Source: Bacteroidota bacterium (GTDB taxonomy: Bacteria > Bacteroidota > Ignavibacteria > Ignavibacteriales > Ignavibacteriaceae). Taken from it: 64,000 bases of DNA. The notes beneath the pieces are model-generated. The model saw only the letters and a program-made list of their open reading frames with translations, was not told where the DNA came from and made no database searches. The stretch's first letter is position 1. Every line of letters begins with the position of its first letter. The translations under genes were made by a program, and so were the position numbers. Positions 1 through 64,000 of this stretch are shown here, one piece after another. The stretch lies in the NCBI GenBank assembly GCA_021831685.1, contig JAKBMG010000072.1, positions 1-64,000 on the forward strand. The letters run 5' to 3'.

Positions 1-1
1 T

Positions 2-178
2 TCATTTAACTACATGTTATTGAAGTATAGGAAAGAAATAATTGACTACGTAATCATTCATGAACTATGCCATCTTAAAGAGATGAATCATTCTAAATAT
101 TTCTGGGCGCTGGTAGAAAAATTTTGTCCCGGTTTTAATAATTTAAGAAAGGAATTAAAAGGAAAAAACAATTTTTAG
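2..178 (+). CDS. YgjP-like metallopeptidase (C-terminal fragment)
   Basis: This is the last 58 codons of a gene that begins before the window. The frame is open from base 2 to the TAG at 176-178. The peptide carries HELCHLKEMNH, matching the HExxH-type zinc motif of the YgjP/M48 metal-dependent hydrolase family. The usual downstream pattern follows, with a Phe-Trp pair, a Leu-Val-Glu segment and a Cys-Pro-Gly-Phe turn. The two histidines and the glutamate of the zinc site are visible; the N-terminal part is outside the window. It converges on the oxidase gene 17 bases away. The family call is confident; the substrate is unknown. Confidence 0.8.
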   Translation, partial: SFNYMLLKYRKEIIDYVIIHELCHLKEMNHSKYFWALVEKFCPGFNNLRKELKGKNNF

Positions 179-195
179 AACGGACACATCATTTT

Positions 196-1677
196 TTATA
201 AAAGTGATTCATAAAATAGATTTCCTTTATTCAGAATCAGATTCGGATCAAACTGTTTTTTTAGAGACATCATCTTTTTAATATTTTCTTCACCATACAT
301 TGCGAGCAACAATTCCCTTTTAATTTTTCCAATTCCATGCTCAGCAGAAATTGTTCCTTTTAACTCAATAGCTTTTAGACAAATGTTTTTGTATAGTAAT
401 TTACCATTCTCAAACTCCGTATTATTTTTTGGAAGCATGTTCAAATGCATATGTGAGTTACCAAAATGCCCATAGATAACATAATCCAGTCTAGCTTGTT
501 CTACTTCATTTTTAGAATAATAATACAATTCCTCAAAATTTAAATCAGGTACTGCAACGTCCGTCCCCAACTTTCTGAAATTATTCTTAGAAATAAATTC
601 ATTGACCTTCAAAGAAATTGCGTGCCGGAACTCCTGTAATTTAATTTTGTCGGCATCTGTTACGGCAAACCATGCGCTTTCTTCATCACCATTAAACTTT
701 CTAATCAAATTAATCCAATTATCGAAAAATGATTCTTCGTTTGAATGAGTAACTTCCTGCTCAAACCAAACGGCGGCTTTTGCATCTCCCGATATTTGCC
801 GGTAATCTTCCGATAGAAACTTTAGAGCTTGCTCATCAAAATATTCCAGCGCAAGAGCGTCAATTGCTCTTAAATCATTTCGTAGCCTTGTATCGAATGA
901 AATATTTCTTGCTTGCCGGACAAATGCGAGCGCATTTTTTTCCTGATTAAAAAACACAAGACACGAAATAATCTTTTCAGGTGCCGGGAGAATCTTTAAT
1001 TTAATTTTAGTAATTACTCCAAGTGTTCCTTCCGACCCTACAAACAGATCAATTGCATCCATATTGCGTTTGCAAAAATATCCCGAAGCATTTTTCGTAT
1101 CCGGCATTTGATATTCAGGAATCTCCACGCTAATTCTTTTACCTCCGGTAGTATGAAGGTCGAGTGAATAAAGTTCTGCTGTTTGTTCATGTCGCTTAAG
1201 ATTTAATAATTCTCCAGTTGGTAAAACAATTTCAAGCTCTAAAACATAATCCCTTGTCGGACCATATTTAAAGGTTTTTTCGCCGGAAGCATTTGTTGCA
1301 ACTGTACCTCCGATGAAGCATTTTTTTTCAGTCGGATCGGGCGGATACAAAAGATTTTTTTCGGAAATAATCCTTAATAAATCAGATAAAATTACTCCCG
1401 GTTCGGTTATAGCAAACTTTTCGGTTTCGTTAACTTCAATAATTTTATTCATCCTTTCCGTGGAGATTACAATTCCACCTTGAGGAACGCACGCCCCTGT
1501 TAAGCCAGTACCGCCGCCGGCAACAGTTACCAATATTTTTTTTGCATTTGCTTCTTCTAAAATTGACGACACATCGTTGGCATTTTCCGGGAAATATACA
1601 GACTGGCAACTGCCGTGATAATTAGAAGCATCGCTTAGATATTTTTGAATTTCATCCTGATTAGTTTTATTTATCAT
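196..1677 (-). CDS. FAD-linked oxidase, GlcD/D-lactate dehydrogenase type
   Basis: A 493-residue flavoprotein of the FAD_binding_4 plus FAD-oxidase C-terminal family, which oxidises D-2-hydroxy acids such as D-lactate, glycolate or D-2-hydroxyglutarate. The FAD pyrophosphate loop GGGTGLTGA is at residues 54-62. A second FAD-site segment with FIGGTVATNASGEKTFKYG lies near residue 120, and the C-terminal domain has YGHFGNSHMHLN and AEHGIGKIKRE, the usual substrate and FAD end motifs. There is no Fe-S domain and no signal peptide, so it is cytoplasmic or peripheral. It is the last gene of the long minus-strand run, 20 bases after the glycosyltransferase. The exact substrate cannot be read from sequence. 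Confidence 0.88.
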   Translation of the reverse strand: MINKTNQDEIQKYLSDASNYHGSCQSVYFPENANDVSSILEEANAKKILVTVAGGGTGLTGACVPQGGIVISTERMNKIIEVNETEKFAITEPGVILSDLLRIISEKNLLYPPDPTEKKCFIGGTVATNASGEKTFKYGPTRDYVLELEIVLPTGELLNLKRHEQTAELYSLDLHTTGGKRISVEIPEYQMPDTKNASGYFCKRNMDAIDLFVGSEGTLGVITKIKLKILPAPEKIISCLVFFNQEKNALAFVRQARNISFDTRLRNDLRAIDALALEYFDEQALKFLSEDYRQISGDAKAAVWFEQEVTHSNEESFFDNWINLIRKFNGDEESAWFAVTDADKIKLQEFRHAISLKVNEFISKNNFRKLGTDVAVPDLNFEELYYYSKNEVEQARLDYVIYGHFGNSHMHLNMLPKNNTEFENGKLLYKNICLKAIELKGTISAEHGIGKIKRELLLAMYGEENIKKMMSLKKQFDPNLILNKGNLFYESLL

Positions 1678-1697
1678 AATATATCATCTAAATATTT

Positions 1698-3026
1698 TTA
1701 TGTTAATTCTCTCAACGTTTTTAGATATTCCATTTGAACTTTGATAGATGGTAACAAAATATTATTCCTATCCGGTAAAGAAGTTATTCCCTGATGTTTA
1801 AACATTTCATCCAGCGCTTCAAACATATTTATCAATGGATATTCGCTGTCTCGCAAAAAATGGATTAGCTTCAGCGTCCTAAAGCCATCAAACCACCTCA
1901 TCTTTTGAACGCTTAATTGTTTCTCGCCGGATGAATTCTCAATAATTTTACTCCAATTTATTTCAAAATCTTGCGCTGTAAGAAAATTAAATAAATTTTT
2001 GTCGATTTTCTCAGCAGACTTAAGATAAATTTTTGCATTAACATTTTTCAAAGAATGAAACACTTTCAACCAATCTCTTAAAATATAAAAAGATTTTGGA
2101 TCGTAAAGAAGATATTCATCTTGAATATTTGACAGGAAGCGACTGACTCTTTGCCCGGTACCAAATGGCACCCTCCACGATTTTCTGCTTGCAGGATAAA
2201 CTGTTGTTCCGCTAATTTTTTCAACCGTAACATTCTTAGCAAGCTTTTCTAAAAAATAAAAATCCTCAGCGGCTTTTTTCTTATTCATACCTTCGACTTT
2301 TATATAAGACTCAAAATCACATATCATAGTAGAACCAACAGTATGAAGCGCATACGGGGACTTAGCATATTTGAGCCCCAGAACATAGAAACGTAAAAAT
2401 ATTTCGTAGCAAACTATTGCTGCAGTAGTCTCTTTATCCTCATTTAATCTATGTTCGTAGTTTACAACTGAAGCAGAAAGATTTTGCCGGTTAAAATTTT
2501 GGACTATCTCCGTTAAATAATTTTTCTCAACAGTGCAATCGGCATCGAGACAAATTAATATTTTCTTATTATTACTTTTAAAATCAAAAATACTAAGGGC
2601 TAAATCCATTCCAAGTTTTCTAGCCAACCCTACTCCGCCATCTTTTTCAGGCAATTCCTTCCCCTCTGAGGCAGCATCAACCAGCCCGACTTTTAGTCCT
2701 GATAAAATTATATCGTCGATTGTTTCAATTCCCGTTTTTAATTTTTTTTCTAATATTGCCCGAATAACCGATAGTGTTTTTTCATTTTCTTTCTTTACTT
2801 CCATGCTTGAAGAAGCAAGGTTATTCACCACAAAGACAACTATGGTCGAATTGAAATATTTAGGATCCATTTCGGCAAGGGATGACAGAAGTATCATTAT
2901 ATTTTCATACTCAGAAATTGCCGGAACCACAACAACATTTTCAATACCTTCAAATTCACTTAGCTCAATATGCCAATTTGAAAGTGAATATTTTTGAAGA
3001 TATTTTTTAACCACAAGCGGAATCAT
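1698..3026 (-). CDS. Family 2-like glycosyltransferase
   Basis: A 442-residue protein with a GT-A fold beginning at about residue 30 (VVVVPAISEYENI), an acidic LDADCT segment where GT2 enzymes bind the nucleotide-sugar and metal, and a later GMNKKKAAEDFYFLEKL stretch resembling the acceptor-side ED motif. There are no obvious transmembrane helices. The C-terminal 150 residues match no domain I recognise. Its start overlaps the rluD stop by four bases (ATGA), so the two are translationally coupled. Donor and acceptor are unknown. Confidence 0.75.
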   Translation of the reverse strand: MIPLVVKKYLQKYSLSNWHIELSEFEGIENVVVVPAISEYENIMILLSSLAEMDPKYFNSTIVVFVVNNLASSSMEVKKENEKTLSVIRAILEKKLKTGIETIDDIILSGLKVGLVDAASEGKELPEKDGGVGLARKLGMDLALSIFDFKSNNKKILICLDADCTVEKNYLTEIVQNFNRQNLSASVVNYEHRLNEDKETTAAIVCYEIFLRFYVLGLKYAKSPYALHTVGSTMICDFESYIKVEGMNKKKAAEDFYFLEKLAKNVTVEKISGTTVYPASRKSWRVPFGTGQRVSRFLSNIQDEYLLYDPKSFYILRDWLKVFHSLKNVNAKIYLKSAEKIDKNLFNFLTAQDFEINWSKIIENSSGEKQLSVQKMRWFDGFRTLKLIHFLRDSEYPLINMFEALDEMFKHQGITSLPDRNNILLPSIKVQMEYLKTLRELT

Positions 3027-3997
3027 AATTTTTTAAGCAACATATTCATATCTTCGGGCAATTCGGAATCGAACCTTAAAAATTCTTTTGTATTCGGATG
3101 GATAAACCCGAGAGTTTTAGCATGAAGTGCTTGTCGTGGCATAATATTTAAAAGATTTTCGACTCTACTTTTAATTTTGGGTAGGGTCGAGCCAAAAAGA
3201 ACATTCCTACCGCCGTAAGTCGGATCACCAAAAATTGGGTGCCCAATGCTTGATAGGTGAACTCTAATTTGGTGAGTTCTACCGGTCTTCAAATTGATTT
3301 TTACCAGCGAAGTAAAATCAAATTCTTTTAGAACTTCAAAAAATGTTACGGCTGTTTTACCATCTGATTTTACAGCCGTGAATTTTTTTCTATCAGATTT
3401 GCTTCTTGCAATATTCGAATTAATTTCTCCTTTTTTCTCTTTGAATCGTCCCCAAGCAACCGCCCAATACTCCCGTTCAATAGAATGTTTTGAAAATTGT
3501 TCGGCAAGCTTTGCATGCGTCCATTCATCCTTTGCAACCACGAGTAAACCACTAGTATCTTTATCAATCCGGTGGACAATACCCGGCCTGCCGGGTAAAT
3601 TTACTCTACTTAATTTTTGTGAATAATGAAGAAGAGCATTTACTAAAGTTCCAGTATAATTTGCATAAGCCGGATGCGCAACCATTCCCGCAGGCTTATT
3701 AACAACTATTAGAAACTTATCTTCATACACAATGTTAAGCGGAATTTCTTCTGGTTCGATTTCATCAGGGCGCGGTGCAATCGGGATAGATGCTTCAATT
3801 AAGTCATTAGGTTGAACTTGATAACTTGGCTTTACAGATTCCCCGTTAACTTTAACAAGCATCCCTTCGATTAACTTTTGGATTTTTGAGCGGGTAGCGT
3901 TCTCGATACAATTGGTAAGAAAAATATCCAATCGCTCTTTTCTTTTCCCATCGGGGACTTCGATGCGGTAATTTTTTTCGTTAATTATCTTTGACAT
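3023..3997 (-). CDS. rluD: RluD-family 23S rRNA pseudouridine synthase
   Basis: A 324-residue enzyme that isomerises uridine to pseudouridine in large-subunit rRNA. An S4 RNA-binding domain occupies about residues 17-65 and the RluA/RluD catalytic domain follows. The catalytic motif HRIDKDTSGLL is clear, with the first Asp after Arg-Ile as the nucleophile, and the later LKTGRTHQIRVHL motif is intact. Length is normal for RluD. Its place after lspA is the same as that of the RluD-type gene ylyB in Bacillus. RluC or another RluA subgroup member remains possible. Confidence 0.88.
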   Translation of the reverse strand: MSKIINEKNYRIEVPDGKRKERLDIFLTNCIENATRSKIQKLIEGMLVKVNGESVKPSYQVQPNDLIEASIPIAPRPDEIEPEEIPLNIVYEDKFLIVVNKPAGMVAHPAYANYTGTLVNALLHYSQKLSRVNLPGRPGIVHRIDKDTSGLLVVAKDEWTHAKLAEQFSKHSIEREYWAVAWGRFKEKKGEINSNIARSKSDRKKFTAVKSDGKTAVTFFEVLKEFDFTSLVKINLKTGRTHQIRVHLSSIGHPIFGDPTYGGRNVLFGSTLPKIKSRVENLLNIMPRQALHAKTLGFIHPNTKEFLRFDSELPEDMNMLLKKL

Positions 3998-4083
3998 AAA
4001 ATCCTCTTAATGCGTAAGATTGAGCGGGCGTTATTAAAAAGCTAATTTTTTGGGTAGAGCGGTTGAACCGGAATTAAAAAATA

Positions 4084-4695
4084 TTAAGCGTTATTTTCAT
4101 TTTGTTCGGTAGAATTCGATTCAGAAGGAATGTCATCCGGGTTATCCTTACTTTCTTTTTCAGTGCCCCGGTAAAAGATAATCAAAATTAAGACACCTAT
4201 TGTAACGGAAGCATCAGCAAAATTAAAAATAGGCCAGCGGTCAAAGATTTTTCCGAATAAAGAAAATTTAAAGAAATCAAAATCAAGGAAATCGACAACT
4301 TTACCGTAAAACAAAGGGGCATAGCCATAAAAAACCCCATAAAACATCCTGTCAATCAAATTACCTATTGCACCACCAAGAATAAGAGCGATAGACAGCC
4401 GAAGAGTAAAATTCTTTTCACGTATAAAATACAAATAAATTGCCAGCCCGAGGCTTGCTATAAGAGAAAATATTGATAGCCAAAGTTTCATATTAAATCC
4501 TGGATCAAATCCAAAAGCCATTCCAGGATTTTCAATAAAAGTAATACGAAAAAAATTTCCCAAAACCGGAATGCTTTCTCCCTGGAACATTCCAACGTGA
4601 AATATCTTGAGAAACGGAATCGCAAATCCTTTGATAATCATCTTTGAAATTTGATCTACGAGTATAACGGCAAGTGAAATAAAAAAGATTTTCAA
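4084..4695 (-). CDS. lspA: Prolipoprotein signal peptidase II, second tandem copy
   Basis: A 203-residue membrane aspartic peptidase that removes signal peptides from lipidated prolipoproteins. Four hydrophobic segments are visible. The catalytic dyad is intact: Asp115 in GNLIDR and Asp161 in FNFAD. The conserved VVDFLDF and the N-terminal DQISK (Asp14) are also present. It starts eight bases after the stop of a second lspA and aligns with it along its length, most closely in the membrane core. Its hydrophilic tail is longer and Asn/Glu-rich. Both copies look active, so this is a duplication rather than a decayed gene. Confidence 0.9.
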   Translation of the reverse strand: MKIFFISLAVILVDQISKMIIKGFAIPFLKIFHVGMFQGESIPVLGNFFRITFIENPGMAFGFDPGFNMKLWLSIFSLIASLGLAIYLYFIREKNFTLRLSIALILGGAIGNLIDRMFYGVFYGYAPLFYGKVVDFLDFDFFKFSLFGKIFDRWPIFNFADASVTIGVLILIIFYRGTEKESKDNPDDIPSESNSTEQNENNA

Positions 4696-4703
4696 TCGAA
4701 TCC

Positions 4704-5291
4704 TTATTTTTCGGATAAAGCTTTTTCAAGGTTTGAATTAAAATTATCACCGGTAATTTTCTGTTTATTCAGAATAAACAAGAGCAGTATTACTCCCGCA
4801 GTTACTGAAACATCGGCAAAGTTAAACACATAATTACCGAATGTTCTATTAAAAATAAATAAGTTAAAGATCCTGAAGTCGAGAAAATCCACTACTCTGC
4901 CGTGAAATAGAGGAGCATAATCGTACATTATCCCGTAAAAAATTCTGTCTATTAAATTTCCTACGGCTCCACCCAAAATTAAAGCAAGAGAAAGGCGGAA
5001 GCCAATTTTTTTTTCTTTATTCCTAAAAATATAATAAAGCAGACCCATGCTGGCTACCAAAGTGAAAATTGAGACCAGTAGCTTAAAATTACTACCTAGG
5101 TCTATTCCAAAAGCTATTCCGGGATTTTCAACAAGCGTAATGTTGAATATTCCGCCAAAGACCGGGATTTTTTGCCACCGTTCTAAACCTTGAATATTTA
5201 ATTTGATAAATGGAATTGAAAGTCCCTTTACCATCAACTTACTAATCTGGTCAATAATAACTACGAATAAAGAAACGAACAAAACCTTCAA
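4704..5291 (-). CDS. lspA: Prolipoprotein signal peptidase II, first tandem copy
   Basis: A 195-residue signal peptidase II with the same architecture as the next gene: four membrane helices, Asp115 in GNLIDR and Asp160 in FNFAD as the catalytic pair, and VVDFLDF between them. It differs from the second copy mainly in the periplasmic loop at residues 33-45 and near residues 141-155, which in this family lie around the substrate entrance. It follows the DksA-type gene by 75 bases. The window encodes many lipoproteins that would be substrates. Confidence 0.92.
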   Translation of the reverse strand: MKVLFVSLFVVIIDQISKLMVKGLSIPFIKLNIQGLERWQKIPVFGGIFNITLVENPGIAFGIDLGSNFKLLVSIFTLVASMGLLYYIFRNKEKKIGFRLSLALILGGAVGNLIDRIFYGIMYDYAPLFHGRVVDFLDFRIFNLFIFNRTFGNYVFNFADVSVTAGVILLLFILNKQKITGDNFNSNLEKALSEK

Positions 5292-5366
5292 ACTTTCACC
5301 TAAACTTCCAAAAAAATTTACAGTCTAATAGCCATTTTAACTTAATTGCAATTCAACAAATTATAA

Positions 5367-6083
5367 TTATTTCTTTTCTTGTTTTTGCTTAATGGGCAAA
5401 CAAAGCTGGCTATGCGGTACGGCTTCCAATCTTGCCCTGGGAATTAAAGGACAAGTTGGGCAGAGATGTTGCGGTTCGTCAATACAGTCAATACATATAC
5501 CATAAGTGCCTGCGTCAATTCTTTTCAGTGCATCTTCAAGATACCCCAAAAATTTGTTTTCTCTTTGTGCATATAAAAAAGTTTTTTCTCTTTCCATTGC
5601 ATCAGTTCCTTGCTCAGCCATGTGGAGGGAATAAGGAGAATTTTCATTTATATATTCACCGGTAGTTGGGTCGAGCATTTGATCTTTAAGATTCTGTAGC
5701 TGTTCAATTATTTCATCACGTTTTGCTAAAATTACCGTTCTGAAATGGTCAAGATCTTTTTTACTATAGCCTTTTATTTTTTCGATTGCCTTTTGCCTTA
5801 TTTCGGAAGCGGAAGGAGAAGTTTTTTCAATTACGAGCTCAGCTTTCTTTTTTCCCTTAGTTTTAGCCATAGATACTTTAATTATCACTTTCTTATTAAC
5901 AATTTTTTGTTTAACGGGTTTCTTAAGTTTAGAAGAACTTGAAGCAATCTTTTTTACCTGCTTTTTAACAACCGGCTTGGGATCTGGCATAGTTTTCTTT
6001 TTTAATTTCTTTAAATCTTTGCCGCTTTTTTTAACAACTGTTTTTTTTGCGACAGCTTTTTTAGTAGCTATTTTTTTTGCCAT
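5367..6083 (-). CDS. DksA/TraR-type zinc-finger protein with Lys-rich N-terminus
   Basis: A 238-residue protein in two parts. Residues 1-85 are a low-complexity Lys/Ala/Val tail resembling histone H1-like bacterial proteins. Residues 95-238 resemble DksA/TraR, with a coiled coil, a tip containing Asp161-Ala162, and a C-terminal zinc finger. The finger is unusual. Cys197-x2-Cys200 is normal, then an insertion of about ten residues brings Cys208-x2-Cys211, and the distal pair keeps only Cys228 (the second position is Ile231). By family it should modulate RNA polymerase; the basic tail suggests nucleic-acid binding, which is inference. Position between ileS and lspA matches ylyA of Bacillus. Confidence 0.82.
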   Translation of the reverse strand: MAKKIATKKAVAKKTVVKKSGKDLKKLKKKTMPDPKPVVKKQVKKIASSSSKLKKPVKQKIVNKKVIIKVSMAKTKGKKKAELVIEKTSPSASEIRQKAIEKIKGYSKKDLDHFRTVILAKRDEIIEQLQNLKDQMLDPTTGEYINENSPYSLHMAEQGTDAMEREKTFLYAQRENKFLGYLEDALKRIDAGTYGICIDCIDEPQHLCPTCPLIPRARLEAVPHSQLCLPIKQKQEKK

Positions 6084-6098
6084 TTGGGTCTCCTTTTC

Positions 6099-9000
6099 TT
6101 ACGGATTAACCTTTTCAATTTGAATGGAACAATCATAATCACCAATTTTCCATTCTTGTTTATAGCCGCCTTCAAACTCATTCTTATTTACAAGTTTTTC
6201 GGCGAGTGTTTCGTTTGCAATATAATCTTTAAATACACTAACTGCTTCTAAAAGTTGGGCATTCCCGCTATATTTAATTTTAATTCTGTCAATCACTTCA
6301 AAGCCTGCGTCTTTACGCATGTTTTGAATTCTATTTACAAATTCTCGGGCTAGGCCTTCATCAATTAATTCTGGTGTTAGTTCTGCATCAATTGCAACTG
6401 TCACGCCTTCCGCACTTTCTACAACCCATCCTTTGATTTCAGAGCCAAGTATTTCAACATCTTCTTTTGAAATCGAAATATCTTCGCCGCCAATATTAAT
6501 AGTCACATTTTGCCCAGATTCAAGTTTTACAATTTCAGATTTTCCAAATTCTTTAATAGCATTAGCGACCGGATTTACTTTCTTCCCAAATTTCGGTCCT
6601 ATTACCTTAAAATTTGCTTTAGCTGATTTAGTGACAATTTCAGAATCATCATTTAAGATAATCAATTCTTTAATATTAACCTCGTCTAAAATTACATCTT
6701 TCATATTAGAAAGGTCTTCGCGTTTTGAATTTTCTACAACCACCATAATTTTTTTAAGTGGCTGTCGAACCTTCAAGTTATTTTTTGCGCGCATTGATCT
6801 TGTAATATAAACGACCTTCTGCGCAATCTCCATCTTGCTTTCCAATTCTTTTTCAATATAAGTTGATTTAGGAAATTCCGTAAGATGAACAGATTCAAAA
6901 TTTTCTTTTCCGGTAACCGAGTTTAAATTCTGATAAAGCTCTTCAGAAATAAACGGAGCAAACGGTGCTGTTAATTTAGATATTGTAATCAAACATTCAT
7001 ATAGAGTTTGATAAGCAGATAGTTTATTTTCATTCATTTCCGATTTCCAGAAACGTCTTCTGCAACGGCGTACATACCAATTTGAAAGATGATCAATCGT
7101 AAAATCAGAGACGGCACGGGCTGCACGGGTAACATCATAATTATCCATTAGCAGTTGATATTCATTAACCAGGCTATTTAATTTTGATATTATCCATCGA
7201 TCAATTTCGGGGCGGACGATGTATGGAACTAACTCCTCTGCAAAGTTAAATTTATCAATATTAGCATAGAGTGCAAAGAAAGAATATGTATTCAATAAGG
7301 TTCCAAAAAATTTTCTTTGGACTTCGACTAAACCTTCTTCATCAAATAAAGTCGGGCGCCACGGCGGACTGTTCGTAACTAAATACCAACGGGTTGCATC
7401 TGCGCCGTATTTATCAAATAAAACGAACGGGTCAACAGAGTTGCCCTTCGATTTGGACATTTTCAAGCCGTTCTTGTCAAGGATTAATTCGTTCACAATT
7501 ATATTCTTAAAAGCCACGCTATCAAACAGCATTGTTGCAATTGCATGAAGAGTGTAAAACCAACCTCTAGTCTGGTCAATTCCTTCGCAAATAAAATCAG
7601 CCGGAAAGAAATTTTTTTCAAATAATTCCTTATTTTCAAACGGATAATGATATTGAGCAAACGACATCGAACCGGAGTCAAACCAAACGTCAATTAGTTC
7701 CGGAGTTCTTTTATAAATTTTTCCTTCCCGCTCAAAAAATATTTTATCAACAAACGGTTTATGGAGGTCTATCTTTTCGATATTCTTTACAGAAATTCTT
7801 TTACCATCTTCGAGGATAAATCCTTCCTTCAATTCCGCTATACTGCCAACAGCAAACATATCTCCATCATCGCTTACCCAAATCGGAAGAGGTGTTGCCC
7901 AAAATCGATCTCGTGAAAGGGCCCAGTCTTTGTTTTCCTCAAGCCAGTTTCCAAATCTTCCGGAGCCTACTTCCGGCGGCTGCCAGTTAATTGTCTTATT
8001 CAGTTCCACCATCCGGTCAGCAATTGATGTTGTCCTAATGAACCAAGATTCGCGAGCATAATAAATTACCGGAACATTTTCATGACGCCAGCTAAACGGA
8101 TATGAGTGAGTTATTGTTTCTTTTCTGAAAAGTTTTCCTTCCTCTTTAAGTTTTTGAATAATTCCCTTGTCGGCATCTTTAACAAATTGACCGGCAAAGT
8201 CAGTAATCTCTGCAGTAAACAAGCCGCCGCGCGTAACCGGCTGCAGCATCGGCAAATTATATTTTTTTGAAAGCTCATAGTCGTCGGCTCCAAATGCCGG
8301 CGCAATGTGAACTATTCCCGAGCCATCTTCAGTGCTAACAAAATCTCCGAGCGTAACGTAAAATGCTTTCTTTTCTGTTTTTACATAATTAAACAATTGT
8401 TCATATTTAATTCCTTCAAGATCTTTACCTTTCAGTTCCGAAAGGATTTCATATTCACCATCGATTACGGAAAGTCTTTCTTTCGCAAGAATAATTTTCT
8501 TTCCATTAAAATTAATTTTTACATAATCAACATCTTTACCGACCGCAAGTGCAACGTTTGAAATCAACGTCCATGGAGTTGTAGTCCAGACCAAAAAGCT
8601 TTCATCAGAATTTTTTATTTTAAAGAAGACATAAACCGAAGGATCTTTTGTTTCGCGGTAACCAAGCGCTAACTCGTGCGAAGACAAAACCGTTTCCGAT
8701 TTTGGATCTTGCGGAACAATTTTATAATCTTTATAAATTAATCCTTTATCGAATAGCGTTTTAAGCGCCCACCAAACCGATTCGATATAATCATTAGTCA
8801 AAGTAACATAGGCGTGGTCGAGATCGACCCAATAACCCATACGGGTTGTCATTTTTTCCCAAAGGTCAAGATACGTAAATACAGAATCGCGGCATGCTTG
8901 ATTATATTTTTCAACCCCATAATCGAAGACTTCGCTTTTTTGTTTTATACCGATTTTCTTTTCAACTTCTATTTCCACCGGCAAACCGTGGGTATCCCAT

Positions 9001-9251
9001 CCGGCTTTCCTTTCGACTCTAAATCCCTGTAAAGTCTTATAACGGCAAACTAGATCTTTCAACGTCCTTGCCATTACATGATGAATCCCTGGTTTCCCGT
9101 TAGCAGTCGGAGGACCTTCATAAAAAGTAAATGACTTTGATTTATTTCTTGTAGAAATACTCTTATCAAATATTTTATTTTCTTCCCAGAACTTTAAGAT
9201 TTTCTCTTCTATTTCAGGATAATTTATTTTTTCTAAATTTTGTTTGAACAT
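6099..9251 (-). CDS. ileS: Isoleucyl-tRNA synthetase, type 2-like, GIHH motif
   Basis: A 1050-residue class I synthetase that charges tRNA-Ile. The N-terminal signature has PPTANG followed by K, P and then GIHH at residues 55-58, where HIGH is expected. The first and third positions of HxGH are therefore exchanged. The KMSKS loop (KMSKSKGNSVDP) is near residue 598. The CP1 editing domain includes TTTPWTLISN near residue 225, and the C-terminal anticodon-binding region has GLAREFVNRIQNMRKDAGF, typical of the eukaryote-like type 2 enzymes. It is the only ileS in the window. Type 2 IleS proteins are linked to mupirocin tolerance. Confidence 0.95.
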   Translation of the reverse strand: MFKQNLEKINYPEIEEKILKFWEENKIFDKSISTRNKSKSFTFYEGPPTANGKPGIHHVMARTLKDLVCRYKTLQGFRVERKAGWDTHGLPVEIEVEKKIGIKQKSEVFDYGVEKYNQACRDSVFTYLDLWEKMTTRMGYWVDLDHAYVTLTNDYIESVWWALKTLFDKGLIYKDYKIVPQDPKSETVLSSHELALGYRETKDPSVYVFFKIKNSDESFLVWTTTPWTLISNVALAVGKDVDYVKINFNGKKIILAKERLSVIDGEYEILSELKGKDLEGIKYEQLFNYVKTEKKAFYVTLGDFVSTEDGSGIVHIAPAFGADDYELSKKYNLPMLQPVTRGGLFTAEITDFAGQFVKDADKGIIQKLKEEGKLFRKETITHSYPFSWRHENVPVIYYARESWFIRTTSIADRMVELNKTINWQPPEVGSGRFGNWLEENKDWALSRDRFWATPLPIWVSDDGDMFAVGSIAELKEGFILEDGKRISVKNIEKIDLHKPFVDKIFFEREGKIYKRTPELIDVWFDSGSMSFAQYHYPFENKELFEKNFFPADFICEGIDQTRGWFYTLHAIATMLFDSVAFKNIIVNELILDKNGLKMSKSKGNSVDPFVLFDKYGADATRWYLVTNSPPWRPTLFDEEGLVEVQRKFFGTLLNTYSFFALYANIDKFNFAEELVPYIVRPEIDRWIISKLNSLVNEYQLLMDNYDVTRAARAVSDFTIDHLSNWYVRRCRRRFWKSEMNENKLSAYQTLYECLITISKLTAPFAPFISEELYQNLNSVTGKENFESVHLTEFPKSTYIEKELESKMEIAQKVVYITRSMRAKNNLKVRQPLKKIMVVVENSKREDLSNMKDVILDEVNIKELIILNDDSEIVTKSAKANFKVIGPKFGKKVNPVANAIKEFGKSEIVKLESGQNVTINIGGEDISISKEDVEILGSEIKGWVVESAEGVTVAIDAELTPELIDEGLAREFVNRIQNMRKDAGFEVIDRIKIKYSGNAQLLEAVSVFKDYIANETLAEKLVNKNEFEGGYKQEWKIGDYDCSIQIEKVNP

Positions 9252-9299
9252 CGACTAAAATATTTTTTTAATTATTTAATAATTTTGGTGTGCTGTTTC

Positions 9300-9914
9300 T
9301 TAACCAACGTTTTCATATTTTTTAATTAATTCTTTTTCCGCCTGAATAAATTCTTTCAACTCTTTTTCTATTCTTTCTTTTTTCAACACAGTATTCTTAG
9401 CATAAAGGTCTGCATCGTTAGTAATTTTTTGTGCTTTAAGTTTTGCTTCTCTTATTTCAAGCTCTGCTTCCTTTTTTGAGTCGATAAAATTACCTTCAAA
9501 AATTTTTAGTCTTTCTTGAAGAAGGAGAATATCTCTTTGCAGAGTGAGATTTTCTACAACAGACATGCCGAAGATTGCCATTGCTCCAAGAGTAACATTT
9601 CTTAGGCTGTAAAGAATTAAATTTTCAATAAGTAATTCATTAGCAGCAAAGTAATCTCTAAAAAAAGATATCATTAAAACGCTTATTATAGTTGTCGCAA
9701 TAATTATTGCAAACACAACTTTTCCGCCAAAACGCCAGCCGAGAGTTTTATTGATAAACCATCCGCAAGCAAAACACAAGAATGAAAGCACAAACCAAAC
9801 AGCAAAGTTATTATCTCCAAATTTAAACAAATTAGTGTTGATGAAGTTGGAAGCAAAAATTAAAATCATCAACAAAGTCGGTGTTAAATAATGAGAAACC
9901 GGTTTTTTTTCCAT
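9300..9914 (-). CDS. Membrane protein with C-terminal coiled coil
   Basis: About 204 residues and no recognised family. The first 125 residues contain four hydrophobic helices (roughly 10-30, 38-55, 63-85 and 103-125). Residues 128-200 are highly charged and heptad-like (Glu/Lys/Leu), rich in EAELEIREAKLKAQK-type repeats as in DivIVA or ATP-synthase b subunits. Two adjacent ATGs exist; the second (9914) sits five bases after a GAGG ribosome-binding site and touches the phosphorylase stop. Being two genes from divIVA suggests, without proof, a membrane-anchored partner of a DivIVA scaffold. Confidence 0.7.
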   Translation of the reverse strand: MEKKPVSHYLTPTLLMILIFASNFINTNLFKFGDNNFAVWFVLSFLCFACGWFINKTLGWRFGGKVVFAIIIATTIISVLMISFFRDYFAANELLIENLILYSLRNVTLGAMAIFGMSVVENLTLQRDILLLQERLKIFEGNFIDSKKEAELEIREAKLKAQKITNDADLYAKNTVLKKERIEKELKEFIQAEKELIKKYENVG

Positions 9915-10735
9915 CATATCCTCTTAATAACTTCTTTCATTATTAAAGTCATTTTAGGTTCTGCTTTCATTGCAGTAGAAATAATTTCATTCACATCTAC
10001 GGATTTGAGAGAATCGGGAAAACATTCATCGGTAATAATACTGATACCTAAAACTTTCATTCCCATGTGGTTCGCAACAATATTTTCAGGGATGGTTGAC
10101 ATTCCGACAACATCGGCTCCGGTAGCTCTTAGAAATCTATATTCGGCTCTTGTTTCAAGATTGGGGCCTGGCACCGCAATATAAACTCCTTTTTGAACTT
10201 TAATTTTATTTTCCAGTGCAACTTCTTCTGCAATTTTAATTAATTCGTGGCTGTAAGGTTCGCTCATATCAGGGAATCTTGGTCCCAGTTCATCTTCATT
10301 TTTACCGATAAGAGGATTATCTCCAAGAAGATTTATATGATCGGTCATAAGCATAATATCACCCCGCTTAAAGTGCGGATTCATACCACCACACGCATTA
10401 GACACAAGCAAAGTTTTTACGCCTAAAAATTTCATAACTCGTACCGGATAAGTAATTTGCTTCATCGTATAGCCTTCATAATAGTGAAAGCGTCCCTGCA
10501 TGGCTACAACTTTTTTATTACCTATAGTTCCGAATATTAATTTCCCCCTGTGCGATTCGACCGTAGACAAAGGAAAATAGGGCAAGTCCGAATAATCAAT
10601 TTCGTGATCAATTTTAATTTCTTTGACTAATCCGCCAAGTCCGGTGCCCAAAATAATTCCTACCGGATATTCATCTCCGTTTTTTTGTCGAATAATTTTA
10701 AGGGTTTCCTGGATTTTTTCTTTTAAATTTTCCAT
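9914..10735 (-). CDS. Purine nucleoside phosphorylase
   Basis: A 273-residue type I (trimeric, PunA/PNP) phosphorylase that cleaves inosine and guanosine to base plus ribose-1-phosphate. It has the phosphate-binding GIILGTGLGGL segment near residue 27, the GRFHYYEGY motif, SNACGGMNP, and the purine-site segment with VVGMSTIPE followed by N and H residues. Length is typical. It starts three bases after the divIVA stop and overlaps the following membrane gene, so it is in the same operon. An MTAP-like specificity is less likely given the GMST motif. Confidence 0.92.
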   Translation of the reverse strand: MENLKEKIQETLKIIRQKNGDEYPVGIILGTGLGGLVKEIKIDHEIDYSDLPYFPLSTVESHRGKLIFGTIGNKKVVAMQGRFHYYEGYTMKQITYPVRVMKFLGVKTLLVSNACGGMNPHFKRGDIMLMTDHINLLGDNPLIGKNEDELGPRFPDMSEPYSHELIKIAEEVALENKIKVQKGVYIAVPGPNLETRAEYRFLRATGADVVGMSTIPENIVANHMGMKVLGISIITDECFPDSLKSVDVNEIISTAMKAEPKMTLIMKEVIKRI

Positions 10736-10738
10736 TTA

Positions 10739-11278
10739 TTACAATAATTTATTTACAATCTCATCTACATCCAGATCAATTTTTTTTGACTGTTCAACTT
10801 TTTTATTAGCTACCGGGGTTTCCTCGCCAGCATCTTCAATTTTCATTTCAAGAAGATGAGCCTGGGAGTATATAATTGATTTTAGATTCGCAATTATTAA
10901 ATCTCTTTCTTCTCTCAAGTTAATCACCGAATTCCGGATTTCGTTTGCGTTTTCTCTTGCTTTCTCCAAAATCTGCGAAGCTTTTATTTCCGCTTCTTTT
11001 ATCATCAGGCTAGCTTGTTTTTTTGTTGATTCAATTGATTTTGAAGTTGACTCATGTGCTTTTAATAAAGTATCCTGAAGATTTTTTTCAATCTTTCTAA
11101 ATTCTGTCAGTTTAGCAGTTGCTTGATCAAGTTCCTTTTTCAAAGAATCATTTTCTTTCAAGACATTTTCAACTTCATCGGCAAGTTTATCTAAAAAAGC
11201 TTGAACTTCTTCTTTATCAAATCCGCGAAACGATTTATTAAATTCCTGTTTCTTAATGCTTATGGGGGAAACTTTCAT
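10739..11278 (-). CDS. divIVA: DivIVA-domain coiled-coil protein
   Basis: A 179-residue cytoplasmic scaffold. The N-terminal DivIVA lipid-binding motif (MKVSPISIKKQEFNKSFRG and the following FDKEEVQAFLDKL) is followed by a long coiled coil to about residue 155 and a short acidic/basic tail. I chose the ATG at 11278: it overlaps the yggS stop as ATGA and is preceded by AGGAG at a good distance. An upstream in-frame ATG five codons earlier lies on top of that ribosome-binding site. DivIVA family members bind curved membrane and recruit division or polar proteins; the partners here are unknown. Confidence 0.87.
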   Translation of the reverse strand: MKVSPISIKKQEFNKSFRGFDKEEVQAFLDKLADEVENVLKENDSLKKELDQATAKLTEFRKIEKNLQDTLLKAHESTSKSIESTKKQASLMIKEAEIKASQILEKARENANEIRNSVINLREERDLIIANLKSIIYSQAHLLEMKIEDAGEETPVANKKVEQSKKIDLDVDEIVNKLL

Positions 11279-11979
11279 AGCTTCTCCTTCCAATCTTTTG
11301 AATAATCTCTTTCGCCAAAAATTGCCGAACCAATCCTGAGCATTGTGGCGCCTTCTTCAATGGCTAAGTCAAAGTCCGATGTCATTCCCATAGAAAGCTC
11401 TTTTAGATTCAATCCCTCGGCATTTAATTTGTTTTTTAGTTTGTGCAAAGTACTAAAACTTTTTTTAATCAAATCTCTATTTTTTGTAAAAGGAGCGATT
11501 GTCATTAAACCTGCAAGTTCTATATTGTGAAATTCCCGACAATAAAAAGCAATATCCCTTACTTCACTCTCTCCGATTATTCCTGATTTAGTTACCTCGT
11601 TCGACGTTTTAACCTGTAAAAGAACTTTTTGGATCTTATTTATTTTGCCAGCGTATTTATTTATTTCGGATGCAAGCAAAAGTGAATCAACCGAATGTAT
11701 ATATTCTGCAGAATTTACAACAAAACGCACCTTATTACGCTGTAGACTGCCGATAAAATGCCATATTATCTTATTGCCAAGACTTGCAAATTTAGCGTCA
11801 AGCTCCTGAGCTTTATTTTCTCCGAAGTCTCTTATGCCTTCATTGTAAGCTGCTTGAATATCATCTAAGCCGAAATTTTTTGAAACGGCAATAAGCTTGA
11901 TTTCAGAAGTTTCTCTATTTGCTTCCTTACATTTTTCTGAAATTTTTTCTTGGACAATCTTTAATTTTTCTGAAATCAT
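11275..11979 (-). CDS. yggS: YggS/PROSC-family pyridoxal phosphate homeostasis protein
   Basis: A 234-residue single-domain alanine-racemase-fold protein that binds PLP and buffers its cellular level. The PLP lysine lies in LIAVSKNFG near residue 34, and the FGENKAQEL, HFIGSLQRNK, GLMTI and SMGMTSDFDLAIEEG motifs are all present, as is the terminal IGSAIFGER. It is the first gene of the minus-strand run and its stop overlaps the divIVA start by four bases. The position just before a division gene matches ylmE in Gram-positive bacteria. Confidence 0.92.
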   Translation of the reverse strand: MISEKLKIVQEKISEKCKEANRETSEIKLIAVSKNFGLDDIQAAYNEGIRDFGENKAQELDAKFASLGNKIIWHFIGSLQRNKVRFVVNSAEYIHSVDSLLLASEINKYAGKINKIQKVLLQVKTSNEVTKSGIIGESEVRDIAFYCREFHNIELAGLMTIAPFTKNRDLIKKSFSTLHKLKNKLNAEGLNLKELSMGMTSDFDLAIEEGATMLRIGSAIFGERDYSKDWKEKL

Positions 11980-12206
11980 AACAAAATTAAGAGTGTGAAT
12001 TTATAGGTTTTTGAATCAATAATCAACGTAAAATGAACTGTAAGATACATCATTTCTAAAGCATCTTCCCATAATATTACTTGTTTATTGAATAAAAATA
12101 AACTAAAAGGTCTAATTTTAATTTAAATAATTGATTTCAAGTTAAAAAATTATTTCGATTTTTCGTAAGTTTGGGAAAGAATTTTTTACAAATTATGGAT
12201 TAAAAA

Positions 12207-13184
12207 ATGGGAAATGACTTTTTAACTACAATTAAATCAAAAGCATCACAAAAGAAGAAAACTATTGTCCTGCCGGAATCTCATGACGAGCGGGTGCTAA
12301 AAGCAGCCGAAACCTTGACAAAACAAAATATAGCTTCAATAATTACACTTGGAAATGAAGAAAAAATTTTTGATGATGTCAAAAAGCTTAATATCGATCT
12401 TAGCAATGTAAGAATTATCGATCCCGAAAAGTCTGATAGGTTTGATTCTTATACAAATACTTTTTACGAATTAAGAAAGAAAAAGGGATTAACAATTGAG
12501 CAAGCCAGAGAGATAATGAGACGTGATTTGTTTTTTGGCGCTATGATGGTAAAAGAGGGAATAGCAGACGGCAGCGTCGCCGGTTCAACTGCATCCACAG
12601 CAGATGTTTTGCGCGCTGGGATTCAATGCATAGGAATGGCTGATGGAATTTCTATTGTATCAAGTTTTTTCTTAATGGTTTTCCCGGAAAAAACTTATAC
12701 TTTTAGTGACTGCGGAGTCGTGCCCGGTCCTAATGCAGAACAACTTGCCGACATTGCCATATCTGCTGCTGACAATCATCATAAGTTAACCGGCGAAATC
12801 CCGGTAGTTGCGATGCTTTCTTTTTCAACAAAAGGAAGCGCAAAGCATGAATCGATTGACAAAGTTATAGAAGCTACCGGCATTGCAAAAAATAAACGCC
12901 CTGACTTAAAAATAGACGGGGAGCTTCAGTTTGATGCAGCAATTGTTGAATCAATCGGAAAAAAGAAAGCTCCCGGCAGCGAAGTGGCAGGGCACGCAAA
13001 TGTACTTATCTTCCCGGATCTAAACGCCGGGAATATTGGTTATAAAATTGCACAGCGTTTAGGCGGATGTGAAGCAATTGGGCCCCTTATCCAGGGATTA
13101 AAAAAACCATATTTTGACCTTAGCCGCGGCTGCAGCGCTGATGATATTGTAAATACTGCAGCATTTGCAATTTTGATGAGCTAA
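12207..13184 (+). CDS. pta: Phosphate acetyltransferase
   Basis: A 325-residue enzyme interconverting acetyl-CoA and acetyl phosphate. The family landmarks are VLPESHDERVLKAAE at the start, DGSVAGSTASTADVLRAG near residue 120, and a C-terminal half with ELQFDAAIV, PGSEVAGHANVLIFPDLNAGNIGYK and GGCEAIGPLIQG. This is the short form, without the DRTGG and regulatory domains of long Pta proteins. No acetate kinase gene is adjacent. It is divergent from yggS across a 227-base gap, which should hold promoters for both operons. Confidence 0.93.
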   Translation: MGNDFLTTIKSKASQKKKTIVLPESHDERVLKAAETLTKQNIASIITLGNEEKIFDDVKKLNIDLSNVRIIDPEKSDRFDSYTNTFYELRKKKGLTIEQAREIMRRDLFFGAMMVKEGIADGSVAGSTASTADVLRAGIQCIGMADGISIVSSFFLMVFPEKTYTFSDCGVVPGPNAEQLADIAISAADNHHKLTGEIPVVAMLSFSTKGSAKHESIDKVIEATGIAKNKRPDLKIDGELQFDAAIVESIGKKKAPGSEVAGHANVLIFPDLNAGNIGYKIAQRLGGCEAIGPLIQGLKKPYFDLSRGCSADDIVNTAAFAILMS

Positions 13185-13296
13185 CTCACTTATTAACTTT
13201 CAAGATTGACTTACTAAAACTTTTTGGATATGTTAACTTCACGATCAGAAGATTTGGAAGCGGACATATTCAATTTTATTTTAAATCTATTTCTCA

Positions 13297-14655
13297 ATGC
13301 AATCTTCAAATGGAATAAATGAAAATATTTACCCCGAAAAAGGCAGCTTAAAAAAATTTTTAGGGGTTGGCTTTGGAATTGCCATAACTATTGGCGGTAC
13401 TATCGGCGTCGGTATTTTAAGAACACCGGGAATGGTCGCTGCACAGTTACGAAATTCTTATTTGATTATGGCTGCTTGGGTTATAGGCGGAGTTTACGCG
13501 CTGCTGGGAACTGTTTCCGTAATTGAATTAGGAGCGATGATCCCAAAAGCAGGAGGATGGTATGTTTTTGTCAGGCGGGCTTTTGGAGATTACGCCGGTT
13601 TTGTAATAGGCTGGAGTGACTGGATAGCAACTTCCGCTTCAGTAGCTTCTTTCGCTATCGCAATCGGAGAATTTTCAATCTCTCTTTTTCCTTCCGGTTT
13701 TTTAGGCATAAAAGAAATAGCAATTATATCTATTCTTCTTTTAACTTCACTTCAATGGTTTGGACTAAAATCCGGAAGTCTAACCCAGGAAATTACAAGC
13801 ATAATAAAAGTAACCGCATTCCTGGCTTTAGTGTTTACTTGCTTTTATTTCGGGAAGCATGTTGCAGCGGTTTCAAGCATTAACGGCGAAATTGCAAAAT
13901 TAAATTTGCCGACAAGTTTGTTTGCAGCATTTGTTATTGCATTACAGTCAATAATTTTCACATACGATGGTTGGTACAGCGCTATTTATTTCACGGAAGA
14001 GGATCGTGACCCCGGCAAAAACCTTTCACGTTCAGCTATAAGCGGAGTTCTGGCAATTATCGCTATTTATCTCCTGGTTAATTTAGGCTTGTTATACGTT
14101 CTCCCGGTATCAGAGCTTGGTTCTTCAACAGCGCCCGCAACCACAGCAGCCATAAAGATGTTCGGAAACAATGGCGGAAAAATAATAACCATTCTTTCTA
14201 TCGCAGCATTAATAAGTATTTTAAATGCCGCTCTTCTAATTGCAACAAGGATAATTTTCGGTTTAGGAAGGAATAAACTTTTCACTACAAAAATTACTAC
14301 TGTCAACAAAGATGGCTCACCTCGTTTTGCTCTTTTAGTTAGCACGGCATTTGTAATTTTACTTATCGCTTCAGGCACATTAGAAATTTTAATTGCAGTG
14401 TCAGCCTTTTTTTATGTGGTAAATTATTTTGCCGGATTTTCTTCTTTATTTTATTTAAGGAAAAAGGAACCCGAATTACCGCGCCCCGTTAAGGCTTGGG
14501 GATATCCCTGGACTCCACTAATATTTATCACCGGATCATTGATATTTTTAATTGGAGATGTATTTAGTGACCCGCTTAATGCTTTATTAGCCGCGGTATT
14601 TTTCGCAGTTAGTTATCCCGCTTTTAAATTAGTCCGGAAATTAAATTCAATTTGA
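13297..14655 (+). CDS. APC-superfamily amino acid permease
   Basis: A 452-residue inner-membrane transporter with about twelve hydrophobic helices. The first helix carries GGTIGVGILRTPG, the broken-helix substrate motif of APC transporters. EEDRDPGKNLSRSAISG in the central region and WGYPWTPLIF near the C-terminus are also typical. This resembles the amino acid/polyamine (LAT/APA-like) branch. It lies 112 bases after pta with no clear terminator between, so it may be co-transcribed. The substrate cannot be assigned. Confidence 0.88.
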   Translation: MQSSNGINENIYPEKGSLKKFLGVGFGIAITIGGTIGVGILRTPGMVAAQLRNSYLIMAAWVIGGVYALLGTVSVIELGAMIPKAGGWYVFVRRAFGDYAGFVIGWSDWIATSASVASFAIAIGEFSISLFPSGFLGIKEIAIISILLLTSLQWFGLKSGSLTQEITSIIKVTAFLALVFTCFYFGKHVAAVSSINGEIAKLNLPTSLFAAFVIALQSIIFTYDGWYSAIYFTEEDRDPGKNLSRSAISGVLAIIAIYLLVNLGLLYVLPVSELGSSTAPATTAAIKMFGNNGGKIITILSIAALISILNAALLIATRIIFGLGRNKLFTTKITTVNKDGSPRFALLVSTAFVILLIASGTLEILIAVSAFFYVVNYFAGFSSLFYLRKKEPELPRPVKAWGYPWTPLIFITGSLIFLIGDVFSDPLNALLAAVFFAVSYPAFKLVRKLNSI

Positions 14656-14689
14656 AATTATCAAATTTTTTTAAGCAAAACATAGTTTG

Positions 14690-14727
14690 GAATAGATGAT
14701 ATCTTTTTCAAAAGACACCATCTATTC
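14690..14727. terminator. Hairpin between convergent genes
   Basis: GAATAGATG at 14690-14698 pairs perfectly with CATCTATTC at 14719-14727. A nested TCTTTT/AAAAGA stem is inside. It lies between the permease (plus) and the B3 lipoprotein (minus), so it could end transcription from both sides. The flanking T/A runs are short. Confidence 0.6.
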
Positions 14728-14738
14728 TAAAATTATCC

Positions 14739-15401
14739 CTATGGATTAAATCGATATATATAATTATAGCCATCTATCCAGCCCCAAATGATACCCACAA
14801 ATGAACCAAAGGGGATTGTAAGAAAACTATTCAATGTCATATATGCATTATCAGGTGAACCATTATTTCTTGAAGTAAATATTATAGCTCCTACAATAAC
14901 CCCTAATCCCGTTCCGGCAAGAAACCATCCAGGTATTCCAAGCCACCGGTTTTTATAACTCGCTTCCTTTATTTTATCTAAAGGCGCGACTTCAGACCAT
15001 GTTAATATTTTCTTTGTTACTGAATATTCCATTGTGTCGTTAGCAATATTAATATCTCCTGCATTTATTTGTTCATCGTTTTTTAGTAGAAGATTTGCCG
15101 ACTTATAATCGCTGCCGGTGTAATTTATGTTTTTAATTTCTGACAAGGCAACTTTTCTGTAATTTTTATCTAAACGGTATCCTGTTGAATAAAGGGTATC
15201 GTTCTTAATTACGGCTCCGTTATTAATTGTTAATGAGCTATCGTTTATAAATTTGACGTTAATGCTTTTATCTTTAACAGAATTATTAAAGTCCTGATAT
15301 AATTTCTCTTTTGATGAAAAATCTTTAATTGAGTAGATTGAAGAGCAGCTAACAAAAGTTAATGAGAAGAATGCAACAATAAAAAAATTAATATGTTTCA
15401 T
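14739..15401 (-). CDS. Family B glycine-zipper lipoprotein, copy 3
   Basis: A 220-residue predicted lipoprotein. The signal peptide ends at Cys19 (FVSC). It belongs to a paralogous family of three in this island, here called B. Shared landmarks are an N-terminal pattern with SKEKLYQDFN, a DKSINVKFINDSS segment, a KNRWLGIPG turn, then two Gly-rich hydrophobic segments and the C-terminal GWIDGYNYIYRFNP. The Gly-rich pair suggests a glycine-zipper membrane hairpin. It follows the truncated A3 gene by 14 bases. I do not recognise the family and assign no function. Confidence 0.75.
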   Translation of the reverse strand: MKHINFFIVAFFSLTFVSCSSIYSIKDFSSKEKLYQDFNNSVKDKSINVKFINDSSLTINNGAVIKNDTLYSTGYRLDKNYRKVALSEIKNINYTGSDYKSANLLLKNDEQINAGDINIANDTMEYSVTKKILTWSEVAPLDKIKEASYKNRWLGIPGWFLAGTGLGVIVGAIIFTSRNNGSPDNAYMTLNSFLTIPFGSFVGIIWGWIDGYNYIYRFNP

Positions 15402-15415
15402 ATATCAGTCTTTCT

Positions 15416-16180
15416 TCAATAACCCACATATTGTTCTTGTCCCGTGTAATATGAATCATAAAGATACCATGTACCATAGGGCCAAACGCAATTTGTACAT
15501 GGATCCGGAGAATCGCATTTCCATTCAAATTCAATTTGTTTTTCTTGTCTTAATAACCATCCATTTTGCCATGCATATCCGCAAAAAGTTTGGACAGATG
15601 TAATATCTCCATCATTACATGCATATAGCCATATTTGGTTAATGTTTTGATCACTCCCATTTGCAAGTTTGAAAGCGCAATCCCAGTTACTGGTTTGTAC
15701 CATTTCATTCATCAACCAGTTAGAGAATGGTATAGGATTGTAGTAATGACTATATTCATCCCAAAAATCGCATTCACTTCCGCATAGACCTCCGTTGTAT
15801 GCGTCGCACATAATATAGGTATTATTATTGCTCATATACATTGTCAGCCACAAACCTGCTGATTTACCCCCATCACAGGGCTCAGCGGCTGGCCAATTAT
15901 AATCAGTAAGCAGCAATTTTGCACCTGTATTCCAGCTTGCAATTTTATTATCAAAATTTATCGTTGCAGTTGGTGAATAATTCATTTTAAGTGGTTCATC
16001 GACTTCGTAATATCCACATTTAGGAAATAGATTGGGATCTGGTGCCGCTGAAGGATCGCGAATACCTACCATAATATTATTATATGCAAATCCTGAATCG
16101 TTAGCTGTTACAATTTGATTAAAATCACTAGCATATGCTAAAGAAAATCCATAAACCTTTTTAGCTATTTTTAGAGTCAC
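15416..16180 (-). pseudogene. Family A secreted protein, 5'-truncated copy (A3)
   Basis: A 254-residue reading frame aligning with residues from about 135 to the end of the full-length A1 protein at 20405-21604. Shared features are YxxDEP (here EVDEP), YNNIMVGI, the TYIMCDAY segment, CDFWDEY, WLYA with GD, and the Cys-rich Trp-Tyr tail. It has no signal peptide. The only usable start is GTG, and homology to A1 continues a few codons upstream of it before a stop at about 16196-16198. It therefore looks like a gene that lost its first third, though a short cytoplasmic product cannot be excluded. Confidence 0.62.
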
Positions 16181-16259
16181 AATATCATTAAATTGTCAAA
16201 TTTCTAATGATTTCCCCGATACAGCTTGAAATTGATTCTTTATTTAGCTATACTATTTT

Positions 16260-18605
16260 TTACATGATGATTGACGTACCTAAACTAATATTAAAATGAT
16301 TCTGCATCTCATTAAATAATTCCCATGAAAAATCGATTCTAAAAAATGAAAGAATATTTCCCACACCAAAACCAATTTCCCAAATTTTATTTTGTGGACT
16401 TAAATCGAAGTTTGACGAATTGGATATTAAACCGAAGTTTGAAAATAATAATAAATCATAAGGAACATTTTTTAGGAAAGATATCCCGCTGATGTTGAAT
16501 AAATAGTTCTTAAAATTGTTTTCAACAAATATTCCTATGTATCTTTTGCCGAAATAATTGTCATCTAAAATTGTCCTAAAGGTATTTTTCCCGCTTAATG
16601 TTGAAAAATTGCCTGGGAAATGAAAAAGATATTGGGGCAATATATCACCCGATAAATCTCCTATTTCAAAAGTAAGGTCTGTATTAAAAATATAGCTGAA
16701 CTGATTGTATAAATTAACATGCAAAAAAAACGATTGGAAATTATAATTACTTTCTAAATATTTTTTTGAACTGTAAATAAGACTTAAATAAAAATCAAAA
16801 TAGTTGCTTGAATAATCTGGTTCTTCAAACCAGCCAAAGTCATTGTATTTTCTTGTGTCATAATTAAATTTGTATAATATACTATTTATTTTCCCCCCGA
16901 TAATCGGGATAATTTTTCTAAAACTGCCGTCTTTATTAAATAAGCTCCAATTGGTATTTAAAGATACATTTGTCTGGTTTTCAGAATCAAAACCTAAATC
17001 AAACTTCCAAATATTGGAAAAGTTAAAATTGATAAATGCATAATATTTATTTGTATAATAGTAATCGGCATAATCATGCTTATACAATAAGCTGTTATAA
17101 GTAATGTCAAACTGTGAATAATCATAATATCGATTTAAATAAGATAAAACATTACTTCTTGTAAAATTAATATTCACATTATTACTTAACTTATATTTCA
17201 GATTAATCTTAAATTTATTTTTTTTATCAGATATTCCGTAACCGTATTTTGCTATAATTCTAAACGGTAGGAAAATATTCTTGGAATCCAGACCTAATCC
17301 TATATACGAACCTTCTACCCGGTTATAATGATAGAAATCATCAAAGTCTGTAATTGGTAAATCCGGAATAACAGAAGAATAATTTGTTACTAGTAGAATT
17401 GCTTTTAGAATTGTCTTTTTTACGAAGCTTGCATGCTCAACTATACTGTCAATCCTGCTAATAGCATTCTTTTCTCTAATAGTCAGTGGTATAATTTGTT
17501 GACTCTGCCAAAGGTTCACTTCCTTTTCTTTGTCTGACAATTTAGTTACAAATACCTTGTTATCAAATTTATGGTCAAATGTTTTAGAATTTAAAATATA
17601 ATCAGAAAATAAAGAAGTCTGTGTAATATATATAGGCGGTAAACCCGGAATATTTAAATTCATTTGATAGTTTTCTAAAAATATTTTAGGAAGCCAAAAA
17701 TAATTCTGGTATTCGGAAAATTCACATCTCATACTGACATTTTTTTTCTCTGATGAAATAACACTGCTGTTCCCATTTAATTCAAAAAATACCGGTGTAT
17801 ATATCTTATCTATTATTTTAACAGTCCCGCTGAATAGGGAAATATTCTTATCTTTAGGTTTAAATTCAATTGAAAAGATTTTTTGTCCTTTATAATAGGA
17901 GGTATCCTTAATTTCATAATTATAGTACTTCATACCGTCTTTACTAATCGGGCTATAAATACCCAATTCATCAATTTGAATTTTATCATCTAAAAGAGAA
18001 GGAATTCTTCCGGTTACTAAAATGTTGTTTGCTTCGGAAAAATTCTTAGTTTGTTTTTTTGCGATTACTACTTCTTGAAAATTATCGGGATAACTAAAGT
18101 ATCCTTTAGACAGATTCTGAAGTATTCCTGCAGTTATTAGAGAATCTTTTTTCGATATTTTAAGTTCGGTTTTAGTGTAAGCATCGAAGGTATAATTTTT
18201 AATTTTGCTTAGGTAATCCTGCTTTTTATCAATTACCTTTAAAATTATCTGGGCCCCCAAGTTTATATTATCCGCTGATACATAAACCGGACTCATTTTA
18301 ATTGGCGATGATTCGAGCGCTATATCCTTAATTAAAACTTGGTTAATATTTATGTCTATCTTAATTGTGTCACTTTTGTATCCGAGATGGCTAAATACAA
18401 TCTTATATTCCCCTTGTAATAATTTCAATATATAATTCCCGGACTCATTGGTTGTAGTACCCGTACTAGAACTCAGTACATATATGTTTGCATAAGGCAA
18501 AGACAGCCCAGATTTGCTTGTTACTTTGCCTTGAATAGATTGAGCTTTCAAGCTGCATAAATTCACAATAGAGAAAAACAAGCTTAATAAACAAATAAAT
18601 TTCAT
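16260..18605 (-). CDS. DUF5686-type outer-membrane protein with CarboxypepD-reg domain
   Basis: A 781-residue protein with a signal peptide ending near Ala-Gln at residue 22. A carboxypeptidase-regulatory-like beta-sandwich follows at about residues 23-105 (IQGKVTSKSGLSLPYANIYV, then a TNESGNYILKL strand). The remainder matches the DUF5686 family of Bacteroidota, which ends in an outer-membrane beta-barrel; alternating aromatic strands run from residue 430 to the C-terminus. It is not a typical TonB-dependent receptor, as no plug domain is seen. It sits between two truncated A genes, so it may have been inserted into or duplicated with the island. Confidence 0.78.
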   Translation of the reverse strand: MKFICLLSLFFSIVNLCSLKAQSIQGKVTSKSGLSLPYANIYVLSSSTGTTTNESGNYILKLLQGEYKIVFSHLGYKSDTIKIDININQVLIKDIALESSPIKMSPVYVSADNINLGAQIILKVIDKKQDYLSKIKNYTFDAYTKTELKISKKDSLITAGILQNLSKGYFSYPDNFQEVVIAKKQTKNFSEANNILVTGRIPSLLDDKIQIDELGIYSPISKDGMKYYNYEIKDTSYYKGQKIFSIEFKPKDKNISLFSGTVKIIDKIYTPVFFELNGNSSVISSEKKNVSMRCEFSEYQNYFWLPKIFLENYQMNLNIPGLPPIYITQTSLFSDYILNSKTFDHKFDNKVFVTKLSDKEKEVNLWQSQQIIPLTIREKNAISRIDSIVEHASFVKKTILKAILLVTNYSSVIPDLPITDFDDFYHYNRVEGSYIGLGLDSKNIFLPFRIIAKYGYGISDKKNKFKINLKYKLSNNVNINFTRSNVLSYLNRYYDYSQFDITYNSLLYKHDYADYYYTNKYYAFINFNFSNIWKFDLGFDSENQTNVSLNTNWSLFNKDGSFRKIIPIIGGKINSILYKFNYDTRKYNDFGWFEEPDYSSNYFDFYLSLIYSSKKYLESNYNFQSFFLHVNLYNQFSYIFNTDLTFEIGDLSGDILPQYLFHFPGNFSTLSGKNTFRTILDDNYFGKRYIGIFVENNFKNYLFNISGISFLKNVPYDLLLFSNFGLISNSSNFDLSPQNKIWEIGFGVGNILSFFRIDFSWELFNEMQNHFNISLGTSIIM

Positions 18606-18665
18606 AATATTAAAATTTACTACTAATTTTATAAATCAATAAAAGGTATAACTTTAAGTATCTTA

Positions 18666-18762
18666 TCCGAAGTTGAGACATAAAATACTTAACTTTTTAA
18701 ATGTAAATAATTTTATAATTATTATTCGAAGTTATTTTTTACGTTTGTCTCAATTTCAGATA
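18666..18762. repeat. Inverted-repeat-bounded 97-bp intergenic element
   Basis: ATCCGAAGTTGAGACATAAA at 18666-18685 is an imperfect inverted copy of 18743-18762. Read on the other strand, the latter is ATCTGAAATTGAGACAAACG. About 15 of 20 positions match. The interior is very AT-rich. It lies between the A2 remnant and the DUF5686 gene. It could be a small mobile-element remnant or a long hairpin; no transposase is present. Confidence 0.5.
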
Positions 18763-18794
18763 AAATTTTGTTGTGCGAAGCCGACGATATTAGC

Positions 18795-19160
18795 TCAATA
18801 CCACGTGCCTTCTGTTGGATAGGAGCAACTGGTACAACTATTTTGGGTACATTTCCATTCAGTAAAAACTTGTTTTTCTAAGTTTAGTACAAAACCCTGG
18901 GTCCAGGCACTATAAGCGAAATTAGAAACATCAGTCTGATCACCGGTTTGATAGGCATATAGCCAAATATTATTCATTCCATAACCGTTAGCATGGCCAA
19001 ATAGAGTTGTCCAATCTGTGGAATAGCCTCCACAAAAGCCCCTAAAATAACCAGTACTGCCGTTATTAATCACAACATTCATCCAGTTTGAAATATTGCG
19101 TGATCCATAAGCATTATGGAATGCACCCTTACGGCACATATAAATGTCTACAAATAATTC
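18795..19160 (-). pseudogene. Family A secreted protein remnant (A2)
   Basis: About 120 codons align with the C-terminal third of the full-length A1 protein. The matched parts are an IYxMC strand, ISNWMNVVINNG, FCGGYSTDWTTL, MNNIWLYAYQTGD, AWTQGF and a Cys-rich tail. The frame reads back into the 3' end of the B2 gene, so everything upstream of the third is missing. The tail also stops early, after a Gly-Thr-Trp-Tyr that in A1 and A3 is followed by about 13 more residues. Both ends are therefore damaged. The clean join to the B2 stop suggests a deletion between tandem A and B genes. Confidence 0.7.
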
Positions 19161-19164
19161 TAAG

Positions 19165-19863
19165 TTAGGGATTGAATTGATAGGTATAAGTATAACCGTT
19201 AATCCATCCAAAAATTCCTCCTGTTATAAAACCTATTACAGATCCTACAATAAGTCCAGTACGTTCATCCTGAGCGACTATACCTCCAGCATATGAACCT
19301 GATCCGGGAAGGCTATTATTTGGAGGATTAATCTTAGAAATAATAAAACCTACAAAGGCTCCGAATCCAGCTCCCAATCCTGTAGACAAAATCAATTTAC
19401 CAGGTACGCCAGCCCAATGATTCTTATAACTTATCTTTTTTACTTTATTTACTGGTATATATTCATCATCATTTTCAAAAATAGTAGCATTAATAGATGA
19501 ATCAGAAAGTATATTTACATTTTTCGCGATAGCTTCCGTACCATTCTTCAGAAAGATAATTGCAGATAAATTTGTCATATCATTGCCGCTATATTTGATA
19601 TCTTTAATATTATCTTTGCTTATTTTTTCGACCTTTTGAACTTGAATAGTAAATAATAGTGAATCATGTGAAATCCTTGCACCACCATAAGTTGTAATTG
19701 TACTATCATTTTTTAGAAATACTTTGAGAGATTTGTCTTTTGCTGATTTGTTAAAATCAGCATAGAACTTATCTTTTGAAGGGAAATCTCTTATTGTATA
19801 GTTTGAGGAGCAGTCAACTACAATTAACGATAGTGCGACAATAGTATAATAAAGTTTTTTCAT
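19165..19863 (-). CDS. Family B glycine-zipper lipoprotein, copy 2
   Basis: A 232-residue predicted lipoprotein (lipidation at Cys18, VVDC). It shares the B-family layout: SKDKFYADFN, DKSLKVFLKNDST, GGARISHDSLL, a KNHWAGVPG turn, two long Gly-rich hydrophobic segments, and GWINGYTYTYQFNP at the end. Compared with B1 it has an added stretch of about 45 residues in the middle (KDIKYSGN onward), which B3 also carries. It starts nine bases after B1. The function is unknown. Confidence 0.75.
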   Translation of the reverse strand: MKKLYYTIVALSLIVVDCSSNYTIRDFPSKDKFYADFNKSAKDKSLKVFLKNDSTITTYGGARISHDSLLFTIQVQKVEKISKDNIKDIKYSGNDMTNLSAIIFLKNGTEAIAKNVNILSDSSINATIFENDDEYIPVNKVKKISYKNHWAGVPGKLILSTGLGAGFGAFVGFIISKINPPNNSLPGSGSYAGGIVAQDERTGLIVGSVIGFITGGIFGWINGYTYTYQFNP

Positions 19864-19872
19864 TTAATGGAA

Positions 19873-20388
19873 CTAACGATTAAAATAATAGATATAATTA
19901 TATCCTATTAACCAGCCTATAACACCGCCTATAACCGTGCCCACTCCAATGCCGACAAGCATAGCACCTCCTGTTTCTATCGTTTGTGTTTGCACTCCTG
20001 ATATATCTGAATGAGTTTCATATACTGGAATTATTCCAATCGCTCCAGCAAGGGTACCTAATACTGCGCCGGTTAAAATGCCAAATGGAATGCCAAGCCA
20101 TCTTTTATTATAACTAATCCTCTTAACATTACTAAGTGGAACAAATACTGCATTACTATTTTTCTCTTGCGCAACAAATAAGAGGGTATCATTTGATATT
20201 CTTGCACCTCCAGTAACAATAAAAGAACTATCATTCATTAAAATTATTTTCACATTTTTATCTATGCAGGATGCGTTAAAATTTTTATATAATTCTTCTT
20301 TAGAATAATATTTATTTACAATATAATTTGATTGACAGCCTTCCAAAAACAAAAATGAAAAAGCAATAAATAAAAATGAAATCTTCAT
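19873..20388 (-). CDS. Family B glycine-zipper lipoprotein, copy 1
   Basis: A 171-residue predicted lipoprotein with lipobox LEGC (Cys18). It is the shortest B paralogue: SKEELYKNFNASCIDKN, NDSSFIVTGGARISNDTLLF, an NVKRISYNKRWLGIP turn, two Gly/Ala-rich hydrophobic stretches and GWLIGYNYIYYFNR at the end. It begins 16 bases after the stop of A1, so A1 and B1 form a likely operon. This full-length pair probably represents the ancestral A-B unit of the island; function unknown. Confidence 0.75.
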   Translation of the reverse strand: MKISFLFIAFSFLFLEGCQSNYIVNKYYSKEELYKNFNASCIDKNVKIILMNDSSFIVTGGARISNDTLLFVAQEKNSNAVFVPLSNVKRISYNKRWLGIPFGILTGAVLGTLAGAIGIIPVYETHSDISGVQTQTIETGGAMLVGIGVGTVIGGVIGWLIGYNYIYYFNR

Positions 20389-20404
20389 ACTTTTACCTTA
20401 TTGG

Positions 20405-21604
20405 TTAATAATATACCCATTGTTGATCGTCATAGTAGGCAGCATAAACAGTCCAATTCCCTCCATCAGGCCAACTGCAATTTAATCCTGAACACTGATA
20501 TATAATTACAAGATGTTTTTGTAATCTAAGATTCCAATGCATTTGCCATGCAGATAAGCAAAAATTTAATATAGCTGTTTCATCACCTTCATCAACTGCA
20601 TAAAGCCAAACTTCTCCTATTCCATTATAGTTTGCTGTATATAACAAAGTAGACCAGCTAGTTGCGGCATAACCACAAGAGGAGGCATTACCATATCCGT
20701 TGTTTATAGTAACATCTAACCAATTGGATATGTTCTTAGAAATATAATAACCCTTAAATTCGTTCCAGTAATCACTTGTATGTCCCAAACAATTGCCGTG
20801 ATATTCATCGCACATTATATAGATATTACCTAATGAGCTTACAATAGGGCCATATTTTTGACCATAAGTAACGGGAAAAGACCAATATTGAGGAACCACT
20901 GGCCATTTGTAGCTGCCTAACATTATTCTCCTAGATGAAGCTCCTGAATAACTAGCTACACTTTCAATTGTATAATCGTCCCACGTTCCTTTTTCTATGG
21001 GTTCGTCGATGTAATAAGAACCAACATGTCTACCATAAGAATTTGAGGCGTCTATTTGCGAAAAGGCAGTGTTGTAATTAGTAAGCCCTAACATCATATT
21101 ATCATAGCTATACCCATCATGATAGGCACTATCTATATCATCAGTATTATTTACATATATTGACGTGAAACCATAGTAAGGGCTAGCAGTTTTCCAAATT
21201 GGAATTATGTTAGTACAAATTCCTAAATTCTTCCCAGGTGCGGGAGAGAATTGATTCTCCATTTCCCAGTACGAAATAGTTACTTGGTAATAACCTGCAT
21301 AGGGTTTTACAGTTTGAGGTTTATTAGAAATGTTATGCGTAGAAAGATAATTATCAAGTAAGGCAATTTTATCGGCAGGAAGGTTTTTGTCTATAACAAT
21401 AGTCTTTCCACTTCTTGGCAAAGTTATAACAGTATCTGTAGAATGATTAATTGATGAAGTTACTGTTGCAACCGTTTTGGCCATAGTTATTACCTTACTT
21501 TCATTTGGTGAGGTAAGTGTGCTTTCACTGCTGCAGCTTCCTAACATAATTGGAAGAGAAAAAAGAATAACAAAGAAGGCCAAGAGGCGGATAGAATTTT
21601 TCAT
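20405..21604 (-). CDS. Family A secreted lipoprotein, full-length copy (A1)
   Basis: A 399-residue protein with a lipoprotein signal (LGSC, Cys24). The start at 21604 is chosen because GGGAG lies six bases upstream. After a Ser/Thr-rich linker, residues 105-399 show alternating hydrophobic strands and Trp/Tyr-rich turns. GSYYIDEPIEKG, IMLGSYKW, NIYIMCDEYHG and IGEVWLYAVDEGD fall where TIM-barrel hydrolases carry strand-end acids. A glycoside-hydrolase-like barrel is therefore plausible but unproven. Six or more Cys in the last 150 residues suggest disulfides outside the cytoplasm. A2 and A3 are decayed relatives. No family is recognised. Confidence 0.72.
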   Translation of the reverse strand: MKNSIRLLAFFVILFSLPIMLGSCSSESTLTSPNESKVITMAKTVATVTSSINHSTDTVITLPRSGKTIVIDKNLPADKIALLDNYLSTHNISNKPQTVKPYAGYYQVTISYWEMENQFSPAPGKNLGICTNIIPIWKTASPYYGFTSIYVNNTDDIDSAYHDGYSYDNMMLGLTNYNTAFSQIDASNSYGRHVGSYYIDEPIEKGTWDDYTIESVASYSGASSRRIMLGSYKWPVVPQYWSFPVTYGQKYGPIVSSLGNIYIMCDEYHGNCLGHTSDYWNEFKGYYISKNISNWLDVTINNGYGNASSCGYAATSWSTLLYTANYNGIGEVWLYAVDEGDETAILNFCLSAWQMHWNLRLQKHLVIIYQCSGLNCSWPDGGNWTVYAAYYDDQQWVYY

Positions 21605-21677
21605 ATACACTCCCATAATAATTTGTTTAAGGCTTACAAATTAATTAACCAAACAACGAACATGAAAAAACCGCTTC

Positions 21678-21697
21678 ACCGGAAATGGCTTTCCGGT
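21678..21697 (-). terminator. Hairpin after the 21869-23008 membrane gene
   Basis: ACCGGAAA at 21678-21685 pairs with TTTCCGGT at 21690-21697 around a four-base loop. On the minus strand it is followed, after seven bases, by a run of six T. It lies downstream of the membrane-protein gene and upstream of A1, which fits a terminator separating the two. Confidence 0.5.
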
Positions 21698-21868
21698 TAA
21701 CGTTTACCATCCGCTATGTAAAACATGTGATATGTGTAAAAAAACTACTTCTATTGTGGTTAAAGATCAAGTAATATATTGTAAGCATTTGAAATTAAAT
21801 GTCATTCTTTTAAGGTTGATAAACTGGTACCCTGTTATCGATAAGTAGATTTAGTTTTCCAAAATACA

Positions 21869-23008
21869 TTAAGCGATTATTTTTCCTATAGATTTCACAG
21901 TCTTTTGTTCTTGTATCGATAAGAGTAAAAACGGTATGCAGAAAATAAAATAGGAAAGATCAAAAACATCATATACTACGGCTTGATAAAAACCAACCTC
22001 AAATATTTTATAAAGCATGGAAAGAAAGACCGGAAGGAAAAGCATTATTCCGGTTGCAAAAAAGACTTCATACAGATTTGAGGCAATCCAGCCGAGATAA
22101 ATGGCGATTCCTAAAATGACAATAACGTTCCAAAACGGCAGGAATGAAAGATAGGATTGGACTGCAAATGGTCCGTTTGTAAGAAAAGAATTTTGATCCC
22201 ATAAAAAAAACGGTAATAAGGTAAACCAAAAAACAAGAGCTAGAAGAAAAATAAATGTGATCCCTTTAGGAATGTTGGATTTAAAGAGATATACAAGGTA
22301 TACGGCATAAATAATAGCAACGACTGACCTTGTTGAAAGAGCGAGTCCGAATAAAATTCCGAATAAGTCAAATTTGTAATTGTAATTATCGCGATCATAG
22401 AATTTTTCCATGAGGAAGATTAATACTACCGGAATCATCATGTTAAAGAAAAGCTCATCGCGAACAACAAATCCATAATAAAGTACCGGACTAAGAAGTA
22501 AAATTATTATGCGGAATAGATTTTCCTTCAAAGTATCTGAAAAATAAATAACCGAGATTAAAAACAAAGAGAGTCCTATAACTTCAAGGTATCCGATGTT
22601 TTTCAGAAGGTAAAATGGGATCGATAAAAAAAACAAAACAGGAAATCCCGATGGCGTAAAGGGTGAGTTGTAGGGAAAACTTCCATTAAAAAATCTTTTG
22701 ATCCAATCCTCTATTGCCGGAAGCCTTCCGACTTCTCCAAAGCGGGGAAGAAATGTAATCCAAAGAAATGAAATGAATACCATTAGGCTTGAAAATACTA
22801 TGATAAATTTCTGATTGAGGAAAATAAATCTTTTGTCATTCAGCCTGTTAAGAAAAAACAATACGGCAGAAAAGATTACCAGATATAAACCGGTGAACAA
22901 TACAGGATATTTTAGATAAATAGCAGAGTACTTAAAAAAATATAACCCGCTTACGAAAGCAATAAGTATTACCGCAGCAGTATTTCTTATCTTGTTTTTC
23001 CCGAACAT
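21869..23008 (-). CDS. Polytopic membrane protein, possibly a GT-C-type glycosyltransferase
   Basis: A 379-residue protein with about ten hydrophobic helices. A soluble-looking loop after the third helix carries an EDWIKRFFNGSFPYNSPF segment, reminiscent of lipid-linked-sugar transferases (GT-C fold, GT87-like). No decisive catalytic motif is visible, so this is a structural guess. It starts four bases downstream of the malQ stop and is probably transcribed with malQ. Confidence 0.55.
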   Translation of the reverse strand: MFGKNKIRNTAAVILIAFVSGLYFFKYSAIYLKYPVLFTGLYLVIFSAVLFFLNRLNDKRFIFLNQKFIIVFSSLMVFISFLWITFLPRFGEVGRLPAIEDWIKRFFNGSFPYNSPFTPSGFPVLFFLSIPFYLLKNIGYLEVIGLSLFLISVIYFSDTLKENLFRIIILLLSPVLYYGFVVRDELFFNMMIPVVLIFLMEKFYDRDNYNYKFDLFGILFGLALSTRSVVAIIYAVYLVYLFKSNIPKGITFIFLLALVFWFTLLPFFLWDQNSFLTNGPFAVQSYLSFLPFWNVIVILGIAIYLGWIASNLYEVFFATGIMLFLPVFLSMLYKIFEVGFYQAVVYDVFDLSYFIFCIPFLLLSIQEQKTVKSIGKIIA

Positions 23009-23012
23009 AAAA

Positions 23013-24530
23013 TCAGGAGACCAGTTTTTTCTTTAGCGGTCTATCGAAAAGCTTAGCCATTTCTTTGTAAGCATGGGCTAAGTTTGACGGTATTTGGTCC
23101 CAGGAAAAGCGCCATGTCCAGTTACCACCAAGCGTACCGGGAAAATTCATTCTTGCATTGCCTCCAAGGTTAAGGATATCTTGCATTGGAATGATAGCCA
23201 TATCGGCAACCGAGGCATACGCAAGCCTTATTAAATGAAAAGTAATATCGTCTCCGTAGTAGTTCAAATATTTCTGTGTGTGAGAATAAATATCGTTCTC
23301 TTCATTCCTTGCTTTTTCAAAATAGGCACGAGTAGTATCATTATCATGCGAGCCGGTATGAACCACACAATTAGAATTAAAATTATGAGGAAGGAATTTC
23401 CTTTCCATATCAGTACCAAAAGCAAACTGGAGGATTTTAATACCGGGGAAATCGAATTTATCTCTTAAAGCAACAACCGCGTCCGTTATGACACCAAGGT
23501 CTTCGGCAATGATAGGAAGTTCACCCAAATATTTATTTAGAGTGCTAAAGAACCTTTCCCCTGGAGCTTTGATCCACCTCCCGGTTTCCGCTGTAAGTGC
23601 ATTCCCGGGAATTTCCCAGTAAGCCTCGAAGCCCCGGAAGTGATCGATGCGAACAATATCGACTAATGTTAAAAGACTTTTTATTCTATTGCGCCACCAG
23701 AGGAAATCATCTTTCCTCATTTCGTTCCAACGATAAAGCGGGTTTCCCCAAAGCTGTCCTGTTGCACTAAAATAATCAGGAGGAACACCAGCGACAGTTT
23801 CAAGGTTACCATTTTCATCAACGGTAAAAAGATTTCTATTTGCCCAAAGATCGGCACTGTCGTAGGCAATGAAGATCGGCATGTCGCCGATAATTTTTAT
23901 TCCTTTTTCATTCGCGTATTCTTTTAAGCTAAGCCACTGTCTGAAAAAATTGAACTGTACAAATTTGTGGTAAAGAATATCGTCAGATAATTTTTCTTTC
24001 CATAAATTAAGAGAGCGGGCATCGCGTTTAACCAAGCCCTTATCCCAGCTTGTCCATATCCGTCCCCCGTGAAAATCTTTAGCCGCCATGAATAAAGAAA
24101 AATCTTCAAGCCATTCGGAGTTGGACTCACAAAAGATCTTAAATTCATTTTCCTGACCGTTAGGATTTTTCTTAAATGATTCAAACGCCTTCTTCAAAAT
24201 GAATCTTTTATAATTGATTACATCGCCGTAATCTATTTGGTGTTTGTTTTGATAAGGAATATTTTCAATGTCATGTTCCTCAAGGAAGCCGGCTTCAGAA
24301 AGCTTTTCCGGGCTGACTAAAATCGGATTTCCTGCAAATGCCGAAAAGCATTGATAAGGCGAGTCCCCGTAACCCGTAGGTCCAAGCGGAAAGACTTGCC
24401 ATAGCTTTTGTCCCGCCGCTTCTAAAAAATTAACGAAATTATATGCTTCATTTCCTAGATCTCCGATTCCATATTTTCCCGGTAAAGAAGTTGGGTGGAG
24501 TAATATTCCGGCAGCGCGTTCAAATCTCAT
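23013..24530 (-). CDS. malQ: 4-alpha-glucanotransferase (amylomaltase)
   Basis: A 505-residue GH77 enzyme that transfers alpha-1,4-glucan segments between maltodextrins. It has GILLHPTSLPGKYGIGDLG at the N-terminus, IGDMPIFIAYDSADLW, the nucleophile motif VRIDHFRGFEAYW, the acid/base motif PIIAEDLGVI, and HTGSHDNDTTRAY. The start at 24530 is preferred because GAGGT lies six bases upstream; the earlier ATG overlaps that site. It has no signal peptide and is cytoplasmic. It would process maltodextrins released by the secreted amylase nearby. Confidence 0.95.
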   Translation of the reverse strand: MRFERAAGILLHPTSLPGKYGIGDLGNEAYNFVNFLEAAGQKLWQVFPLGPTGYGDSPYQCFSAFAGNPILVSPEKLSEAGFLEEHDIENIPYQNKHQIDYGDVINYKRFILKKAFESFKKNPNGQENEFKIFCESNSEWLEDFSLFMAAKDFHGGRIWTSWDKGLVKRDARSLNLWKEKLSDDILYHKFVQFNFFRQWLSLKEYANEKGIKIIGDMPIFIAYDSADLWANRNLFTVDENGNLETVAGVPPDYFSATGQLWGNPLYRWNEMRKDDFLWWRNRIKSLLTLVDIVRIDHFRGFEAYWEIPGNALTAETGRWIKAPGERFFSTLNKYLGELPIIAEDLGVITDAVVALRDKFDFPGIKILQFAFGTDMERKFLPHNFNSNCVVHTGSHDNDTTRAYFEKARNEENDIYSHTQKYLNYYGDDITFHLIRLAYASVADMAIIPMQDILNLGGNARMNFPGTLGGNWTWRFSWDQIPSNLAHAYKEMAKLFDRPLKKKLVS

Positions 24531-24681
24531 TTTTAACCTCATTTTTTTAGTAACAAAAAATAGGAATGATTACACGAAATAAAAAACGGCTCTATTGAAG
24601 AACCGCTTCCTATAATTTTATTTCATGGGAAATATTTTATCTTACTTAAGTTGGATTCATGTTTTCATTTAGGGTAATAAA

Positions 24682-24785
24682 AACCGTTGAAACGGTTAAT
24701 AAATAAGGTCTTATGTTAATCAACCCACGACTTGAAGTCGTGGGCTGCTTGATCGTGATATTATAAATCAGCCGTTTTAACGGCT
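24682..24785. repeat. Cluster of three short palindromic (REP-like) hairpins
   Basis: Three perfect palindromes lie in one gap. AACCGTT/AACGGTT is at 24682-24697, CCCACGACT/AGTCGTGGG at 24724-24744, and AGCCGTT/AACGGCT at 24770-24785. The outer two are near-copies of one another. This resembles REP-type arrays mobilised in trans by RAYT transposases; no such transposase is present in the window. A terminator role for the dienelactone hydrolase gene is also possible. Confidence 0.7.
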
Positions 24786-24810
24786 TACCTCAAACCGCGG
24801 TTAGCTTTAG

Positions 24811-25617
24811 TTACATTAGAAGATTTTTGTTGAGAAAAGAATAAATATCAGTCCACGCTTTTTCAGCATCAGATTTGTTATATCCGGTCTTGTTATAAGG
24901 ATTCATAAAAGCATGTTGACCACCGGGATAAAATTTCACCGTGGTTTTCAGGGAATTTTCTTTTGCTAACTTCTCAAAATCATTTACAACTTTAGGTGGA
25001 AATACTTTATCGCTATCGCCAAAGGCACAAAGGATTGGGCAGTGAATTTCTTTTAATGAATTCCCGGTATAATTCAGACTGCCGTAACAAACTACGCAAG
25101 CTTTTAGCTCAGGGATATTTAATGCTGCTTGAAATGAATAACCTCCGCCAAAGCACCAGCCAATCGAGCCTATCTTACTTTTATTTACTTGAGACATTTT
25201 ATCGAGATATTGAAAAGCAGATTTTAAGTCAGTTATGGCTCTTGCTTTTGGAAGAGCGCTGCTTAACTCGGCAGCTTCCTTATAATTAGAAGTAACTTTC
25301 CCGCGGTAAAGGTCAATTGCAAGTGCAACTATACCGCGCTTTGCGAAGTTATCCGCATTTTCTTTCATCCAGGGAGTTAACCCCCACCATTCATGGACTA
25401 AAATTAATGCCGGAAACTTTTCTTTTCCTTCCGGAACGGCTAAATATGCGCTTACTGTATCAGTCCCGCTTAAATATGTTACCGTTGAAGTTTTGATCTT
25501 AAATTTACCGAAAGAGTTATCTTTACCTATGTTTTTTTTCTGGTAGCCAAAATTTATTCCGGTAAAAAGAAACGATAGAATAACGATAAACGAAAGTCGG
25601 ATAAAAATATTCTTCAT
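24811..25617 (-). CDS. Dienelactone hydrolase-like protein, exported
   Basis: A 268-residue alpha/beta hydrolase with an N-terminal hydrophobic signal segment (residues 6-24). Dienelactone hydrolase landmarks are complete: LVHEWWGLTPWMKENADNFA, the Cys nucleophile in GSIGWCFGGGY, an Asp in FGDSDKVFP and a His in GGQHAFMNP. This gives the Cys-Asp-His triad of the family. Export is unusual for chlorocatechol metabolism, and many such proteins are general esterases; the substrate is unknown. It is 29 bases downstream of transketolase. Confidence 0.85.
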   Translation of the reverse strand: MKNIFIRLSFIVILSFLFTGINFGYQKKNIGKDNSFGKFKIKTSTVTYLSGTDTVSAYLAVPEGKEKFPALILVHEWWGLTPWMKENADNFAKRGIVALAIDLYRGKVTSNYKEAAELSSALPKARAITDLKSAFQYLDKMSQVNKSKIGSIGWCFGGGYSFQAALNIPELKACVVCYGSLNYTGNSLKEIHCPILCAFGDSDKVFPPKVVNDFEKLAKENSLKTTVKFYPGGQHAFMNPYNKTGYNKSDAEKAWTDIYSFLNKNLLM

Positions 25618-25646
25618 AATTTTGCTCCTAAATATTTAAGATAATT

Positions 25647-27680
25647 TCACTTCCTTATTTTTGCAAGAGCCTTTTTAGCGGTTTCATAAACATGCTCGGG
25701 GGTAAATCCATATTTTTCCATAATCACTTCAACAGGGGCGGAGGCACCAAATTTTTCCACGCTGATGCATTCGCCGAAGTCGCCGACATACTTTTCCCAT
25801 CCCATTTTTACACCGGCTTCGACGGAAACTCTTGCTTTCACATTTGAAGGGAGAATGTTTTCTTTATACTCTTCAGGTTGCTGCTCAAATAATTCCCAGC
25901 TTGGAAAGCTAACTACGCGAATTTTTATTCCTTCGGCTTTTAATTTATCCGCAGCTTGCAAGGAAATAGAGACTTCGGAACCTGAAGCCATTAGAATTAC
26001 TTCAGGCGCTCCGGCACAATCCAATAAAACATAAGCTCCGCGTAAGAGTCCCTCTGCAGAGGGATATTTGTTTTGATCAAGCACAGGTAAGCCTTGGCGT
26101 GTTAAAAGAATTGCAACAGGGCTTCCCTTATGTTCGATTGCATAGCGCCATGCGTAAGCAGATTCATTTGCATCGGCAGGACGAATTACGATAACTTTAG
26201 GAATAGCGCGAAGCGAAGCAGTTTGTTCCACAGGTTCATGAGTTGGACCGTCTTCGCCAACGCCAATGCTATCGTGAGTAAAAACATAAATCGGTTTTAT
26301 TTTTGAAATAGATGCAAGCCTTATTACCGGTCGAAGATAGTCGGAGAAAATAAAGAATGTAGCGCCGAACGGAATTACTCCGCCGTAAATTGCCATACCG
26401 TTTAAGATTGCACCCATAGCATGTTCGCGGATACCGTAATGAATTGTACGTGCTCTATAGTTATCCGCGCTAAAGCTTCCGAATTCTTTTAAGAAAGTAT
26501 CAGTCGAAGGATGAAGATCAGCCGATCCTCCGATTAGCGTTGTAAGGTAAGGTGCGATAGTGTTTAATACTTTTCCCGAAGAAGTGCGGGTTGCTATTTT
26601 CTTTCCTTCATCCGGGAATACCGGCAGTTTCGTTTTCCATTCTTCACCGAAGTCTCCGTTCATAATTTTCTTGAAATACCTTGCATCATCAGGATATTTA
26701 TTTTCATACTGTTTGAATAAATCGTTCCATTCCTTTTCAAGTAGCATTCCTTTTTCGGTAACAGTCTTAAAATAATTTGCAACTTCAGTAGGAATTAAAA
26801 AGTCTGGTTCTTCGGGCCAGCCAAGATTCTTTTTGGTAAGTTTTACTTCTTCAACACCCAGCGGAGAGCCGTGGGAAGATGCAGAGTCATGTTTGTTCGG
26901 ACTTCCGAATCCAATATGAGTTCTCGTAATAATTAAAGAAGGTTTCGATGTTTCCGATTGAGCATTCTTTAGTGCAGTTTCAAGCGAAGATAAATCATTT
27001 ACATCTTCAACATGCTGGACATGCCAATTGTATGCTTCGAAGCGTTTACCCACATCTTCAGAAAAAGCAAGAGAAGTTGGGCCGTCGATAGTAATTTTAT
27101 TATCATCATAAAAGAAGATAATTTTTCCAAGTTTAAGATGACCGGCTAAAGAAGCCGCCTCGTGTGATATTCCCTCCATCATTTCACCGTCGCTGCAAAT
27201 TCCATAAATAAAATGATCGAGAATTTTTATGTCTTCCTTATTAAACAAAGACCCAAGATGTGCTTGAGCAATTGCCATTCCTACCGCGTTTGCAAATCCT
27301 TGCCCAAGCGGTCCAGTTGTAGTTTCCACTCCGGGTGTAAGTCCGTATTCAGGGTGACCGGGAGTAATGCTTCCCCACTGTCGAAATTGCTTTAACTGTC
27401 CGAGCGGCAGATCATATCCGCACAAATGGAGAAGAGAATAAAGTAGCATGCTTCCATGCCCGGCAGATAAAATAAATCTATCTCTATTTAACCATTTGGG
27501 GTTAGCAGGGTTGTGTCTCATATATTTAGCATAAAGCGTATATCCAATCGGAGCGCATCCCATCGGCATTCCGGGATGACCTGAGTTTGCTTTTTGCACT
27601 CCATCCACGGAAAGAAATCTTATTGTGTTTATTGCAAGTTGTTCCAATTGTTGATTATTATCGGGCATTCTATTCTCCAT
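25647..27680 (-). CDS. tkt: Transketolase
   Basis: A 677-residue thiamine-diphosphate enzyme moving two-carbon units between pentose-phosphate sugars. Landmarks are [33 protein letters not shown], the ThDP/Mg motif [19 protein letters not shown] with the later DDNKITIDG, and the C-terminal half with [29 protein letters not shown] and RPADANE. Length and domain order (PP, Pyr, C-terminal) are standard. It complements tal-pgi and zwf at the far end of the window to give a full pentose-phosphate set. Confidence 0.97.
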
Positions 27681-27740
27681 CTAAAAAAATTGATATTCTA
27701 AATGTTTAAATATATTAAAAACAAAAGAATTTAGTAACTG

Positions 27741-27848
27741 ATGTTACGCAACTCTTGGAAAATTGGAGTAATGGAGTAGTGGAATAATGGAATTGAGCGA
27801 TACCTTTCATTATTCCAATGTTCCGAAGGGCTGTTTCTGAGTAAGATG
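27741..27848 (+). repeat. Dispersed MITE-like repeat, copy 1
   Basis: It begins with GTTACGCAA, passes through a run of TGGAGTA/TGGAATAA units, includes TGGAATAATG pairing with CATTATTCCA, and ends with CTGAGTAAG. The same order of blocks recurs at 61678-61797, and inverted at 39161-39260. The end blocks are imperfect inverted repeats of each other. There is no coding capacity of its own. Confidence 0.7.
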
Positions 27849-28020
27849 TGTCGGTAAGACTATTCTATTGTGATTTAATACTAACAATCTTCCCGAATCA
27901 TTATATCTTGAGGTAACAAAAGTCTTAATAAACCAATATCCGGGAGTATCTTTAAGTAAAAGAGCTAACAGGAAAGTCGGAGTTACACCGTGAGCATAAG
28001 CTTAGATATGGCTATGTGCA

Positions 28021-28053
28021 GTGCATTCAGAGTGTATTCAGAGTGCATTCAAA
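28021..28053. repeat. 11-bp direct tandem repeat, three units
   Basis: The units GTGCATTCAGA, GTGTATTCAGA and GTGCATTCAAA follow one another without gaps. The period is close to one helical turn. No protein-binding role is known from sequence alone. Confidence 0.75.
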
Positions 28054-28255
28054 TTTTCGTAATAATGAATTAAAATTAGGCTTTAGAATGGAGAAAAACA
28101 GAATATTTCTTTTGCATATAAACAAAAGTTAAAGGAGAAAAGCAAGAAGATATTTGCCTTAGTAAACTTTGAAATGCTCTTTGAATATGTTTTCACAATT
28201 TACCAAAATTTATTTGGAAAATTTTTAATTCATCTTCCCCGCACACATAAATAGT

Positions 28256-29638
28256 TTATTTTGAAAACTTAAAATAAATCTTATACTCCCAAGGCTTTAA
28301 TTCAAACTTGTGTGAATTGTCAAAAGAAACTTTTTCTCCTGTAAACAAGTTTGTATAGCTTCCTTCAATCAACTTACTGTTAATATTTCTGCTAACCGTT
28401 TTACCGGATAAATTAAACACGGCAAAAACCTTGTCGCTGTCTCTTTCTCTAACGAACGAATAAACTGATTTATCATCAGGAGATGTAACAAGCTGAACCT
28501 TTCCTCCTTCATCGCCTGCAAGCAACGCTTTGTCCTTCAATCTTAAATTGAAAAGCTTTGTATAAAATTCACGATAAGGAGAAGGTTTCCAATTAATCGG
28601 ATCTTTCTCAAAAAATTTTAAGCGTTTGTGCATTCCGATTTCTTGTCCATTATAACATAGCGGCATCCCCGGAATTACCACGGTAAAAGCGGCAAATGTT
28701 TTTGCAGCATCTCCGAATTTTTCAAACTCGGTTCCGTTCCAGCTATTCTCATCGTGGTTTGAAGTGAATCTCATTCTAAAAGAATTTTCCGGGAATTTTT
28801 TTTGTTCGTTATCAAAAAACTTTATCACGTCACTGGCATTCTTTTTCCCTTTATAAATTTCATGCATCAAATCATAAAGTGTCCACGAGTAAGTCATATC
28901 GAATGCTTTTACTTGCAGCTGCGGTTTTTCGGCTTCGGCAAGCATAAAGATTGGTTTTATTTTTTCTAATTGAGCCCGGGCTTCATCCCAGAAAGGAGTA
29001 GGAACCATATCTGCTACGTCGCATCGGAAGCCGTCAATATTGCAATCCTTCACCCAAAATTCCATCGCCTTGATCATTGCAGTCCAAAGCTTTTTATTTG
29101 AATAATCAAGAGCAATAACATCAGTCCAATCTTTAACAGGGGGTATAAAATTTCCTGCAGAATCTTTTTTGTAAAAACCGGGGTGTTCCTTCGTCCAAAC
29201 ATTATCCCATGAAGTATGATCTGCAACCCAATCGAGAATTACATACATTCCCATTTTATGAATTTTTGCTACAAGAGACTTAAATTCTTTCAAAGTTCCG
29301 AATTCAGGATTTACCGTTTCATAATTTTGTACAGAATAATAGCTGCCGAGTTTACCTTTGCGGTTTTTTACACCAATGGGATTTATAGGCATAAACCAAA
29401 GAATACCGGCTCCCATCTTTTTCAATTCGGGAAGATGCTTGGCAAAATCTGCAAAGCTTCCGCTTTCAGAATATTGGCGCAAATTTACTTCATAGATTGT
29501 TTGGTTATAGCTCCATACCGGGTGCTTAACATAGGATTTGGGCTGAGCATAAGTTTTAAGAAACGTATTGCTTAATATGAAAGCAATAAAAAAAATTAAG
29601 ATTGCAGCTTGAATAAATCTATTAATAATTGATGACAT
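28256..29638 (-). CDS. Secreted GH13 alpha-amylase family protein
   Basis: A 460-residue glycosidase with a signal peptide ending near residue 31. The GH13 regions appear in order: YEVNLRQYS, LDWVADHTSWDN (region I), DGFRCDVADMV with the nucleophile Asp (region II), IFMLAEAEKP with the acid/base Glu (region III) and FTSNHDENSWNG with the transition-state Asp (region IV). A C-terminal beta-sandwich completes the protein. It would cleave alpha-glucans in the periplasm or outside; cytoplasmic malQ lies 3.7 kb away. A cyclomaltodextrinase or maltogenic specificity is also possible. Confidence 0.92.
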   Translation of the reverse strand: MSSIINRFIQAAILIFFIAFILSNTFLKTYAQPKSYVKHPVWSYNQTIYEVNLRQYSESGSFADFAKHLPELKKMGAGILWFMPINPIGVKNRKGKLGSYYSVQNYETVNPEFGTLKEFKSLVAKIHKMGMYVILDWVADHTSWDNVWTKEHPGFYKKDSAGNFIPPVKDWTDVIALDYSNKKLWTAMIKAMEFWVKDCNIDGFRCDVADMVPTPFWDEARAQLEKIKPIFMLAEAEKPQLQVKAFDMTYSWTLYDLMHEIYKGKKNASDVIKFFDNEQKKFPENSFRMRFTSNHDENSWNGTEFEKFGDAAKTFAAFTVVIPGMPLCYNGQEIGMHKRLKFFEKDPINWKPSPYREFYTKLFNLRLKDKALLAGDEGGKVQLVTSPDDKSVYSFVRERDSDKVFAVFNLSGKTVSRNINSKLIEGSYTNLFTGEKVSFDNSHKFELKPWEYKIYFKFSK

Positions 29639-29702
29639 AATTTGCTTGTCTATTTAAATAATTATTGGAAATTAAATTAAAATATTTCCCCAGGTGATTT
29701 GT

Positions 29703-31652
29703 TTACAACTTAAAGATATTAGTCTTTTTCTGATCAATTCCTTTTACTTCACCTACTCTCGATTCTTCACCCTGATACGGTCCACCGATCTTCTTATTGT
29801 TTTCGAGAGACTGTTCAACCTTCAATTTTTCTCTTACTTTCTGGTATTTTTGCAAAATTGATTGTTGTTTGAGTATTTCTTCATACAACCTTTTTTTCAT
29901 ACTGACCATTTTAGAAATGCTGCCTTTATATTCTTCGTGCTCAACTTTAACAGCGCCTATACTTATCTGAAGTTGTTCAAGCTCTTTCAAAGTTTCTGTT
30001 ATTTGCTCCCTATAGCTTTGAAGTTTCTCTTCGTACTCCTTCATCTCATAAAACTGCTTATTCTTTTTTTCTTCCATTTTTGAAAAGCTGTCTTTAAAGA
30101 TATTTAAAAGCTCCTGCAAACTTTTTTCAAGGACAATTTTTTTCTTTAAAAGAAGTTCGGATTCAAAACGCAAATCGGAGTTGAAGCTTTTCTTTTCAAG
30201 TGATTCTTCCTCCAGTTTCAACAGTTCATTTTTTGCATTCTCTCTTTGTTCTTCAATTTTCTTAACAATTTCAGAGAGCGATTCAGCTTCCGCCTGGCGC
30301 ATGTTTAATATTTTTTCACTTTCTTCAAGCGCGGCAATCTTTTCAAACAACATCAGATCTTTTTCGTCAATATCTTTTTCTTTTTTCAAGACAATTTGTT
30401 CAAGGACATTTCTTTTTTTATTTATCTCGTTCATCTCAGAGTTAAATTTCTGAAACATCTTAGTAAATCGTTCTTCAAGCTCAAAGTTGCTTTGTTCGAT
30501 TTCCTTTTTCCTTTTTTCAAGCAGAGGTACTAATTCATGCAATTTAATCTTTTGACCGGAGAGCTTGTCTATTATTTCCTTTTCCTGTGAAAATTTTTGT
30601 TGAATATCACTTTTTAGATCTTCATACTTTTTCGTTTCCTCTTTTAATTCCACAGATTTCTTCTCAAGTGAAAGAATTTCCAAATTTAATTTTGAAAGCC
30701 GCGTTGCTTTTATAGAGAGTGATTGATCGATAGCGTAAAGTTCTTTTTCCTTAAACCTGCTTTCCTCCGAAAGCTTTTTAAACTTTTCCTCCATCTCTTC
30801 TACCAGTCCCTGCTTAGATTCAATCTCAAGCTTAAACTCTTCAAGTTCTTTAATCAAGCCGCTTTTTTCCTTTTCTTCCTCCAGGAGTTTTTCAAGGCGG
30901 ATGCGAATGTTCTTTTCTTTTTCATGAAGTTCGGCAAGATTTTTTATGGTGGAATTATATTCGCTTTTAATTGAATTTAATTTTTGTGAGTGCTCTTTTA
31001 TTTGAAATTCTTTAATCTCAATTTCTTTTTCGAGATTACTTTTAGTCTCTTTGTATGAATGAATTTTTTCTTCATATTCATTTAAGTTTTTATTAACTTC
31101 ATTCTGCTTTGACGAAAATATAATTTGTTCTTCTTCAATTTTATTTAGCTCTTCTTTCCTTAATTCAATAAGATTCAGAAGCTCCGATTCCTGCTCGTTT
31201 AATTCCTTAATTCTTTCATTTGCTTCATGAATATATTTTTCACTTTCGGCACCGAGTTCAGCGGAGGATGATTTGTCATCAATATCGCGGTTGTCTTCGA
31301 TTCGCTGTTCGTTATTTAATAGGTTTTCCAAGCCTTCAACCTTACCGGAATAAGAAAGAATTGTATTCTGAAGTTCATCCTTCATATCGCCGAGACTTTC
31401 GATGCGGCGTTCGAACTCTGCAAGTTGTTCCTGTTTTTGATATTCTTCGGCATTGAGAAGGTTAATCTTCTCTTGAACAATATTTCTTTCATTATTTAAT
31501 TGAGAAACTTCCTTACGAAGTTTTTTCAAAAGCTCTTCAAGATATCTTGCATTTTCCTGTTTTTCGGCTATAAAATGGAGCTGGGTTTTCAACTCTTCAT
31601 TCTCGTCGCGCAATTGTTCTAATTCTTTATTTTTAAATAATCCCATAGACAT
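29703..31652 (-). CDS. Long coiled-coil protein
   Basis: 649 residues made almost entirely of heptad repeats rich in Glu, Lys and Leu, from residue 8 to about 615, followed by a short Gly-containing tail. There is no signal peptide, membrane segment, Walker motif or hinge, so it is not an SMC ATPase. It resembles cytoskeletal or filament-forming coiled-coil proteins found near cell-shape genes. The start could equally be the ATG two codons in. No function is assigned. Confidence 0.72.
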   Translation of the reverse strand: MSMGLFKNKELEQLRDENEELKTQLHFIAEKQENARYLEELLKKLRKEVSQLNNERNIVQEKINLLNAEEYQKQEQLAEFERRIESLGDMKDELQNTILSYSGKVEGLENLLNNEQRIEDNRDIDDKSSSAELGAESEKYIHEANERIKELNEQESELLNLIELRKEELNKIEEEQIIFSSKQNEVNKNLNEYEEKIHSYKETKSNLEKEIEIKEFQIKEHSQKLNSIKSEYNSTIKNLAELHEKEKNIRIRLEKLLEEEKEKSGLIKELEEFKLEIESKQGLVEEMEEKFKKLSEESRFKEKELYAIDQSLSIKATRLSKLNLEILSLEKKSVELKEETKKYEDLKSDIQQKFSQEKEIIDKLSGQKIKLHELVPLLEKRKKEIEQSNFELEERFTKMFQKFNSEMNEINKKRNVLEQIVLKKEKDIDEKDLMLFEKIAALEESEKILNMRQAEAESLSEIVKKIEEQRENAKNELLKLEEESLEKKSFNSDLRFESELLLKKKIVLEKSLQELLNIFKDSFSKMEEKKNKQFYEMKEYEEKLQSYREQITETLKELEQLQISIGAVKVEHEEYKGSISKMVSMKKRLYEEILKQQSILQKYQKVREKLKVEQSLENNKKIGGPYQGEESRVGEVKGIDQKKTNIFKL

Positions 31653-31794
31653 TTCTCTGGTTCTAAAACAAATATTAAACTTGCCTTATTAATTAGTAGT
31701 TTAACTTAATTATTAGTTAGGTAATTTTCAATCATAATAAATTTTGGTGATATTTTTGGAGAGGCAAAATCGTCTTTAATAACTTAAAGTGCGA

Positions 31795-32127
31795 TTAGAT
31801 TTCGCCGTTTTTAATTTTTAATCTCCATTTTATTTTTTCGATTTGGCGGTTGATTATCAGGTCTGCTAAAGCAGCGGGTATAAAATCTTTGCTTGACGAT
31901 GAAAATAATTTAGACAATTCTTCCTCATTTATATCTATGCGGTATAATAAATTAATTACTCCATTGTAGTCATCATCTAACAATTTGGAAAGTTTTTTTG
32001 TAAGGTAAATTCTGAATTCATTAAGCGTTTTGAGGTTTTCGCCTGAAGTTTCAAGTTCAAAACCACTTCTTTTTAAGGTCCCGGAAATTAATTTAGAAAC
32101 TTCTTTAACGTTAATCAATTCTTCCAT
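31795..32127 (-). CDS. Small conserved-looking hypothetical protein
   Basis: A 110-residue, mostly helical, soluble protein with no signal peptide or Cys. The charged, well-spaced helices and its position 29 bases after the PAP2-like gene support a real gene. I do not recognise the family. The C-terminal IKWRLKIKNG end is basic. Confidence 0.6.
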   Translation of the reverse strand: MEELINVKEVSKLISGTLKRSGFELETSGENLKTLNEFRIYLTKKLSKLLDDDYNGVINLLYRIDINEEELSKLFSSSSKDFIPAALADLIINRQIEKIKWRLKIKNGEI

Positions 32128-32156
32128 TAATCTATTTTCGAAAAGGTTTTATAAAA

Positions 32157-32765
32157 TTATTGTCTATTGCTCTTTATTTTAATTAAGCGGTATGCCGAAT
32201 AAGAAAAGAATGGGGCGGCAAAAACGTCTATGGAATAATGAACATGCTGTAAAAGAACAGCGGCTGCAACAATAATCGTAAAGGCAAGCAGCATATATTT
32301 AAATGGTTTACTATCGGCAATAAGGAAAAAAAAGAAAAGAGTAGCGGTATGCCCCGAAAAAAACAAATCCTTTGTTAGAATCCTGCCGCTTCCGAAAAAT
32401 TGTATAAATGGATCATTTAACAAAATCATTCGTGCCGGAGGGTTTAGCGGCAGAAGGAACATTGCAATTATTCGAAACACTAGCATAAGGGAGTAAGACT
32501 GAATTGCAAATAATAACTTTTGCGGATGTTTAACGATAAGGGCTATCGTAATAATCAAAGAGAGATAAATTAGGGTGAAGATAAGCCAGGTTAAATTTAC
32601 AGGTTGAAAAGTTTTAAGTAGCGGATCGAGTAAAACGACGCCTTGCCGATGTTCGACAAATTCAAGGAAATTTGACATGAAGGCTAATACAAAAACAAGA
32701 AGTATAGTCGAAAGAATAAATTCGATAAATAATTTTTTATTTTTAATAAACTCCGACCAGTTCAT
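32157..32765 (-). CDS. PAP2-like/sphingomyelin synthase-like membrane protein
   Basis: A 202-residue protein with about six transmembrane helices. The motifs LFFSGHTATLFFF near residue 137 and HVHYSIDVFAA near residue 174 correspond to the SGH and HxxxD active-site motifs of the PAP2/sphingomyelin synthase-related superfamily. This implies a phosphatase or phosphotransfer reaction on a lipid substrate, which is not identifiable here. It starts six bases downstream of the epimerase stop. Confidence 0.78.
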   Translation of the reverse strand: MNWSEFIKNKKLFIEFILSTILLVFVLAFMSNFLEFVEHRQGVVLLDPLLKTFQPVNLTWLIFTLIYLSLIITIALIVKHPQKLLFAIQSYSLMLVFRIIAMFLLPLNPPARMILLNDPFIQFFGSGRILTKDLFFSGHTATLFFFFLIADSKPFKYMLLAFTIIVAAAVLLQHVHYSIDVFAAPFFSYSAYRLIKIKSNRQ

Positions 32766-32771
32766 TTTAAT

Positions 32772-33188
32772 TTATTTACCTTTAGATTTTTTTTGGCATA
32801 GTTCAGTTAGAACGCCAAGAGTTGATTTGGGATGAAGAAATGCAATATCAAAACTTTCCGCGCCCGGGCGTGGTTTTTTATCAATCAATTTTATTCCTTT
32901 AGATTCTATTTCTTTTAATGAAAGATCGACATCATCAACGGCAAAGGCAATATGATGAATTCCTTCTCCATGTTTTTCGATAAACTTTCCGATAGCGCCT
33001 TGAGGATCGGTAGTTTCAAGCAGTTCAATTTTAGTTTCACCTGCTTTGAAAAATGCAGTTCTAACTTTCTGATCTTCTACTTCTTCAATTAAATAACATT
33101 TGAGTCCGAAAATACTTTCATAAAATTTAATTGATTCATCGAGGTTCTTAACTGCAATGGCAATATGTTCTATGCGGTTTACGTGCAT
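32772..33188 (-). CDS. mce: Methylmalonyl-CoA epimerase
   Basis: A 138-residue vicinal-oxygen-chelate fold enzyme that epimerises methylmalonyl-CoA in propionate metabolism. The metal site is recognisable: HIAIAVKNLDES near the start, TKIELLE in the middle, GEGIHHIAFAVDDV, and the C-terminal HPKSTLGVLTELCQ. Length is exact for the family. No mutase gene is in the window, so pathway context is missing. Confidence 0.93.
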   Translation of the reverse strand: MHVNRIEHIAIAVKNLDESIKFYESIFGLKCYLIEEVEDQKVRTAFFKAGETKIELLETTDPQGAIGKFIEKHGEGIHHIAFAVDDVDLSLKEIESKGIKLIDKKPRPGAESFDIAFLHPKSTLGVLTELCQKKSKGK

Positions 33189-33542
33189 TTTGTTTATGAT
33201 AAACTATTTATCCATTGATAAATTAACTTAAAAAATTTAATCCAATAACATTAAAACCGCAAATTATTATATTATAAAAATAATATTGTTAGAATTCCAA
33301 ACCTAACAGAATTGGAAAAATTTGCTGTTTCAAGATTGGGACATCCTTTTTAAACAAACCGTCTCTTAATCTGGTCAAGGCAAAATAGTATTGAAGATAA
33401 AAGGATAATTTCTAATACTGCCTTTTACACTGAAATGCTAAAGGAATCCTGTTTGCAAAATTCTTTTAAAGTATTATTTTAATTTTGACTTTATTACCGT
33501 ATTATTATTCATACTGAATAAAAAAAGAAAGAGAGATAATTT
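33189..33542. other. AT-rich intergenic gap
   Basis: This 354-base divergent gap separates the epimerase and aldo/keto reductase genes and should hold both promoters. It contains AT-rich short inverted repeats near 33265-33290. No open frame, tRNA or known riboswitch is recognised. Confidence 0.5.
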
Positions 33543-34511
33543 ATGATGATGAAACAATTTAGCAAATCAAAATACAAAATTTCGCAGCTTGGTTTTGGCT
33601 GCTGGGGAATTGGAAAATCAATGTGGATCGGGGCAGATGATATTGAATCTAAAAAAACTCTTCATAAAGCGATAGACGAAGGGATAAATTTTTTCGATAC
33701 TGCACTTGTATATGGAAACGGGCATAGCGAGCAGCTTGTCGGAGAGGTTGAAAAAGAATGTAATGAGGAATTATTCATTGCCTCAAAAGTGCCATCAAAA
33801 AAGTTAGAATGGCCTGCCTCAGATAGTTCGACGTTAAAAGAATCTTTTACAAAAGAATATATAATAAAAAAAACAGAAGAGAGCCTTAGAAATTTGAAAA
33901 GAGAATATATCGATTTAATGCAATTCCATGTGTGGAATGATAAGTGGGCTAAGGAGGATGATTGGAAAGAAGCAATTCATAAATTAAAGAAAGACGGTAA
34001 AGTCCGTTTTTGGGGAATTTCTATAAATGATCATCAACCAAGCAACGGTATTGAAGCTGGTAAAACAGGATTAATAGACAGTTTTCAGGTTATCTTTAAT
34101 ATTTTTGACCAGAAACCGATAGAAAAACTTTTCCCATTCTGTCTTGAAAATAAAATCAGCATTCTTGCAAGAGTTCCTTTTGATGAAGGTGCATTAACCG
34201 GAAATATTGATCCGGCTACAGAATTTCCGGTAGGAGATTTTCGCAACAGTTATTTCAGAGACAAGCGTAAAGTTGACGTAAAGCTACGGGTTGATAAAAT
34301 ATGGAGTGATGTAAAATCCGAGACATCATCAATGGCTGAAGCAGCGTTAAGATATATTATCAGCTTTGACGCAGTAACATCGGTAATGCCCGGAATGAGG
34401 AAGGGAAAAAACCTATTAGCTAATTTAAAGAGCGTTGAAAAGGGACCGCTTTCTCAGGAACTCTTGGAACAGTTAAAGGTACACCGGTGGGATAAGAATT
34501 TCTATATATAA
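33543..34511 (+). CDS. Aldo/keto reductase
   Basis: A 322-residue NADPH-type (alpha/beta)8 oxidoreductase. It has GFGCWGIG at strand 1, the catalytic Asp and Tyr in NFFDTALVYGNGHSE, the Lys in IASKVPSKK, and the His in LMQFHVWND. Together these give the Asp-Tyr-Lys-His tetrad. The C-terminal SVMPGMRKGKNLLANL contacts the cofactor in this family. The substrate is not predictable. Likely in an operon with the next gene 23 bases downstream. Confidence 0.9.
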   Translation: MMMKQFSKSKYKISQLGFGCWGIGKSMWIGADDIESKKTLHKAIDEGINFFDTALVYGNGHSEQLVGEVEKECNEELFIASKVPSKKLEWPASDSSTLKESFTKEYIIKKTEESLRNLKREYIDLMQFHVWNDKWAKEDDWKEAIHKLKKDGKVRFWGISINDHQPSNGIEAGKTGLIDSFQVIFNIFDQKPIEKLFPFCLENKISILARVPFDEGALTGNIDPATEFPVGDFRNSYFRDKRKVDVKLRVDKIWSDVKSETSSMAEAALRYIISFDAVTSVMPGMRKGKNLLANLKSVEKGPLSQELLEQLKVHRWDKNFYI

Positions 34512-34534
34512 TTTTAACAACCTTCAGCAATCGT

Positions 34535-35062
34535 TTGAAAAAAACAATTACAATATTCGGCAGCTCGTTACCTAAAGAGGGAGACAAAGAATTTGACTAT
34601 GCCTATCAACTCGGAAGTCTTCTCGCAAAAAATAACTTTAATATATGTACCGGCGGCTACCGGGGCATTATGCACGCCGCATCTAAAGGCGCTAAAGAAA
34701 ACGGTGCGGAAGTAACCGGAATAACCGTTGATTTATGGGGTTCTATTCCAAGCGAATTCCTTACAAAAGAAATAAAGTGCGAAAATCTTTTTGAAAGGAT
34801 TACCAAACTAATTGAAACGGGTGATGGTTATATTATTCTCCAAGGCGGAACAGGAACTCTTTTAGAATTAGCTGTTGTTTGGGAGTTGATGAATAAAAAT
34901 TTAATACAGAAAAAGCCTGCGGCATGTCATTCATCAATGTGGAGTGACATTATAGCTGTTATGGATAAGCAGATTGAACATGAAAATAGATCTACAGGTT
35001 TAATCAAATCCTTTGACAACGTTGAAGAGATTGTAGATTACTTTAGATGTAATTTAGATTGA
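34535..35062 (+). CDS. LOG-like Rossmann-fold nucleotide-binding protein
   Basis: A 175-residue protein with the LOG/TIGR00725-type signature. FGSSLPKEGDKEFDYAYQLG is at the N-terminus, then CTGGYRGIMHAASKGA, and GGTGTLLELAVVWELM with the PGGxGT-like loop (here QGGTGT). Family members bind nucleotides and include cytokinin-type phosphoribohydrolases; the exact LOG catalytic motif is altered, so activity is uncertain. Translation starts at TTG (34535). Confidence 0.82.
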   Translation: MKKTITIFGSSLPKEGDKEFDYAYQLGSLLAKNNFNICTGGYRGIMHAASKGAKENGAEVTGITVDLWGSIPSEFLTKEIKCENLFERITKLIETGDGYIILQGGTGTLLELAVVWELMNKNLIQKKPAACHSSMWSDIIAVMDKQIEHENRSTGLIKSFDNVEEIVDYFRCNLD

Positions 35063-35073
35063 CATTTTTATTT

Positions 35074-36144
35074 CTACTTTGCTTTCATCAATTCGATAAC
35101 GGCGCGATAGGCGGAGTTGACATCCAATTCCTTTATACATTTATATTTAACATCTGTTCTTGTGCAAATAAGCGGTCTCGGCGAATAAAAAAAGCAGGGT
35201 GAGCATCCAAGATTCAAAGAAACTATTTTATAATTTGTTTTCCATGGATGTATATAATTTACATTTGTAGGTCCAATTAGTGCAACAACATTTCTCTCAA
35301 GCGCTGAAGCGATATGCATCATACTGGAATCATTAGAAACAAAAACATTACAGCGTTTAATTAAACCCAAGCTTTGAGGTAAAGATGCTGTTTTAATTTC
35401 ATACACAGAAGGAAGTCCAATCATCTTTTTTATCGATGATTTCAATTCATCTTCTTCAGGACCGCCAAAAATAAAAATTGAGGCACCCATTTCATTTATC
35501 AATCGCTTGCCAAGCTCTGCAAATTTTTCGGGTTCCCAGCGGCGGTTAATATGATTTTTCAATGTCGCAGAACCAGGATGAAAACCTATCACGAAATCGT
35601 CTTCTTTGATGTTGACGTTTTCTAAAAAATTAACGGCAAAATTTATGTCTTCATTGTTTAGCGGAAAATCAAGACCCGGCAGGTAATCAAATTTTTTATT
35701 TAGCAAACCTTCGACAAGCATAATATTAGTTAGAACATTATGACGGGAATCATCCTCGACTATTCTGACATTATTTAGAAATCCTAAGTTTTCAAAATCT
35801 TTACGAAGGTATTTTATACCAGCTCTTTTTCCGGCACCAATTAAAAAATTTATTGTGTTATATTCCTTTCTATTAGAAGGATAAATGTTTATGGTTGCAT
35901 CATATTTGTGGCGGAGGGAAAGAACAAACTTTAGTGATTCGATTTTGCTTTTGTTTAAGAAGTCAAAATATATTACATCATCAAGATTAGAATTTCGCTC
36001 ATACATTTCTTTAGCGCCTTTGAACATCGTAAGCGCATCAATTTTAACCTCGGGGAGAGCTTCTTTAAGGAGCTTTAAGGCGGGAGTAAACATTAAGGCG
36101 TCGCCGATACCGGATAAAGCCAGAATAAGAAATTTATTCATCAA
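35074..36144 (-). CDS. Glycosyltransferase family 9 (heptosyltransferase-like)
   Basis: A 356-residue GT-B enzyme. GIGDALMFTPALKLLKEALP at the N-terminus, GFHPGSATLKNHINRRW near residue 188, IFGGPEEDEL, and CNVFVSNDSSMMHIASAL with IGPTNVNYIHPW make the family clear. These enzymes add heptose or related sugars to lipopolysaccharide or other glycans. It has no membrane segment. It follows the small 36150-36374 gene by five bases. Confidence 0.9.
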   Translation of the reverse strand: MMNKFLILALSGIGDALMFTPALKLLKEALPEVKIDALTMFKGAKEMYERNSNLDDVIYFDFLNKSKIESLKFVLSLRHKYDATINIYPSNRKEYNTINFLIGAGKRAGIKYLRKDFENLGFLNNVRIVEDDSRHNVLTNIMLVEGLLNKKFDYLPGLDFPLNNEDINFAVNFLENVNIKEDDFVIGFHPGSATLKNHINRRWEPEKFAELGKRLINEMGASIFIFGGPEEDELKSSIKKMIGLPSVYEIKTASLPQSLGLIKRCNVFVSNDSSMMHIASALERNVVALIGPTNVNYIHPWKTNYKIVSLNLGCSPCFFYSPRPLICTRTDVKYKCIKELDVNSAYRAVIELMKAK

Positions 36145-36149
36145 ATAAA

Positions 36150-36374
36150 TTATTCTTGCTTTTTCTTGAAGAAGGAATCATATTTATTTTTATCAACAGG
36201 TTGATAGTACTTGCCGTAAAGTTCCTCCAGTCTTTCAAGCGAAAGCGAATCAAAATCCTCTTCATCCTTCTGCATTTTTACAAAAGTTTTATAATCTTCC
36301 AATTCTTTTCTCTCAAATTTCTTTTCATACTTCTTTAAAGCATCTAAATATTTTTGTTGATCGCGGAAAGACAT
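36150..36374 (-). CDS. Small charged hypothetical protein
   Basis: A 74-residue highly charged helical protein (Lys/Glu/Asp/Tyr-rich), no Cys and no signal peptide. The start at 36374 is chosen because AGGAG lies eight bases upstream; an ATG six codons earlier overlaps that site. It is closely coupled to the GT9 gene. No family recognised. Confidence 0.6.
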   Translation of the reverse strand: MSFRDQQKYLDALKKYEKKFERKELEDYKTFVKMQKDEEDFDSLSLERLEELYGKYYQPVDKNKYDSFFKKKQE

Positions 36375-36608
36375 TTTCCATACTCCTTCCAATTTTAGAT
36401 TTTAAAATCGAGTTCAATCTAACTTTTCAAATTATATAATCAAAGAGCAAAACGATCTCAGTCCTAAAATAATTAAACAACCCGACAATTAAAATGGTTG
36501 AGAATTTTTTATTGAGATATTGCATTTCCTATTAAGATTTCAAATTGTAAATTTGCATTGATTTCATCGAACATCTTCTAAACTCATTTTTTATTTGAAA
36601 GGCAAATA

Positions 36609-37256
36609 GTGCTAAATAATAATGAAACCGTTTATCCGGAAGTTTCGGTAATTATGGCTGTTTATAACAGGGCAAATTATTTAAGTAGATGCGTTGGATC
36701 ACTAATAAATCAATCCTTTAAAAATTGGGAGCTGATTGCTATCGACGACGGAAGCGAGGACGATACATTTAATATCCTAAGCGAATACGAAAGCGCTTAT
36801 AAAAATATCAAAGTAATACGGCAGACGAACAAAAAGCTTGCTCGAAGCCGAAACAGGGGGATCAAATCTTCTTCCGGAAAATATATTACATTCTTAGACA
36901 GCGACGACGAATATGAAATTGACCATCTTCAAAAGCATGTGGATTTTATGGAAGAAAATCCGGAGATAGATTTAATTCATGGCGGAGTAAAAATTATCGG
37001 AGACGAATATGTCAGAGACAAAAATGATCCCCATAAATTAATCCATCTTTCAGAATGTACAATCGGTGGGACCTTTTTCGCAAAACGAAACGTTTTCCTT
37101 GACCTGAAAGGATTTAAAAATCTGAAGTACAGCGAAGATTCCGAATTTCTTGAACGTGCAGAAAAAATTTTCAGAATACAAAAAGTAAACTTCAAAACTT
37201 ATAAATATTACCGGGATTTACCCGACAGCATTACTAACAGTTATGAACCAGAATAA
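36609..37256 (+). CDS. Glycosyltransferase family 2
   Basis: A 215-residue GT-A enzyme with VSVIMAVYNRANYLSRCVGSL, WELIAIDDGSEDDT and the metal-binding FLDSDDEYEIDHL. The C-terminal acceptor region is short but complete to a SEDSEFLERA motif. Initiation is at GTG after a GAAAGG site. No membrane anchor. Its last 14 bases overlap the pseudouridine synthase gene, implying coupled translation. Confidence 0.88.
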   Translation: MLNNNETVYPEVSVIMAVYNRANYLSRCVGSLINQSFKNWELIAIDDGSEDDTFNILSEYESAYKNIKVIRQTNKKLARSRNRGIKSSSGKYITFLDSDDEYEIDHLQKHVDFMEENPEIDLIHGGVKIIGDEYVRDKNDPHKLIHLSECTIGGTFFAKRNVFLDLKGFKNLKYSEDSEFLERAEKIFRIQKVNFKTYKYYRDLPDSITNSYEPE

Positions 37257-37821
37257 TTATTTATACTTTGCAATAAACAAACCATACGGAGTCCTTTCAC
37301 AATTTTCTGATGGATTCGGGAGAAAGACTTTGGCAGATTTTTTCAAGATCCAAAAAAATGTTTATCCCGTCGGAAGGTTGGACATGGACAGCGAAGGATT
37401 GCTGTTACTGGCAAACGACAAAAAACTTACCGACTATCTGTTAAACCCGGGAAACAAACATGATCGGGAATATTTTTCTCAAGTGGAAGGGATCCCTTCC
37501 GATTCTGAATTAAAAACATTAGAAGAAGGAGTAATAATAGAAAAGCGAATTACCCTACCTGCAAAAGTAAAAATGATTGAGCCTCCTAAAATTTGGGATA
37601 GGATTCCGCCTATAAGAGTTAGGGACAATATTCCGTCATCATGGATAAGCTTGGTTCTAATAGAAGGGCGGAACAGGCAAGTTAGAAAGATGACAGCAGC
37701 CATCGGTCATCCAACTTTACGATTGATTAGAGTAAGAATTAAAAATATTCTACTTAAAGATTTGAAACCAGGTGAAATACGACCACTTAAGCCTGAAGAA
37801 ATCGCAGAACTTTTAAGTTAG
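37243..37821 (+). CDS. rluE: RsuA/RluE-family pseudouridine synthase
   Basis: A 192-residue enzyme lacking the S4 domain, as RluE does. The catalytic motif VGRLDMDSEGLLLL holds the nucleophile Asp, and LIEGRNRQVRKMTAAIGHPTLRLIR is the conserved second motif. This predicts pseudouridylation of 23S rRNA. It converges on the acetolactate decarboxylase gene with a four-base overlap. Confidence 0.9.
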   Translation: MNQNNYLYFAINKPYGVLSQFSDGFGRKTLADFFKIQKNVYPVGRLDMDSEGLLLLANDKKLTDYLLNPGNKHDREYFSQVEGIPSDSELKTLEEGVIIEKRITLPAKVKMIEPPKIWDRIPPIRVRDNIPSSWISLVLIEGRNRQVRKMTAAIGHPTLRLIRVRIKNILLKDLKPGEIRPLKPEEIAELLS

Positions 37822-38576
37822 TTTTGTTTCTGTACTTCAAAATTATTGTTCCGAAAATCTGTGCTTGAAGGAATTCTCATCTTAAAGTTTTTTACAAATT
37901 CAATTTCAATTTTTACATGTTCCGTCATTAAATTAAGTACATGCCCCCCCTGGTTTTTATTTTCCGAAATAAAATGGAAATGAAAACCAGGCGCATTCAG
38001 TTCTTTCATATATGAAGGAAAACAAAATCCAACCATTGTTCCTTCAATATTTTTGAAATTAAAAATAGATTGATGTTCGAGCACTTCGGATAAACTTGAA
38101 TATGGTTTAGTTTGTTTTTCTTCGCTTCTAGCTTTGACGGATAGAAATTTTCCTTTAACCTTAACAGCGCATATAATATTTTTTGACAGCAAGGCTTTAT
38201 CGATAAACTTTTCCAGGCTAAGAAAATTTAAAGTGTCGTTTAAGTCAATCACTGTGTCTGCGCGAAAAAATATTTCGGTGACAAAGGGGGTCTTTTCAGA
38301 ATTCGGAGGGACATTGACTTTACCAGCAGCATTTACGCGGTAAACAACGCCATTTAAATAAATCATTTCTCCGTCTACGCCGTTAAAAGTTCCCAAACCA
38401 AAGTCGCCCATTTTTTTCATTTTAGATACTGTAAAATTACCGTTCATAACTCCGCTCATGAGGGAAACAATCGGAGCGGATTGGAAGACTGTCCCATAGC
38501 TAACCTGCGGAAATAACTTTCCAGTTAAAGAGAAGAAAACTAAAAAGAAAACAAAAAGGGTTGATATATATTTCAA
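37818..38576 (-). CDS. Acetolactate decarboxylase, exported
   Basis: A 252-residue zinc enzyme converting 2-acetolactate to acetoin. GDFGLGTFNGVDGEMIYLNG near residue 57, GTMVGFCFPSYM, the His-x-His pair in GFHFHFISE and GGHVLNL reproduce the metal site of the BudA/AlsD family. An N-terminal hydrophobic signal segment (about residues 1-24) predicts export, whereas classical AlsD is cytoplasmic in many bacteria. No acetolactate synthase is adjacent. Confidence 0.9.
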   Translation of the reverse strand: MKYISTLFVFFLVFFSLTGKLFPQVSYGTVFQSAPIVSLMSGVMNGNFTVSKMKKMGDFGLGTFNGVDGEMIYLNGVVYRVNAAGKVNVPPNSEKTPFVTEIFFRADTVIDLNDTLNFLSLEKFIDKALLSKNIICAVKVKGKFLSVKARSEEKQTKPYSSLSEVLEHQSIFNFKNIEGTMVGFCFPSYMKELNAPGFHFHFISENKNQGGHVLNLMTEHVKIEIEFVKNFKMRIPSSTDFRNNNFEVQKQN

Positions 38577-38591
38577 AATAATTTTTGTTTA

Positions 38592-39047
38592 TTAAACTAA
38601 ATCTGACGAGCAATGAGCACAACGGGTCGCTTGAAGAGGAATTTTTGAAAAACAAAAAGGACAATCTTTTGTTACCGGGGCTTGTGGAACCTCTGATTCA
38701 CTTTTTCTCTTCATAGTATTTACGGCTTTAACTAATAAAAAAACAGAAAAAGCAATAATCAAAAAGCTAATAACTGTGTTTATGAATAAGCCGTAGTTGA
38801 TTGTAACAGCACCGGCTGCGCTTGCGTCTTTTAATGTAGCGTAAGGACCGGCAAATTTTGCTCCTGATTTAAGGACTACGAACAATTCAGAAAAATCCAC
38901 ATTTCCCAGGATCATTCCAATTGGGGGCATAATAATATCTGAGACAAGTGATTTTACAATTGTTCCAAAAGCCGCACCGATAATGATACCAACAGCCATG
39001 TCGAGTACATTCCCCTTTATCGCAAATTCTCTGAATTCCTTTAACAT
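38592..39047 (-). CDS. mscL: MscL mechanosensitive channel with zinc ribbon
   Basis: A 151-residue large-conductance channel. The first helix has [24 protein letters not shown], and the second [26 protein letters not shown]. After these comes a C-terminal zinc ribbon with two CxxC pairs (CPFC and CAHC). It opens on membrane stretch to release solutes under osmotic downshock. The ribbon replaces the usual C-terminal helical bundle. Confidence 0.95.
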
Positions 39048-39458
39048 AATTTATTCTCCTCAAAATTTTGAAAGTAAATTAATAAAGTATTCCTTAATGA
39101 AATTTAAAAAGAAAAACTCATAGTTGCACGAGTTCAAGTTATTTTTCATGTTTTTAAAATCACCTTACGCAGAAGCAGCACTTCGGATTATGGAATAATG
39201 GAAAACACCAATTAATTCTATTACAAATTCACTCCAATTTTCCAGCAATTGTGTAATATGAATTAAAATCTTTGCATGATAATTTGCTTCCAGGCAAACT
39301 ACTTGGTTTTCCAGGCAGACCTAAATTACCTGAATAGCTCAAAATTGCATTTAGGAGCCTCTTTTTAAACATTTGTAATAGTGGCATACTTTTGGAATTA
39401 TATCGAGTGATTCGAAAGTGAAAATTGTTTTTTAATCAATATTTTCCGGAGTTATATC
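39048..39458. other. Intergenic gap with an inverted MITE-like copy
   Basis: This 411-base divergent gap precedes the lipoprotein operon. It contains the dispersed repeat copy 3 at 39161-39260. A GGAG ribosome-binding site sits just before the 39459 start. Nothing else is recognised. Confidence 0.6.
39161..39260 (-). repeat. Dispersed MITE-like repeat, copy 3 (inverted)
   Basis: CACCTTACGCAG begins the plus strand here and a degenerate GTGTAATATG ends it. Read on the minus strand the block order matches 27741-27848, including CCATTATTCC followed by TCCGAAG, GCTTCTGCG and the final TAAGGTG. It lies between mscL and the lipoprotein operon. Confidence 0.68.
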
Positions 39459-40406
39459 ATGAAATACTTCCTAATTAAACGAAACTTAATTCTAAAAGAA
39501 TTATTATTATTCGGTGTATTTTTTATTTTTTCATTATTTATGGGCTGTAACAATTCCCCCACCGCACCTTCACTTAGTACTTCAACAGACGGAGCAGCAA
39601 TGCAAAAAATTGCCGAGTCGGACTCTTCCGTCACTTCATTTGATTCTAATTATAATGAGGGACAGGCAATGAGTTTTATGGGAAAAACAATTGCTCAAAT
39701 TAACCCTGTTAAAGTCGGACAAATCGTTCGCGTAGTTAATAAGGACTTTACTTACAATGTAGTCGGAGATACATCGTACGCGACATTCACAAGAACATTT
39801 GAAGGTGTATTATACATAGTTGCGGTTTCAAACTTTTCCGGGCATGATACAGTAATATCAAAACCTTTCACATCAACAATTTCATTAAATTTAATTTACA
39901 CAAGGGTGGGAAATTCAAATAACCCAACATTTAACTGGAGATTGGCTGCAGTTTCATTACCTGAAGGCGGCACTTTAACTTCAAATGTATCTATACAAAA
40001 TGTTACTGTATTTTTGCCGAACGGCGATACTCTGTCTGTAAATTCTCCCAATGATTATTACGTTGCAAGAGGAAAAGGCTGGAAAAGGCAGCTTCCGGAG
40101 ATTGGCAGAAATAAACCGGTAACTATTCAAGTCACTTTGAACAGCGCTTATACGGATACTGATTTTGTTACACTTACTCACGGCGGTGATTTTAGTGGAT
40201 TGCATAGAGAAAAATTAAAATTAGAATTAGTATCTTCAACTCCTTCTGGCAACGGATATTTAAAAATTTACAAGGGAACTTATTTGACTCATAACTGGCC
40301 TGGATACCATCAAGCAATTATCAATGCTTTCCCGAAACAGGTAATTTTCGATGACTCCTCTCCGGTTGAAATAAGTACCTGGGGTATTCCTTATTTTATT
40401 AAATAA
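39459..40406 (+). CDS. Predicted lipoprotein
   Basis: A 315-residue protein with a long hydrophobic signal and lipobox-like FMGC (Cys30), then an Asn/Ser/Thr/Pro linker. The rest is beta-rich with many Thr, Val and Asn residues and no Cys, suggestive of an extracellular beta-sandwich. It is the first of four plus-strand surface genes. No family recognised. Confidence 0.72.
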   Translation: MKYFLIKRNLILKELLLFGVFFIFSLFMGCNNSPTAPSLSTSTDGAAMQKIAESDSSVTSFDSNYNEGQAMSFMGKTIAQINPVKVGQIVRVVNKDFTYNVVGDTSYATFTRTFEGVLYIVAVSNFSGHDTVISKPFTSTISLNLIYTRVGNSNNPTFNWRLAAVSLPEGGTLTSNVSIQNVTVFLPNGDTLSVNSPNDYYVARGKGWKRQLPEIGRNKPVTIQVTLNSAYTDTDFVTLTHGGDFSGLHREKLKLELVSSTPSGNGYLKIYKGTYLTHNWPGYHQAIINAFPKQVIFDDSSPVEISTWGIPYFIK

Positions 40407-40454
40407 TAATATTTAGATTGAAAAAAATACACCACAATGTTATGTTAGAAACCA

Positions 40455-41378
40455 ATGAAAATAGTTAAATCATATATTGTGGTGTTTTTTTTCGGGTTGT
40501 TGCTTTTCATTTTTGGTTGCGATAATCCGGCGCCAACTGAGCTTATACAGGATAATTCCACACAGGAAAGCCCTGTTCAAGTTCAGGTATTAACAAAGGA
40601 TACCAGTAATGAATATTACAGCAACGGTTTTGATACAACAGGTGTTGCTACTACTTATTCCGGTACTTCTGATGTTGTTACGATAAGCGGCGTAAAAGTT
40701 ACTGTCAATAATATTACAACGAGTAGCTCTTTAGCTCAAGCAATCTTTTTTGATAAGAGTCACCCTGTTCATTCTTCAAATGGTGGTGTTATGAGTTATC
40801 TTACCATAGCGCCCGGTATCGTTAAATTTAATAATCAGAGAGCGGCTAAAATTCTTTACCATCTTAGATTTAACGACCACGGTATCCACAGGGATACTAT
40901 TCTAGGGTACCAATACATATTAAGCCAAAATTCTGCAATTCCATTCAATTTTGATTATGGTTCTGCCATCTCATTCCAGTTAGACCAAATGAACGGAGGA
41001 ATGCAGTATAGTTTTAATATTCCAACACCAGAAGAAATAACAGGCAGGGTGAATCTGACAGGCAAGAAGGTAAACGGAAATTTAAATGCCTTACTTGAAT
41101 GGAATGCATCGACTCTTTCAAATACCAAAGTTGTAGAGATTATTTTAGGCGTCATGGTAAAAGGCACAAATACTTCATATCCGCTCTACAAGCTAAGTGC
41201 TAATGACAATGGTAAGTTGTCGGTTCCACCAAAACTGCTAAACGAAATACCGTTTAATAAATATGATAGATTCGTCTTTACTTTTATTAGGCAATTTATA
41301 ATTCATCACAACGAACAAGGAAATGATTTAACTGTTTATTCCCAAAGCATTCACAGTATTATATTAAATATCCCTTGA
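40455..41378 (+). CDS. Predicted lipoprotein
   Basis: A 307-residue protein with a lipoprotein signal (IFGC, Cys22). It is beta-rich, without Cys in the mature part apart from the lipid anchor. It shows no obvious identity to the preceding lipoprotein beyond the signal and composition. Its stop overlaps the TTG start of the barrel gene by three bases (TTGA), so it is coupled to that gene. Function unknown. Confidence 0.72.
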   Translation: MKIVKSYIVVFFFGLLLFIFGCDNPAPTELIQDNSTQESPVQVQVLTKDTSNEYYSNGFDTTGVATTYSGTSDVVTISGVKVTVNNITTSSSLAQAIFFDKSHPVHSSNGGVMSYLTIAPGIVKFNNQRAAKILYHLRFNDHGIHRDTILGYQYILSQNSAIPFNFDYGSAISFQLDQMNGGMQYSFNIPTPEEITGRVNLTGKKVNGNLNALLEWNASTLSNTKVVEIILGVMVKGTNTSYPLYKLSANDNGKLSVPPKLLNEIPFNKYDRFVFTFIRQFIIHHNEQGNDLTVYSQSIHSIILNIP

Positions 41379-43366
41379 AAAACAGATACATCATCTCCAT
41401 CATATTTTTTATTATGATAGGGACAGTCAAAATATCGGCGCAGAGCTCATTCGGACTTTCTGGCTACTGGGCACCTCTTGAGGAGAACAGCACGCTTATG
41501 AATAGCTATGAAGCAAATCCGGAAAATTTTTCTTCACTGAAAGACTGGGGACTGTCTTTTTCATACGGAGGTGAGTTTTCTAATACTCCTACCTCGAGCT
41601 TATATCTGATTTCACTATCAAAGCAAATCGGGAGGCATTTTGTTTCAGTTAGATATACACCGGGTTATCAAAAGGATTTTATTTTTAATAATGGTCAATC
41701 AATTTTGATACATGATTCAACATCCCAGGCGCTTGACTCAAAATATACTTACAAGGAATTATTCGGATTTGGATATTCATATAAATTTTCCGGACAGTTT
41801 AGCACAGGATTTTCTCTCCGCTATTTCAAACAAGAATTTGATCAGGAATCAGTGGAACCTGTTTTTTCAGATACGCTTTATTTAAATCGTTTTAGCAAAA
41901 TAGATGACATAAATTTTTGGCGCGCTGATTTTGGTTTCAACTATCTACCGTCAAAATATTTCTCTTTTTCTCTATCTACCATAAATTTATTTAACATTAA
42001 TGAGTCCGCAGTTGATACAACTCTTATTCCATACGAAATTAAAAAATCTAAGGGCATTACATTCGGGCTGTCGGTTTCACCTGCGGAAAATTTTGATTAT
42101 AATTTTATTTATGAAACAACAAACGCACTCCAGACTGGATTCGATATTTCCTTCAACATATTCAACGGAAAAGCTCGAATTGGCGTAACTGGGTTTCATG
42201 ATAACTATCAGTCCCCTTTTATTGCCGGAATCATTCCGGCGATTTCCTTCAACACAAAATTTTTCGGTGTATCTTTAAGCGGAGTGAAATATTTTTCAAA
42301 TAGAAACATACAGCATACTTTCAGCGAATTTACTAACGAAGGCTTAGATAATATTATAAATAACCGTTACAGCTATGACAAAGCCATTCTTACTGTTACA
42401 TTTGCGCTAAATACCATTGCGGAAAAAGAAGTTCAATTTTTAGATGCAAATATTGTAAGAGATATTTATCCTACTATGTCTGATAATTATCTTAATCGTC
42501 CTTTTGCAACTGCAAAGGTCATTAATCTTACTCACAGAACAATCACCATAAAGCCATCAAGTAAAATTGAAGGCATTAATGAAGATAGAATTGTTTCTCC
42601 TGTTGTTAAGATAGGGCCAAAAGACACAGCAGAGGTTTCCTTCTATACAATCATTCCCCAATCTTACGATAAGAAAAAGACCGGAATATCTTTTGTTAAC
42701 TTCTACATTACTGCGAATAACGGTCAGCCTGACGATCAAATTCAAAAACCAATATTGGTTAATGGTATAAATTCATGGGATGGTAAGGTTATAAATCTGT
42801 GTTACTTTATTAAACGTGATTTTCAATTCTCGATGGATTATTCAAAGCAAATATTGAGTCGTTACAAAAGTGAACTTGATACCATGGCTTATTCAATATC
42901 CATATTTTATAAGGCAAAAATTTTATTTAATAATTTTGTAAAAGAGCTCGTTTACACAGCTAATCCGACTGCCGCTCAAGATTATGTTCAGTTCCCAAAT
43001 GAAACCTTAAAATTAAAAGGGGGTAATTGCGACGATCTTAGCGTTCTTTACAGCTCATTCCTTGAAAGTGTTGGTATACAAACAGCACTGGTCGATTACA
43101 AGCCACAGAATGGAATCGGACATGTTAATATTTTAATAGATACACAACTATCACCTGATCAAGCCAGATTAATTACGGACAATGACAGTAAATATTTTAT
43201 CAGAAAAAACGAATCTGGCGTTGATGAGGTTTGGATTCCGGTTGAGACTACTTCGCTTACTAACTTTGATAAAGCCTGGCAGTTAGGTTCGGAAAAATTT
43301 AACCGGGATGCTCTTGATAACTTAGGGCTTGCAAAGGGAAGCGTTGAAATTGTTGATGTATATTGA
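41375..43366 (+). CDS. Outer-membrane barrel fused to transglutaminase-like domain
   Basis: A 663-residue protein with a signal peptide (cleavage near Ala-Gln at 22-23). Residues 30-345 show alternating strands of an outer-membrane beta-barrel, then an Ig-like segment (about 365-460). The C-terminal domain has GGNCDDLSVLYSSFLESVG with Cys552, His583 in GHVNIL and Glu624 in WIPVETTS. This gives a Cys-His-acid triad of the transglutaminase-like/papain fold, with Glu where Asp is commonest. It starts at TTG. It may cleave or cross-link surface proteins. Confidence 0.75.
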   Translation: MKNRYIISIIFFIMIGTVKISAQSSFGLSGYWAPLEENSTLMNSYEANPENFSSLKDWGLSFSYGGEFSNTPTSSLYLISLSKQIGRHFVSVRYTPGYQKDFIFNNGQSILIHDSTSQALDSKYTYKELFGFGYSYKFSGQFSTGFSLRYFKQEFDQESVEPVFSDTLYLNRFSKIDDINFWRADFGFNYLPSKYFSFSLSTINLFNINESAVDTTLIPYEIKKSKGITFGLSVSPAENFDYNFIYETTNALQTGFDISFNIFNGKARIGVTGFHDNYQSPFIAGIIPAISFNTKFFGVSLSGVKYFSNRNIQHTFSEFTNEGLDNIINNRYSYDKAILTVTFALNTIAEKEVQFLDANIVRDIYPTMSDNYLNRPFATAKVINLTHRTITIKPSSKIEGINEDRIVSPVVKIGPKDTAEVSFYTIIPQSYDKKKTGISFVNFYITANNGQPDDQIQKPILVNGINSWDGKVINLCYFIKRDFQFSMDYSKQILSRYKSELDTMAYSISIFYKAKILFNNFVKELVYTANPTAAQDYVQFPNETLKLKGGNCDDLSVLYSSFLESVGIQTALVDYKPQNGIGHVNILIDTQLSPDQARLITDNDSKYFIRKNESGVDEVWIPVETTSLTNFDKAWQLGSEKFNRDALDNLGLAKGSVEIVDVY

Positions 43367-43423
43367 TCTTGTTTATTGGCGATAACTAAAGTTATGCTAA
43401 AAGTTTTATTTTAAATATTATCT

Positions 43424-43450
43424 TCGTGTAACAAGAAATCTGTTTCACGA
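43424..43450. other. Leader stem-loop before the FecR-like gene
   Basis: TCGTGTAAC at 43424-43432 pairs with GTTTCACGA at 43442-43450 around a nine-base loop with one mismatch. It lies between the barrel gene and the FecR-like gene in the 136-base gap. It may be an mRNA-stability element or weak terminator. Confidence 0.4.
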
Positions 43451-43502
43451 ACTACTGCGAAGGAGTCTCGAAAGACAGGAAGGAAAATTTTAGAGGTATA
43501 TT

Positions 43503-44189
43503 ATGAAAAGCACATTAATTGTAATTTTATTCTTTTGCGCCGGAATTATTTCTGCCCAAAGTTTTAAGGTTGAAAAGGTGATTGGAAATGTCAAAGCTCA
43601 AATCGGGGCAAGTGAAAACTGGAGTCAGATAAAACCGGGCGAAATATTAATCGCTAATTCAACTATTTCTACCGGCGAAAAATCTTCCGTATCGCTCGAC
43701 GGAAATAATATCCATTTTGTGCTTAAAGGGTCTTCCGCATTACCGTTGACTAATTTAAAGAAGATGTCCCTTGACCAACTTATACTTGCGCTTGCAATGC
43801 AGGACATGATTAACGCACCTAGAAAAAAAGAAGAAGCAAACTCAAAAAACACTGCCGTTTACGGGGCTGAAATCAACGGCATCAAAGAGCCTTTTGTTGT
43901 TTCTTCCAACTTTGGAGTACAGCGACTTAACGGAGCAGTTCAGCTTGCAGAAAGCGGTTTTAAGGAGTCAGCCATTATCGATGCAAAAGAAACCTTCAGA
44001 AAATATCCTGAGACAAGCAAGATGCCAAACTTCCGGATTTATTTTGCAAATCTTCTTGCAGACCTAAATTTAAATGAAGAAGCTTATGATGATTTCAAAC
44101 AAATCGGCTCGCTAAAATTAGACAGCGACCAGAAAAGTGACGTCGCCGGCAAGCTTGATATGCTTTCTAAAAAGTTGATGAAGAACTGA
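43503..44189 (+). CDS. FecR-like exported protein
   Basis: A 228-residue protein with a signal peptide (cleavage near Ala-Gln at 18-19). Residues 20-75 resemble the beta-rich FecR domain (VEKVIGNVKAQIG, then WSQIKPGEILIANSTISTGEKSSVSL). The C-terminal 100 residues are helical and TPR-like. Unlike true FecR it has no cytoplasmic anti-sigma part. It is likely a periplasmic partner of the barrel-transglutaminase; this is inferred from position. Confidence 0.68.
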   Translation: MKSTLIVILFFCAGIISAQSFKVEKVIGNVKAQIGASENWSQIKPGEILIANSTISTGEKSSVSLDGNNIHFVLKGSSALPLTNLKKMSLDQLILALAMQDMINAPRKKEEANSKNTAVYGAEINGIKEPFVVSSNFGVQRLNGAVQLAESGFKESAIIDAKETFRKYPETSKMPNFRIYFANLLADLNLNEEAYDDFKQIGSLKLDSDQKSDVAGKLDMLSKKLMKN

Positions 44190-44198
44190 TAAATTTAG

Positions 44199-44858
44199 TT
44201 AAAATTTATTCGTCCCGACAATATTTACGCCTATATCGATTTTGTCGGCGACACGACTTCCGAGAACCATATTTTTTACCCCGAACTTAGAAAGCATAAT
44301 TTGAAATTTGGCTGTAACGCCAAGTAAATCACCCGGTTCACGTGTTTCTGTTACCGGGCTTTCATCGAGATATGTTAAAGTAGCTGAAATTGGAATTTCA
44401 TTTTTAACTCCGTGAAGAAAAAATATTCCAAGCAAATTTAGTTCAAGCTTATTGGCGGCAAGTTTTTTCACCCCAGTGACCTTTTTAATAGTAAAAGAAA
44501 TTTTGGGAAATTGTTCGGCATCTAACCATTTTGGCGCTCGCAGGTCTTTATCCCTCATTGAGATCCCTGTATTGATAGATGCAGTAGCGATTGATATTTC
44601 GCCTTTTAATGTAGCAGCGACATTTTTCACATCAAAAGAAATTTTCCCATCGACTTCGTTTGAAGTACCGTCGACTTCGTCAAGAGCTGTTATGCTTGTA
44701 AAAGTAGTTTGATTTCTACCTTTGGCGTCCTTAAAAGAAAAAGTTTGAACGCCGGATGCCTTCACATCAAATCCGGCTTGTCCGCTAGGCAATCCTTGCG
44801 GGAACATAGCGACAACAAACAAAATTGAAAGAGAAATTACCTTGATTGAAGTTTTCAT
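44199..44858 (-). CDS. YceI-family protein, exported
   Basis: A 219-residue lipocalin-like protein that binds isoprenoid-type ligands in the periplasm. The start at 44858 is chosen because it overlaps the preceding stop as TAATG; an upstream in-frame extension lies inside the neighbour. A signal peptide is followed by GLPSGQAGF and the YceI domain (SIATASINTGISMRDKDL, WLDAEQFPKISF, GVKNEIPI, FGVKNMVLGSRVADKIDIGV). The gene upstream is a small membrane protein. Confidence 0.87.
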   Translation of the reverse strand: MKTSIKVISLSILFVVAMFPQGLPSGQAGFDVKASGVQTFSFKDAKGRNQTTFTSITALDEVDGTSNEVDGKISFDVKNVAATLKGEISIATASINTGISMRDKDLRAPKWLDAEQFPKISFTIKKVTGVKKLAANKLELNLLGIFFLHGVKNEIPISATLTYLDESPVTETREPGDLLGVTAKFQIMLSKFGVKNMVLGSRVADKIDIGVNIVGTNKF

Positions 44859-45139
44859 TAATTTATTTTCCTTTTGTTTTTGAAAAGAAAGAACATAACG
44901 ATAGAAATACAAATAACTATTGCAGTAAAGGCGAGTGTATATTCAAGTCCGAGGGTAAAATGATTGATCCACTCATACCGCGGAGGTTGCCCGAGTAACT
45001 TATCAACATCAGACTGAGGAAGTTGTATCTCAATTTTTTGATGAGTAAACAAATGGAAACCCTGTAAAGCCCAGATTGCAAATGAAATTGTTATCGCCGC
45101 AAGTCCGCTGAATATTGTTATCTTTTGTTTTTTGTTCAT
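44858..45139 (-). CDS. Small two-helix membrane protein
   Basis: A 93-residue protein with hydrophobic segments at about residues 8-27 and 65-87, separated by a polar loop. It lies head-to-tail with YceI, sharing one base. The arrangement resembles the cytochrome b561/YceI associations in outline only; it lacks haem ligands. No family recognised. Confidence 0.62.
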   Translation of the reverse strand: MNKKQKITIFSGLAAITISFAIWALQGFHLFTHQKIEIQLPQSDVDKLLGQPPRYEWINHFTLGLEYTLAFTAIVICISIVMFFLFKNKRKIN

Positions 45140-45293
45140 TAAATTTATCTAAAAAGTTTTTCGTAATAAATCCGCTAAAGACGTTGGCTAATTAACAAAA
45201 TTAAGTTAAGGGTAAAAATGATTTACCGCATACTTATTGTTATTTTTCGGGTCGAAAAATTGTCCCTCAAATATCAGACTGGAAAATGTTTTT

Positions 45294-46502
45294 ATGAGCA
45301 ATTCACGAACTTATGATTTCGCAATTGTAGGTGGCGGTATTGTCGGAACAGCGACAGCATTATCGCTTCAAAGGTTAGGTAATTATTCGGTTGTCGTTCT
45401 TGAAACAGAAAACAGAGTAGCTCCGCATCAAACAGGAAATAATAGCGGCGTAATTCATTCTGGTCTTTATTATAAGCCTGGCTCTTTGAAAGCATTAAAC
45501 TGTGTTACAGGAAGAGAAATGATGTACCGTTTTTGTGAAGAAAATAATATTAACCACCAACACTGCGGAAAAATTGTACTTGCCTCTTCAAAAGAAGAAT
45601 TGCCGGCGCTTGATGAACTTGAAAGACGGGGAATTGCAAACGGATTGAATGGAGTTACCAGATTAGCCAAAGAAGAGATTAAAGATTATGAACCATACGC
45701 CGAAGGTATTGCGGGATTGTTTGTGTCTGAAACCGGAATTGTTGATTACACTGAAGTTACCGAAGCTTATGCAAAAATTATCTCGAATAACGGCGGTGAA
45801 GTTAATACTGACAGCAAATTTATTTCGCTGGTTAGGGATGGAAAAAATTTAATTCTGCAGACCTTATCCGGCGAAGTACGAGCTAAGTTTCTAATTAATT
45901 GCGGGGGGCTTCAAGCCGACAGAGTTGCCCGGATTTGCGGCGTTAACCCGAATTTACAAGTTATTCCCTTTCGCGGAGAATACTACAAATTAAAAAAGGA
46001 AAAGGAATATTTAGTTAAAAACTTAATTTATCCTGTGCCCGATTCTAAATTTCCATTTCTTGGAGTTCATTTTACAAGAATGATTAACGGTGGAATAGAA
46101 GCTGGTCCCAATGCAGTACTCGCGTTTAAGCGTGAAGGTTACAATCATAAAGATTTTTCAATTAAGGATGTTTCACAAATGATTTTTTATCCAGGCTTTT
46201 GGAAAATGGTCTCTCATCATTATAAAATGGGCATTGATGAATTCCGAAGATCATTCAGCAAAGTGCTTTTTGTTAAATCTCTTCAAAAATTAATTCCGTC
46301 AATAGGTTATGATGATGTTTACAGCGAAGGTGCTGGGGTGCGCGCTCAAGCGCTTGATCCGGACGGGAAATTAGTCGATGATTTTAGAATTATCGTGGCG
46401 GAAAAAATGATTCACGTATTAAATGCTCCTTCGCCAGCCGCAACCGCTTCTTTAAGTATAGGAAATACAATCGCCAAAAAAGCAATTAGTATTTTTAATT
46501 AG
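45294..46502 (+). CDS. lhgO: L-2-hydroxyglutarate oxidase
   Basis: A 402-residue FAD-dependent oxidoreductase of the DAO fold. YDFAIVGGGIVGTATALSLQR at the N-terminus binds FAD, HQTGNNSGVIHSGLYY is the family's second motif, and GGLQADRVAR and FRGEYYKL match LhgO. It ends with NAPSPAATASLSIGN. I chose ATG 45294, just before the flavin motif; the earlier ATG adds 19 residues with no domain. It has a four-base convergent overlap with ppc. Confidence 0.93.
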   Translation: MSNSRTYDFAIVGGGIVGTATALSLQRLGNYSVVVLETENRVAPHQTGNNSGVIHSGLYYKPGSLKALNCVTGREMMYRFCEENNINHQHCGKIVLASSKEELPALDELERRGIANGLNGVTRLAKEEIKDYEPYAEGIAGLFVSETGIVDYTEVTEAYAKIISNNGGEVNTDSKFISLVRDGKNLILQTLSGEVRAKFLINCGGLQADRVARICGVNPNLQVIPFRGEYYKLKKEKEYLVKNLIYPVPDSKFPFLGVHFTRMINGGIEAGPNAVLAFKREGYNHKDFSIKDVSQMIFYPGFWKMVSHHYKMGIDEFRRSFSKVLFVKSLQKLIPSIGYDDVYSEGAGVRAQALDPDGKLVDDFRIIVAEKMIHVLNAPSPAATASLSIGNTIAKKAISIFN

Positions 46503-49276
46503 CCTGTGTTTCTAACGCCGGAGGCAATTCCGTTTACAGTTGACCTTAATAACATTAAAAGATTTTCTCTTTGATTCTTTGAAATATTTTTCTTCCTGAA
46601 TTGCTTGACAAATTTTACCTGGATAAAGCTAATTGGATCGATGTAAGGATTCCTCAGTAAAATAGATCTTTGAAGAGATTTATTAGCATCAAGTAAATTA
46701 TTCTCGCCAGTAATTTTTAGAATCGCGCTGCATGAAAGGTCATACTCATTATTAATTAGATTAAAAATTTGATTTGCAATTTTTTGGTTTTCGCATAAAG
46801 TTAGATATTCCCTACCGATTATCATATCGGTCTTAAGAAGCACCATCTCAATATTATCGACAAGCGTTTTAAAGAACTCCCACTCCTCATACATTTTACG
46901 CATTGATCCCCATCCGGTTTTATTTTCATTTATGGATTTGTGGATAGCAGTACCAAAGCCGTACCAGCCGGAGATTGTCTGGCGATTTTGCGTCCAAGTA
47001 AACACCCACGGTATTGCCCGAAGCAAGCGAATATCTTTGCTCTTTTTTCTTGATGACGGGCGCGAGCCGATTTCAATCTGCTCTATTATATCTATCGGCG
47101 TTGCGCTTCGAAAGTAGGAAAAGAAATTGGGGTGATTGACTAATAGCCGATAATGTTCAAATGCAGATTGGGAAATATTCTCAAAAATGTCTTTGTATAA
47201 TTCAAATTTATCGACTCGGGATTTAAATTTTGTTCGAGCGGTAGCTGTTATAATTGCTGCGGTCATTAGTTCCAAGCTTTTCCCGGCAATTTGTGGCAGA
47301 AGGTATTTTGACGAAATCATTTCACCTTGTTCGGTAATTTTAATTTTTCCTTCTATGGTGCCGTAAGGCTGTGCAAGGATAGATTGGTTAACAGGACCGC
47401 CGCCTCTTGAAATGCTTCCGCCGCGCCCATGAAAAAGAGTTAATTCGATACTTCCGGCATCGCATAATTTTTTAAGATTGATCTGCGCCTTATACAGCTC
47501 ATAGTTCGAAGTAACAATTCCTCCGTCTTTATTGCTGTCGGAATAACCAATCATAATTTTTTGGATCTTCTCTCGGAGTAGCAAATGCTGCATATAAGCT
47601 TTGTTGGAAAATAATTCTTTCATAACGGAATCTGATCTTCTCAAATCTTCTATAGTTTCAAAAAGCGGAAGAATGTCAAAATCAGATCGAATTATTTTGT
47701 GATTTTGTAATTTGACTAAACCTGCTTCCTTTGCAAGAAGAAGAACATTCAGGACATCACTAACGGAGGAACAATTGCTAATTATATAATCGTTGCAGGC
47801 ATTAGGAGCAATATTTACCTTGCCCCATTTTATGACGGATAGTTCTTCGATTATCTGCCTTGTTGACTTTCTTAATTCGCTAAAATTATTTTTTAACGGT
47901 CTCGAGCTAAGAATTTCTTTTGTCAGAAGATTTACCTTTTGTACTTCAGGTAATAAAGAATAATTTTCAACAACTTCCGAGTAGGAAAGCAATTCAGAAA
48001 CCGCTTCTTTTATCAAAGATGCATTTTGGCGAATATCTAATGCAACCAATCTGAAGCCGTAGGTTTTTACTTTGTAAATTAAGGGGAGTACAACAGTATC
48101 CGCAATAATTTTCCCTTTATTCTTTGAAAGACTTTCATAAATTGTTTCCAGGTCATCTACAAACTCAGAAGATTTCTTGTACCCGAATTCCTCGCTGTTA
48201 ACGGTTCTTTTAAGCTTATAAGAAATTTGGAATATTTTAGCCCGATAGATTTCAGAAGGGTCACGCAAAATATTATCGGAAAAATCTTTATCGAAGAGAG
48301 AAATATCCGAATTGATCGATTGTTCCAACGATCTGCTTGCCTTGGAAATATTCAAGGATGAGCTTAAAGAAGTATATAGCAAGTCAAGGTCATTTTGATA
48401 AAGATTAATAATTTGTCTTTTGTTATTTAGCAAAGTTTCTTTAGTTATATCTACGGTTATAAAAGGATGTCCGTCTCTGTCGCCTCCCATCCAAGATCCA
48501 AATTTTATCAGTGATGGCGAACGTAAATCAAAATTCAAGATTGTTTTTAGTTTTGAATTAATCGATAAATAAAAACCCGGGATTATATCATATAAAACTT
48601 CCTTAAAGAAAAACATGCCGCTCTGAATTTCATCTTTTACCGTGACCTTATGAAACCGTATTTCATTCGATTGCCACAACAGCGTTATCTCGGTCTGCAG
48701 CTCCCGTTTAATTTCGTTTATCTCATCGAGAGTCAAAATCGTCAACTCTCGTTTAAGAAGCAGCTGACTTATCTTCAATATTTTTCTTAGTGTCGTTTGT
48801 CTGGTTGCTTCGGTTGGATGAGCAGTAAAAACCGGGGTAATTTCTATAGAATTTAGAACCTCACCTACCATCTTCTCAGAATATTTTTCCTTTTTCAGCT
48901 CTTCAAAAGCCTCAGCAATGGAGCCGTTTTCGTTAATTACCGCTTCCAAAAGATTTGAGCGCTGCCTTCTTATTCTATGCACTTCATCGGCAGCGTTTAC
49001 TAAAATAAAATAAATGGAAAATGCTCTAACAACTTTGTAAGCTTTGCTTGAGTCGAGTCTACTGATTAAATCGACAATTTCTCCCCTTGTTGTCTTGCTG
49101 TATGAGGTACGCAATTTTTTTGTTAAAGCGCGAAGCTTCTCAACTGTTTCATAAATGACGTAATCTTCCTGTTCGATTAAAATTTTCCCAAGAATTACGC
49201 CAAGTTCCTTTATATCTCTTTTCAGAGGTTCGTCTTGAAGTGATTCTTCTAAACGGTTTATAGAATTTTTACTCAT
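46499..49276 (-). CDS. ppc: Phosphoenolpyruvate carboxylase
   Basis: A 925-residue enzyme fixing bicarbonate onto PEP to give oxaloacetate. The catalytic His motif FTAHPTEATRQT is near residue 155. GYSDSNKDGGI, FHGRGGSISRGGGP, and AIPWVFTWTQNR all appear, and the C-terminal end GIASGVRNTG is intact, so the gene is full length. It has the anaplerotic role opposite to PEP carboxykinase. Confidence 0.97.
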   Translation of the reverse strand: MSKNSINRLEESLQDEPLKRDIKELGVILGKILIEQEDYVIYETVEKLRALTKKLRTSYSKTTRGEIVDLISRLDSSKAYKVVRAFSIYFILVNAADEVHRIRRQRSNLLEAVINENGSIAEAFEELKKEKYSEKMVGEVLNSIEITPVFTAHPTEATRQTTLRKILKISQLLLKRELTILTLDEINEIKRELQTEITLLWQSNEIRFHKVTVKDEIQSGMFFFKEVLYDIIPGFYLSINSKLKTILNFDLRSPSLIKFGSWMGGDRDGHPFITVDITKETLLNNKRQIINLYQNDLDLLYTSLSSSLNISKASRSLEQSINSDISLFDKDFSDNILRDPSEIYRAKIFQISYKLKRTVNSEEFGYKKSSEFVDDLETIYESLSKNKGKIIADTVVLPLIYKVKTYGFRLVALDIRQNASLIKEAVSELLSYSEVVENYSLLPEVQKVNLLTKEILSSRPLKNNFSELRKSTRQIIEELSVIKWGKVNIAPNACNDYIISNCSSVSDVLNVLLLAKEAGLVKLQNHKIIRSDFDILPLFETIEDLRRSDSVMKELFSNKAYMQHLLLREKIQKIMIGYSDSNKDGGIVTSNYELYKAQINLKKLCDAGSIELTLFHGRGGSISRGGGPVNQSILAQPYGTIEGKIKITEQGEMISSKYLLPQIAGKSLELMTAAIITATARTKFKSRVDKFELYKDIFENISQSAFEHYRLLVNHPNFFSYFRSATPIDIIEQIEIGSRPSSRKKSKDIRLLRAIPWVFTWTQNRQTISGWYGFGTAIHKSINENKTGWGSMRKMYEEWEFFKTLVDNIEMVLLKTDMIIGREYLTLCENQKIANQIFNLINNEYDLSCSAILKITGENNLLDANKSLQRSILLRNPYIDPISFIQVKFVKQFRKKNISKNQRENLLMLLRSTVNGIASGVRNTG

Positions 49277-49461
49277 CTAACTTTCCGAGAAAAAGATATT
49301 AATAAATAACTAAACTCTGCTTGCATGAATATTGAAATGAAGCAAACAATATTACTATATTACAAAAGTTTATAATAAAAAGTTTTACACCATATCATGC
49401 TAACATTCATTTAATTTTTTATCTTTAAAGTAGAAATTTCTATAATGACGCCAGAGAAATA

Positions 49462-52400
49462 ATGAAATCATTTTACAGGCTCTTTTATTTCATCTTTATC
49501 GCTTCGGCATTATTCTACGGATGCTCATCTTCAGAAGTACAACGCGAAACACCGAAAGTAAGTCCATCAATCATTATTCGGGAAAAACCAAAACCTGAGA
49601 AAACGGAATTTAGAAAGGAAATCTTACCGTTTGAATTTCCAGATAAAGCGAAAATTGAATCTGTCGTTATTGACTCCGTAAAAAAGAAAATTACTATAAA
49701 CTACAGCAAAGAACTATCCTTTATTCCTTTCCGCGAAGGTAATGTTGAAGAACTTTATTCAGAGGTGAGGAAAAATTATGGCTACAAATTTAAAGATTAT
49801 ACTTTTTCTATAAAGACGATAGGTTTTCCTGTCGAGAAACTGATTCCAAATTTCTATCGAAGCAATTCCTTAAAATATGATATCTCAAGAATACCGCCAA
49901 AGGGAATCCGTCCAAAACCTGTTGTCGAAAATATAAGTCTGAAATTTATCCCAACAAATGGATTATTTAGCAGGAATATTGTTGTTTGGCAAAGTCACGG
50001 CTGGTATTATAACAATGCCGAAAACCGCTGGGAGTGGCAGCGCCCGAGTCTCTTTCAATCTGTTGAAGATAAGCTTCCTCTTTCTTTTGTTGTGCCCTAT
50101 TTAATTCCAATGCTTGAGAAAGCCGGCGCAAATGTTTTTGATCCGCGCGAAAGAGATTTTCAAAGTAATGAAGTTGTTGTTGATAATGATACTCATTCGG
50201 ATATTAGGTCAAAGTATTACATCGAAAAGCAAAGGTGGAATACCGGAAAAGGAGACGGTTTTGCCGTTGGCATTCTTCCCTATCATGTCGATTACAATCC
50301 TTTTGCTCACGGTACTTATAGAGAAATCATTTCCGATACTACTGAAACAGCCTCAGTTAGCTGGATTCCCAAAATCCCCGAAGAAGGAGTTTATTCCGTC
50401 TATATATCCTATTCTGCCTCCGGCAAAAATATTAACGACGCTCATTATTCAGTATATCATGAAGGAATCAAAACTAATTTTTTAGCTAACCAGCAAATAG
50501 GAGGGAGTACATGGGAATATTTGGGCGAATTTAAATTCGACAAAGGATATAATCCGGAGAAAGATAAGGTCGTACTAACTAATCAAAGCGCTGAAGTCGG
50601 AAAAGTTGTAACGGCAGATGCGGTGAGGTTTGGTGGGGGTATGGGAGTAGTTGAACGCGGCAGCGCTACAAGCGGACGACCTAAATATTTAGAAGCAGCC
50701 CGTTATTATCTTCAATATCTTGGAATGCCGGACTCGCTTGTTTATAATTTGAATGACGATAAGAACGATTATGTAGACGATTATAAGAGCCGCGGAGAGT
50801 ATGTAAATTACTTATACGGTACACCATTCGGACCAAATAAAGATCGCAACACTAAAGGATTGGGAATTCCAATCGATTTATCTTTAGCATTTCATACCGA
50901 CGCCGGAAGTTCACTAAGCGACACTACTATCGGCACTCTTGCAATTTATAGCACAACAGATTTAGATTCGCAAATAGTTTTTCCAAACGGAGTTTCAAGA
51001 CTATCCAACCGCGATCTTGCAGATATAATGCAGACACAAATTGTAGATGATATTAGAGCAAAATACGATCCTATCTGGAACCGGCGGATGCTTGAAAATG
51101 GGCGATATAGCGAAGTTGTTCGCCCTAATGTTCCTTCGGTTTTAATCGAACTTCTTGCCCACCAAAATTTTCTTGATATGACATTTGCGCAGGATCCTGA
51201 ATTTAGATTTGGCGTAGCGCGAGCAATGTACAAAGGTATTTTGAAATTCCTTTCCGTTCAAAATGGATTTAAATATACCGTCGAACCGCTACCGGTTAAT
51301 AAATTTTCTGCAGTATTTAATAAAGCTGGAAATGTTATACTCAGGTGGCATCCGGTAAATGATTATCTTGAGCCGACTGCTGATGCAAAGAGATTTATCG
51401 TTTACACAAGGATTAATAACGAAGATTTTGATAACGGAATTTTAGTTGACAAACCTTTTGCTATTATTAAAAATATTAAACCCAGAAATATTTACAGCTT
51501 CAAAGTTACAGCAATAAACAGCGGCGGCGAGAGTTTTCCCTCTGAAATTTTATCAGTCTGTAAAATGCCAAAATCTAAAAATACCGTTTTAATAATTAAC
51601 GGATTTTATCGTGTTTCTGCTCCGGCAATTGTTAGTGAAAAGAACTTTTCCGGATTTTTCAATCAGATTGACGGCGGAGTACCTAATAAATATGATCTTA
51701 GCTTTACCGGAACTCAATTTAATTTTAATCCATCTTCAAGCTATAAATCTAATGACGATCCGGGTTGGGGAGCAAGCAATGACAATTACGAGACAAAAGT
51801 AATTGCCGGCAATTCATTTGATTACCCTTATGTTCACGGGCTTTCAATCAAAGCAAACGACTACTCATTTGTCTCGGCAAGCGAAGATGCCGTATTAGAC
51901 AGCACTATAAAACTAAACAGATATAAAATTGTTGATCTTATATTGGGCGAACAGAAAAAAACTCATTGGGAAAAATCCACAGAGGATTCTTTACGCGGCA
52001 TAAAATTCAATACTTTCCCTGGTAAACTTCAGCGTTTAATTAAAGATTATTGCCAAGGCGGAGGAAACATTTTTATTAGCGGCTCTTATATTGCTTCCGA
52101 TTTATTTGAAGAAAATATTGCCAACAAGCGCGATATTTCCTTTGCTCATAATGTATTAAAATATACTTTTGATGCCGGCCATGCGGCCAAAACCGGTAAG
52201 GTCTATTCTGTGGACGAATCTTTTCTATCAAAATATTTGGACTTAAAATTCAATCAGAAGATAAGCTCAAAAGTTTATGATGTTTGGGCGCCCGACGCAA
52301 TAAGAAATATTGACGGAAGTAAAGTAATCCTTCGTTACGGGGAAAATCAATTTCCCGCAGGCATAGCATTCAAAAAAAAATATGGCGTGATCGCTATCGG

Positions 52401-52479
52401 ATTTCCTTTTGAAACATTGGAAACTAATACAGCAAGAGATGAATTGATGAAAGCAATTTTAGACTTCTTTAAGAATTAA
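49462..52479 (+). CDS. Large lipoprotein with amidase-like and golvesin-type domains
   Basis: A 1005-residue exported protein with Cys21 in a lipobox-like FYGC. The region from about 175 has VVWQSHGWYY, LAFHTDAGSS (near 473) and SVLIELLAHQN (near 556), together resembling the His-His-Glu zinc site of N-acetylmuramoyl-alanine amidases. A golvesin-C/xanthan-lyase-like beta domain is embedded between them (about 265-395). A fibronectin III-like stretch (about 620-700) and a C-terminal glutamine-amidotransferase-like fold follow. It is probably a cell-wall or surface polysaccharide enzyme; the exact substrate is unclear. Confidence 0.75.
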   Translation: MKSFYRLFYFIFIASALFYGCSSSEVQRETPKVSPSIIIREKPKPEKTEFRKEILPFEFPDKAKIESVVIDSVKKKITINYSKELSFIPFREGNVEELYSEVRKNYGYKFKDYTFSIKTIGFPVEKLIPNFYRSNSLKYDISRIPPKGIRPKPVVENISLKFIPTNGLFSRNIVVWQSHGWYYNNAENRWEWQRPSLFQSVEDKLPLSFVVPYLIPMLEKAGANVFDPRERDFQSNEVVVDNDTHSDIRSKYYIEKQRWNTGKGDGFAVGILPYHVDYNPFAHGTYREIISDTTETASVSWIPKIPEEGVYSVYISYSASGKNINDAHYSVYHEGIKTNFLANQQIGGSTWEYLGEFKFDKGYNPEKDKVVLTNQSAEVGKVVTADAVRFGGGMGVVERGSATSGRPKYLEAARYYLQYLGMPDSLVYNLNDDKNDYVDDYKSRGEYVNYLYGTPFGPNKDRNTKGLGIPIDLSLAFHTDAGSSLSDTTIGTLAIYSTTDLDSQIVFPNGVSRLSNRDLADIMQTQIVDDIRAKYDPIWNRRMLENGRYSEVVRPNVPSVLIELLAHQNFLDMTFAQDPEFRFGVARAMYKGILKFLSVQNGFKYTVEPLPVNKFSAVFNKAGNVILRWHPVNDYLEPTADAKRFIVYTRINNEDFDNGILVDKPFAIIKNIKPRNIYSFKVTAINSGGESFPSEILSVCKMPKSKNTVLIINGFYRVSAPAIVSEKNFSGFFNQIDGGVPNKYDLSFTGTQFNFNPSSSYKSNDDPGWGASNDNYETKVIAGNSFDYPYVHGLSIKANDYSFVSASEDAVLDSTIKLNRYKIVDLILGEQKKTHWEKSTEDSLRGIKFNTFPGKLQRLIKDYCQGGGNIFISGSYIASDLFEENIANKRDISFAHNVLKYTFDAGHAAKTGKVYSVDESFLSKYLDLKFNQKISSKVYDVWAPDAIRNIDGSKVILRYGENQFPAGIAFKKKYGVIAIGFPFETLETNTARDELMKAILDFFKN

Positions 52480-52511
52480 TTCAAGATTATTTAAAACACA
52501 TAGGAGATATT

Positions 52512-54191
52512 ATGAAAGTATTTTCCAAAAAATTATTACCCTTCATCATTGTTGCACTTTCTTCTTTTTTGCTTGGGGCTTTTGTAATCTTTGAATCAGG
52601 CAATAATCCAATAACAAAGGAAGTTATAACTAATGCAGAAAAAATTTTCGGCATTTCGTACTCTGAAGCTCAACAGGATTCTATGCTTGATCTTCTTAAC
52701 CAACGATTGGAAAGCTATCAGAGTATTAGGAAGATTGACCTTGATAACAGTATACCACCCGCTATTTTGTTTAATCCGATTCCCGAAGGAGTACAGTTCA
52801 GCACAAAACAATTACCGTTTAGGATAAGCAATTATTCCTCCGTCAAGATGCCGAGAAACATTAATGATCTGGCTTTCTATTCCGTCGGTGAACTTGGATA
52901 TTTATTAAAGACGCGAAAAATTTCTTCCGTTCAATTAACCAAATTTTTTATAGAAAGATTAAAGAAATTCGGACCAGAGCTTCACTGTGTAATTACTTTC
53001 ACCGATGATCTTGCTATGAAACAGGCAAAGAAAGCCGACGAAGAAATCGCAGCAGGGAAATATAAAAGCCCTTTGATGGGGATCCCTTTCGGCGTAAAAG
53101 ATTTATTAGCAGTAAAAGGATATAAAACAACCTGGGGCGCGGCTCCATACAAAGATCAGACAATTGATGTTAACGCTACTGTAGTCAAAAAACTTGAAGC
53201 GGCAGGAGCGGTTTTAATAGCAAAATTATCAATGGGCGAATTGGCAATGGATGATGTTTGGTTTGGGGGTTTAACAAGGAATCCATGGGATACCACTCAA
53301 GGCTCAAGCGGCTCGTCTGCGGGTTCTGCTGCCGCTGTTTCTGCTGGACTTGTTCCATTTGCAATCGGTACAGAAACATGGGGATCAATCGTTTCACCTT
53401 CTACAAGATGCGGCGATACCGGCTTAAGACCTACATACGGACGAGTTAGTCGCCATGGGGCAATGGCGCTTAGTTGGTCGATGGATAAAATCGGTCCTAT
53501 TTGTCGCAACGTTGAGGATTGTGCATTTGTATTCAAAGCTATATATGGTCCTGACGGAATCGATCAAACGGTTTATAATTATCCTTTCAATTATACTCCC
53601 AAAATTAATTTGAAAGGGATGAGAATCGGTTATCTTGCCGACGACTTCAATCACAAATATGAATTTAAATCAACTGACTCTTTAACAATTGTTGAAATGA
53701 GAAAACTCGGCGCAAAACTAATTCCGATTAAACTGCCTAATCTTCCGGTGAATGATATTTCATTTATTCTTGATGCCGAAGCGGGTGCTGCGTTCGATGT
53801 TCTAACAAGAAGTGGAAAAGTCGATTTGCTTGCACGGCAGGGAAAAGATAACTGGCCAAATATTTTCCGGGCTTCTCGCTTCATTCCGGCGGTTGAATAC
53901 ATAAATGCAAACCGCGTTCGTTATATGCTTATTCAAGCAATGGAAAAGATGTTTGATGAAAACAAAATTGACCTTTACCTGGCACCTTCTGACGAAGGAG
54001 ACAATTCCCTTGTAACGAATTTAACCGGCCACCCGTTGGTGGTAGTCCCAAATGGATTTATAAATAATAATCATCCTGCAAGTATAACTTTTGTGGGAAG
54101 ATTATTTGACGAAGGTAAAATCCTTGAAGTAGCAAAAGCATATCAGGATGCAACGGGTTACCAATTAAAACATCCCCCGATGTTTAGATAG
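52512..54191 (+). CDS. Amidase signature family protein
   Basis: A 559-residue protein with an N-terminal hydrophobic segment (residues 8-28), likely exported or anchored. The amidase signature is complete: Lys in GIPFGVKDLLA, Ser in QGSSGSSAGSAAAV (cis-Ser) and nucleophile Ser in TETWGSIVSP. The Ser-cisSer-Lys triad therefore is intact. It is not GatA: the hydrophobic N-terminus and lone position argue for a general amidase. It follows the preceding lipoprotein by 32 bases. Confidence 0.87.
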   Translation: MKVFSKKLLPFIIVALSSFLLGAFVIFESGNNPITKEVITNAEKIFGISYSEAQQDSMLDLLNQRLESYQSIRKIDLDNSIPPAILFNPIPEGVQFSTKQLPFRISNYSSVKMPRNINDLAFYSVGELGYLLKTRKISSVQLTKFFIERLKKFGPELHCVITFTDDLAMKQAKKADEEIAAGKYKSPLMGIPFGVKDLLAVKGYKTTWGAAPYKDQTIDVNATVVKKLEAAGAVLIAKLSMGELAMDDVWFGGLTRNPWDTTQGSSGSSAGSAAAVSAGLVPFAIGTETWGSIVSPSTRCGDTGLRPTYGRVSRHGAMALSWSMDKIGPICRNVEDCAFVFKAIYGPDGIDQTVYNYPFNYTPKINLKGMRIGYLADDFNHKYEFKSTDSLTIVEMRKLGAKLIPIKLPNLPVNDISFILDAEAGAAFDVLTRSGKVDLLARQGKDNWPNIFRASRFIPAVEYINANRVRYMLIQAMEKMFDENKIDLYLAPSDEGDNSLVTNLTGHPLVVVPNGFINNNHPASITFVGRLFDEGKILEVAKAYQDATGYQLKHPPMFR

Positions 54192-54329
54192 GAAATTGTT
54201 GTTGCATTTTATACGTAATTAAAAATATTTTATTCAACGTATTGAGTTCGCAAACTCAGTGCGTCGAGTAAATAGGAAAATATCCGTCAGCCGTAATATA
54301 GAATACTAGCCAAGTAATTATTATTTTTA

Positions 54330-54674
54330 CTATACTTGTGAATATTGTAAATCTGCCCTTTTATTTAAATCCGTCTGAACTATAAACCAAACAGCGGGGC
54401 TAAATACAATGTAAAGGACAAACAATAACCACTTATTAAAATGTTCGGCAGAGAATTTTTCATACAACTCACTGAACTTATAAACCGAATAAAACCCGCC
54501 AAAAGGTATGAAGAATAATACCACCCACAATGCTGGAGAAGCTTGTGTATCCCCGGTTGCATCTTTCATCTCCATGGAAACTTGGTAAAACCAGTACAAA
54601 GCATAAATTCCTAAAGTTATGATTGTAAGCAGAACCTGAGCGAGCAAGTTTCTTTTCTTAATGTACGCTTGCAT
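54330..54674 (-). CDS. DUF4234 membrane protein
   Basis: A 114-residue protein with three hydrophobic segments. TIITLGIYALYWFYQVSMEM near the N-terminus, the central ALWVVLFFIPFGGFYSVYKF and the C-terminal DLNKRAD are as in DUF4234. The function of the family is unknown. It lies between convergent and divergent neighbours with its own promoter. Confidence 0.82.
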   Translation of the reverse strand: MQAYIKKRNLLAQVLLTIITLGIYALYWFYQVSMEMKDATGDTQASPALWVVLFFIPFGGFYSVYKFSELYEKFSAEHFNKWLLFVLYIVFSPAVWFIVQTDLNKRADLQYSQV

Positions 54675-54851
54675 AGGAATCTCCTTCTAATTTTTGAATG
54701 TTTTCGTAGTTTAGTTATAATTAAAATAATCAATTCATTCTAAACTTTAAAGAAAATAATCTCTTAAAGGTATTTCTATGAAAAACTTGTTCAGAATTTT
54801 ATCTGATGAATCTTTATCTTAAATTAATCTTAGATTATTGAAATAAAATTT

Positions 54852-55460
54852 ATGAATGAAGAAAAAAAGAAACTACTAAAAAGTCTGGTTATTCCTTCTA
54901 TCTTTATTTTTATACTATTTGCTATAGAAGTATTTCAAAAGCTCACGGGAATGAATCTTATTATTTACGGCTTATACCCGCGTAAAATGTCCGGGCTAAT
55001 AGGAATATTAGCCGCTCCATTATTGCACGTAAGTTATGCCCATTTAATTTCCAATTCAATCCCTCTACTGCTTGTCGGGGTAGGCGTCTCATATTTTTAT
55101 CCGGCTTCTGCGAATAAAATTTTCATTAGTATATATTTAATTCCCGGAGTTTTCGTTTGGTTTACCGGCAGACCTGCCTACCACGTTGGAGCGAGCGGAA
55201 TAGATTACGGCTTAGTAACATTTTTGTTTTTTAGCGGATTGATCAGGCGTGACACACGTTCTATTGCGCTTGCACTTATCGTAACTCTTCTTTACGGCAG
55301 TTTAATCTGGGGAATATTTCCTCAAAATGACGGCATCTCATGGGAATATCATCTTTTCGGCTCGCTTACAGGGATATTCTGTGCAATCATCTTTAGAAAA
55401 TCCGACACCTATAAAAAATATGATTGGGAAGATGAAGAAGAAACCGATGAGGTTAATTAA
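54852..55460 (+). CDS. Rhomboid-family intramembrane serine protease
   Basis: A 202-residue, six-helix protein. Ser115 in HVGASG and His167 in SWEYHLFG form the rhomboid catalytic dyad, and the oxyanion-related HLISN motif is at residues 64-68. It would cleave transmembrane segments of unknown substrates. The gene is followed 26 bases later by the beta-CASP hydrolase, likely in one operon. Confidence 0.9.
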   Translation: MNEEKKKLLKSLVIPSIFIFILFAIEVFQKLTGMNLIIYGLYPRKMSGLIGILAAPLLHVSYAHLISNSIPLLLVGVGVSYFYPASANKIFISIYLIPGVFVWFTGRPAYHVGASGIDYGLVTFLFFSGLIRRDTRSIALALIVTLLYGSLIWGIFPQNDGISWEYHLFGSLTGIFCAIIFRKSDTYKKYDWEDEEETDEVN

Positions 55461-55486
55461 ATTTCAGTTACTATTATTATAATTTT

Positions 55487-56890
55487 ATGATCAATTTTCT
55501 TCCTTTAGGCGGTGCAGGTGAAATTGGTGCAAGCTGTTTTTATCTAAATATTGATGGGACCGGAATTATACTCGATTGCGGAATGCACCCACTTAAATCG
55601 GGCTTGGATGCATTGCCCAAGTTTGATCTGATTAAGGACTCACCGGTTGATTACGTTTTAATCTCTCATGCACATCAAGATCACCTAAGCGCCCTTCCCT
55701 TTCTGGTTCAACGGCATCCGTACGTAATAATTATTTCAACACCGCAAACACGCGCTCTCGCCGAACTTACACTTCATAATTCGGTTTCAATTCTTAAAGA
55801 GCAGCTATCCGGAGAAGAACAGAACGGCTCACCGACAAAACAGATAAAAATTTATTCTCATGAAGAAATTGATCTCTTAATTAAGTCAATTGAATATAAA
55901 GCTTATGGAGTAAATTTTATTCTTAAAGGCTATAGCCATCAAAGTAAAATTCCTATAATTGCTACTTTAATCGATGCAGGGCATATACTTGGCTCGGCGG
56001 CGATTCTACTCGAGTATAATGGAAAGAAAATTATTTATACAGGCGACATAAAATTAAGCAGCCAGGCTGTTACTCCCGGCTCCGCAATTTCTTCAACTAA
56101 AATTGACACATTAATATTAGAAACTACTTACGGAAGCACAGATTCATCTCTAATCCCCAATTGGAATGATGAAGCACTTAGGTTGGCTTTATCCATAAAT
56201 AGGGTTTTAATTTCGGGAGGATCGGTTTTGATTCCGGTCTTTTCACTCGGCAAGATGCAAGAAATGATAACTGTAGTTTGGAATTTGATAAAGGCAGGAA
56301 AAATATTATTGACTGATATATACACCGGGGGAATTGCAAGCAAAATTAGCCGGGTATATGATTACAACCGGTATGTTGTAAATAGAATTGACCCTGAGTT
56401 TGAGATATCTTCGATACCGGTAAAAAACTTTTATGAAGTAACTCAGCCGGAAGACTTCTTCAAAAACCCATGCATTATTTTTGCCGCAAGCGGTATGATG
56501 ATTGAGGGAACCGCTTCATTCAAGCTCGCACAGCAATGGTTAAAACATGAACACTCGGCTATTTTCACAGTAGGATTTATGGAAGAAAGCACTCCCGGTT
56601 TTAGAATTGCAAGAGCAAGGCACGGCGATAAGATTAGGTTGAATGATTTTTCTGATGAAAGCGAAGTTAAATGCGAGATAAATAATTTCCGTTTTCCATC
56701 TCACTCAACCCGCGAAGAACTGTTGGAAATAGTTAAGCGCGTTAAACCGGCGAAGGTAGTATTAGTTCACGGAAGTCAAGAAGCCATAGATTGGATTGGA
56801 GCAGCAATTTTAATAAATTTCAAAGAGATAAAAGTATTCCAGGCGGAGCTTGGTAAAGAGATAATTTTAGAAAAAATTGAGGAACAATAA
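55487..56890 (+). CDS. Metallo-beta-lactamase/beta-CASP hydrolase
   Basis: A 467-residue nuclease-type hydrolase. HAHQDHLSALPF gives the HxHxDH zinc motif; IDAGHILGSAAILLEY, YTGDIKL and LETTYG follow. The beta-CASP region has PVFSLGKMQEM and a C-terminal VLVHGSQEAIDW. This is the CPSF73/RNase J-like architecture without a KH domain. RNA is the usual substrate of the family; specificity here is unknown. Confidence 0.87.
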   Translation: MINFLPLGGAGEIGASCFYLNIDGTGIILDCGMHPLKSGLDALPKFDLIKDSPVDYVLISHAHQDHLSALPFLVQRHPYVIIISTPQTRALAELTLHNSVSILKEQLSGEEQNGSPTKQIKIYSHEEIDLLIKSIEYKAYGVNFILKGYSHQSKIPIIATLIDAGHILGSAAILLEYNGKKIIYTGDIKLSSQAVTPGSAISSTKIDTLILETTYGSTDSSLIPNWNDEALRLALSINRVLISGGSVLIPVFSLGKMQEMITVVWNLIKAGKILLTDIYTGGIASKISRVYDYNRYVVNRIDPEFEISSIPVKNFYEVTQPEDFFKNPCIIFAASGMMIEGTASFKLAQQWLKHEHSAIFTVGFMEESTPGFRIARARHGDKIRLNDFSDESEVKCEINNFRFPSHSTREELLEIVKRVKPAKVVLVHGSQEAIDWIGAAILINFKEIKVFQAELGKEIILEKIEEQ

Positions 56891-57120
56891 TTTTTACTCT
56901 TGAAACTTTCAAAAATGTTTTTTATGTTGATATCGGGTCGGTACCACCCTGTGGAAACGGTAATTCCGTATCTGCATTTCTGTTTAGCGATATTTATTTT
57001 ATCACTAATAAAGGAGTCTGGATGGGAAAAACTAAAAGCGATAAACATATTTCATATTTATAACCGAACAGACCTTTCTATTCGGAAAAAGAAGTAATAA
57101 TATATCGCAAAGATAATTTG

Positions 57121-57158
57121 AGCCGGAGGAATACCCCTAATGATTCCCCGGCTTTTTT
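57121..57158 (+). terminator. Rho-independent terminator after beta-CASP gene
   Basis: AGCCGGAGGAAT at 57121 pairs with ATTCCCCGGCT at 57142-57152 around a ten-base loop with one bulge. Six T residues follow. It is oriented for the rhomboid/beta-CASP operon and lies just before the convergent zwf stop. Confidence 0.85.
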
Positions 57159-57164
57159 AATTAA

Positions 57165-58691
57165 TTAAACTATATTCCACTGCCTCCCCTCACTTTCTAT
57201 TAACTTTCTTGCTTCCTCCGGTCCCCAGGAACCTGGTGTATAATTAGGCAATTTTAACCACGGTTTAGTTTCCCATTTCTTAATCACCGGATCGATAATA
57301 TTCCATGCTTTATAAATCCAATCTGCATGAAGAAAAAGAGTTTGGTCTCCTTTCATTGCGTCAAACAAAAGCCACTGGTAAGAGCTCGGTAGTTCGGAAA
57401 TTCCGAAAGTCGTATTGTACTGAAATTTTAAATTCACCGGTTGCAGACGCAACTCGGCGCCGGGCTGCTTTGCCATAAAGGTGTAAATTATTCCTTCATT
57501 AGGTTGAAGCTGAAAGCGCAAAAAATTTGTATCCGATCCATAATTTGTAACATTTGGGAACATCAAATGAGGCGTTGACTTAAATTGAATAGTTACTTCA
57601 GTTTGTTTTTCCTTTAATCGCTTTCCTGTTCGAAGATAAAATGGAACGTCAGCCCATCGCCAATTATCAACCTTAATACGCAGAGCAGCGAAAGTAGGTG
57701 TAGAAGATTCCTTGTCAACATTTTGTTCCAGCCGGTAAGACAACACTTTTTCTCCATTAATTTCGCCTTCATCATATTGACCAAGCACAACATGTTTCAT
57801 TACATCGATCTTACAAATTGAATTTAAAACCTTTACCGTTTCTGCTCTAAGAAATGCCGCTTCAAATTTTACCGGGGGTTCTAATGCTGTTATACATAAA
57901 AGTTGAAGAAGATGATTCTGAACCATATCCCGCAAGATTCCGGTTTTTTCATAAAAGTTCGCTCGTGTTCCGATTCCGAAATCTTCTGCAACCGTGATTT
58001 GCACATTGTCTATATAATTACGGTTCCAGATAGGTTCAAAACCGGGATTAGCAAACCTAAACACAAGCATATTCTGAACTGTTTCTTTTCCAAGATAGTG
58101 GTCTACCCTAAAAATTTGTTCCTCGTTAAAAACTTTATGAATATCTTTGTCGAGTTCTCTTGCTGAAATTTCATCTCTTCCGAAAGGTTTTTCAATTATT
58201 ACACGACGCCAACCAGTTTCGCTTTTTGTCAGCGAAGCGGCAGCAAGAGTTTTAATAATCGTTCCGTAATCGGATGGCGGAGTTGCAAGGTGAAATAAAA
58301 CGTTATCGGGTATGCTAAATTCGCCTTGAACTTTTTTTATTTTCTCAAATAAATCTTTATAGGAAGCCGAAGGATCGTCGTTAAAATTTCCCTTTACATA
58401 AAATATATTTTTGGAAAATCTTTCCCATTCTTCATCCCCGCATTCGTTCACAATTTTCATTGTGGCACTCATTTCCTCGCGGAAGGTATCGTCGTTCCAG
58501 TCACGCCGTGCAAAACCGATAATTGCGAAAGGTACCGGCAAAAGATTTTTACAATTCAAAGCATAAAGCGATGGAATAAGTTCGCGATGCGTTAAATCTC
58601 CCGACACTCCAAAAATAACGACAATACATGGATCGGGAAGTTGAGGTTTAGACATTCCTGATTGCTTAGTTTCGACATATCCATCTTCCAT
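57165..58691 (-). CDS. zwf: Glucose-6-phosphate 1-dehydrogenase
   Basis: A 508-residue enzyme oxidising glucose-6-phosphate in the pentose-phosphate route. The NADP site FGVSGDLTHRELIPSLYAL is near residue 28 and the catalytic RVDHYLGKETVQN near 196. EKPFGRD, FRFANPGFEPIWN and the C-terminal WSWGPEEA-like end (SWGPEEAR) are typical. It begins 14 bases after tal-pgi. The Lys/Arg usual after GDLT is changed to His here, which may bear on cofactor preference. Confidence 0.95.
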   Translation of the reverse strand: MEDGYVETKQSGMSKPQLPDPCIVVIFGVSGDLTHRELIPSLYALNCKNLLPVPFAIIGFARRDWNDDTFREEMSATMKIVNECGDEEWERFSKNIFYVKGNFNDDPSASYKDLFEKIKKVQGEFSIPDNVLFHLATPPSDYGTIIKTLAAASLTKSETGWRRVIIEKPFGRDEISARELDKDIHKVFNEEQIFRVDHYLGKETVQNMLVFRFANPGFEPIWNRNYIDNVQITVAEDFGIGTRANFYEKTGILRDMVQNHLLQLLCITALEPPVKFEAAFLRAETVKVLNSICKIDVMKHVVLGQYDEGEINGEKVLSYRLEQNVDKESSTPTFAALRIKVDNWRWADVPFYLRTGKRLKEKQTEVTIQFKSTPHLMFPNVTNYGSDTNFLRFQLQPNEGIIYTFMAKQPGAELRLQPVNLKFQYNTTFGISELPSSYQWLLFDAMKGDQTLFLHADWIYKAWNIIDPVIKKWETKPWLKLPNYTPGSWGPEEARKLIESEGRQWNIV

Positions 58692-58705
58692 AATAAATCT
58701 CTTTT

Positions 58706-61552
58706 CTAAACTTTTATTTTTTCTGATAAAAGTTTGAGGCCCTTTTCAACATCATTTCCAAGATGAATTCTTACGACCCTGCAATTATGATTATTTAGCG
58801 ACCGGTAATCACCTAAAGCCTGCGCTCTTTGAAGGGTTGCAAAACCAAATTGCTCATCCGGAATGGACAGATCAATCTTTGAGTCAGCAGTAAAAATTAG
58901 GAACAAACCTTTGTTTGGTCCGCCTTTATGTAACTGCCCCGTCGAGTGCAAATAGCGGGGTCCATAGCCAAGTGTTGTAGCTAAGGATTTTGCATTTCTC
59001 AATTTCATTCTTAATGCCTGAAGGGATTTGTCTCTTAATGGTGTCTTCAAGAAATAGGCAAGCATTGCTATGTAATCATGAGGTTGCGCGAGCCGGAAAT
59101 AATAGTTTAAGAAATCTCCGGCAGATTTTCTATGCCCCTGGAAAAGCCATTTGCTATTTTCATCACAATAAATTTTTAATTCGCCTTCTTGAACTATAGG
59201 ACTTTCATTCTCAAAAGCACCGTTCTTTTTCCATTCGGAAAGAAGATTTCCCGTGTTCTTTTTACTTTCAGCAACATTTGGCTGGTCGAATGGATTTATA
59301 TCTATAATCTTTCCGGCAGTTGCAGTAGCCAATTCCCATCTAAAAAATTCTGCACCGAGGGATGAAATATTACTTATATCGATTCTTACAACATAATGAT
59401 TAGCATTTTCTAATGCAGCAAGTTTCTTTTCAACTGAACCTTCGTGATCTTTAGAAGTATAAATATAAACAAACAAACGGTCGTTGCCGTAAACGGCTGG
59501 ACTCCCAAGTTCTTCACTTTCAACCGGAATAATTCCTATGCCTTCTTTACCCGTGCTTTCAGCGATTAACTGCTCAACCCAATAACCGAATGAGTATATT
59601 GATTTCGCAAGGACAAAAGTTATTTTATCTTTTCCGTGTTTTTGACATACACCCATAAAAGCGCCTAGTGCCACAGCCGGGTTAGAATCGGAAGGGATAT
59701 AAGATCCACAGCTTAACTGAAGCTGATGAGCGCTATTCAAAATTGTTTTGATATCAATTCCGATCAATGCCATAGGAACTATACCAAAAAATGAGAGAGC
59801 CGAGTATCTTCCGCCAAATTCTTCAGGATTTTCAAATACATGTCTGAACTTTTTCTCCTCTGCTTCTTTTACTAAGATAGTTCCCCGGTCAGTTATTGTT
59901 ATAAAATGATCTCCCGGATTCCCTTGGGTAGATAACTTAATTTTTTCATAAAAATATTTATAAAAGCTGTCTGTCTCCATTGTTGTACCCGACTTGCTCG
60001 AAACAACAAACAATGTTTTAGCGAGATCTATTTTATCTTCACTATCTTTTATCGCGGCTGGGTCAGTATTGTCAAGAACAAATAAAGTGGGATAACCGGG
60101 TTTTGAACCAAAAGTTTCTCTTGCTACATCCGGGCACAAGCTGCTGCCGCCCATTCCGAGTAGTACAACAAATTTATACTTTTCCTTTTTTATTTCTTTC
60201 GCCAACTCAATTATTTCGTCAGCCTTTGACAAGAAATATTCCATGCTATCTAACCAACCCATCCGAATTTTTATTTCTTCAACTTGTTCCGGCTCAAATT
60301 TCCACAAATGGGCATCGCGGGCATAAACGCGTCTTGCATATTGTTTCTCATCCAACGATTTAAGAATCAAATTAGTTTCAGTCTTCAAGTCTGCAAAATT
60401 AATTTTCTGTACACCGATGGTTTCACCAAGAATCCTTTTCCGTTTTTCGTTAAGGTCTTTCATTAGTTTATCGTATGCTTCATTAAACTTTTGAATTCCT
60501 TCATTCGTCAATTGTTTTGTTACAAAATCAATATCTACACCAAGCTTTTTTAGATCGCTAAAAACTGTTTTGGCTTCATCAACATTCTTATCAATTGAGT
60601 CTTCCACTATTACTCCGTGGTCGGCAAAAGCTGTAATCGTTTCATCCGGCAGAGTATTTACAGTATCACGCCCGATTAACGGTTCGACATATTTTACATC
60701 TCTGTATATTGGATCTTTAGTGCTCGTGCTAGCCCAAAGGGGTCTTTGTACATGTGCGCCTTTTGCAATTAAGGTATTCCATCTCTCACCGTTAAAAATA
60801 TTTTTGAAACTTTGATAAGCTAACTTTGCACTGGCAATTGCAGACTTTCCCAATAAGTCTTCGGGTCGGGGCAAGTTATTTTGATCCCTTTCCGGAATCA
60901 TTAATTGTGCAAGTAACTGATCCGCCAAAACATCAATGCGGCTTAAAAAGAAACTTGCTACGGAAGCTGTTTTATCAATTGGTTTACCTTCTGCAACCCT
61001 ACGCTCTAGCGCTTTAATATATGCAATTGCTACAGCCTCATAACTCTGAATTGAGAACAGCAATGTGACGTTGATATTTATTCCTTCATAAAGCATTTGC
61101 TCAATTGCAGAAACACCGGCTTCAGTACCGGGTATCTTTATTAAACAATTTGGTCTATTAACTTTTTCATTCAAGCGTCTTGCTTCAATCATTGTTCCTT
61201 CAGTGTCATTTGCAAGATAGGGTGATACTTCGATACTGACGAAACCATCCACCCCGTTTGATGAATCGAAAACCGGGCGCAAAATATCGCATGCATCCTG
61301 AACATCTTTAACTGTTAGTTCTTCATACATTTCAGGAACTGATTTTTTTAGGCTTACAAGTTTTGAAATCTGCGAATCATAATCGCTGCTACTGGAAATT
61401 GCTTTATTGAAGATACTGGGATTTGAAGTTATTCCGCGCAGTCCTTCTTTAACTACTCTCCTTTTCAATTCTCCGCCTTTAATCTTTCCGCGCGTTAAAT
61501 TATCGAGCCAATAACTTTGACCACAATTAATTAGATTTAATAAACTGTTCAT
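58706..61552 (-). CDS. Bifunctional transaldolase/glucose-6-phosphate isomerase
   Basis: A 948-residue fusion. Residues 1-365 are transaldolase, with GITSNPSIFNKAI, the Schiff-base Lys in CLIKIPGTEAG, and VASFFLSRID. Residues 400-948 are phosphoglucose isomerase, with LLGMGGSSLCPDVARETFG, SSKSGTTMET and GRYSALSFFGIVP. The fusion joins two steps linked by fructose-6-phosphate. AAGGAG lies before the ATG. It is first in the operon with zwf, which provides the oxidative entry. Confidence 0.95.
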   Translation of the reverse strand: MNSLLNLINCGQSYWLDNLTRGKIKGGELKRRVVKEGLRGITSNPSIFNKAISSSSDYDSQISKLVSLKKSVPEMYEELTVKDVQDACDILRPVFDSSNGVDGFVSIEVSPYLANDTEGTMIEARRLNEKVNRPNCLIKIPGTEAGVSAIEQMLYEGININVTLLFSIQSYEAVAIAYIKALERRVAEGKPIDKTASVASFFLSRIDVLADQLLAQLMIPERDQNNLPRPEDLLGKSAIASAKLAYQSFKNIFNGERWNTLIAKGAHVQRPLWASTSTKDPIYRDVKYVEPLIGRDTVNTLPDETITAFADHGVIVEDSIDKNVDEAKTVFSDLKKLGVDIDFVTKQLTNEGIQKFNEAYDKLMKDLNEKRKRILGETIGVQKINFADLKTETNLILKSLDEKQYARRVYARDAHLWKFEPEQVEEIKIRMGWLDSMEYFLSKADEIIELAKEIKKEKYKFVVLLGMGGSSLCPDVARETFGSKPGYPTLFVLDNTDPAAIKDSEDKIDLAKTLFVVSSKSGTTMETDSFYKYFYEKIKLSTQGNPGDHFITITDRGTILVKEAEEKKFRHVFENPEEFGGRYSALSFFGIVPMALIGIDIKTILNSAHQLQLSCGSYIPSDSNPAVALGAFMGVCQKHGKDKITFVLAKSIYSFGYWVEQLIAESTGKEGIGIIPVESEELGSPAVYGNDRLFVYIYTSKDHEGSVEKKLAALENANHYVVRIDISNISSLGAEFFRWELATATAGKIIDINPFDQPNVAESKKNTGNLLSEWKKNGAFENESPIVQEGELKIYCDENSKWLFQGHRKSAGDFLNYYFRLAQPHDYIAMLAYFLKTPLRDKSLQALRMKLRNAKSLATTLGYGPRYLHSTGQLHKGGPNKGLFLIFTADSKIDLSIPDEQFGFATLQRAQALGDYRSLNNHNCRVVRIHLGNDVEKGLKLLSEKIKV

Positions 61553-61677
61553 AGTTTCTCCTTAGAAGTTTCATTTTATAGTTAAGATTATTTGAGTAAT
61601 AACCTTGTAAATTTAAGGAAAATTCATGAAGAAAATACCAGCAAGATGTCTTTTAGATCATATCTGTAGTATGACTA

Positions 61678-61797
61678 ATGTTAGGCAAACCTTGGAAGAA
61701 TGGAGTAGTGGAGTGATGGAATACTGGGGTGATGGAATCAAATAATTTTTCCGCTATTCCAACATTTCATTAATCCAAAGGGAAATCCTGCGTAAGT
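61678..61797 (+). repeat. Dispersed MITE-like repeat, copy 2
   Basis: Starts ATGTTAGGCAAACCTTGGAA, continues through TGGAGTAGTGG-type units and ends CCTGCGTAAG. Block order and spacing match 27741-27848. It is separated by only 15 bases from the 61813 element, with which it shares the TGCGTAAG end. Confidence 0.72.
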
Positions 61798-61812
61798 AGT
61801 TATTTAATTACC

Positions 61813-61923
61813 CACCTTACGCAAAAGGTTATTATTACATAATGAGAAACCTCCGAGGTTTTCCTAAACCTCGGAGGTTTTGCACTTTACTTACATTATA
61901 TTGGAAATTGTCTGCGTAAGGTG
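61813..61923. repeat. 111-bp element with perfect 11-bp terminal inverted repeats
   Basis: CACCTTACGCA at 61813-61823 is exactly inverted at 61913-61923. Inside, AAACCTCCGAGGTTT (61847-61861) pairs with AAACCTCGGAGGTTT (61866-61880) around TCCT, a 15-bp stem. No protein is encoded. It has the form of a MITE. The outer ends match those of the dispersed repeat copies. Confidence 0.85.
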
Positions 61924-62026
61924 AGTTATTATAATAGGCTGTTTAAACATAAGGTGCTTATTAATATTGACATCTAAATCTTTGCTTTTCCTTGAACTTA
62001 AACTTGCTTTCGGGTGTAAAATAAAA

Positions 62027-62058
62027 GTTCCGTGTGGCTTACCGTCACCACACGGAAC
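62027..62058 (-). terminator. Strong hairpin terminator for the PorV-like gene
   Basis: GTTCCGTGTGG at 62027-62037 pairs perfectly with CCACACGGAAC at 62048-62058 across a ten-base loop. On the minus strand it is followed by TTTTATTTTA. It lies 38 bases past the stop of the PorV-like gene. Confidence 0.85.
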
Positions 62059-62096
62059 AGGAGAGAGAGATATGAGGAGGAACTGGATAATCTACA

Positions 62097-63152
62097 TTAA
62101 AATCCTAAAGATACCTCAAATACATTGTTTCCATTAAGATATTTTGCAGCTCTATATGCGTAATCGAATTTTATATCCATTCCGCCTAGATTGTAATTTA
62201 TCCCAGCGCCTGCAGAAAACCCATAAATATAATTTGGGTCTTGATTTTTTGGCGATATTGAATAACCGACTCGAGCAAAGAACATTTTGTCATATCCATA
62301 CTCAAGACCGACATTATAAAGGTCTCCGGAAAAGTTATTGTTTTCAAAAACGCCGGATATTTGCAATGAATTCATATCACCAAGATCTGGTTTATATCCA
62401 AAGCCAATATCAAAAGCTGACGGTAAATCGAAAGCAGCCGCGTTAACCGAATAGAAGCTTGGAGCTCTACTAAATGGATCACTTGGTGTTGATGTAGAGC
62501 CTGTCGGTGAAGCTTGTACTAACAAGCCTGGTCCGCCATAAGTCATTTGAGGACCGATATTCTTTAGAACTAATCCAAAGCTTAATCCGCTAATGTCGCC
62601 AAGGTCTTTATATTGAACACCGGCATTTAATCCAAAACCGGTAGCACTTACCTGGGCAATAGTTTCCGAGATATAGTTTAAGGTTAATCCAATTGATATA
62701 CGATCGGTTAATGCGCGGGAATATGATACTCCGGCAGTTAAAAATTGGGGGGAAAAGGTTTGTCCCGTACCATCAGGTTGGTCATTAGTAGTTACCTGGA
62801 TAGTACCAACATTAAGAGATTTAATATCTAAGGACACAACACCAAAGCCCTCAAAATTTGCAGCCACAGCGCCATATTCAACGCCGATATTAGCAATATA
62901 ATCCATGTGGGAAAACATTGCAGTTGCAGAATTTGTCATATTTGCAACGCCAGCCGGGTTCCAGAAAAGAGCCTCGAGTCCGGTTGCCGTTGAAAGATTT
63001 GAGCCTCCTAAAGCAATTCCACTGGCTCCAACTGGAATTACTAGTTCAGTAGCACCGCCGGTACCATTTCTAGTACCTCCCCCGGCATATACACTATCAA
63101 CCCCTATCAGGAAGATAGCGACAATAACTATTATTCTTATAAATATTTTCAT
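62097..63152 (-). CDS. PorV/PorQ-family outer-membrane protein
   Basis: A 351-residue protein with a signal peptide and a 14-strand-type barrel of the UPF0164/PorV family, linked to type IX secretion. The family start GGATELVIPVGASGIALGGS, then ALFWNPAGVANM, and repeated Gly-aromatic strands are visible to the C-terminal Phe. The start at 63152 follows AGGAG by five bases. It lies directly downstream of a T9SS-cargo gene, as PorV-like genes often do in this group. Confidence 0.85.
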   Translation of the reverse strand: MKIFIRIIVIVAIFLIGVDSVYAGGGTRNGTGGATELVIPVGASGIALGGSNLSTATGLEALFWNPAGVANMTNSATAMFSHMDYIANIGVEYGAVAANFEGFGVVSLDIKSLNVGTIQVTTNDQPDGTGQTFSPQFLTAGVSYSRALTDRISIGLTLNYISETIAQVSATGFGLNAGVQYKDLGDISGLSFGLVLKNIGPQMTYGGPGLLVQASPTGSTSTPSDPFSRAPSFYSVNAAAFDLPSAFDIGFGYKPDLGDMNSLQISGVFENNNFSGDLYNVGLEYGYDKMFFARVGYSISPKNQDPNYIYGFSAGAGINYNLGGMDIKFDYAYRAAKYLNGNNVFEVSLGF

Positions 63153-63178
63153 TTTTACTCCTTGAGTTTTTAGCTTCA

Positions 63179-64000
63179 TTAAAAATGATCAGGATATTGT
63201 TGTTCTTGAATAATTGCCAGCTTAAGTATTTTCGTAGTGCCAATGCCTGGCATATCAATATATGCTATGTACAAGCCGCTTGCTACTGGTAAGCCGGAAT
63301 CATTCGTCAAATCCCATTGTTGAAATTGAGTACCGTTTGTATGATTTATCGTTTTCACCATTATTCCGGCAAGGTTGAAGATTTTGATATTTGCCGTACC
63401 CGGTAAATGATTAAACGTTACAAACCGGACGTATTTCGTTGTCTCTTGGGAGTTTACTCCATAATAGGGGTTTGGAAATACATTTATTTTACTTACATCA
63501 TTTTTAGCCAAATTAGCTGAGTACTGTGATTTTGGAATAGAAAATGTAAATGTATCTTTTCCAATTTGGAGAGGATTATTATAAATGATTTTTATATCAT
63601 CGCCGGTAGTAAATATAGACTTAGCAAAAAACCAGTTCCATGTTGCGCTATCTGCAACAATTGCACTGGTAGGTTTTATTACTGTAGGACTATATTTTGT
63701 ATTTACTACCCAGGTATATACTCTATCATGCTCATTCCATACTTCAAATCCATTCTTTGTAGGATCATTTGTTTTGCCTGCATTTCTATCATAAACAAGC
63801 AAGTTTACTTGTTCATTTTTATCCATATTCCATACTTCGAAAGGAATCCTTATAGTAAATGGTGCTTTAACACCCGGAGTCGGATTTAAAGGATGATTTG
63901 CTATTGAATAATTACTTGCACCAAACAGCGTTGCAATGGATCCACCTGATTTGGTTATTACTACAGTAAGACCATTTATCGTAGTATCACCTAATACACC
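63179..64000 (-). CDS. T9SS-sorted secreted protein (C-terminal part)
   Basis: The 3' 273 codons of a gene that starts beyond the window. The frame is open to base 64000. The last 80 residues form a type A sorting domain: VFPNPYYGVN, VRFVTFNHLP, ANIKIFNLAGIMVKTI, WDLTNDSGLPVASGLYIAYI and a final short strand. The domain directs export through the type IX system. The upstream part is beta-rich and not assignable. It ends 26 bases before the start of the PorV-like gene. Confidence 0.85.
   Translation of the reverse strand, partial: GVLGDTTINGLTVVITKSGGSIATLFGASNYSIANHPLNPTPGVKAPFTIRIPFEVWNMDKNEQVNLLVYDRNAGKTNDPTKNGFEVWNEHDRVYTWVVNTKYSPTVIKPTSAIVADSATWNWFFAKSIFTTGDDIKIIYNNPLQIGKDTFTFSIPKSQYSANLAKNDVSKINVFPNPYYGVNSQETTKYVRFVTFNHLPGTANIKIFNLAGIMVKTINHTNGTQFQQWDLTNDSGLPVASGLYIAYIDMPGIGTTKILKLAIIQEQQYPDHF

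Follow-up and report, generated by a model that had tools for sequence, protein, structure and literature searches.

The ileS locus and its GIHH motif

In the window (the whole stretch of 64,000 nucleotides that was analysed), an open reading frame on the minus strand at 6099–9251 encodes ileS, a type 2 isoleucyl-tRNA synthetase (IleRS2) of 1050 amino acids. The translation contains FYEGPPTANGKPGIHHVMARTLKDLV, and the N-terminal region of the product is FYEGPPTANGKPGIHHVMARTLKDLVCRYKT. In this region, the HxGH signature of class I synthetases is replaced by GIHH (residues 55–58) in the context PPTANGKP-GIHH, encoded by the codons GGG ATT CAT CAT at 9089–9078 of the minus strand. An earlier note on this DNA had read GIHH in place of HIGH with the first and third positions exchanged, and both the direct translation and a column alignment with HxGH enzymes confirm it: when aligned with relatives through PPxANG, Gly55 shares a column with the first His of HxGH, and His57 shares one with its Gly. 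Of the coordinates given there, 9078–9090, the start is right while the end lies one base too far and should be 9089. The G/AxHH group is defined by Gly or Ala at position 1 and His at position 3 of the motif, and GIHH has both.

The back-translated pattern PPx(A/V)Nxx-P-GxHH matches once in the window and in none of 100 shuffles. Furthermore, an independent assembly (L057) carries a 99%-identical ileS with the same motif residues, and Gly and His are kept in the motif columns by all of the 84 IleRS2 from related lineages that align as GxHH. Because these sequences share the residues, GIHH is neither a sequencing slip nor an assembly error. The KMSKS signature at residues 597–601 (7449–7463, minus strand) is intact, reads NGLKMSKSKGN in the translation and aligns with the KMSKS of all relatives, and the type 2 C-terminal tRNA-binding domain PF19302 (DUF5915) at residues 851–1048 (6108–6701, minus strand) is complete, with a full-length Pfam match (1–195 of 195, E 3.7e-60).

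The gene order around ileS is yggS, divIVA, purine nucleoside phosphorylase, a small membrane protein, ileS, a DksA/TraR-like protein and lspA, and this order is largely kept in Ignavibacteria relatives. The upstream group at 9914–11979 (minus strand), assigned by the Pfam families PNP_UDP_1, DivIVA and Ala_racemase_N (the last for the YggS-type PLP protein), is found in the same order in 26 of 44 loci with long flanks. The DksA/TraR-like protein (5367–6083, minus strand), named from sequence reading and giving no Pfam match at 0.001, lies just downstream of ileS in 37 of the 44; it has a long N-terminal extension rich in Lys, Ala and Pro, which resembles histone H1 tails. A 205-residue protein (9300–9917, minus strand) between ileS and the purine nucleoside phosphorylase gene also lacks a Pfam match; by eye it has a membrane segment and a coiled coil, and 15 of the 44 relatives have it at the same position. 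Two lspA genes for signal peptidase II, both PF01252 and 54% identical, are arranged in tandem at 4084–4695 and 4704–5291 (minus strand). Among relatives sharing the neighbourhood, two full lspA copies are clear only in one locus (L014), with one copy in the others.

In the genome of 4.52 Mb, which is 99.83% complete, only one sequence scores above the ileS cut-off, and the remaining, weaker matches to the profile resemble other class I synthetases. No second ileS was found in the window or in this genome. The earlier note had called this the only ileS in the window; that holds, and holds genome-wide, with no second ileS carrying HxGH. The ileS locus is a housekeeping locus and not a resistance cassette. 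These data bear on the possibility that a synthetase with this altered motif is a degenerate or non-canonical paralogue that no longer aminoacylates. The idea draws on the absence of the first His of HxGH, a residue important to class I catalysis (PMC10485003). It is, however, very improbable: the genome has no other IleRS, KMSKS is intact along with the anticodon-binding and C-terminal domains, relatives strictly retain the motif, and IleRS2 with a natural ALHH or an engineered GVHH are active (PMC10485003).

Assignment to type 2

The product matches the IleRS family TIGR00392 with 975 bits, above the curated cut-off of 621.4. Its four best relatives among solved structures are IleRS2 chains of Priestia megaterium (921–934 bits), and the single best of them, at 934.3 bits, is 8c8w, a laboratory GVHH mutant of this enzyme; IleRS1 chains score 382 bits at most. 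The alignment with P. megaterium IleRS2 (PmIleRS2) spans residues 12–1029 and is colinear up to PmIleRS2 residue 1014.

A maximum likelihood tree of 60 proteins was calculated after the motif columns and column 71 had been excluded; as a quick search without bootstrap, it is adequate for type assignment and not for fine branching. The split between IleRS2 (53 rows) and IleRS1 has an SH-aLRT of 100, and the window protein lies deep inside IleRS2, nested among Ignavibacteria sequences in a 23-row GxHH clade composed mainly of Bacteroidota, Chlorobiota and Ignavibacteria, plus one record labelled Acidobacteria. One Paenibacillus hit (L121) was not counted as an IleRS1, as it grouped with valyl-tRNA synthetases (ValRS) in the tree. 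Membership in type 2, which the earlier note had proposed from the C-terminal region, is borne out by PF19302, the matches to P. megaterium IleRS2 and the tree alike; the phylogeny it had suggested as a check does not group the product with IleRS1.

Within type 2, the gene might be an acquired resistance determinant like MupA or MupB that sits beside a sensitive housekeeping enzyme. Indeed, the MupA and MupB models (NF000257 and NF000258) give good profile matches of 879 and 847 bits, but these are less than half of the cut-off of 1900. Because the scores are so far under it, the window ileS is an IleRS2 but not MupA/B. Moreover, the MupA locus examined has HAGH rather than GxHH, no second ileS accompanies the gene, and its neighbourhood is vertically conserved. 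We regard an acquired determinant as highly unlikely.

Distribution of GxHH and candidate second-site partners

The PPx(A/V)N-xx-P-GxHH pattern matches all of the 248 sampled genomes of the phylum, which represent 123 of 123 genera, and matches once in all but one. The form with Ala (PPxANG) accounts for 160 of the 248, and the rest are PPTVNG enzymes, for example that of Chlorobium. The sole genome with two matches, G115, has them at C1:44012–44047 and C10:603–638; the latter, close to one end of a 5.6 kb contig, may represent either contamination or a second copy. The pattern used for HxGH-type IleRS2 matches none of the 248 genomes; it detects only enzymes that have Pro ahead of the motif as well as Ala in PPxANG. 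For this reason a separate IleRS1-type pattern was run, which detects E. coli ileS as positive control and likewise matches 0 of 248. Beyond the phylum, GxHH is found in some Clostridia, Acidobacteria, Eisenbacteria and one actinomycete locus, while other Clostridia have an HxGH IleRS2.

GxHH is therefore the fixed state of the whole phylum as sampled; accordingly, it is no peculiarity of this genome and no evidence of recent exposure to the antibiotic.

A first His is also missing from another synthetase of the same genome: outside the window, its ValRS (locus L002, G000:C5:9490–9525) has TMGH for HxGH. In the phylum, a TxGH pattern for ValRS is found in 33 of 118 genomes and HxGH in 72 of 118. 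Those with TxGH belong mostly to one family (f20, probably Chlorobiaceae), and others are scattered.

The cause of this distribution can be considered apart from the function of the enzyme. GxHH may be a neutral, anciently fixed trait of the phylum, with insensitivity to mupirocin as a by-product and the drug never its selective cause, which we consider a serious candidate at somewhat less than even chances. It is favoured by the presence of GxHH in every genome and genus sampled, by the vertically conserved neighbourhood of ileS, by a distribution compatible with one old event over repeated drug selection, and by a published ancestral reconstruction that has GxHH at inner IleRS2 nodes (PMC10485003). 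On the other hand, antibiotic selection was proposed as the cause by Brkic et al. (2023; PMC10485003), and ancient selection is compatible with the present data. As neutrality concerns cause and not enzyme function, it can hold alongside the reading of the window ileS as a functional, intrinsically insensitive GxHH enzyme.

Residues that could accompany the swap were sought by a column comparison of 84 GxHH and 17 HxGH IleRS2. Asn at the N117 column is found in 84 of 84 GxHH versus 0 of 17 HxGH sequences, and Cys at the C69 column in 83 of 84 versus 0 of 17. The L589 column, counted back from KMSKS, corresponds to PmIleRS2 His582, a position contacting mupirocin; it has Leu, His or Met (70, 10 and 4 sequences, respectively) in GxHH, and His in 17 of 17 HxGH enzymes. 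As the HxGH sequences form one clade in the tree, these counts are not independent events. None of the three can be retained as a compensatory partner of the swap: Thermus IleRS combines HVGH with Asn at the N117 column and Leu at the L589 column, as in the window ileS, and the C69 column is Pro in a GVHH enzyme from Nonomuraea. Because of these residues, the three positions are not strictly tied to the motif; they mark lineages and can go with either motif. What Thermus carries at these columns fits the published view of Thermus as a reversion from a swapped ancestor.

A broader proposal is that GxHH is ancestral and universally fixed for the IleRS of the phylum as a whole (Bacteroidota broadly defined, including Chlorobiota and Ignavibacteria). 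The entire phylum would then be intrinsically hyper-resistant to mupirocin for causes that have nothing to do with present-day use of the drug, and lineage-specific second-site adaptations, such as C69, might remove the catalytic cost of engineered swaps. Taken as a whole, this proposal is tentative and rather unlikely.

Predicted mupirocin insensitivity and comparison with known enzymes

The link between GxHH in type 2 IleRS and very strong mupirocin resistance, to which the earlier note had pointed, does exist in the literature: natural G/AxHH in IleRS2 raises the Ki for mupirocin up to 1000-fold (Brkic et al., 2023; PMC10485003). When the motif of Deinococcus radiodurans IleRS2 is exchanged for HVGH, the Ki falls 823-fold, and GVHH put into HVGH enzymes raises it about 200-fold or more. 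Crystallography revealed a shifted position of the motif in IleRS2, where the third His can stand in for the first His in catalysis; modelling has this third His clash with mupirocin, the probable cause of resistance, and IleRS1 does not tolerate the swap (PMC10485003).

By analogy, the window ileS is very probably the sole housekeeping IleRS of a bacterium of the Ignavibacteria group, a type 2 enzyme from the group with a natural GxHH swap that performs catalysis as other GxHH IleRS2 do and is intrinsically insensitive to mupirocin. The shifted tip of the motif-bearing helix would let His57 fit without displacing adenine, His57 would assume the part that the first His, absent here, plays in the transition state, and a steric clash between His57 and mupirocin is expected. 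The predicted Ki is in the high-micromolar to millimolar range, which would make the IleRS of this organism intrinsically insensitive; since engineered GVHH mutants have a Ki of only 35–460 uM (PMC10485003), the magnitude of resistance is uncertain. What His57 does, the resistance, the activity and the Ki are inferred from published studies of other enzymes; the sequence preconditions of the GxHH mechanism are all present in the window ileS.

The GIHH ileS is thus an ordinary member of the described G/AxHH group; the literature already accounts for its motif, which occurs across the phylum as sampled. A published signature of antibiotic hyper-resistance can be read here from raw sequence, and it extends to all sampled genomes of the phylum. 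Because every one of them has GxHH, calls of predicted ileS mupirocin resistance in such environmental or gut genomes should be taken as a sign of intrinsic lineage biology, not of acquired resistance.

The closest counterparts are the non-canonical enzymes of D. radiodurans (ALHH) and Streptomyces griseus, which occur naturally and have a measured Ki (PMC10485003). They share with the window ileS the type 2 class, the exchanged first and third positions and the housekeeping role. The window ileS differs from them in belonging to another lineage (Ignavibacteria/Bacteroidota) and in having GIHH versus ALHH of D. radiodurans. P. megaterium IleRS2 (8c8u and 8c8v, with the GVHH mutant 8c8w) shows the same arrangement of domains, with the type 2 C-terminal domain among them, but its wild type is HVGH, whereas the swap is natural in the window ileS. 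Thermus thermophilus IleRS2 (1ile) is also of type 2, and has HVGH and a Ki of 0.20 uM (PMC10485003), in contrast to GIHH here. MupA and MupB belong to the IleRS2 family as well and are mupirocin resistant, as is predicted for the window ileS; however, they are accessory plasmid genes, with HxGH in the MupA locus examined, whereas the window ileS has GIHH.

Follow-up and report, generated by a model that had tools for sequence, protein, structure and literature searches.

A decayed island of paired lipoprotein genes in an Ignavibacteria genome: a possible variable cell-surface locus with a candidate carbohydrate-active TIM-barrel protein

Two kinds of genes, here called A and B, lie side by side on one island in the window, by which we mean the whole 64,000-nucleotide stretch of DNA analysed, and their arrangement raises the question whether they encode a functional unit and what such proteins might do in the cell envelope. 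An earlier note, made from the sequence alone, had proposed three secreted, enzyme-like A proteins paired each time with one of three glycine-zipper lipoproteins B, and had recognised neither family. Indeed, both are undescribed in the libraries searched: A matched no family of Pfam or NCBIfam, glycoside hydrolase families included, its comparison with PDB by sequence gave chance-level matches only, every match of B to library lipoprotein families fell under the curated cut-off, and the literature library searched contained no paper describing either family. Moreover, A1 had no match in a plasmid collection, and no A relatives were found in viral contigs.

Gene content and state of the island

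The gene order on the minus strand is A1, B1, B2, A2 remnant, DUF5686 gene, A3 and B3, as read directly from the sequence:

20405..21616, minus strand: A1, the sole intact A gene, 403 aa (open reading frame, AF2 model, lipobox)
19873..20388, minus strand: B1, short B lipoprotein, 171 aa (open reading frame and alignment)
19165..19863, minus strand: B2, full-length B lipoprotein, 232 aa (open reading frame and alignment)
18795..19124, minus strand: A2, C-terminal A remnant with no start or signal (profile positions 278-373 of 388)
16260..18605, minus strand: DUF5686 protein, 781 aa, with a CarbopepD_reg_2 domain; island cargo
15416..16252, minus strand: A3, N-terminally truncated A pseudogene corresponding to A1 residues 116-399
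14739..15401, minus strand: B3, full-length B lipoprotein, 220 aa (open reading frame, alignment, AF2)
15350..21533, no strand assigned: segment missing in two relatives, in which the A1 leader is joined to the B3 body

The A and B genes all lie on one strand, as had been stated, and the three B genes belong to one family, with all frames open and 40-43% identity to B3. The count of three A genes has to be reduced to one intact gene, A1. A2, which had been listed as 18795-19211 with a TTG start that falls within the end of B2, is the remnant of an A gene; it shares 78% DNA identity over 327 bp with the A gene on contig C37 of the same genome. The adjacency of A and B is real, but A2 comes after B2 and not before it. 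The open frame of A3 spans 15416-16180, with in-frame stops upstream of it; the signal and roughly the N-terminal quarter to third are gone, and the DEP motif is kept. Since A2 and A3 are broken, the locus may be largely non-functional. Further copies are scattered over the host genome (4.5 Mb, 221 contigs), with an A gene on contig C37 that is nearly complete except for one stop, a fragment of an A C-terminus on C52, more B genes on C71 and C163 (76.9 kb) and a long B form on C117.

The DUF5686 gene (Pfam PF18939, E 1.4e-27; PF13715, E 1.5e-17), which sits inside the island, was absent from the earlier note. Its product is an ordinary member of the DUF5686/CarboxypepD_reg outer-membrane proteins, its GC content is 0.276 versus 0.33-0.38 in the surroundings, and elsewhere such a gene is no recurrent neighbour of A or B. 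Outside the island, an intergenic repeat of 120-135 bp at 61801-61937 occurs in about 40 genome copies on both strands (46 matching stretches, most 83-96% identical). The element is MITE-like: its termini are inverted repeats (CACCTTACGCA/TGCGTAAGGTG), a long hairpin lies between them (fold -48.9 kcal/mol, z -6.5), and Rfam gave no match.

The A family and its genomic settings

An AF2 model of A1, built from 11 sequences (pLDDT 77.8, pTM 0.74), predicts a barrel with eight strands, at residues 130, 152, 174, 200, 230, 265, 297 and 335, and behind it a C-terminal beta-hairpin of two strands, in agreement with the TIM-barrel-like, enzyme-like character suggested earlier. The barrel is preceded by a lipobox (LGSC28), which makes A1 a predicted lipoprotein, so that the protein would be exported by its signal, as the claim of secretion implied, yet not be freely secreted. 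The richness in Trp, Tyr and Cys was confirmed (3.5/9.4/2.0% vs 1.3/4.5/0.7% in the long open frames of the window). Comparison of the model with assorted TIM barrels using VIA gave Z up to 16.3 over ~200 residues (rmsd 3.4), the matches being generic TIM barrels with pyruvate kinases and sugar isomerases at the top; since TIM barrels of many functions match A1, the fold is clear and the function is not.

A more specific clue is provided by the YxxDEP acid, which had been proposed to lie at a barrel strand end. In the model D204 and E205 of the motif (YYIDEP) stand just after strand 4 (200-203), and Glu205 is the sole residue that is invariant in all 53 non-redundant homologues, with Asp204 conserved in 48 of 53 and Asp270 in 34 of 52 in the alignment. 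A D/N-E-P motif with its acid at the end of strand 4 is shared by TIM-barrel glycoside hydrolases and A. Most glycosidases are expected to have a second acidic residue, either at strand 7 as in GH-A or in an Asp-Glu pair (GH20-like); in A no second acid is invariant, Asp270 included, and no conserved acid at strand 7 was seen in the alignment.

Profile searches detected A in 48 of 164 genomes of the order and in 38 of 294 genomes sampled within the class, and in a phylum sample of 395 genomes all 18 that carry A belong to this same class. A contig titled Gammaproteobacteria (L091, PCTP01000074.1) is probably mis-binned; it has an A-B locus, and an Ignavibacteria genome (L092) encodes the identical A protein. 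The A genes are found in four settings. In the own and nearest genera, a lipoprotein A is followed by B within 12-38 bp. In other genera A is followed by a small barrel-like protein of ~185 aa or ~220 aa, two families whose barrel label comes from their sequence pattern, with a weak OmpW match only (E 0.01); the order A, barrel, B is also present in the own genus. In the third setting A forms the first domain of proteins of 690-1373 aa, which carry type IX sorting domains at L081, L177 and L178 and fn3, CARDB or dockerin domains in several cases. The fourth setting is a short exported form of 260-290 aa in genera g35 and g37, which at 9 of 10 loci adjoins a Wzx-type flippase (PF01943) and glycosyltransferases, often together with a UDP-GlcNAc 2-epimerase. 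The short form shares only 16-20% identity with A1, and it was found by the A profile with E 2e-20 to 5e-30 before its own members entered the profile. Intact A genes with neither B nor a barrel were present at L068, L070, L175-L178, L181-L183 and L186.

The sequence context of the short form is, by analogy, the main functional clue for the family, since its position beside a flippase and glycosyltransferases makes a glycosidase-like role the best reading of A. Exopolysaccharide clusters commonly contain glycosidase genes (PMC9075953). A1 itself lies outside any polysaccharide cluster, and the enzyme reading is moderately supported.

B proteins and their pairing with A

B2 covers the B profile from 1 to 222. 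B1 matches the profile only at 1-80 and 134-222; the family's middle part is missing, and the region of the helical hairpin is retained. In the AF2 model of B3 (pLDDT 80.8, pTM 0.59), a helix and two small beta-barrels (47-94, 101-151) come first, residues 152-178 and 186-210 are predicted to form a helical hairpin, and a short strand ends the chain. The best similarity of the model to Hfq/Sm folds reached Z 7.0 in VIA (rmsd 2.6, 64 aligned residues), against a caution line of Z 8, and the best Foldseek match of B had E 0.04. By its sequence, which includes a lipobox, B is a predicted small membrane lipoprotein, as proposed, but the glycine-zipper assignment was not sustained: the best zipper match, that of B2 (Gly-zipper_YMGG, 16.9 bits), is below the family cut-off of 28.9. 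The 433-aa long B form on contig C117 is fused to an OMP_b-brl_2 outer-membrane beta-barrel (E 9.2e-8), and six further genomes of the genus have open frames of about this length. This fusion suggests that B acts at the outer membrane.

The idea that A and B form a fixed functional unit was not supported. A occurs without B across the class, and B, present in 13 of 13 genomes of the genus, is frequently found without A, so that independent occurrence, named in advance as evidence against the unit, was largely what we encountered; yet A followed by B at 12-38 bp recurs in several species. Of 23 A 3' ends counted in the own and nearest genera, 15 are followed by B at a distance of no more than 38 bp, whereas the chance of a B start at most 40 bp after a given A end is <1 in 10,000 by our own estimate, which assumes about 10 B genes per 4.5 Mb. 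Within the genus, A and B divergence showed no significant correlation (r 0.21, p 0.10, n 9), which speaks weakly against tight co-evolution; with a second genus added, r was 0.51 (p 0.002). The pairing is thus real and not obligate, and gene order is what suggests that A and B might cooperate. The locus is better described as a variable surface locus built of several exchangeable parts, A and B among them.

The adjacency could also be meaningless for A, if B and the barrels were separate envelope genes that took their promoter or their translation start from the A 3' end, and if the arrangement spread as this end was duplicated in tandem with the next gene. Indeed, the last 40-80 codons of A recur 12-38 bp before B at L051, L052, L058 and L062 and directly before barrel-like genes at L155 and L156, and three A-end copies of 90-150 bp, 91-94% identical, alternate with beta-barrel-like genes at L069 (3958-4109, 5493-5642, 7503-7595). 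We read these recurring ends as tandem duplications, and the many B genes without A agree with the same explanation. However, complete and clearly constrained A genes, with Glu205 in 53 of 53 homologues, occupy the same position, and the order of A before its partner is kept at most loci across families with differing partners. We consider this explanation unlikely. Since A 3' ends recur downstream, a diversity-generating retroelement was also considered, but the copies come as units of an A 3' end with its next gene, for which tandem duplication is the better fit.

Turnover of the locus and comparison with known systems

In relatives, these genes make up a block with unusually rapid rearrangement and erosion. 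In two of them, G011 and G009, the site is present with flanks at 86-95% identity but lacks 6.2 kb; the A1 leader there continues in frame into the B3 body at the lipobox sequence AGCTGC, the G009 copy being frameshifted. Of the two collapsed loci, L077 has the window positions 24644-21533 and 15350-12173 contiguous (94.7% and 92.4% identity), and L079 has the same arrangement at 86-90%. In G004 and G012 the genes flanking this site, malQ and a permease, are merely 117 and about 390 bp apart, and this short spacing points to a probable gain of the island in the ancestor of G000, G009 and G011, followed by its collapse in two of them, the direction of change being inferred.

Another site, common to the two species G004 and G012, illustrates how variable such loci can be. 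Ten flanking genes are 78-97% identical, whereas a LuxR-type regulator (46%), A (39%) and B (40%) have diverged strongly, and one genome carries a barrel-like gene where the other has a propeller gene and an A remnant; the contrast comes from one site in two genomes. At six loci of the genus (L054 8844-9464, L058 9663-10256, L059 497-1093, L050, L051 and L078) the gene directly before A encodes a LuxR-type (GerE) regulator of ~200 aa, and at L167 such a gene precedes a B pair; the window island has none. Some loci share a conserved A signal region, with about 38 near-identical residues in L054 and L058, and have bodies at 35-40% identity. At L062 (~8840) a C7 tract after the A lipobox sets signal and body in different frames, whereas a longer C tract at the same position of L056 leaves the frame open; phase variation or an assembly error is possible at L062.

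Several explanations of this variability have to be weighed. A might be a polymorphic lipoprotein toxin that attacks the envelope of neighbouring cells, with B or the barrel as an immunity or accessory protein that protects its owner, so that A would be lost more readily, as in the SitBAI system of Myxococcus, in which SitA toxins are lipoproteins encoded together with immunity genes (PMC5562445). B does outlive A: B genes remain intact where the neighbouring A gene is broken or reduced to its leader, and many genomes have orphan B genes. Both the near-identical signal regions with mature parts at 35-40% and the divergence of regulator, A and B (39-46%) between conserved flanks would also fit a toxin. 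On the other hand, A holds one fold and an invariant Glu throughout the class with no swap of unrelated toxin domains, intact A homologues exist without B or barrel, A and B divergence within the genus lacks a significant correlation, and PADLOC gave no match; such a toxin is quite improbable in our judgement. Antigenic or phage-receptor variation, in which phages or predators recognise the surface proteins and recombination draws on the broken copies as a reservoir, would account for the same local divergence, for conserved leaders with diverged bodies, for many truncated copies in one genome and for the C7-tract frameshift. Most remnants, however, lie elsewhere in the genome and, at 35-55% identity, are too diverged to be ready donors for gene conversion, and we regard this explanation as very unlikely. 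A further, doubtful possibility is a hypervariable module of LuxR-type regulator, TIM-barrel lipoprotein, barrel or propeller and Sm-like lipoprotein. Such a module would be swapped or diversify as one block at fixed chromosomal sites, would serve recognition or competition among relatives and would have as its variable part an enzyme family of its own.

The reading that we prefer, at about even confidence, is that Ignavibacteria have a variable cell-surface locus and that the island is a copy of it which has been rearranged repeatedly and has decayed. A would be a TIM-barrel lipoprotein of the surface or periplasm, most likely cleaving or remodelling a polysaccharide; its acid would be Glu205, which ends strand 4. 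B would be an outer-membrane lipoprotein with two Sm-like domains and a membrane-interacting helical hairpin, which may assist envelope proteins encoded in a presumed common operon, and small outer-membrane beta-barrels would replace it after A at other loci. If this is right, A constitutes an unclassified carbohydrate-active TIM-barrel family with a ready active-site candidate residue, confined among the genomes sampled to one class of largely uncultured bacteria, and its copies in polysaccharide clusters open the substrate question to direct testing. The contrast between flanks at 78-97% and module genes at 39-46% would mark a surface locus with unusual turnover in a host group whose surface biology is little known.

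Among known systems, A resembles the TIM-barrel glycoside hydrolases (GH-A, GH-K) and PslG in its modelled barrel fold and its export, and differs in having no sequence match to them and no visible acid at strand 7. The short form shares its location in polysaccharide clusters with exopolysaccharide-cluster hydrolases such as PslG, whereas A1 is a predicted lipoprotein encoded outside such a cluster. B is similar to the Rick_17kDa/SlyB glycine-zipper and YgdI/YgdR lipoproteins in its lipobox and Gly-rich helical hairpin, and possibly in an Sm-like small barrel (VIA Z 7.0 to Hfq and 4.7 to the lipoprotein 2k57, both below 8), but in B two modelled small barrels precede the hairpin and the protein ends in a conserved Y-x-Y-x-F-N. 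With SitBAI, the A-B loci have in common several lipoprotein cassettes per genome, a conserved signal, a variable body and a small downstream gene; the bodies of SitA are unrelated toxin domains and SitI is the cognate immunity protein (PMC5562445), whereas the barrel of A stays the same throughout, and B, too, is predicted to be a lipoprotein and to have a membrane hairpin.
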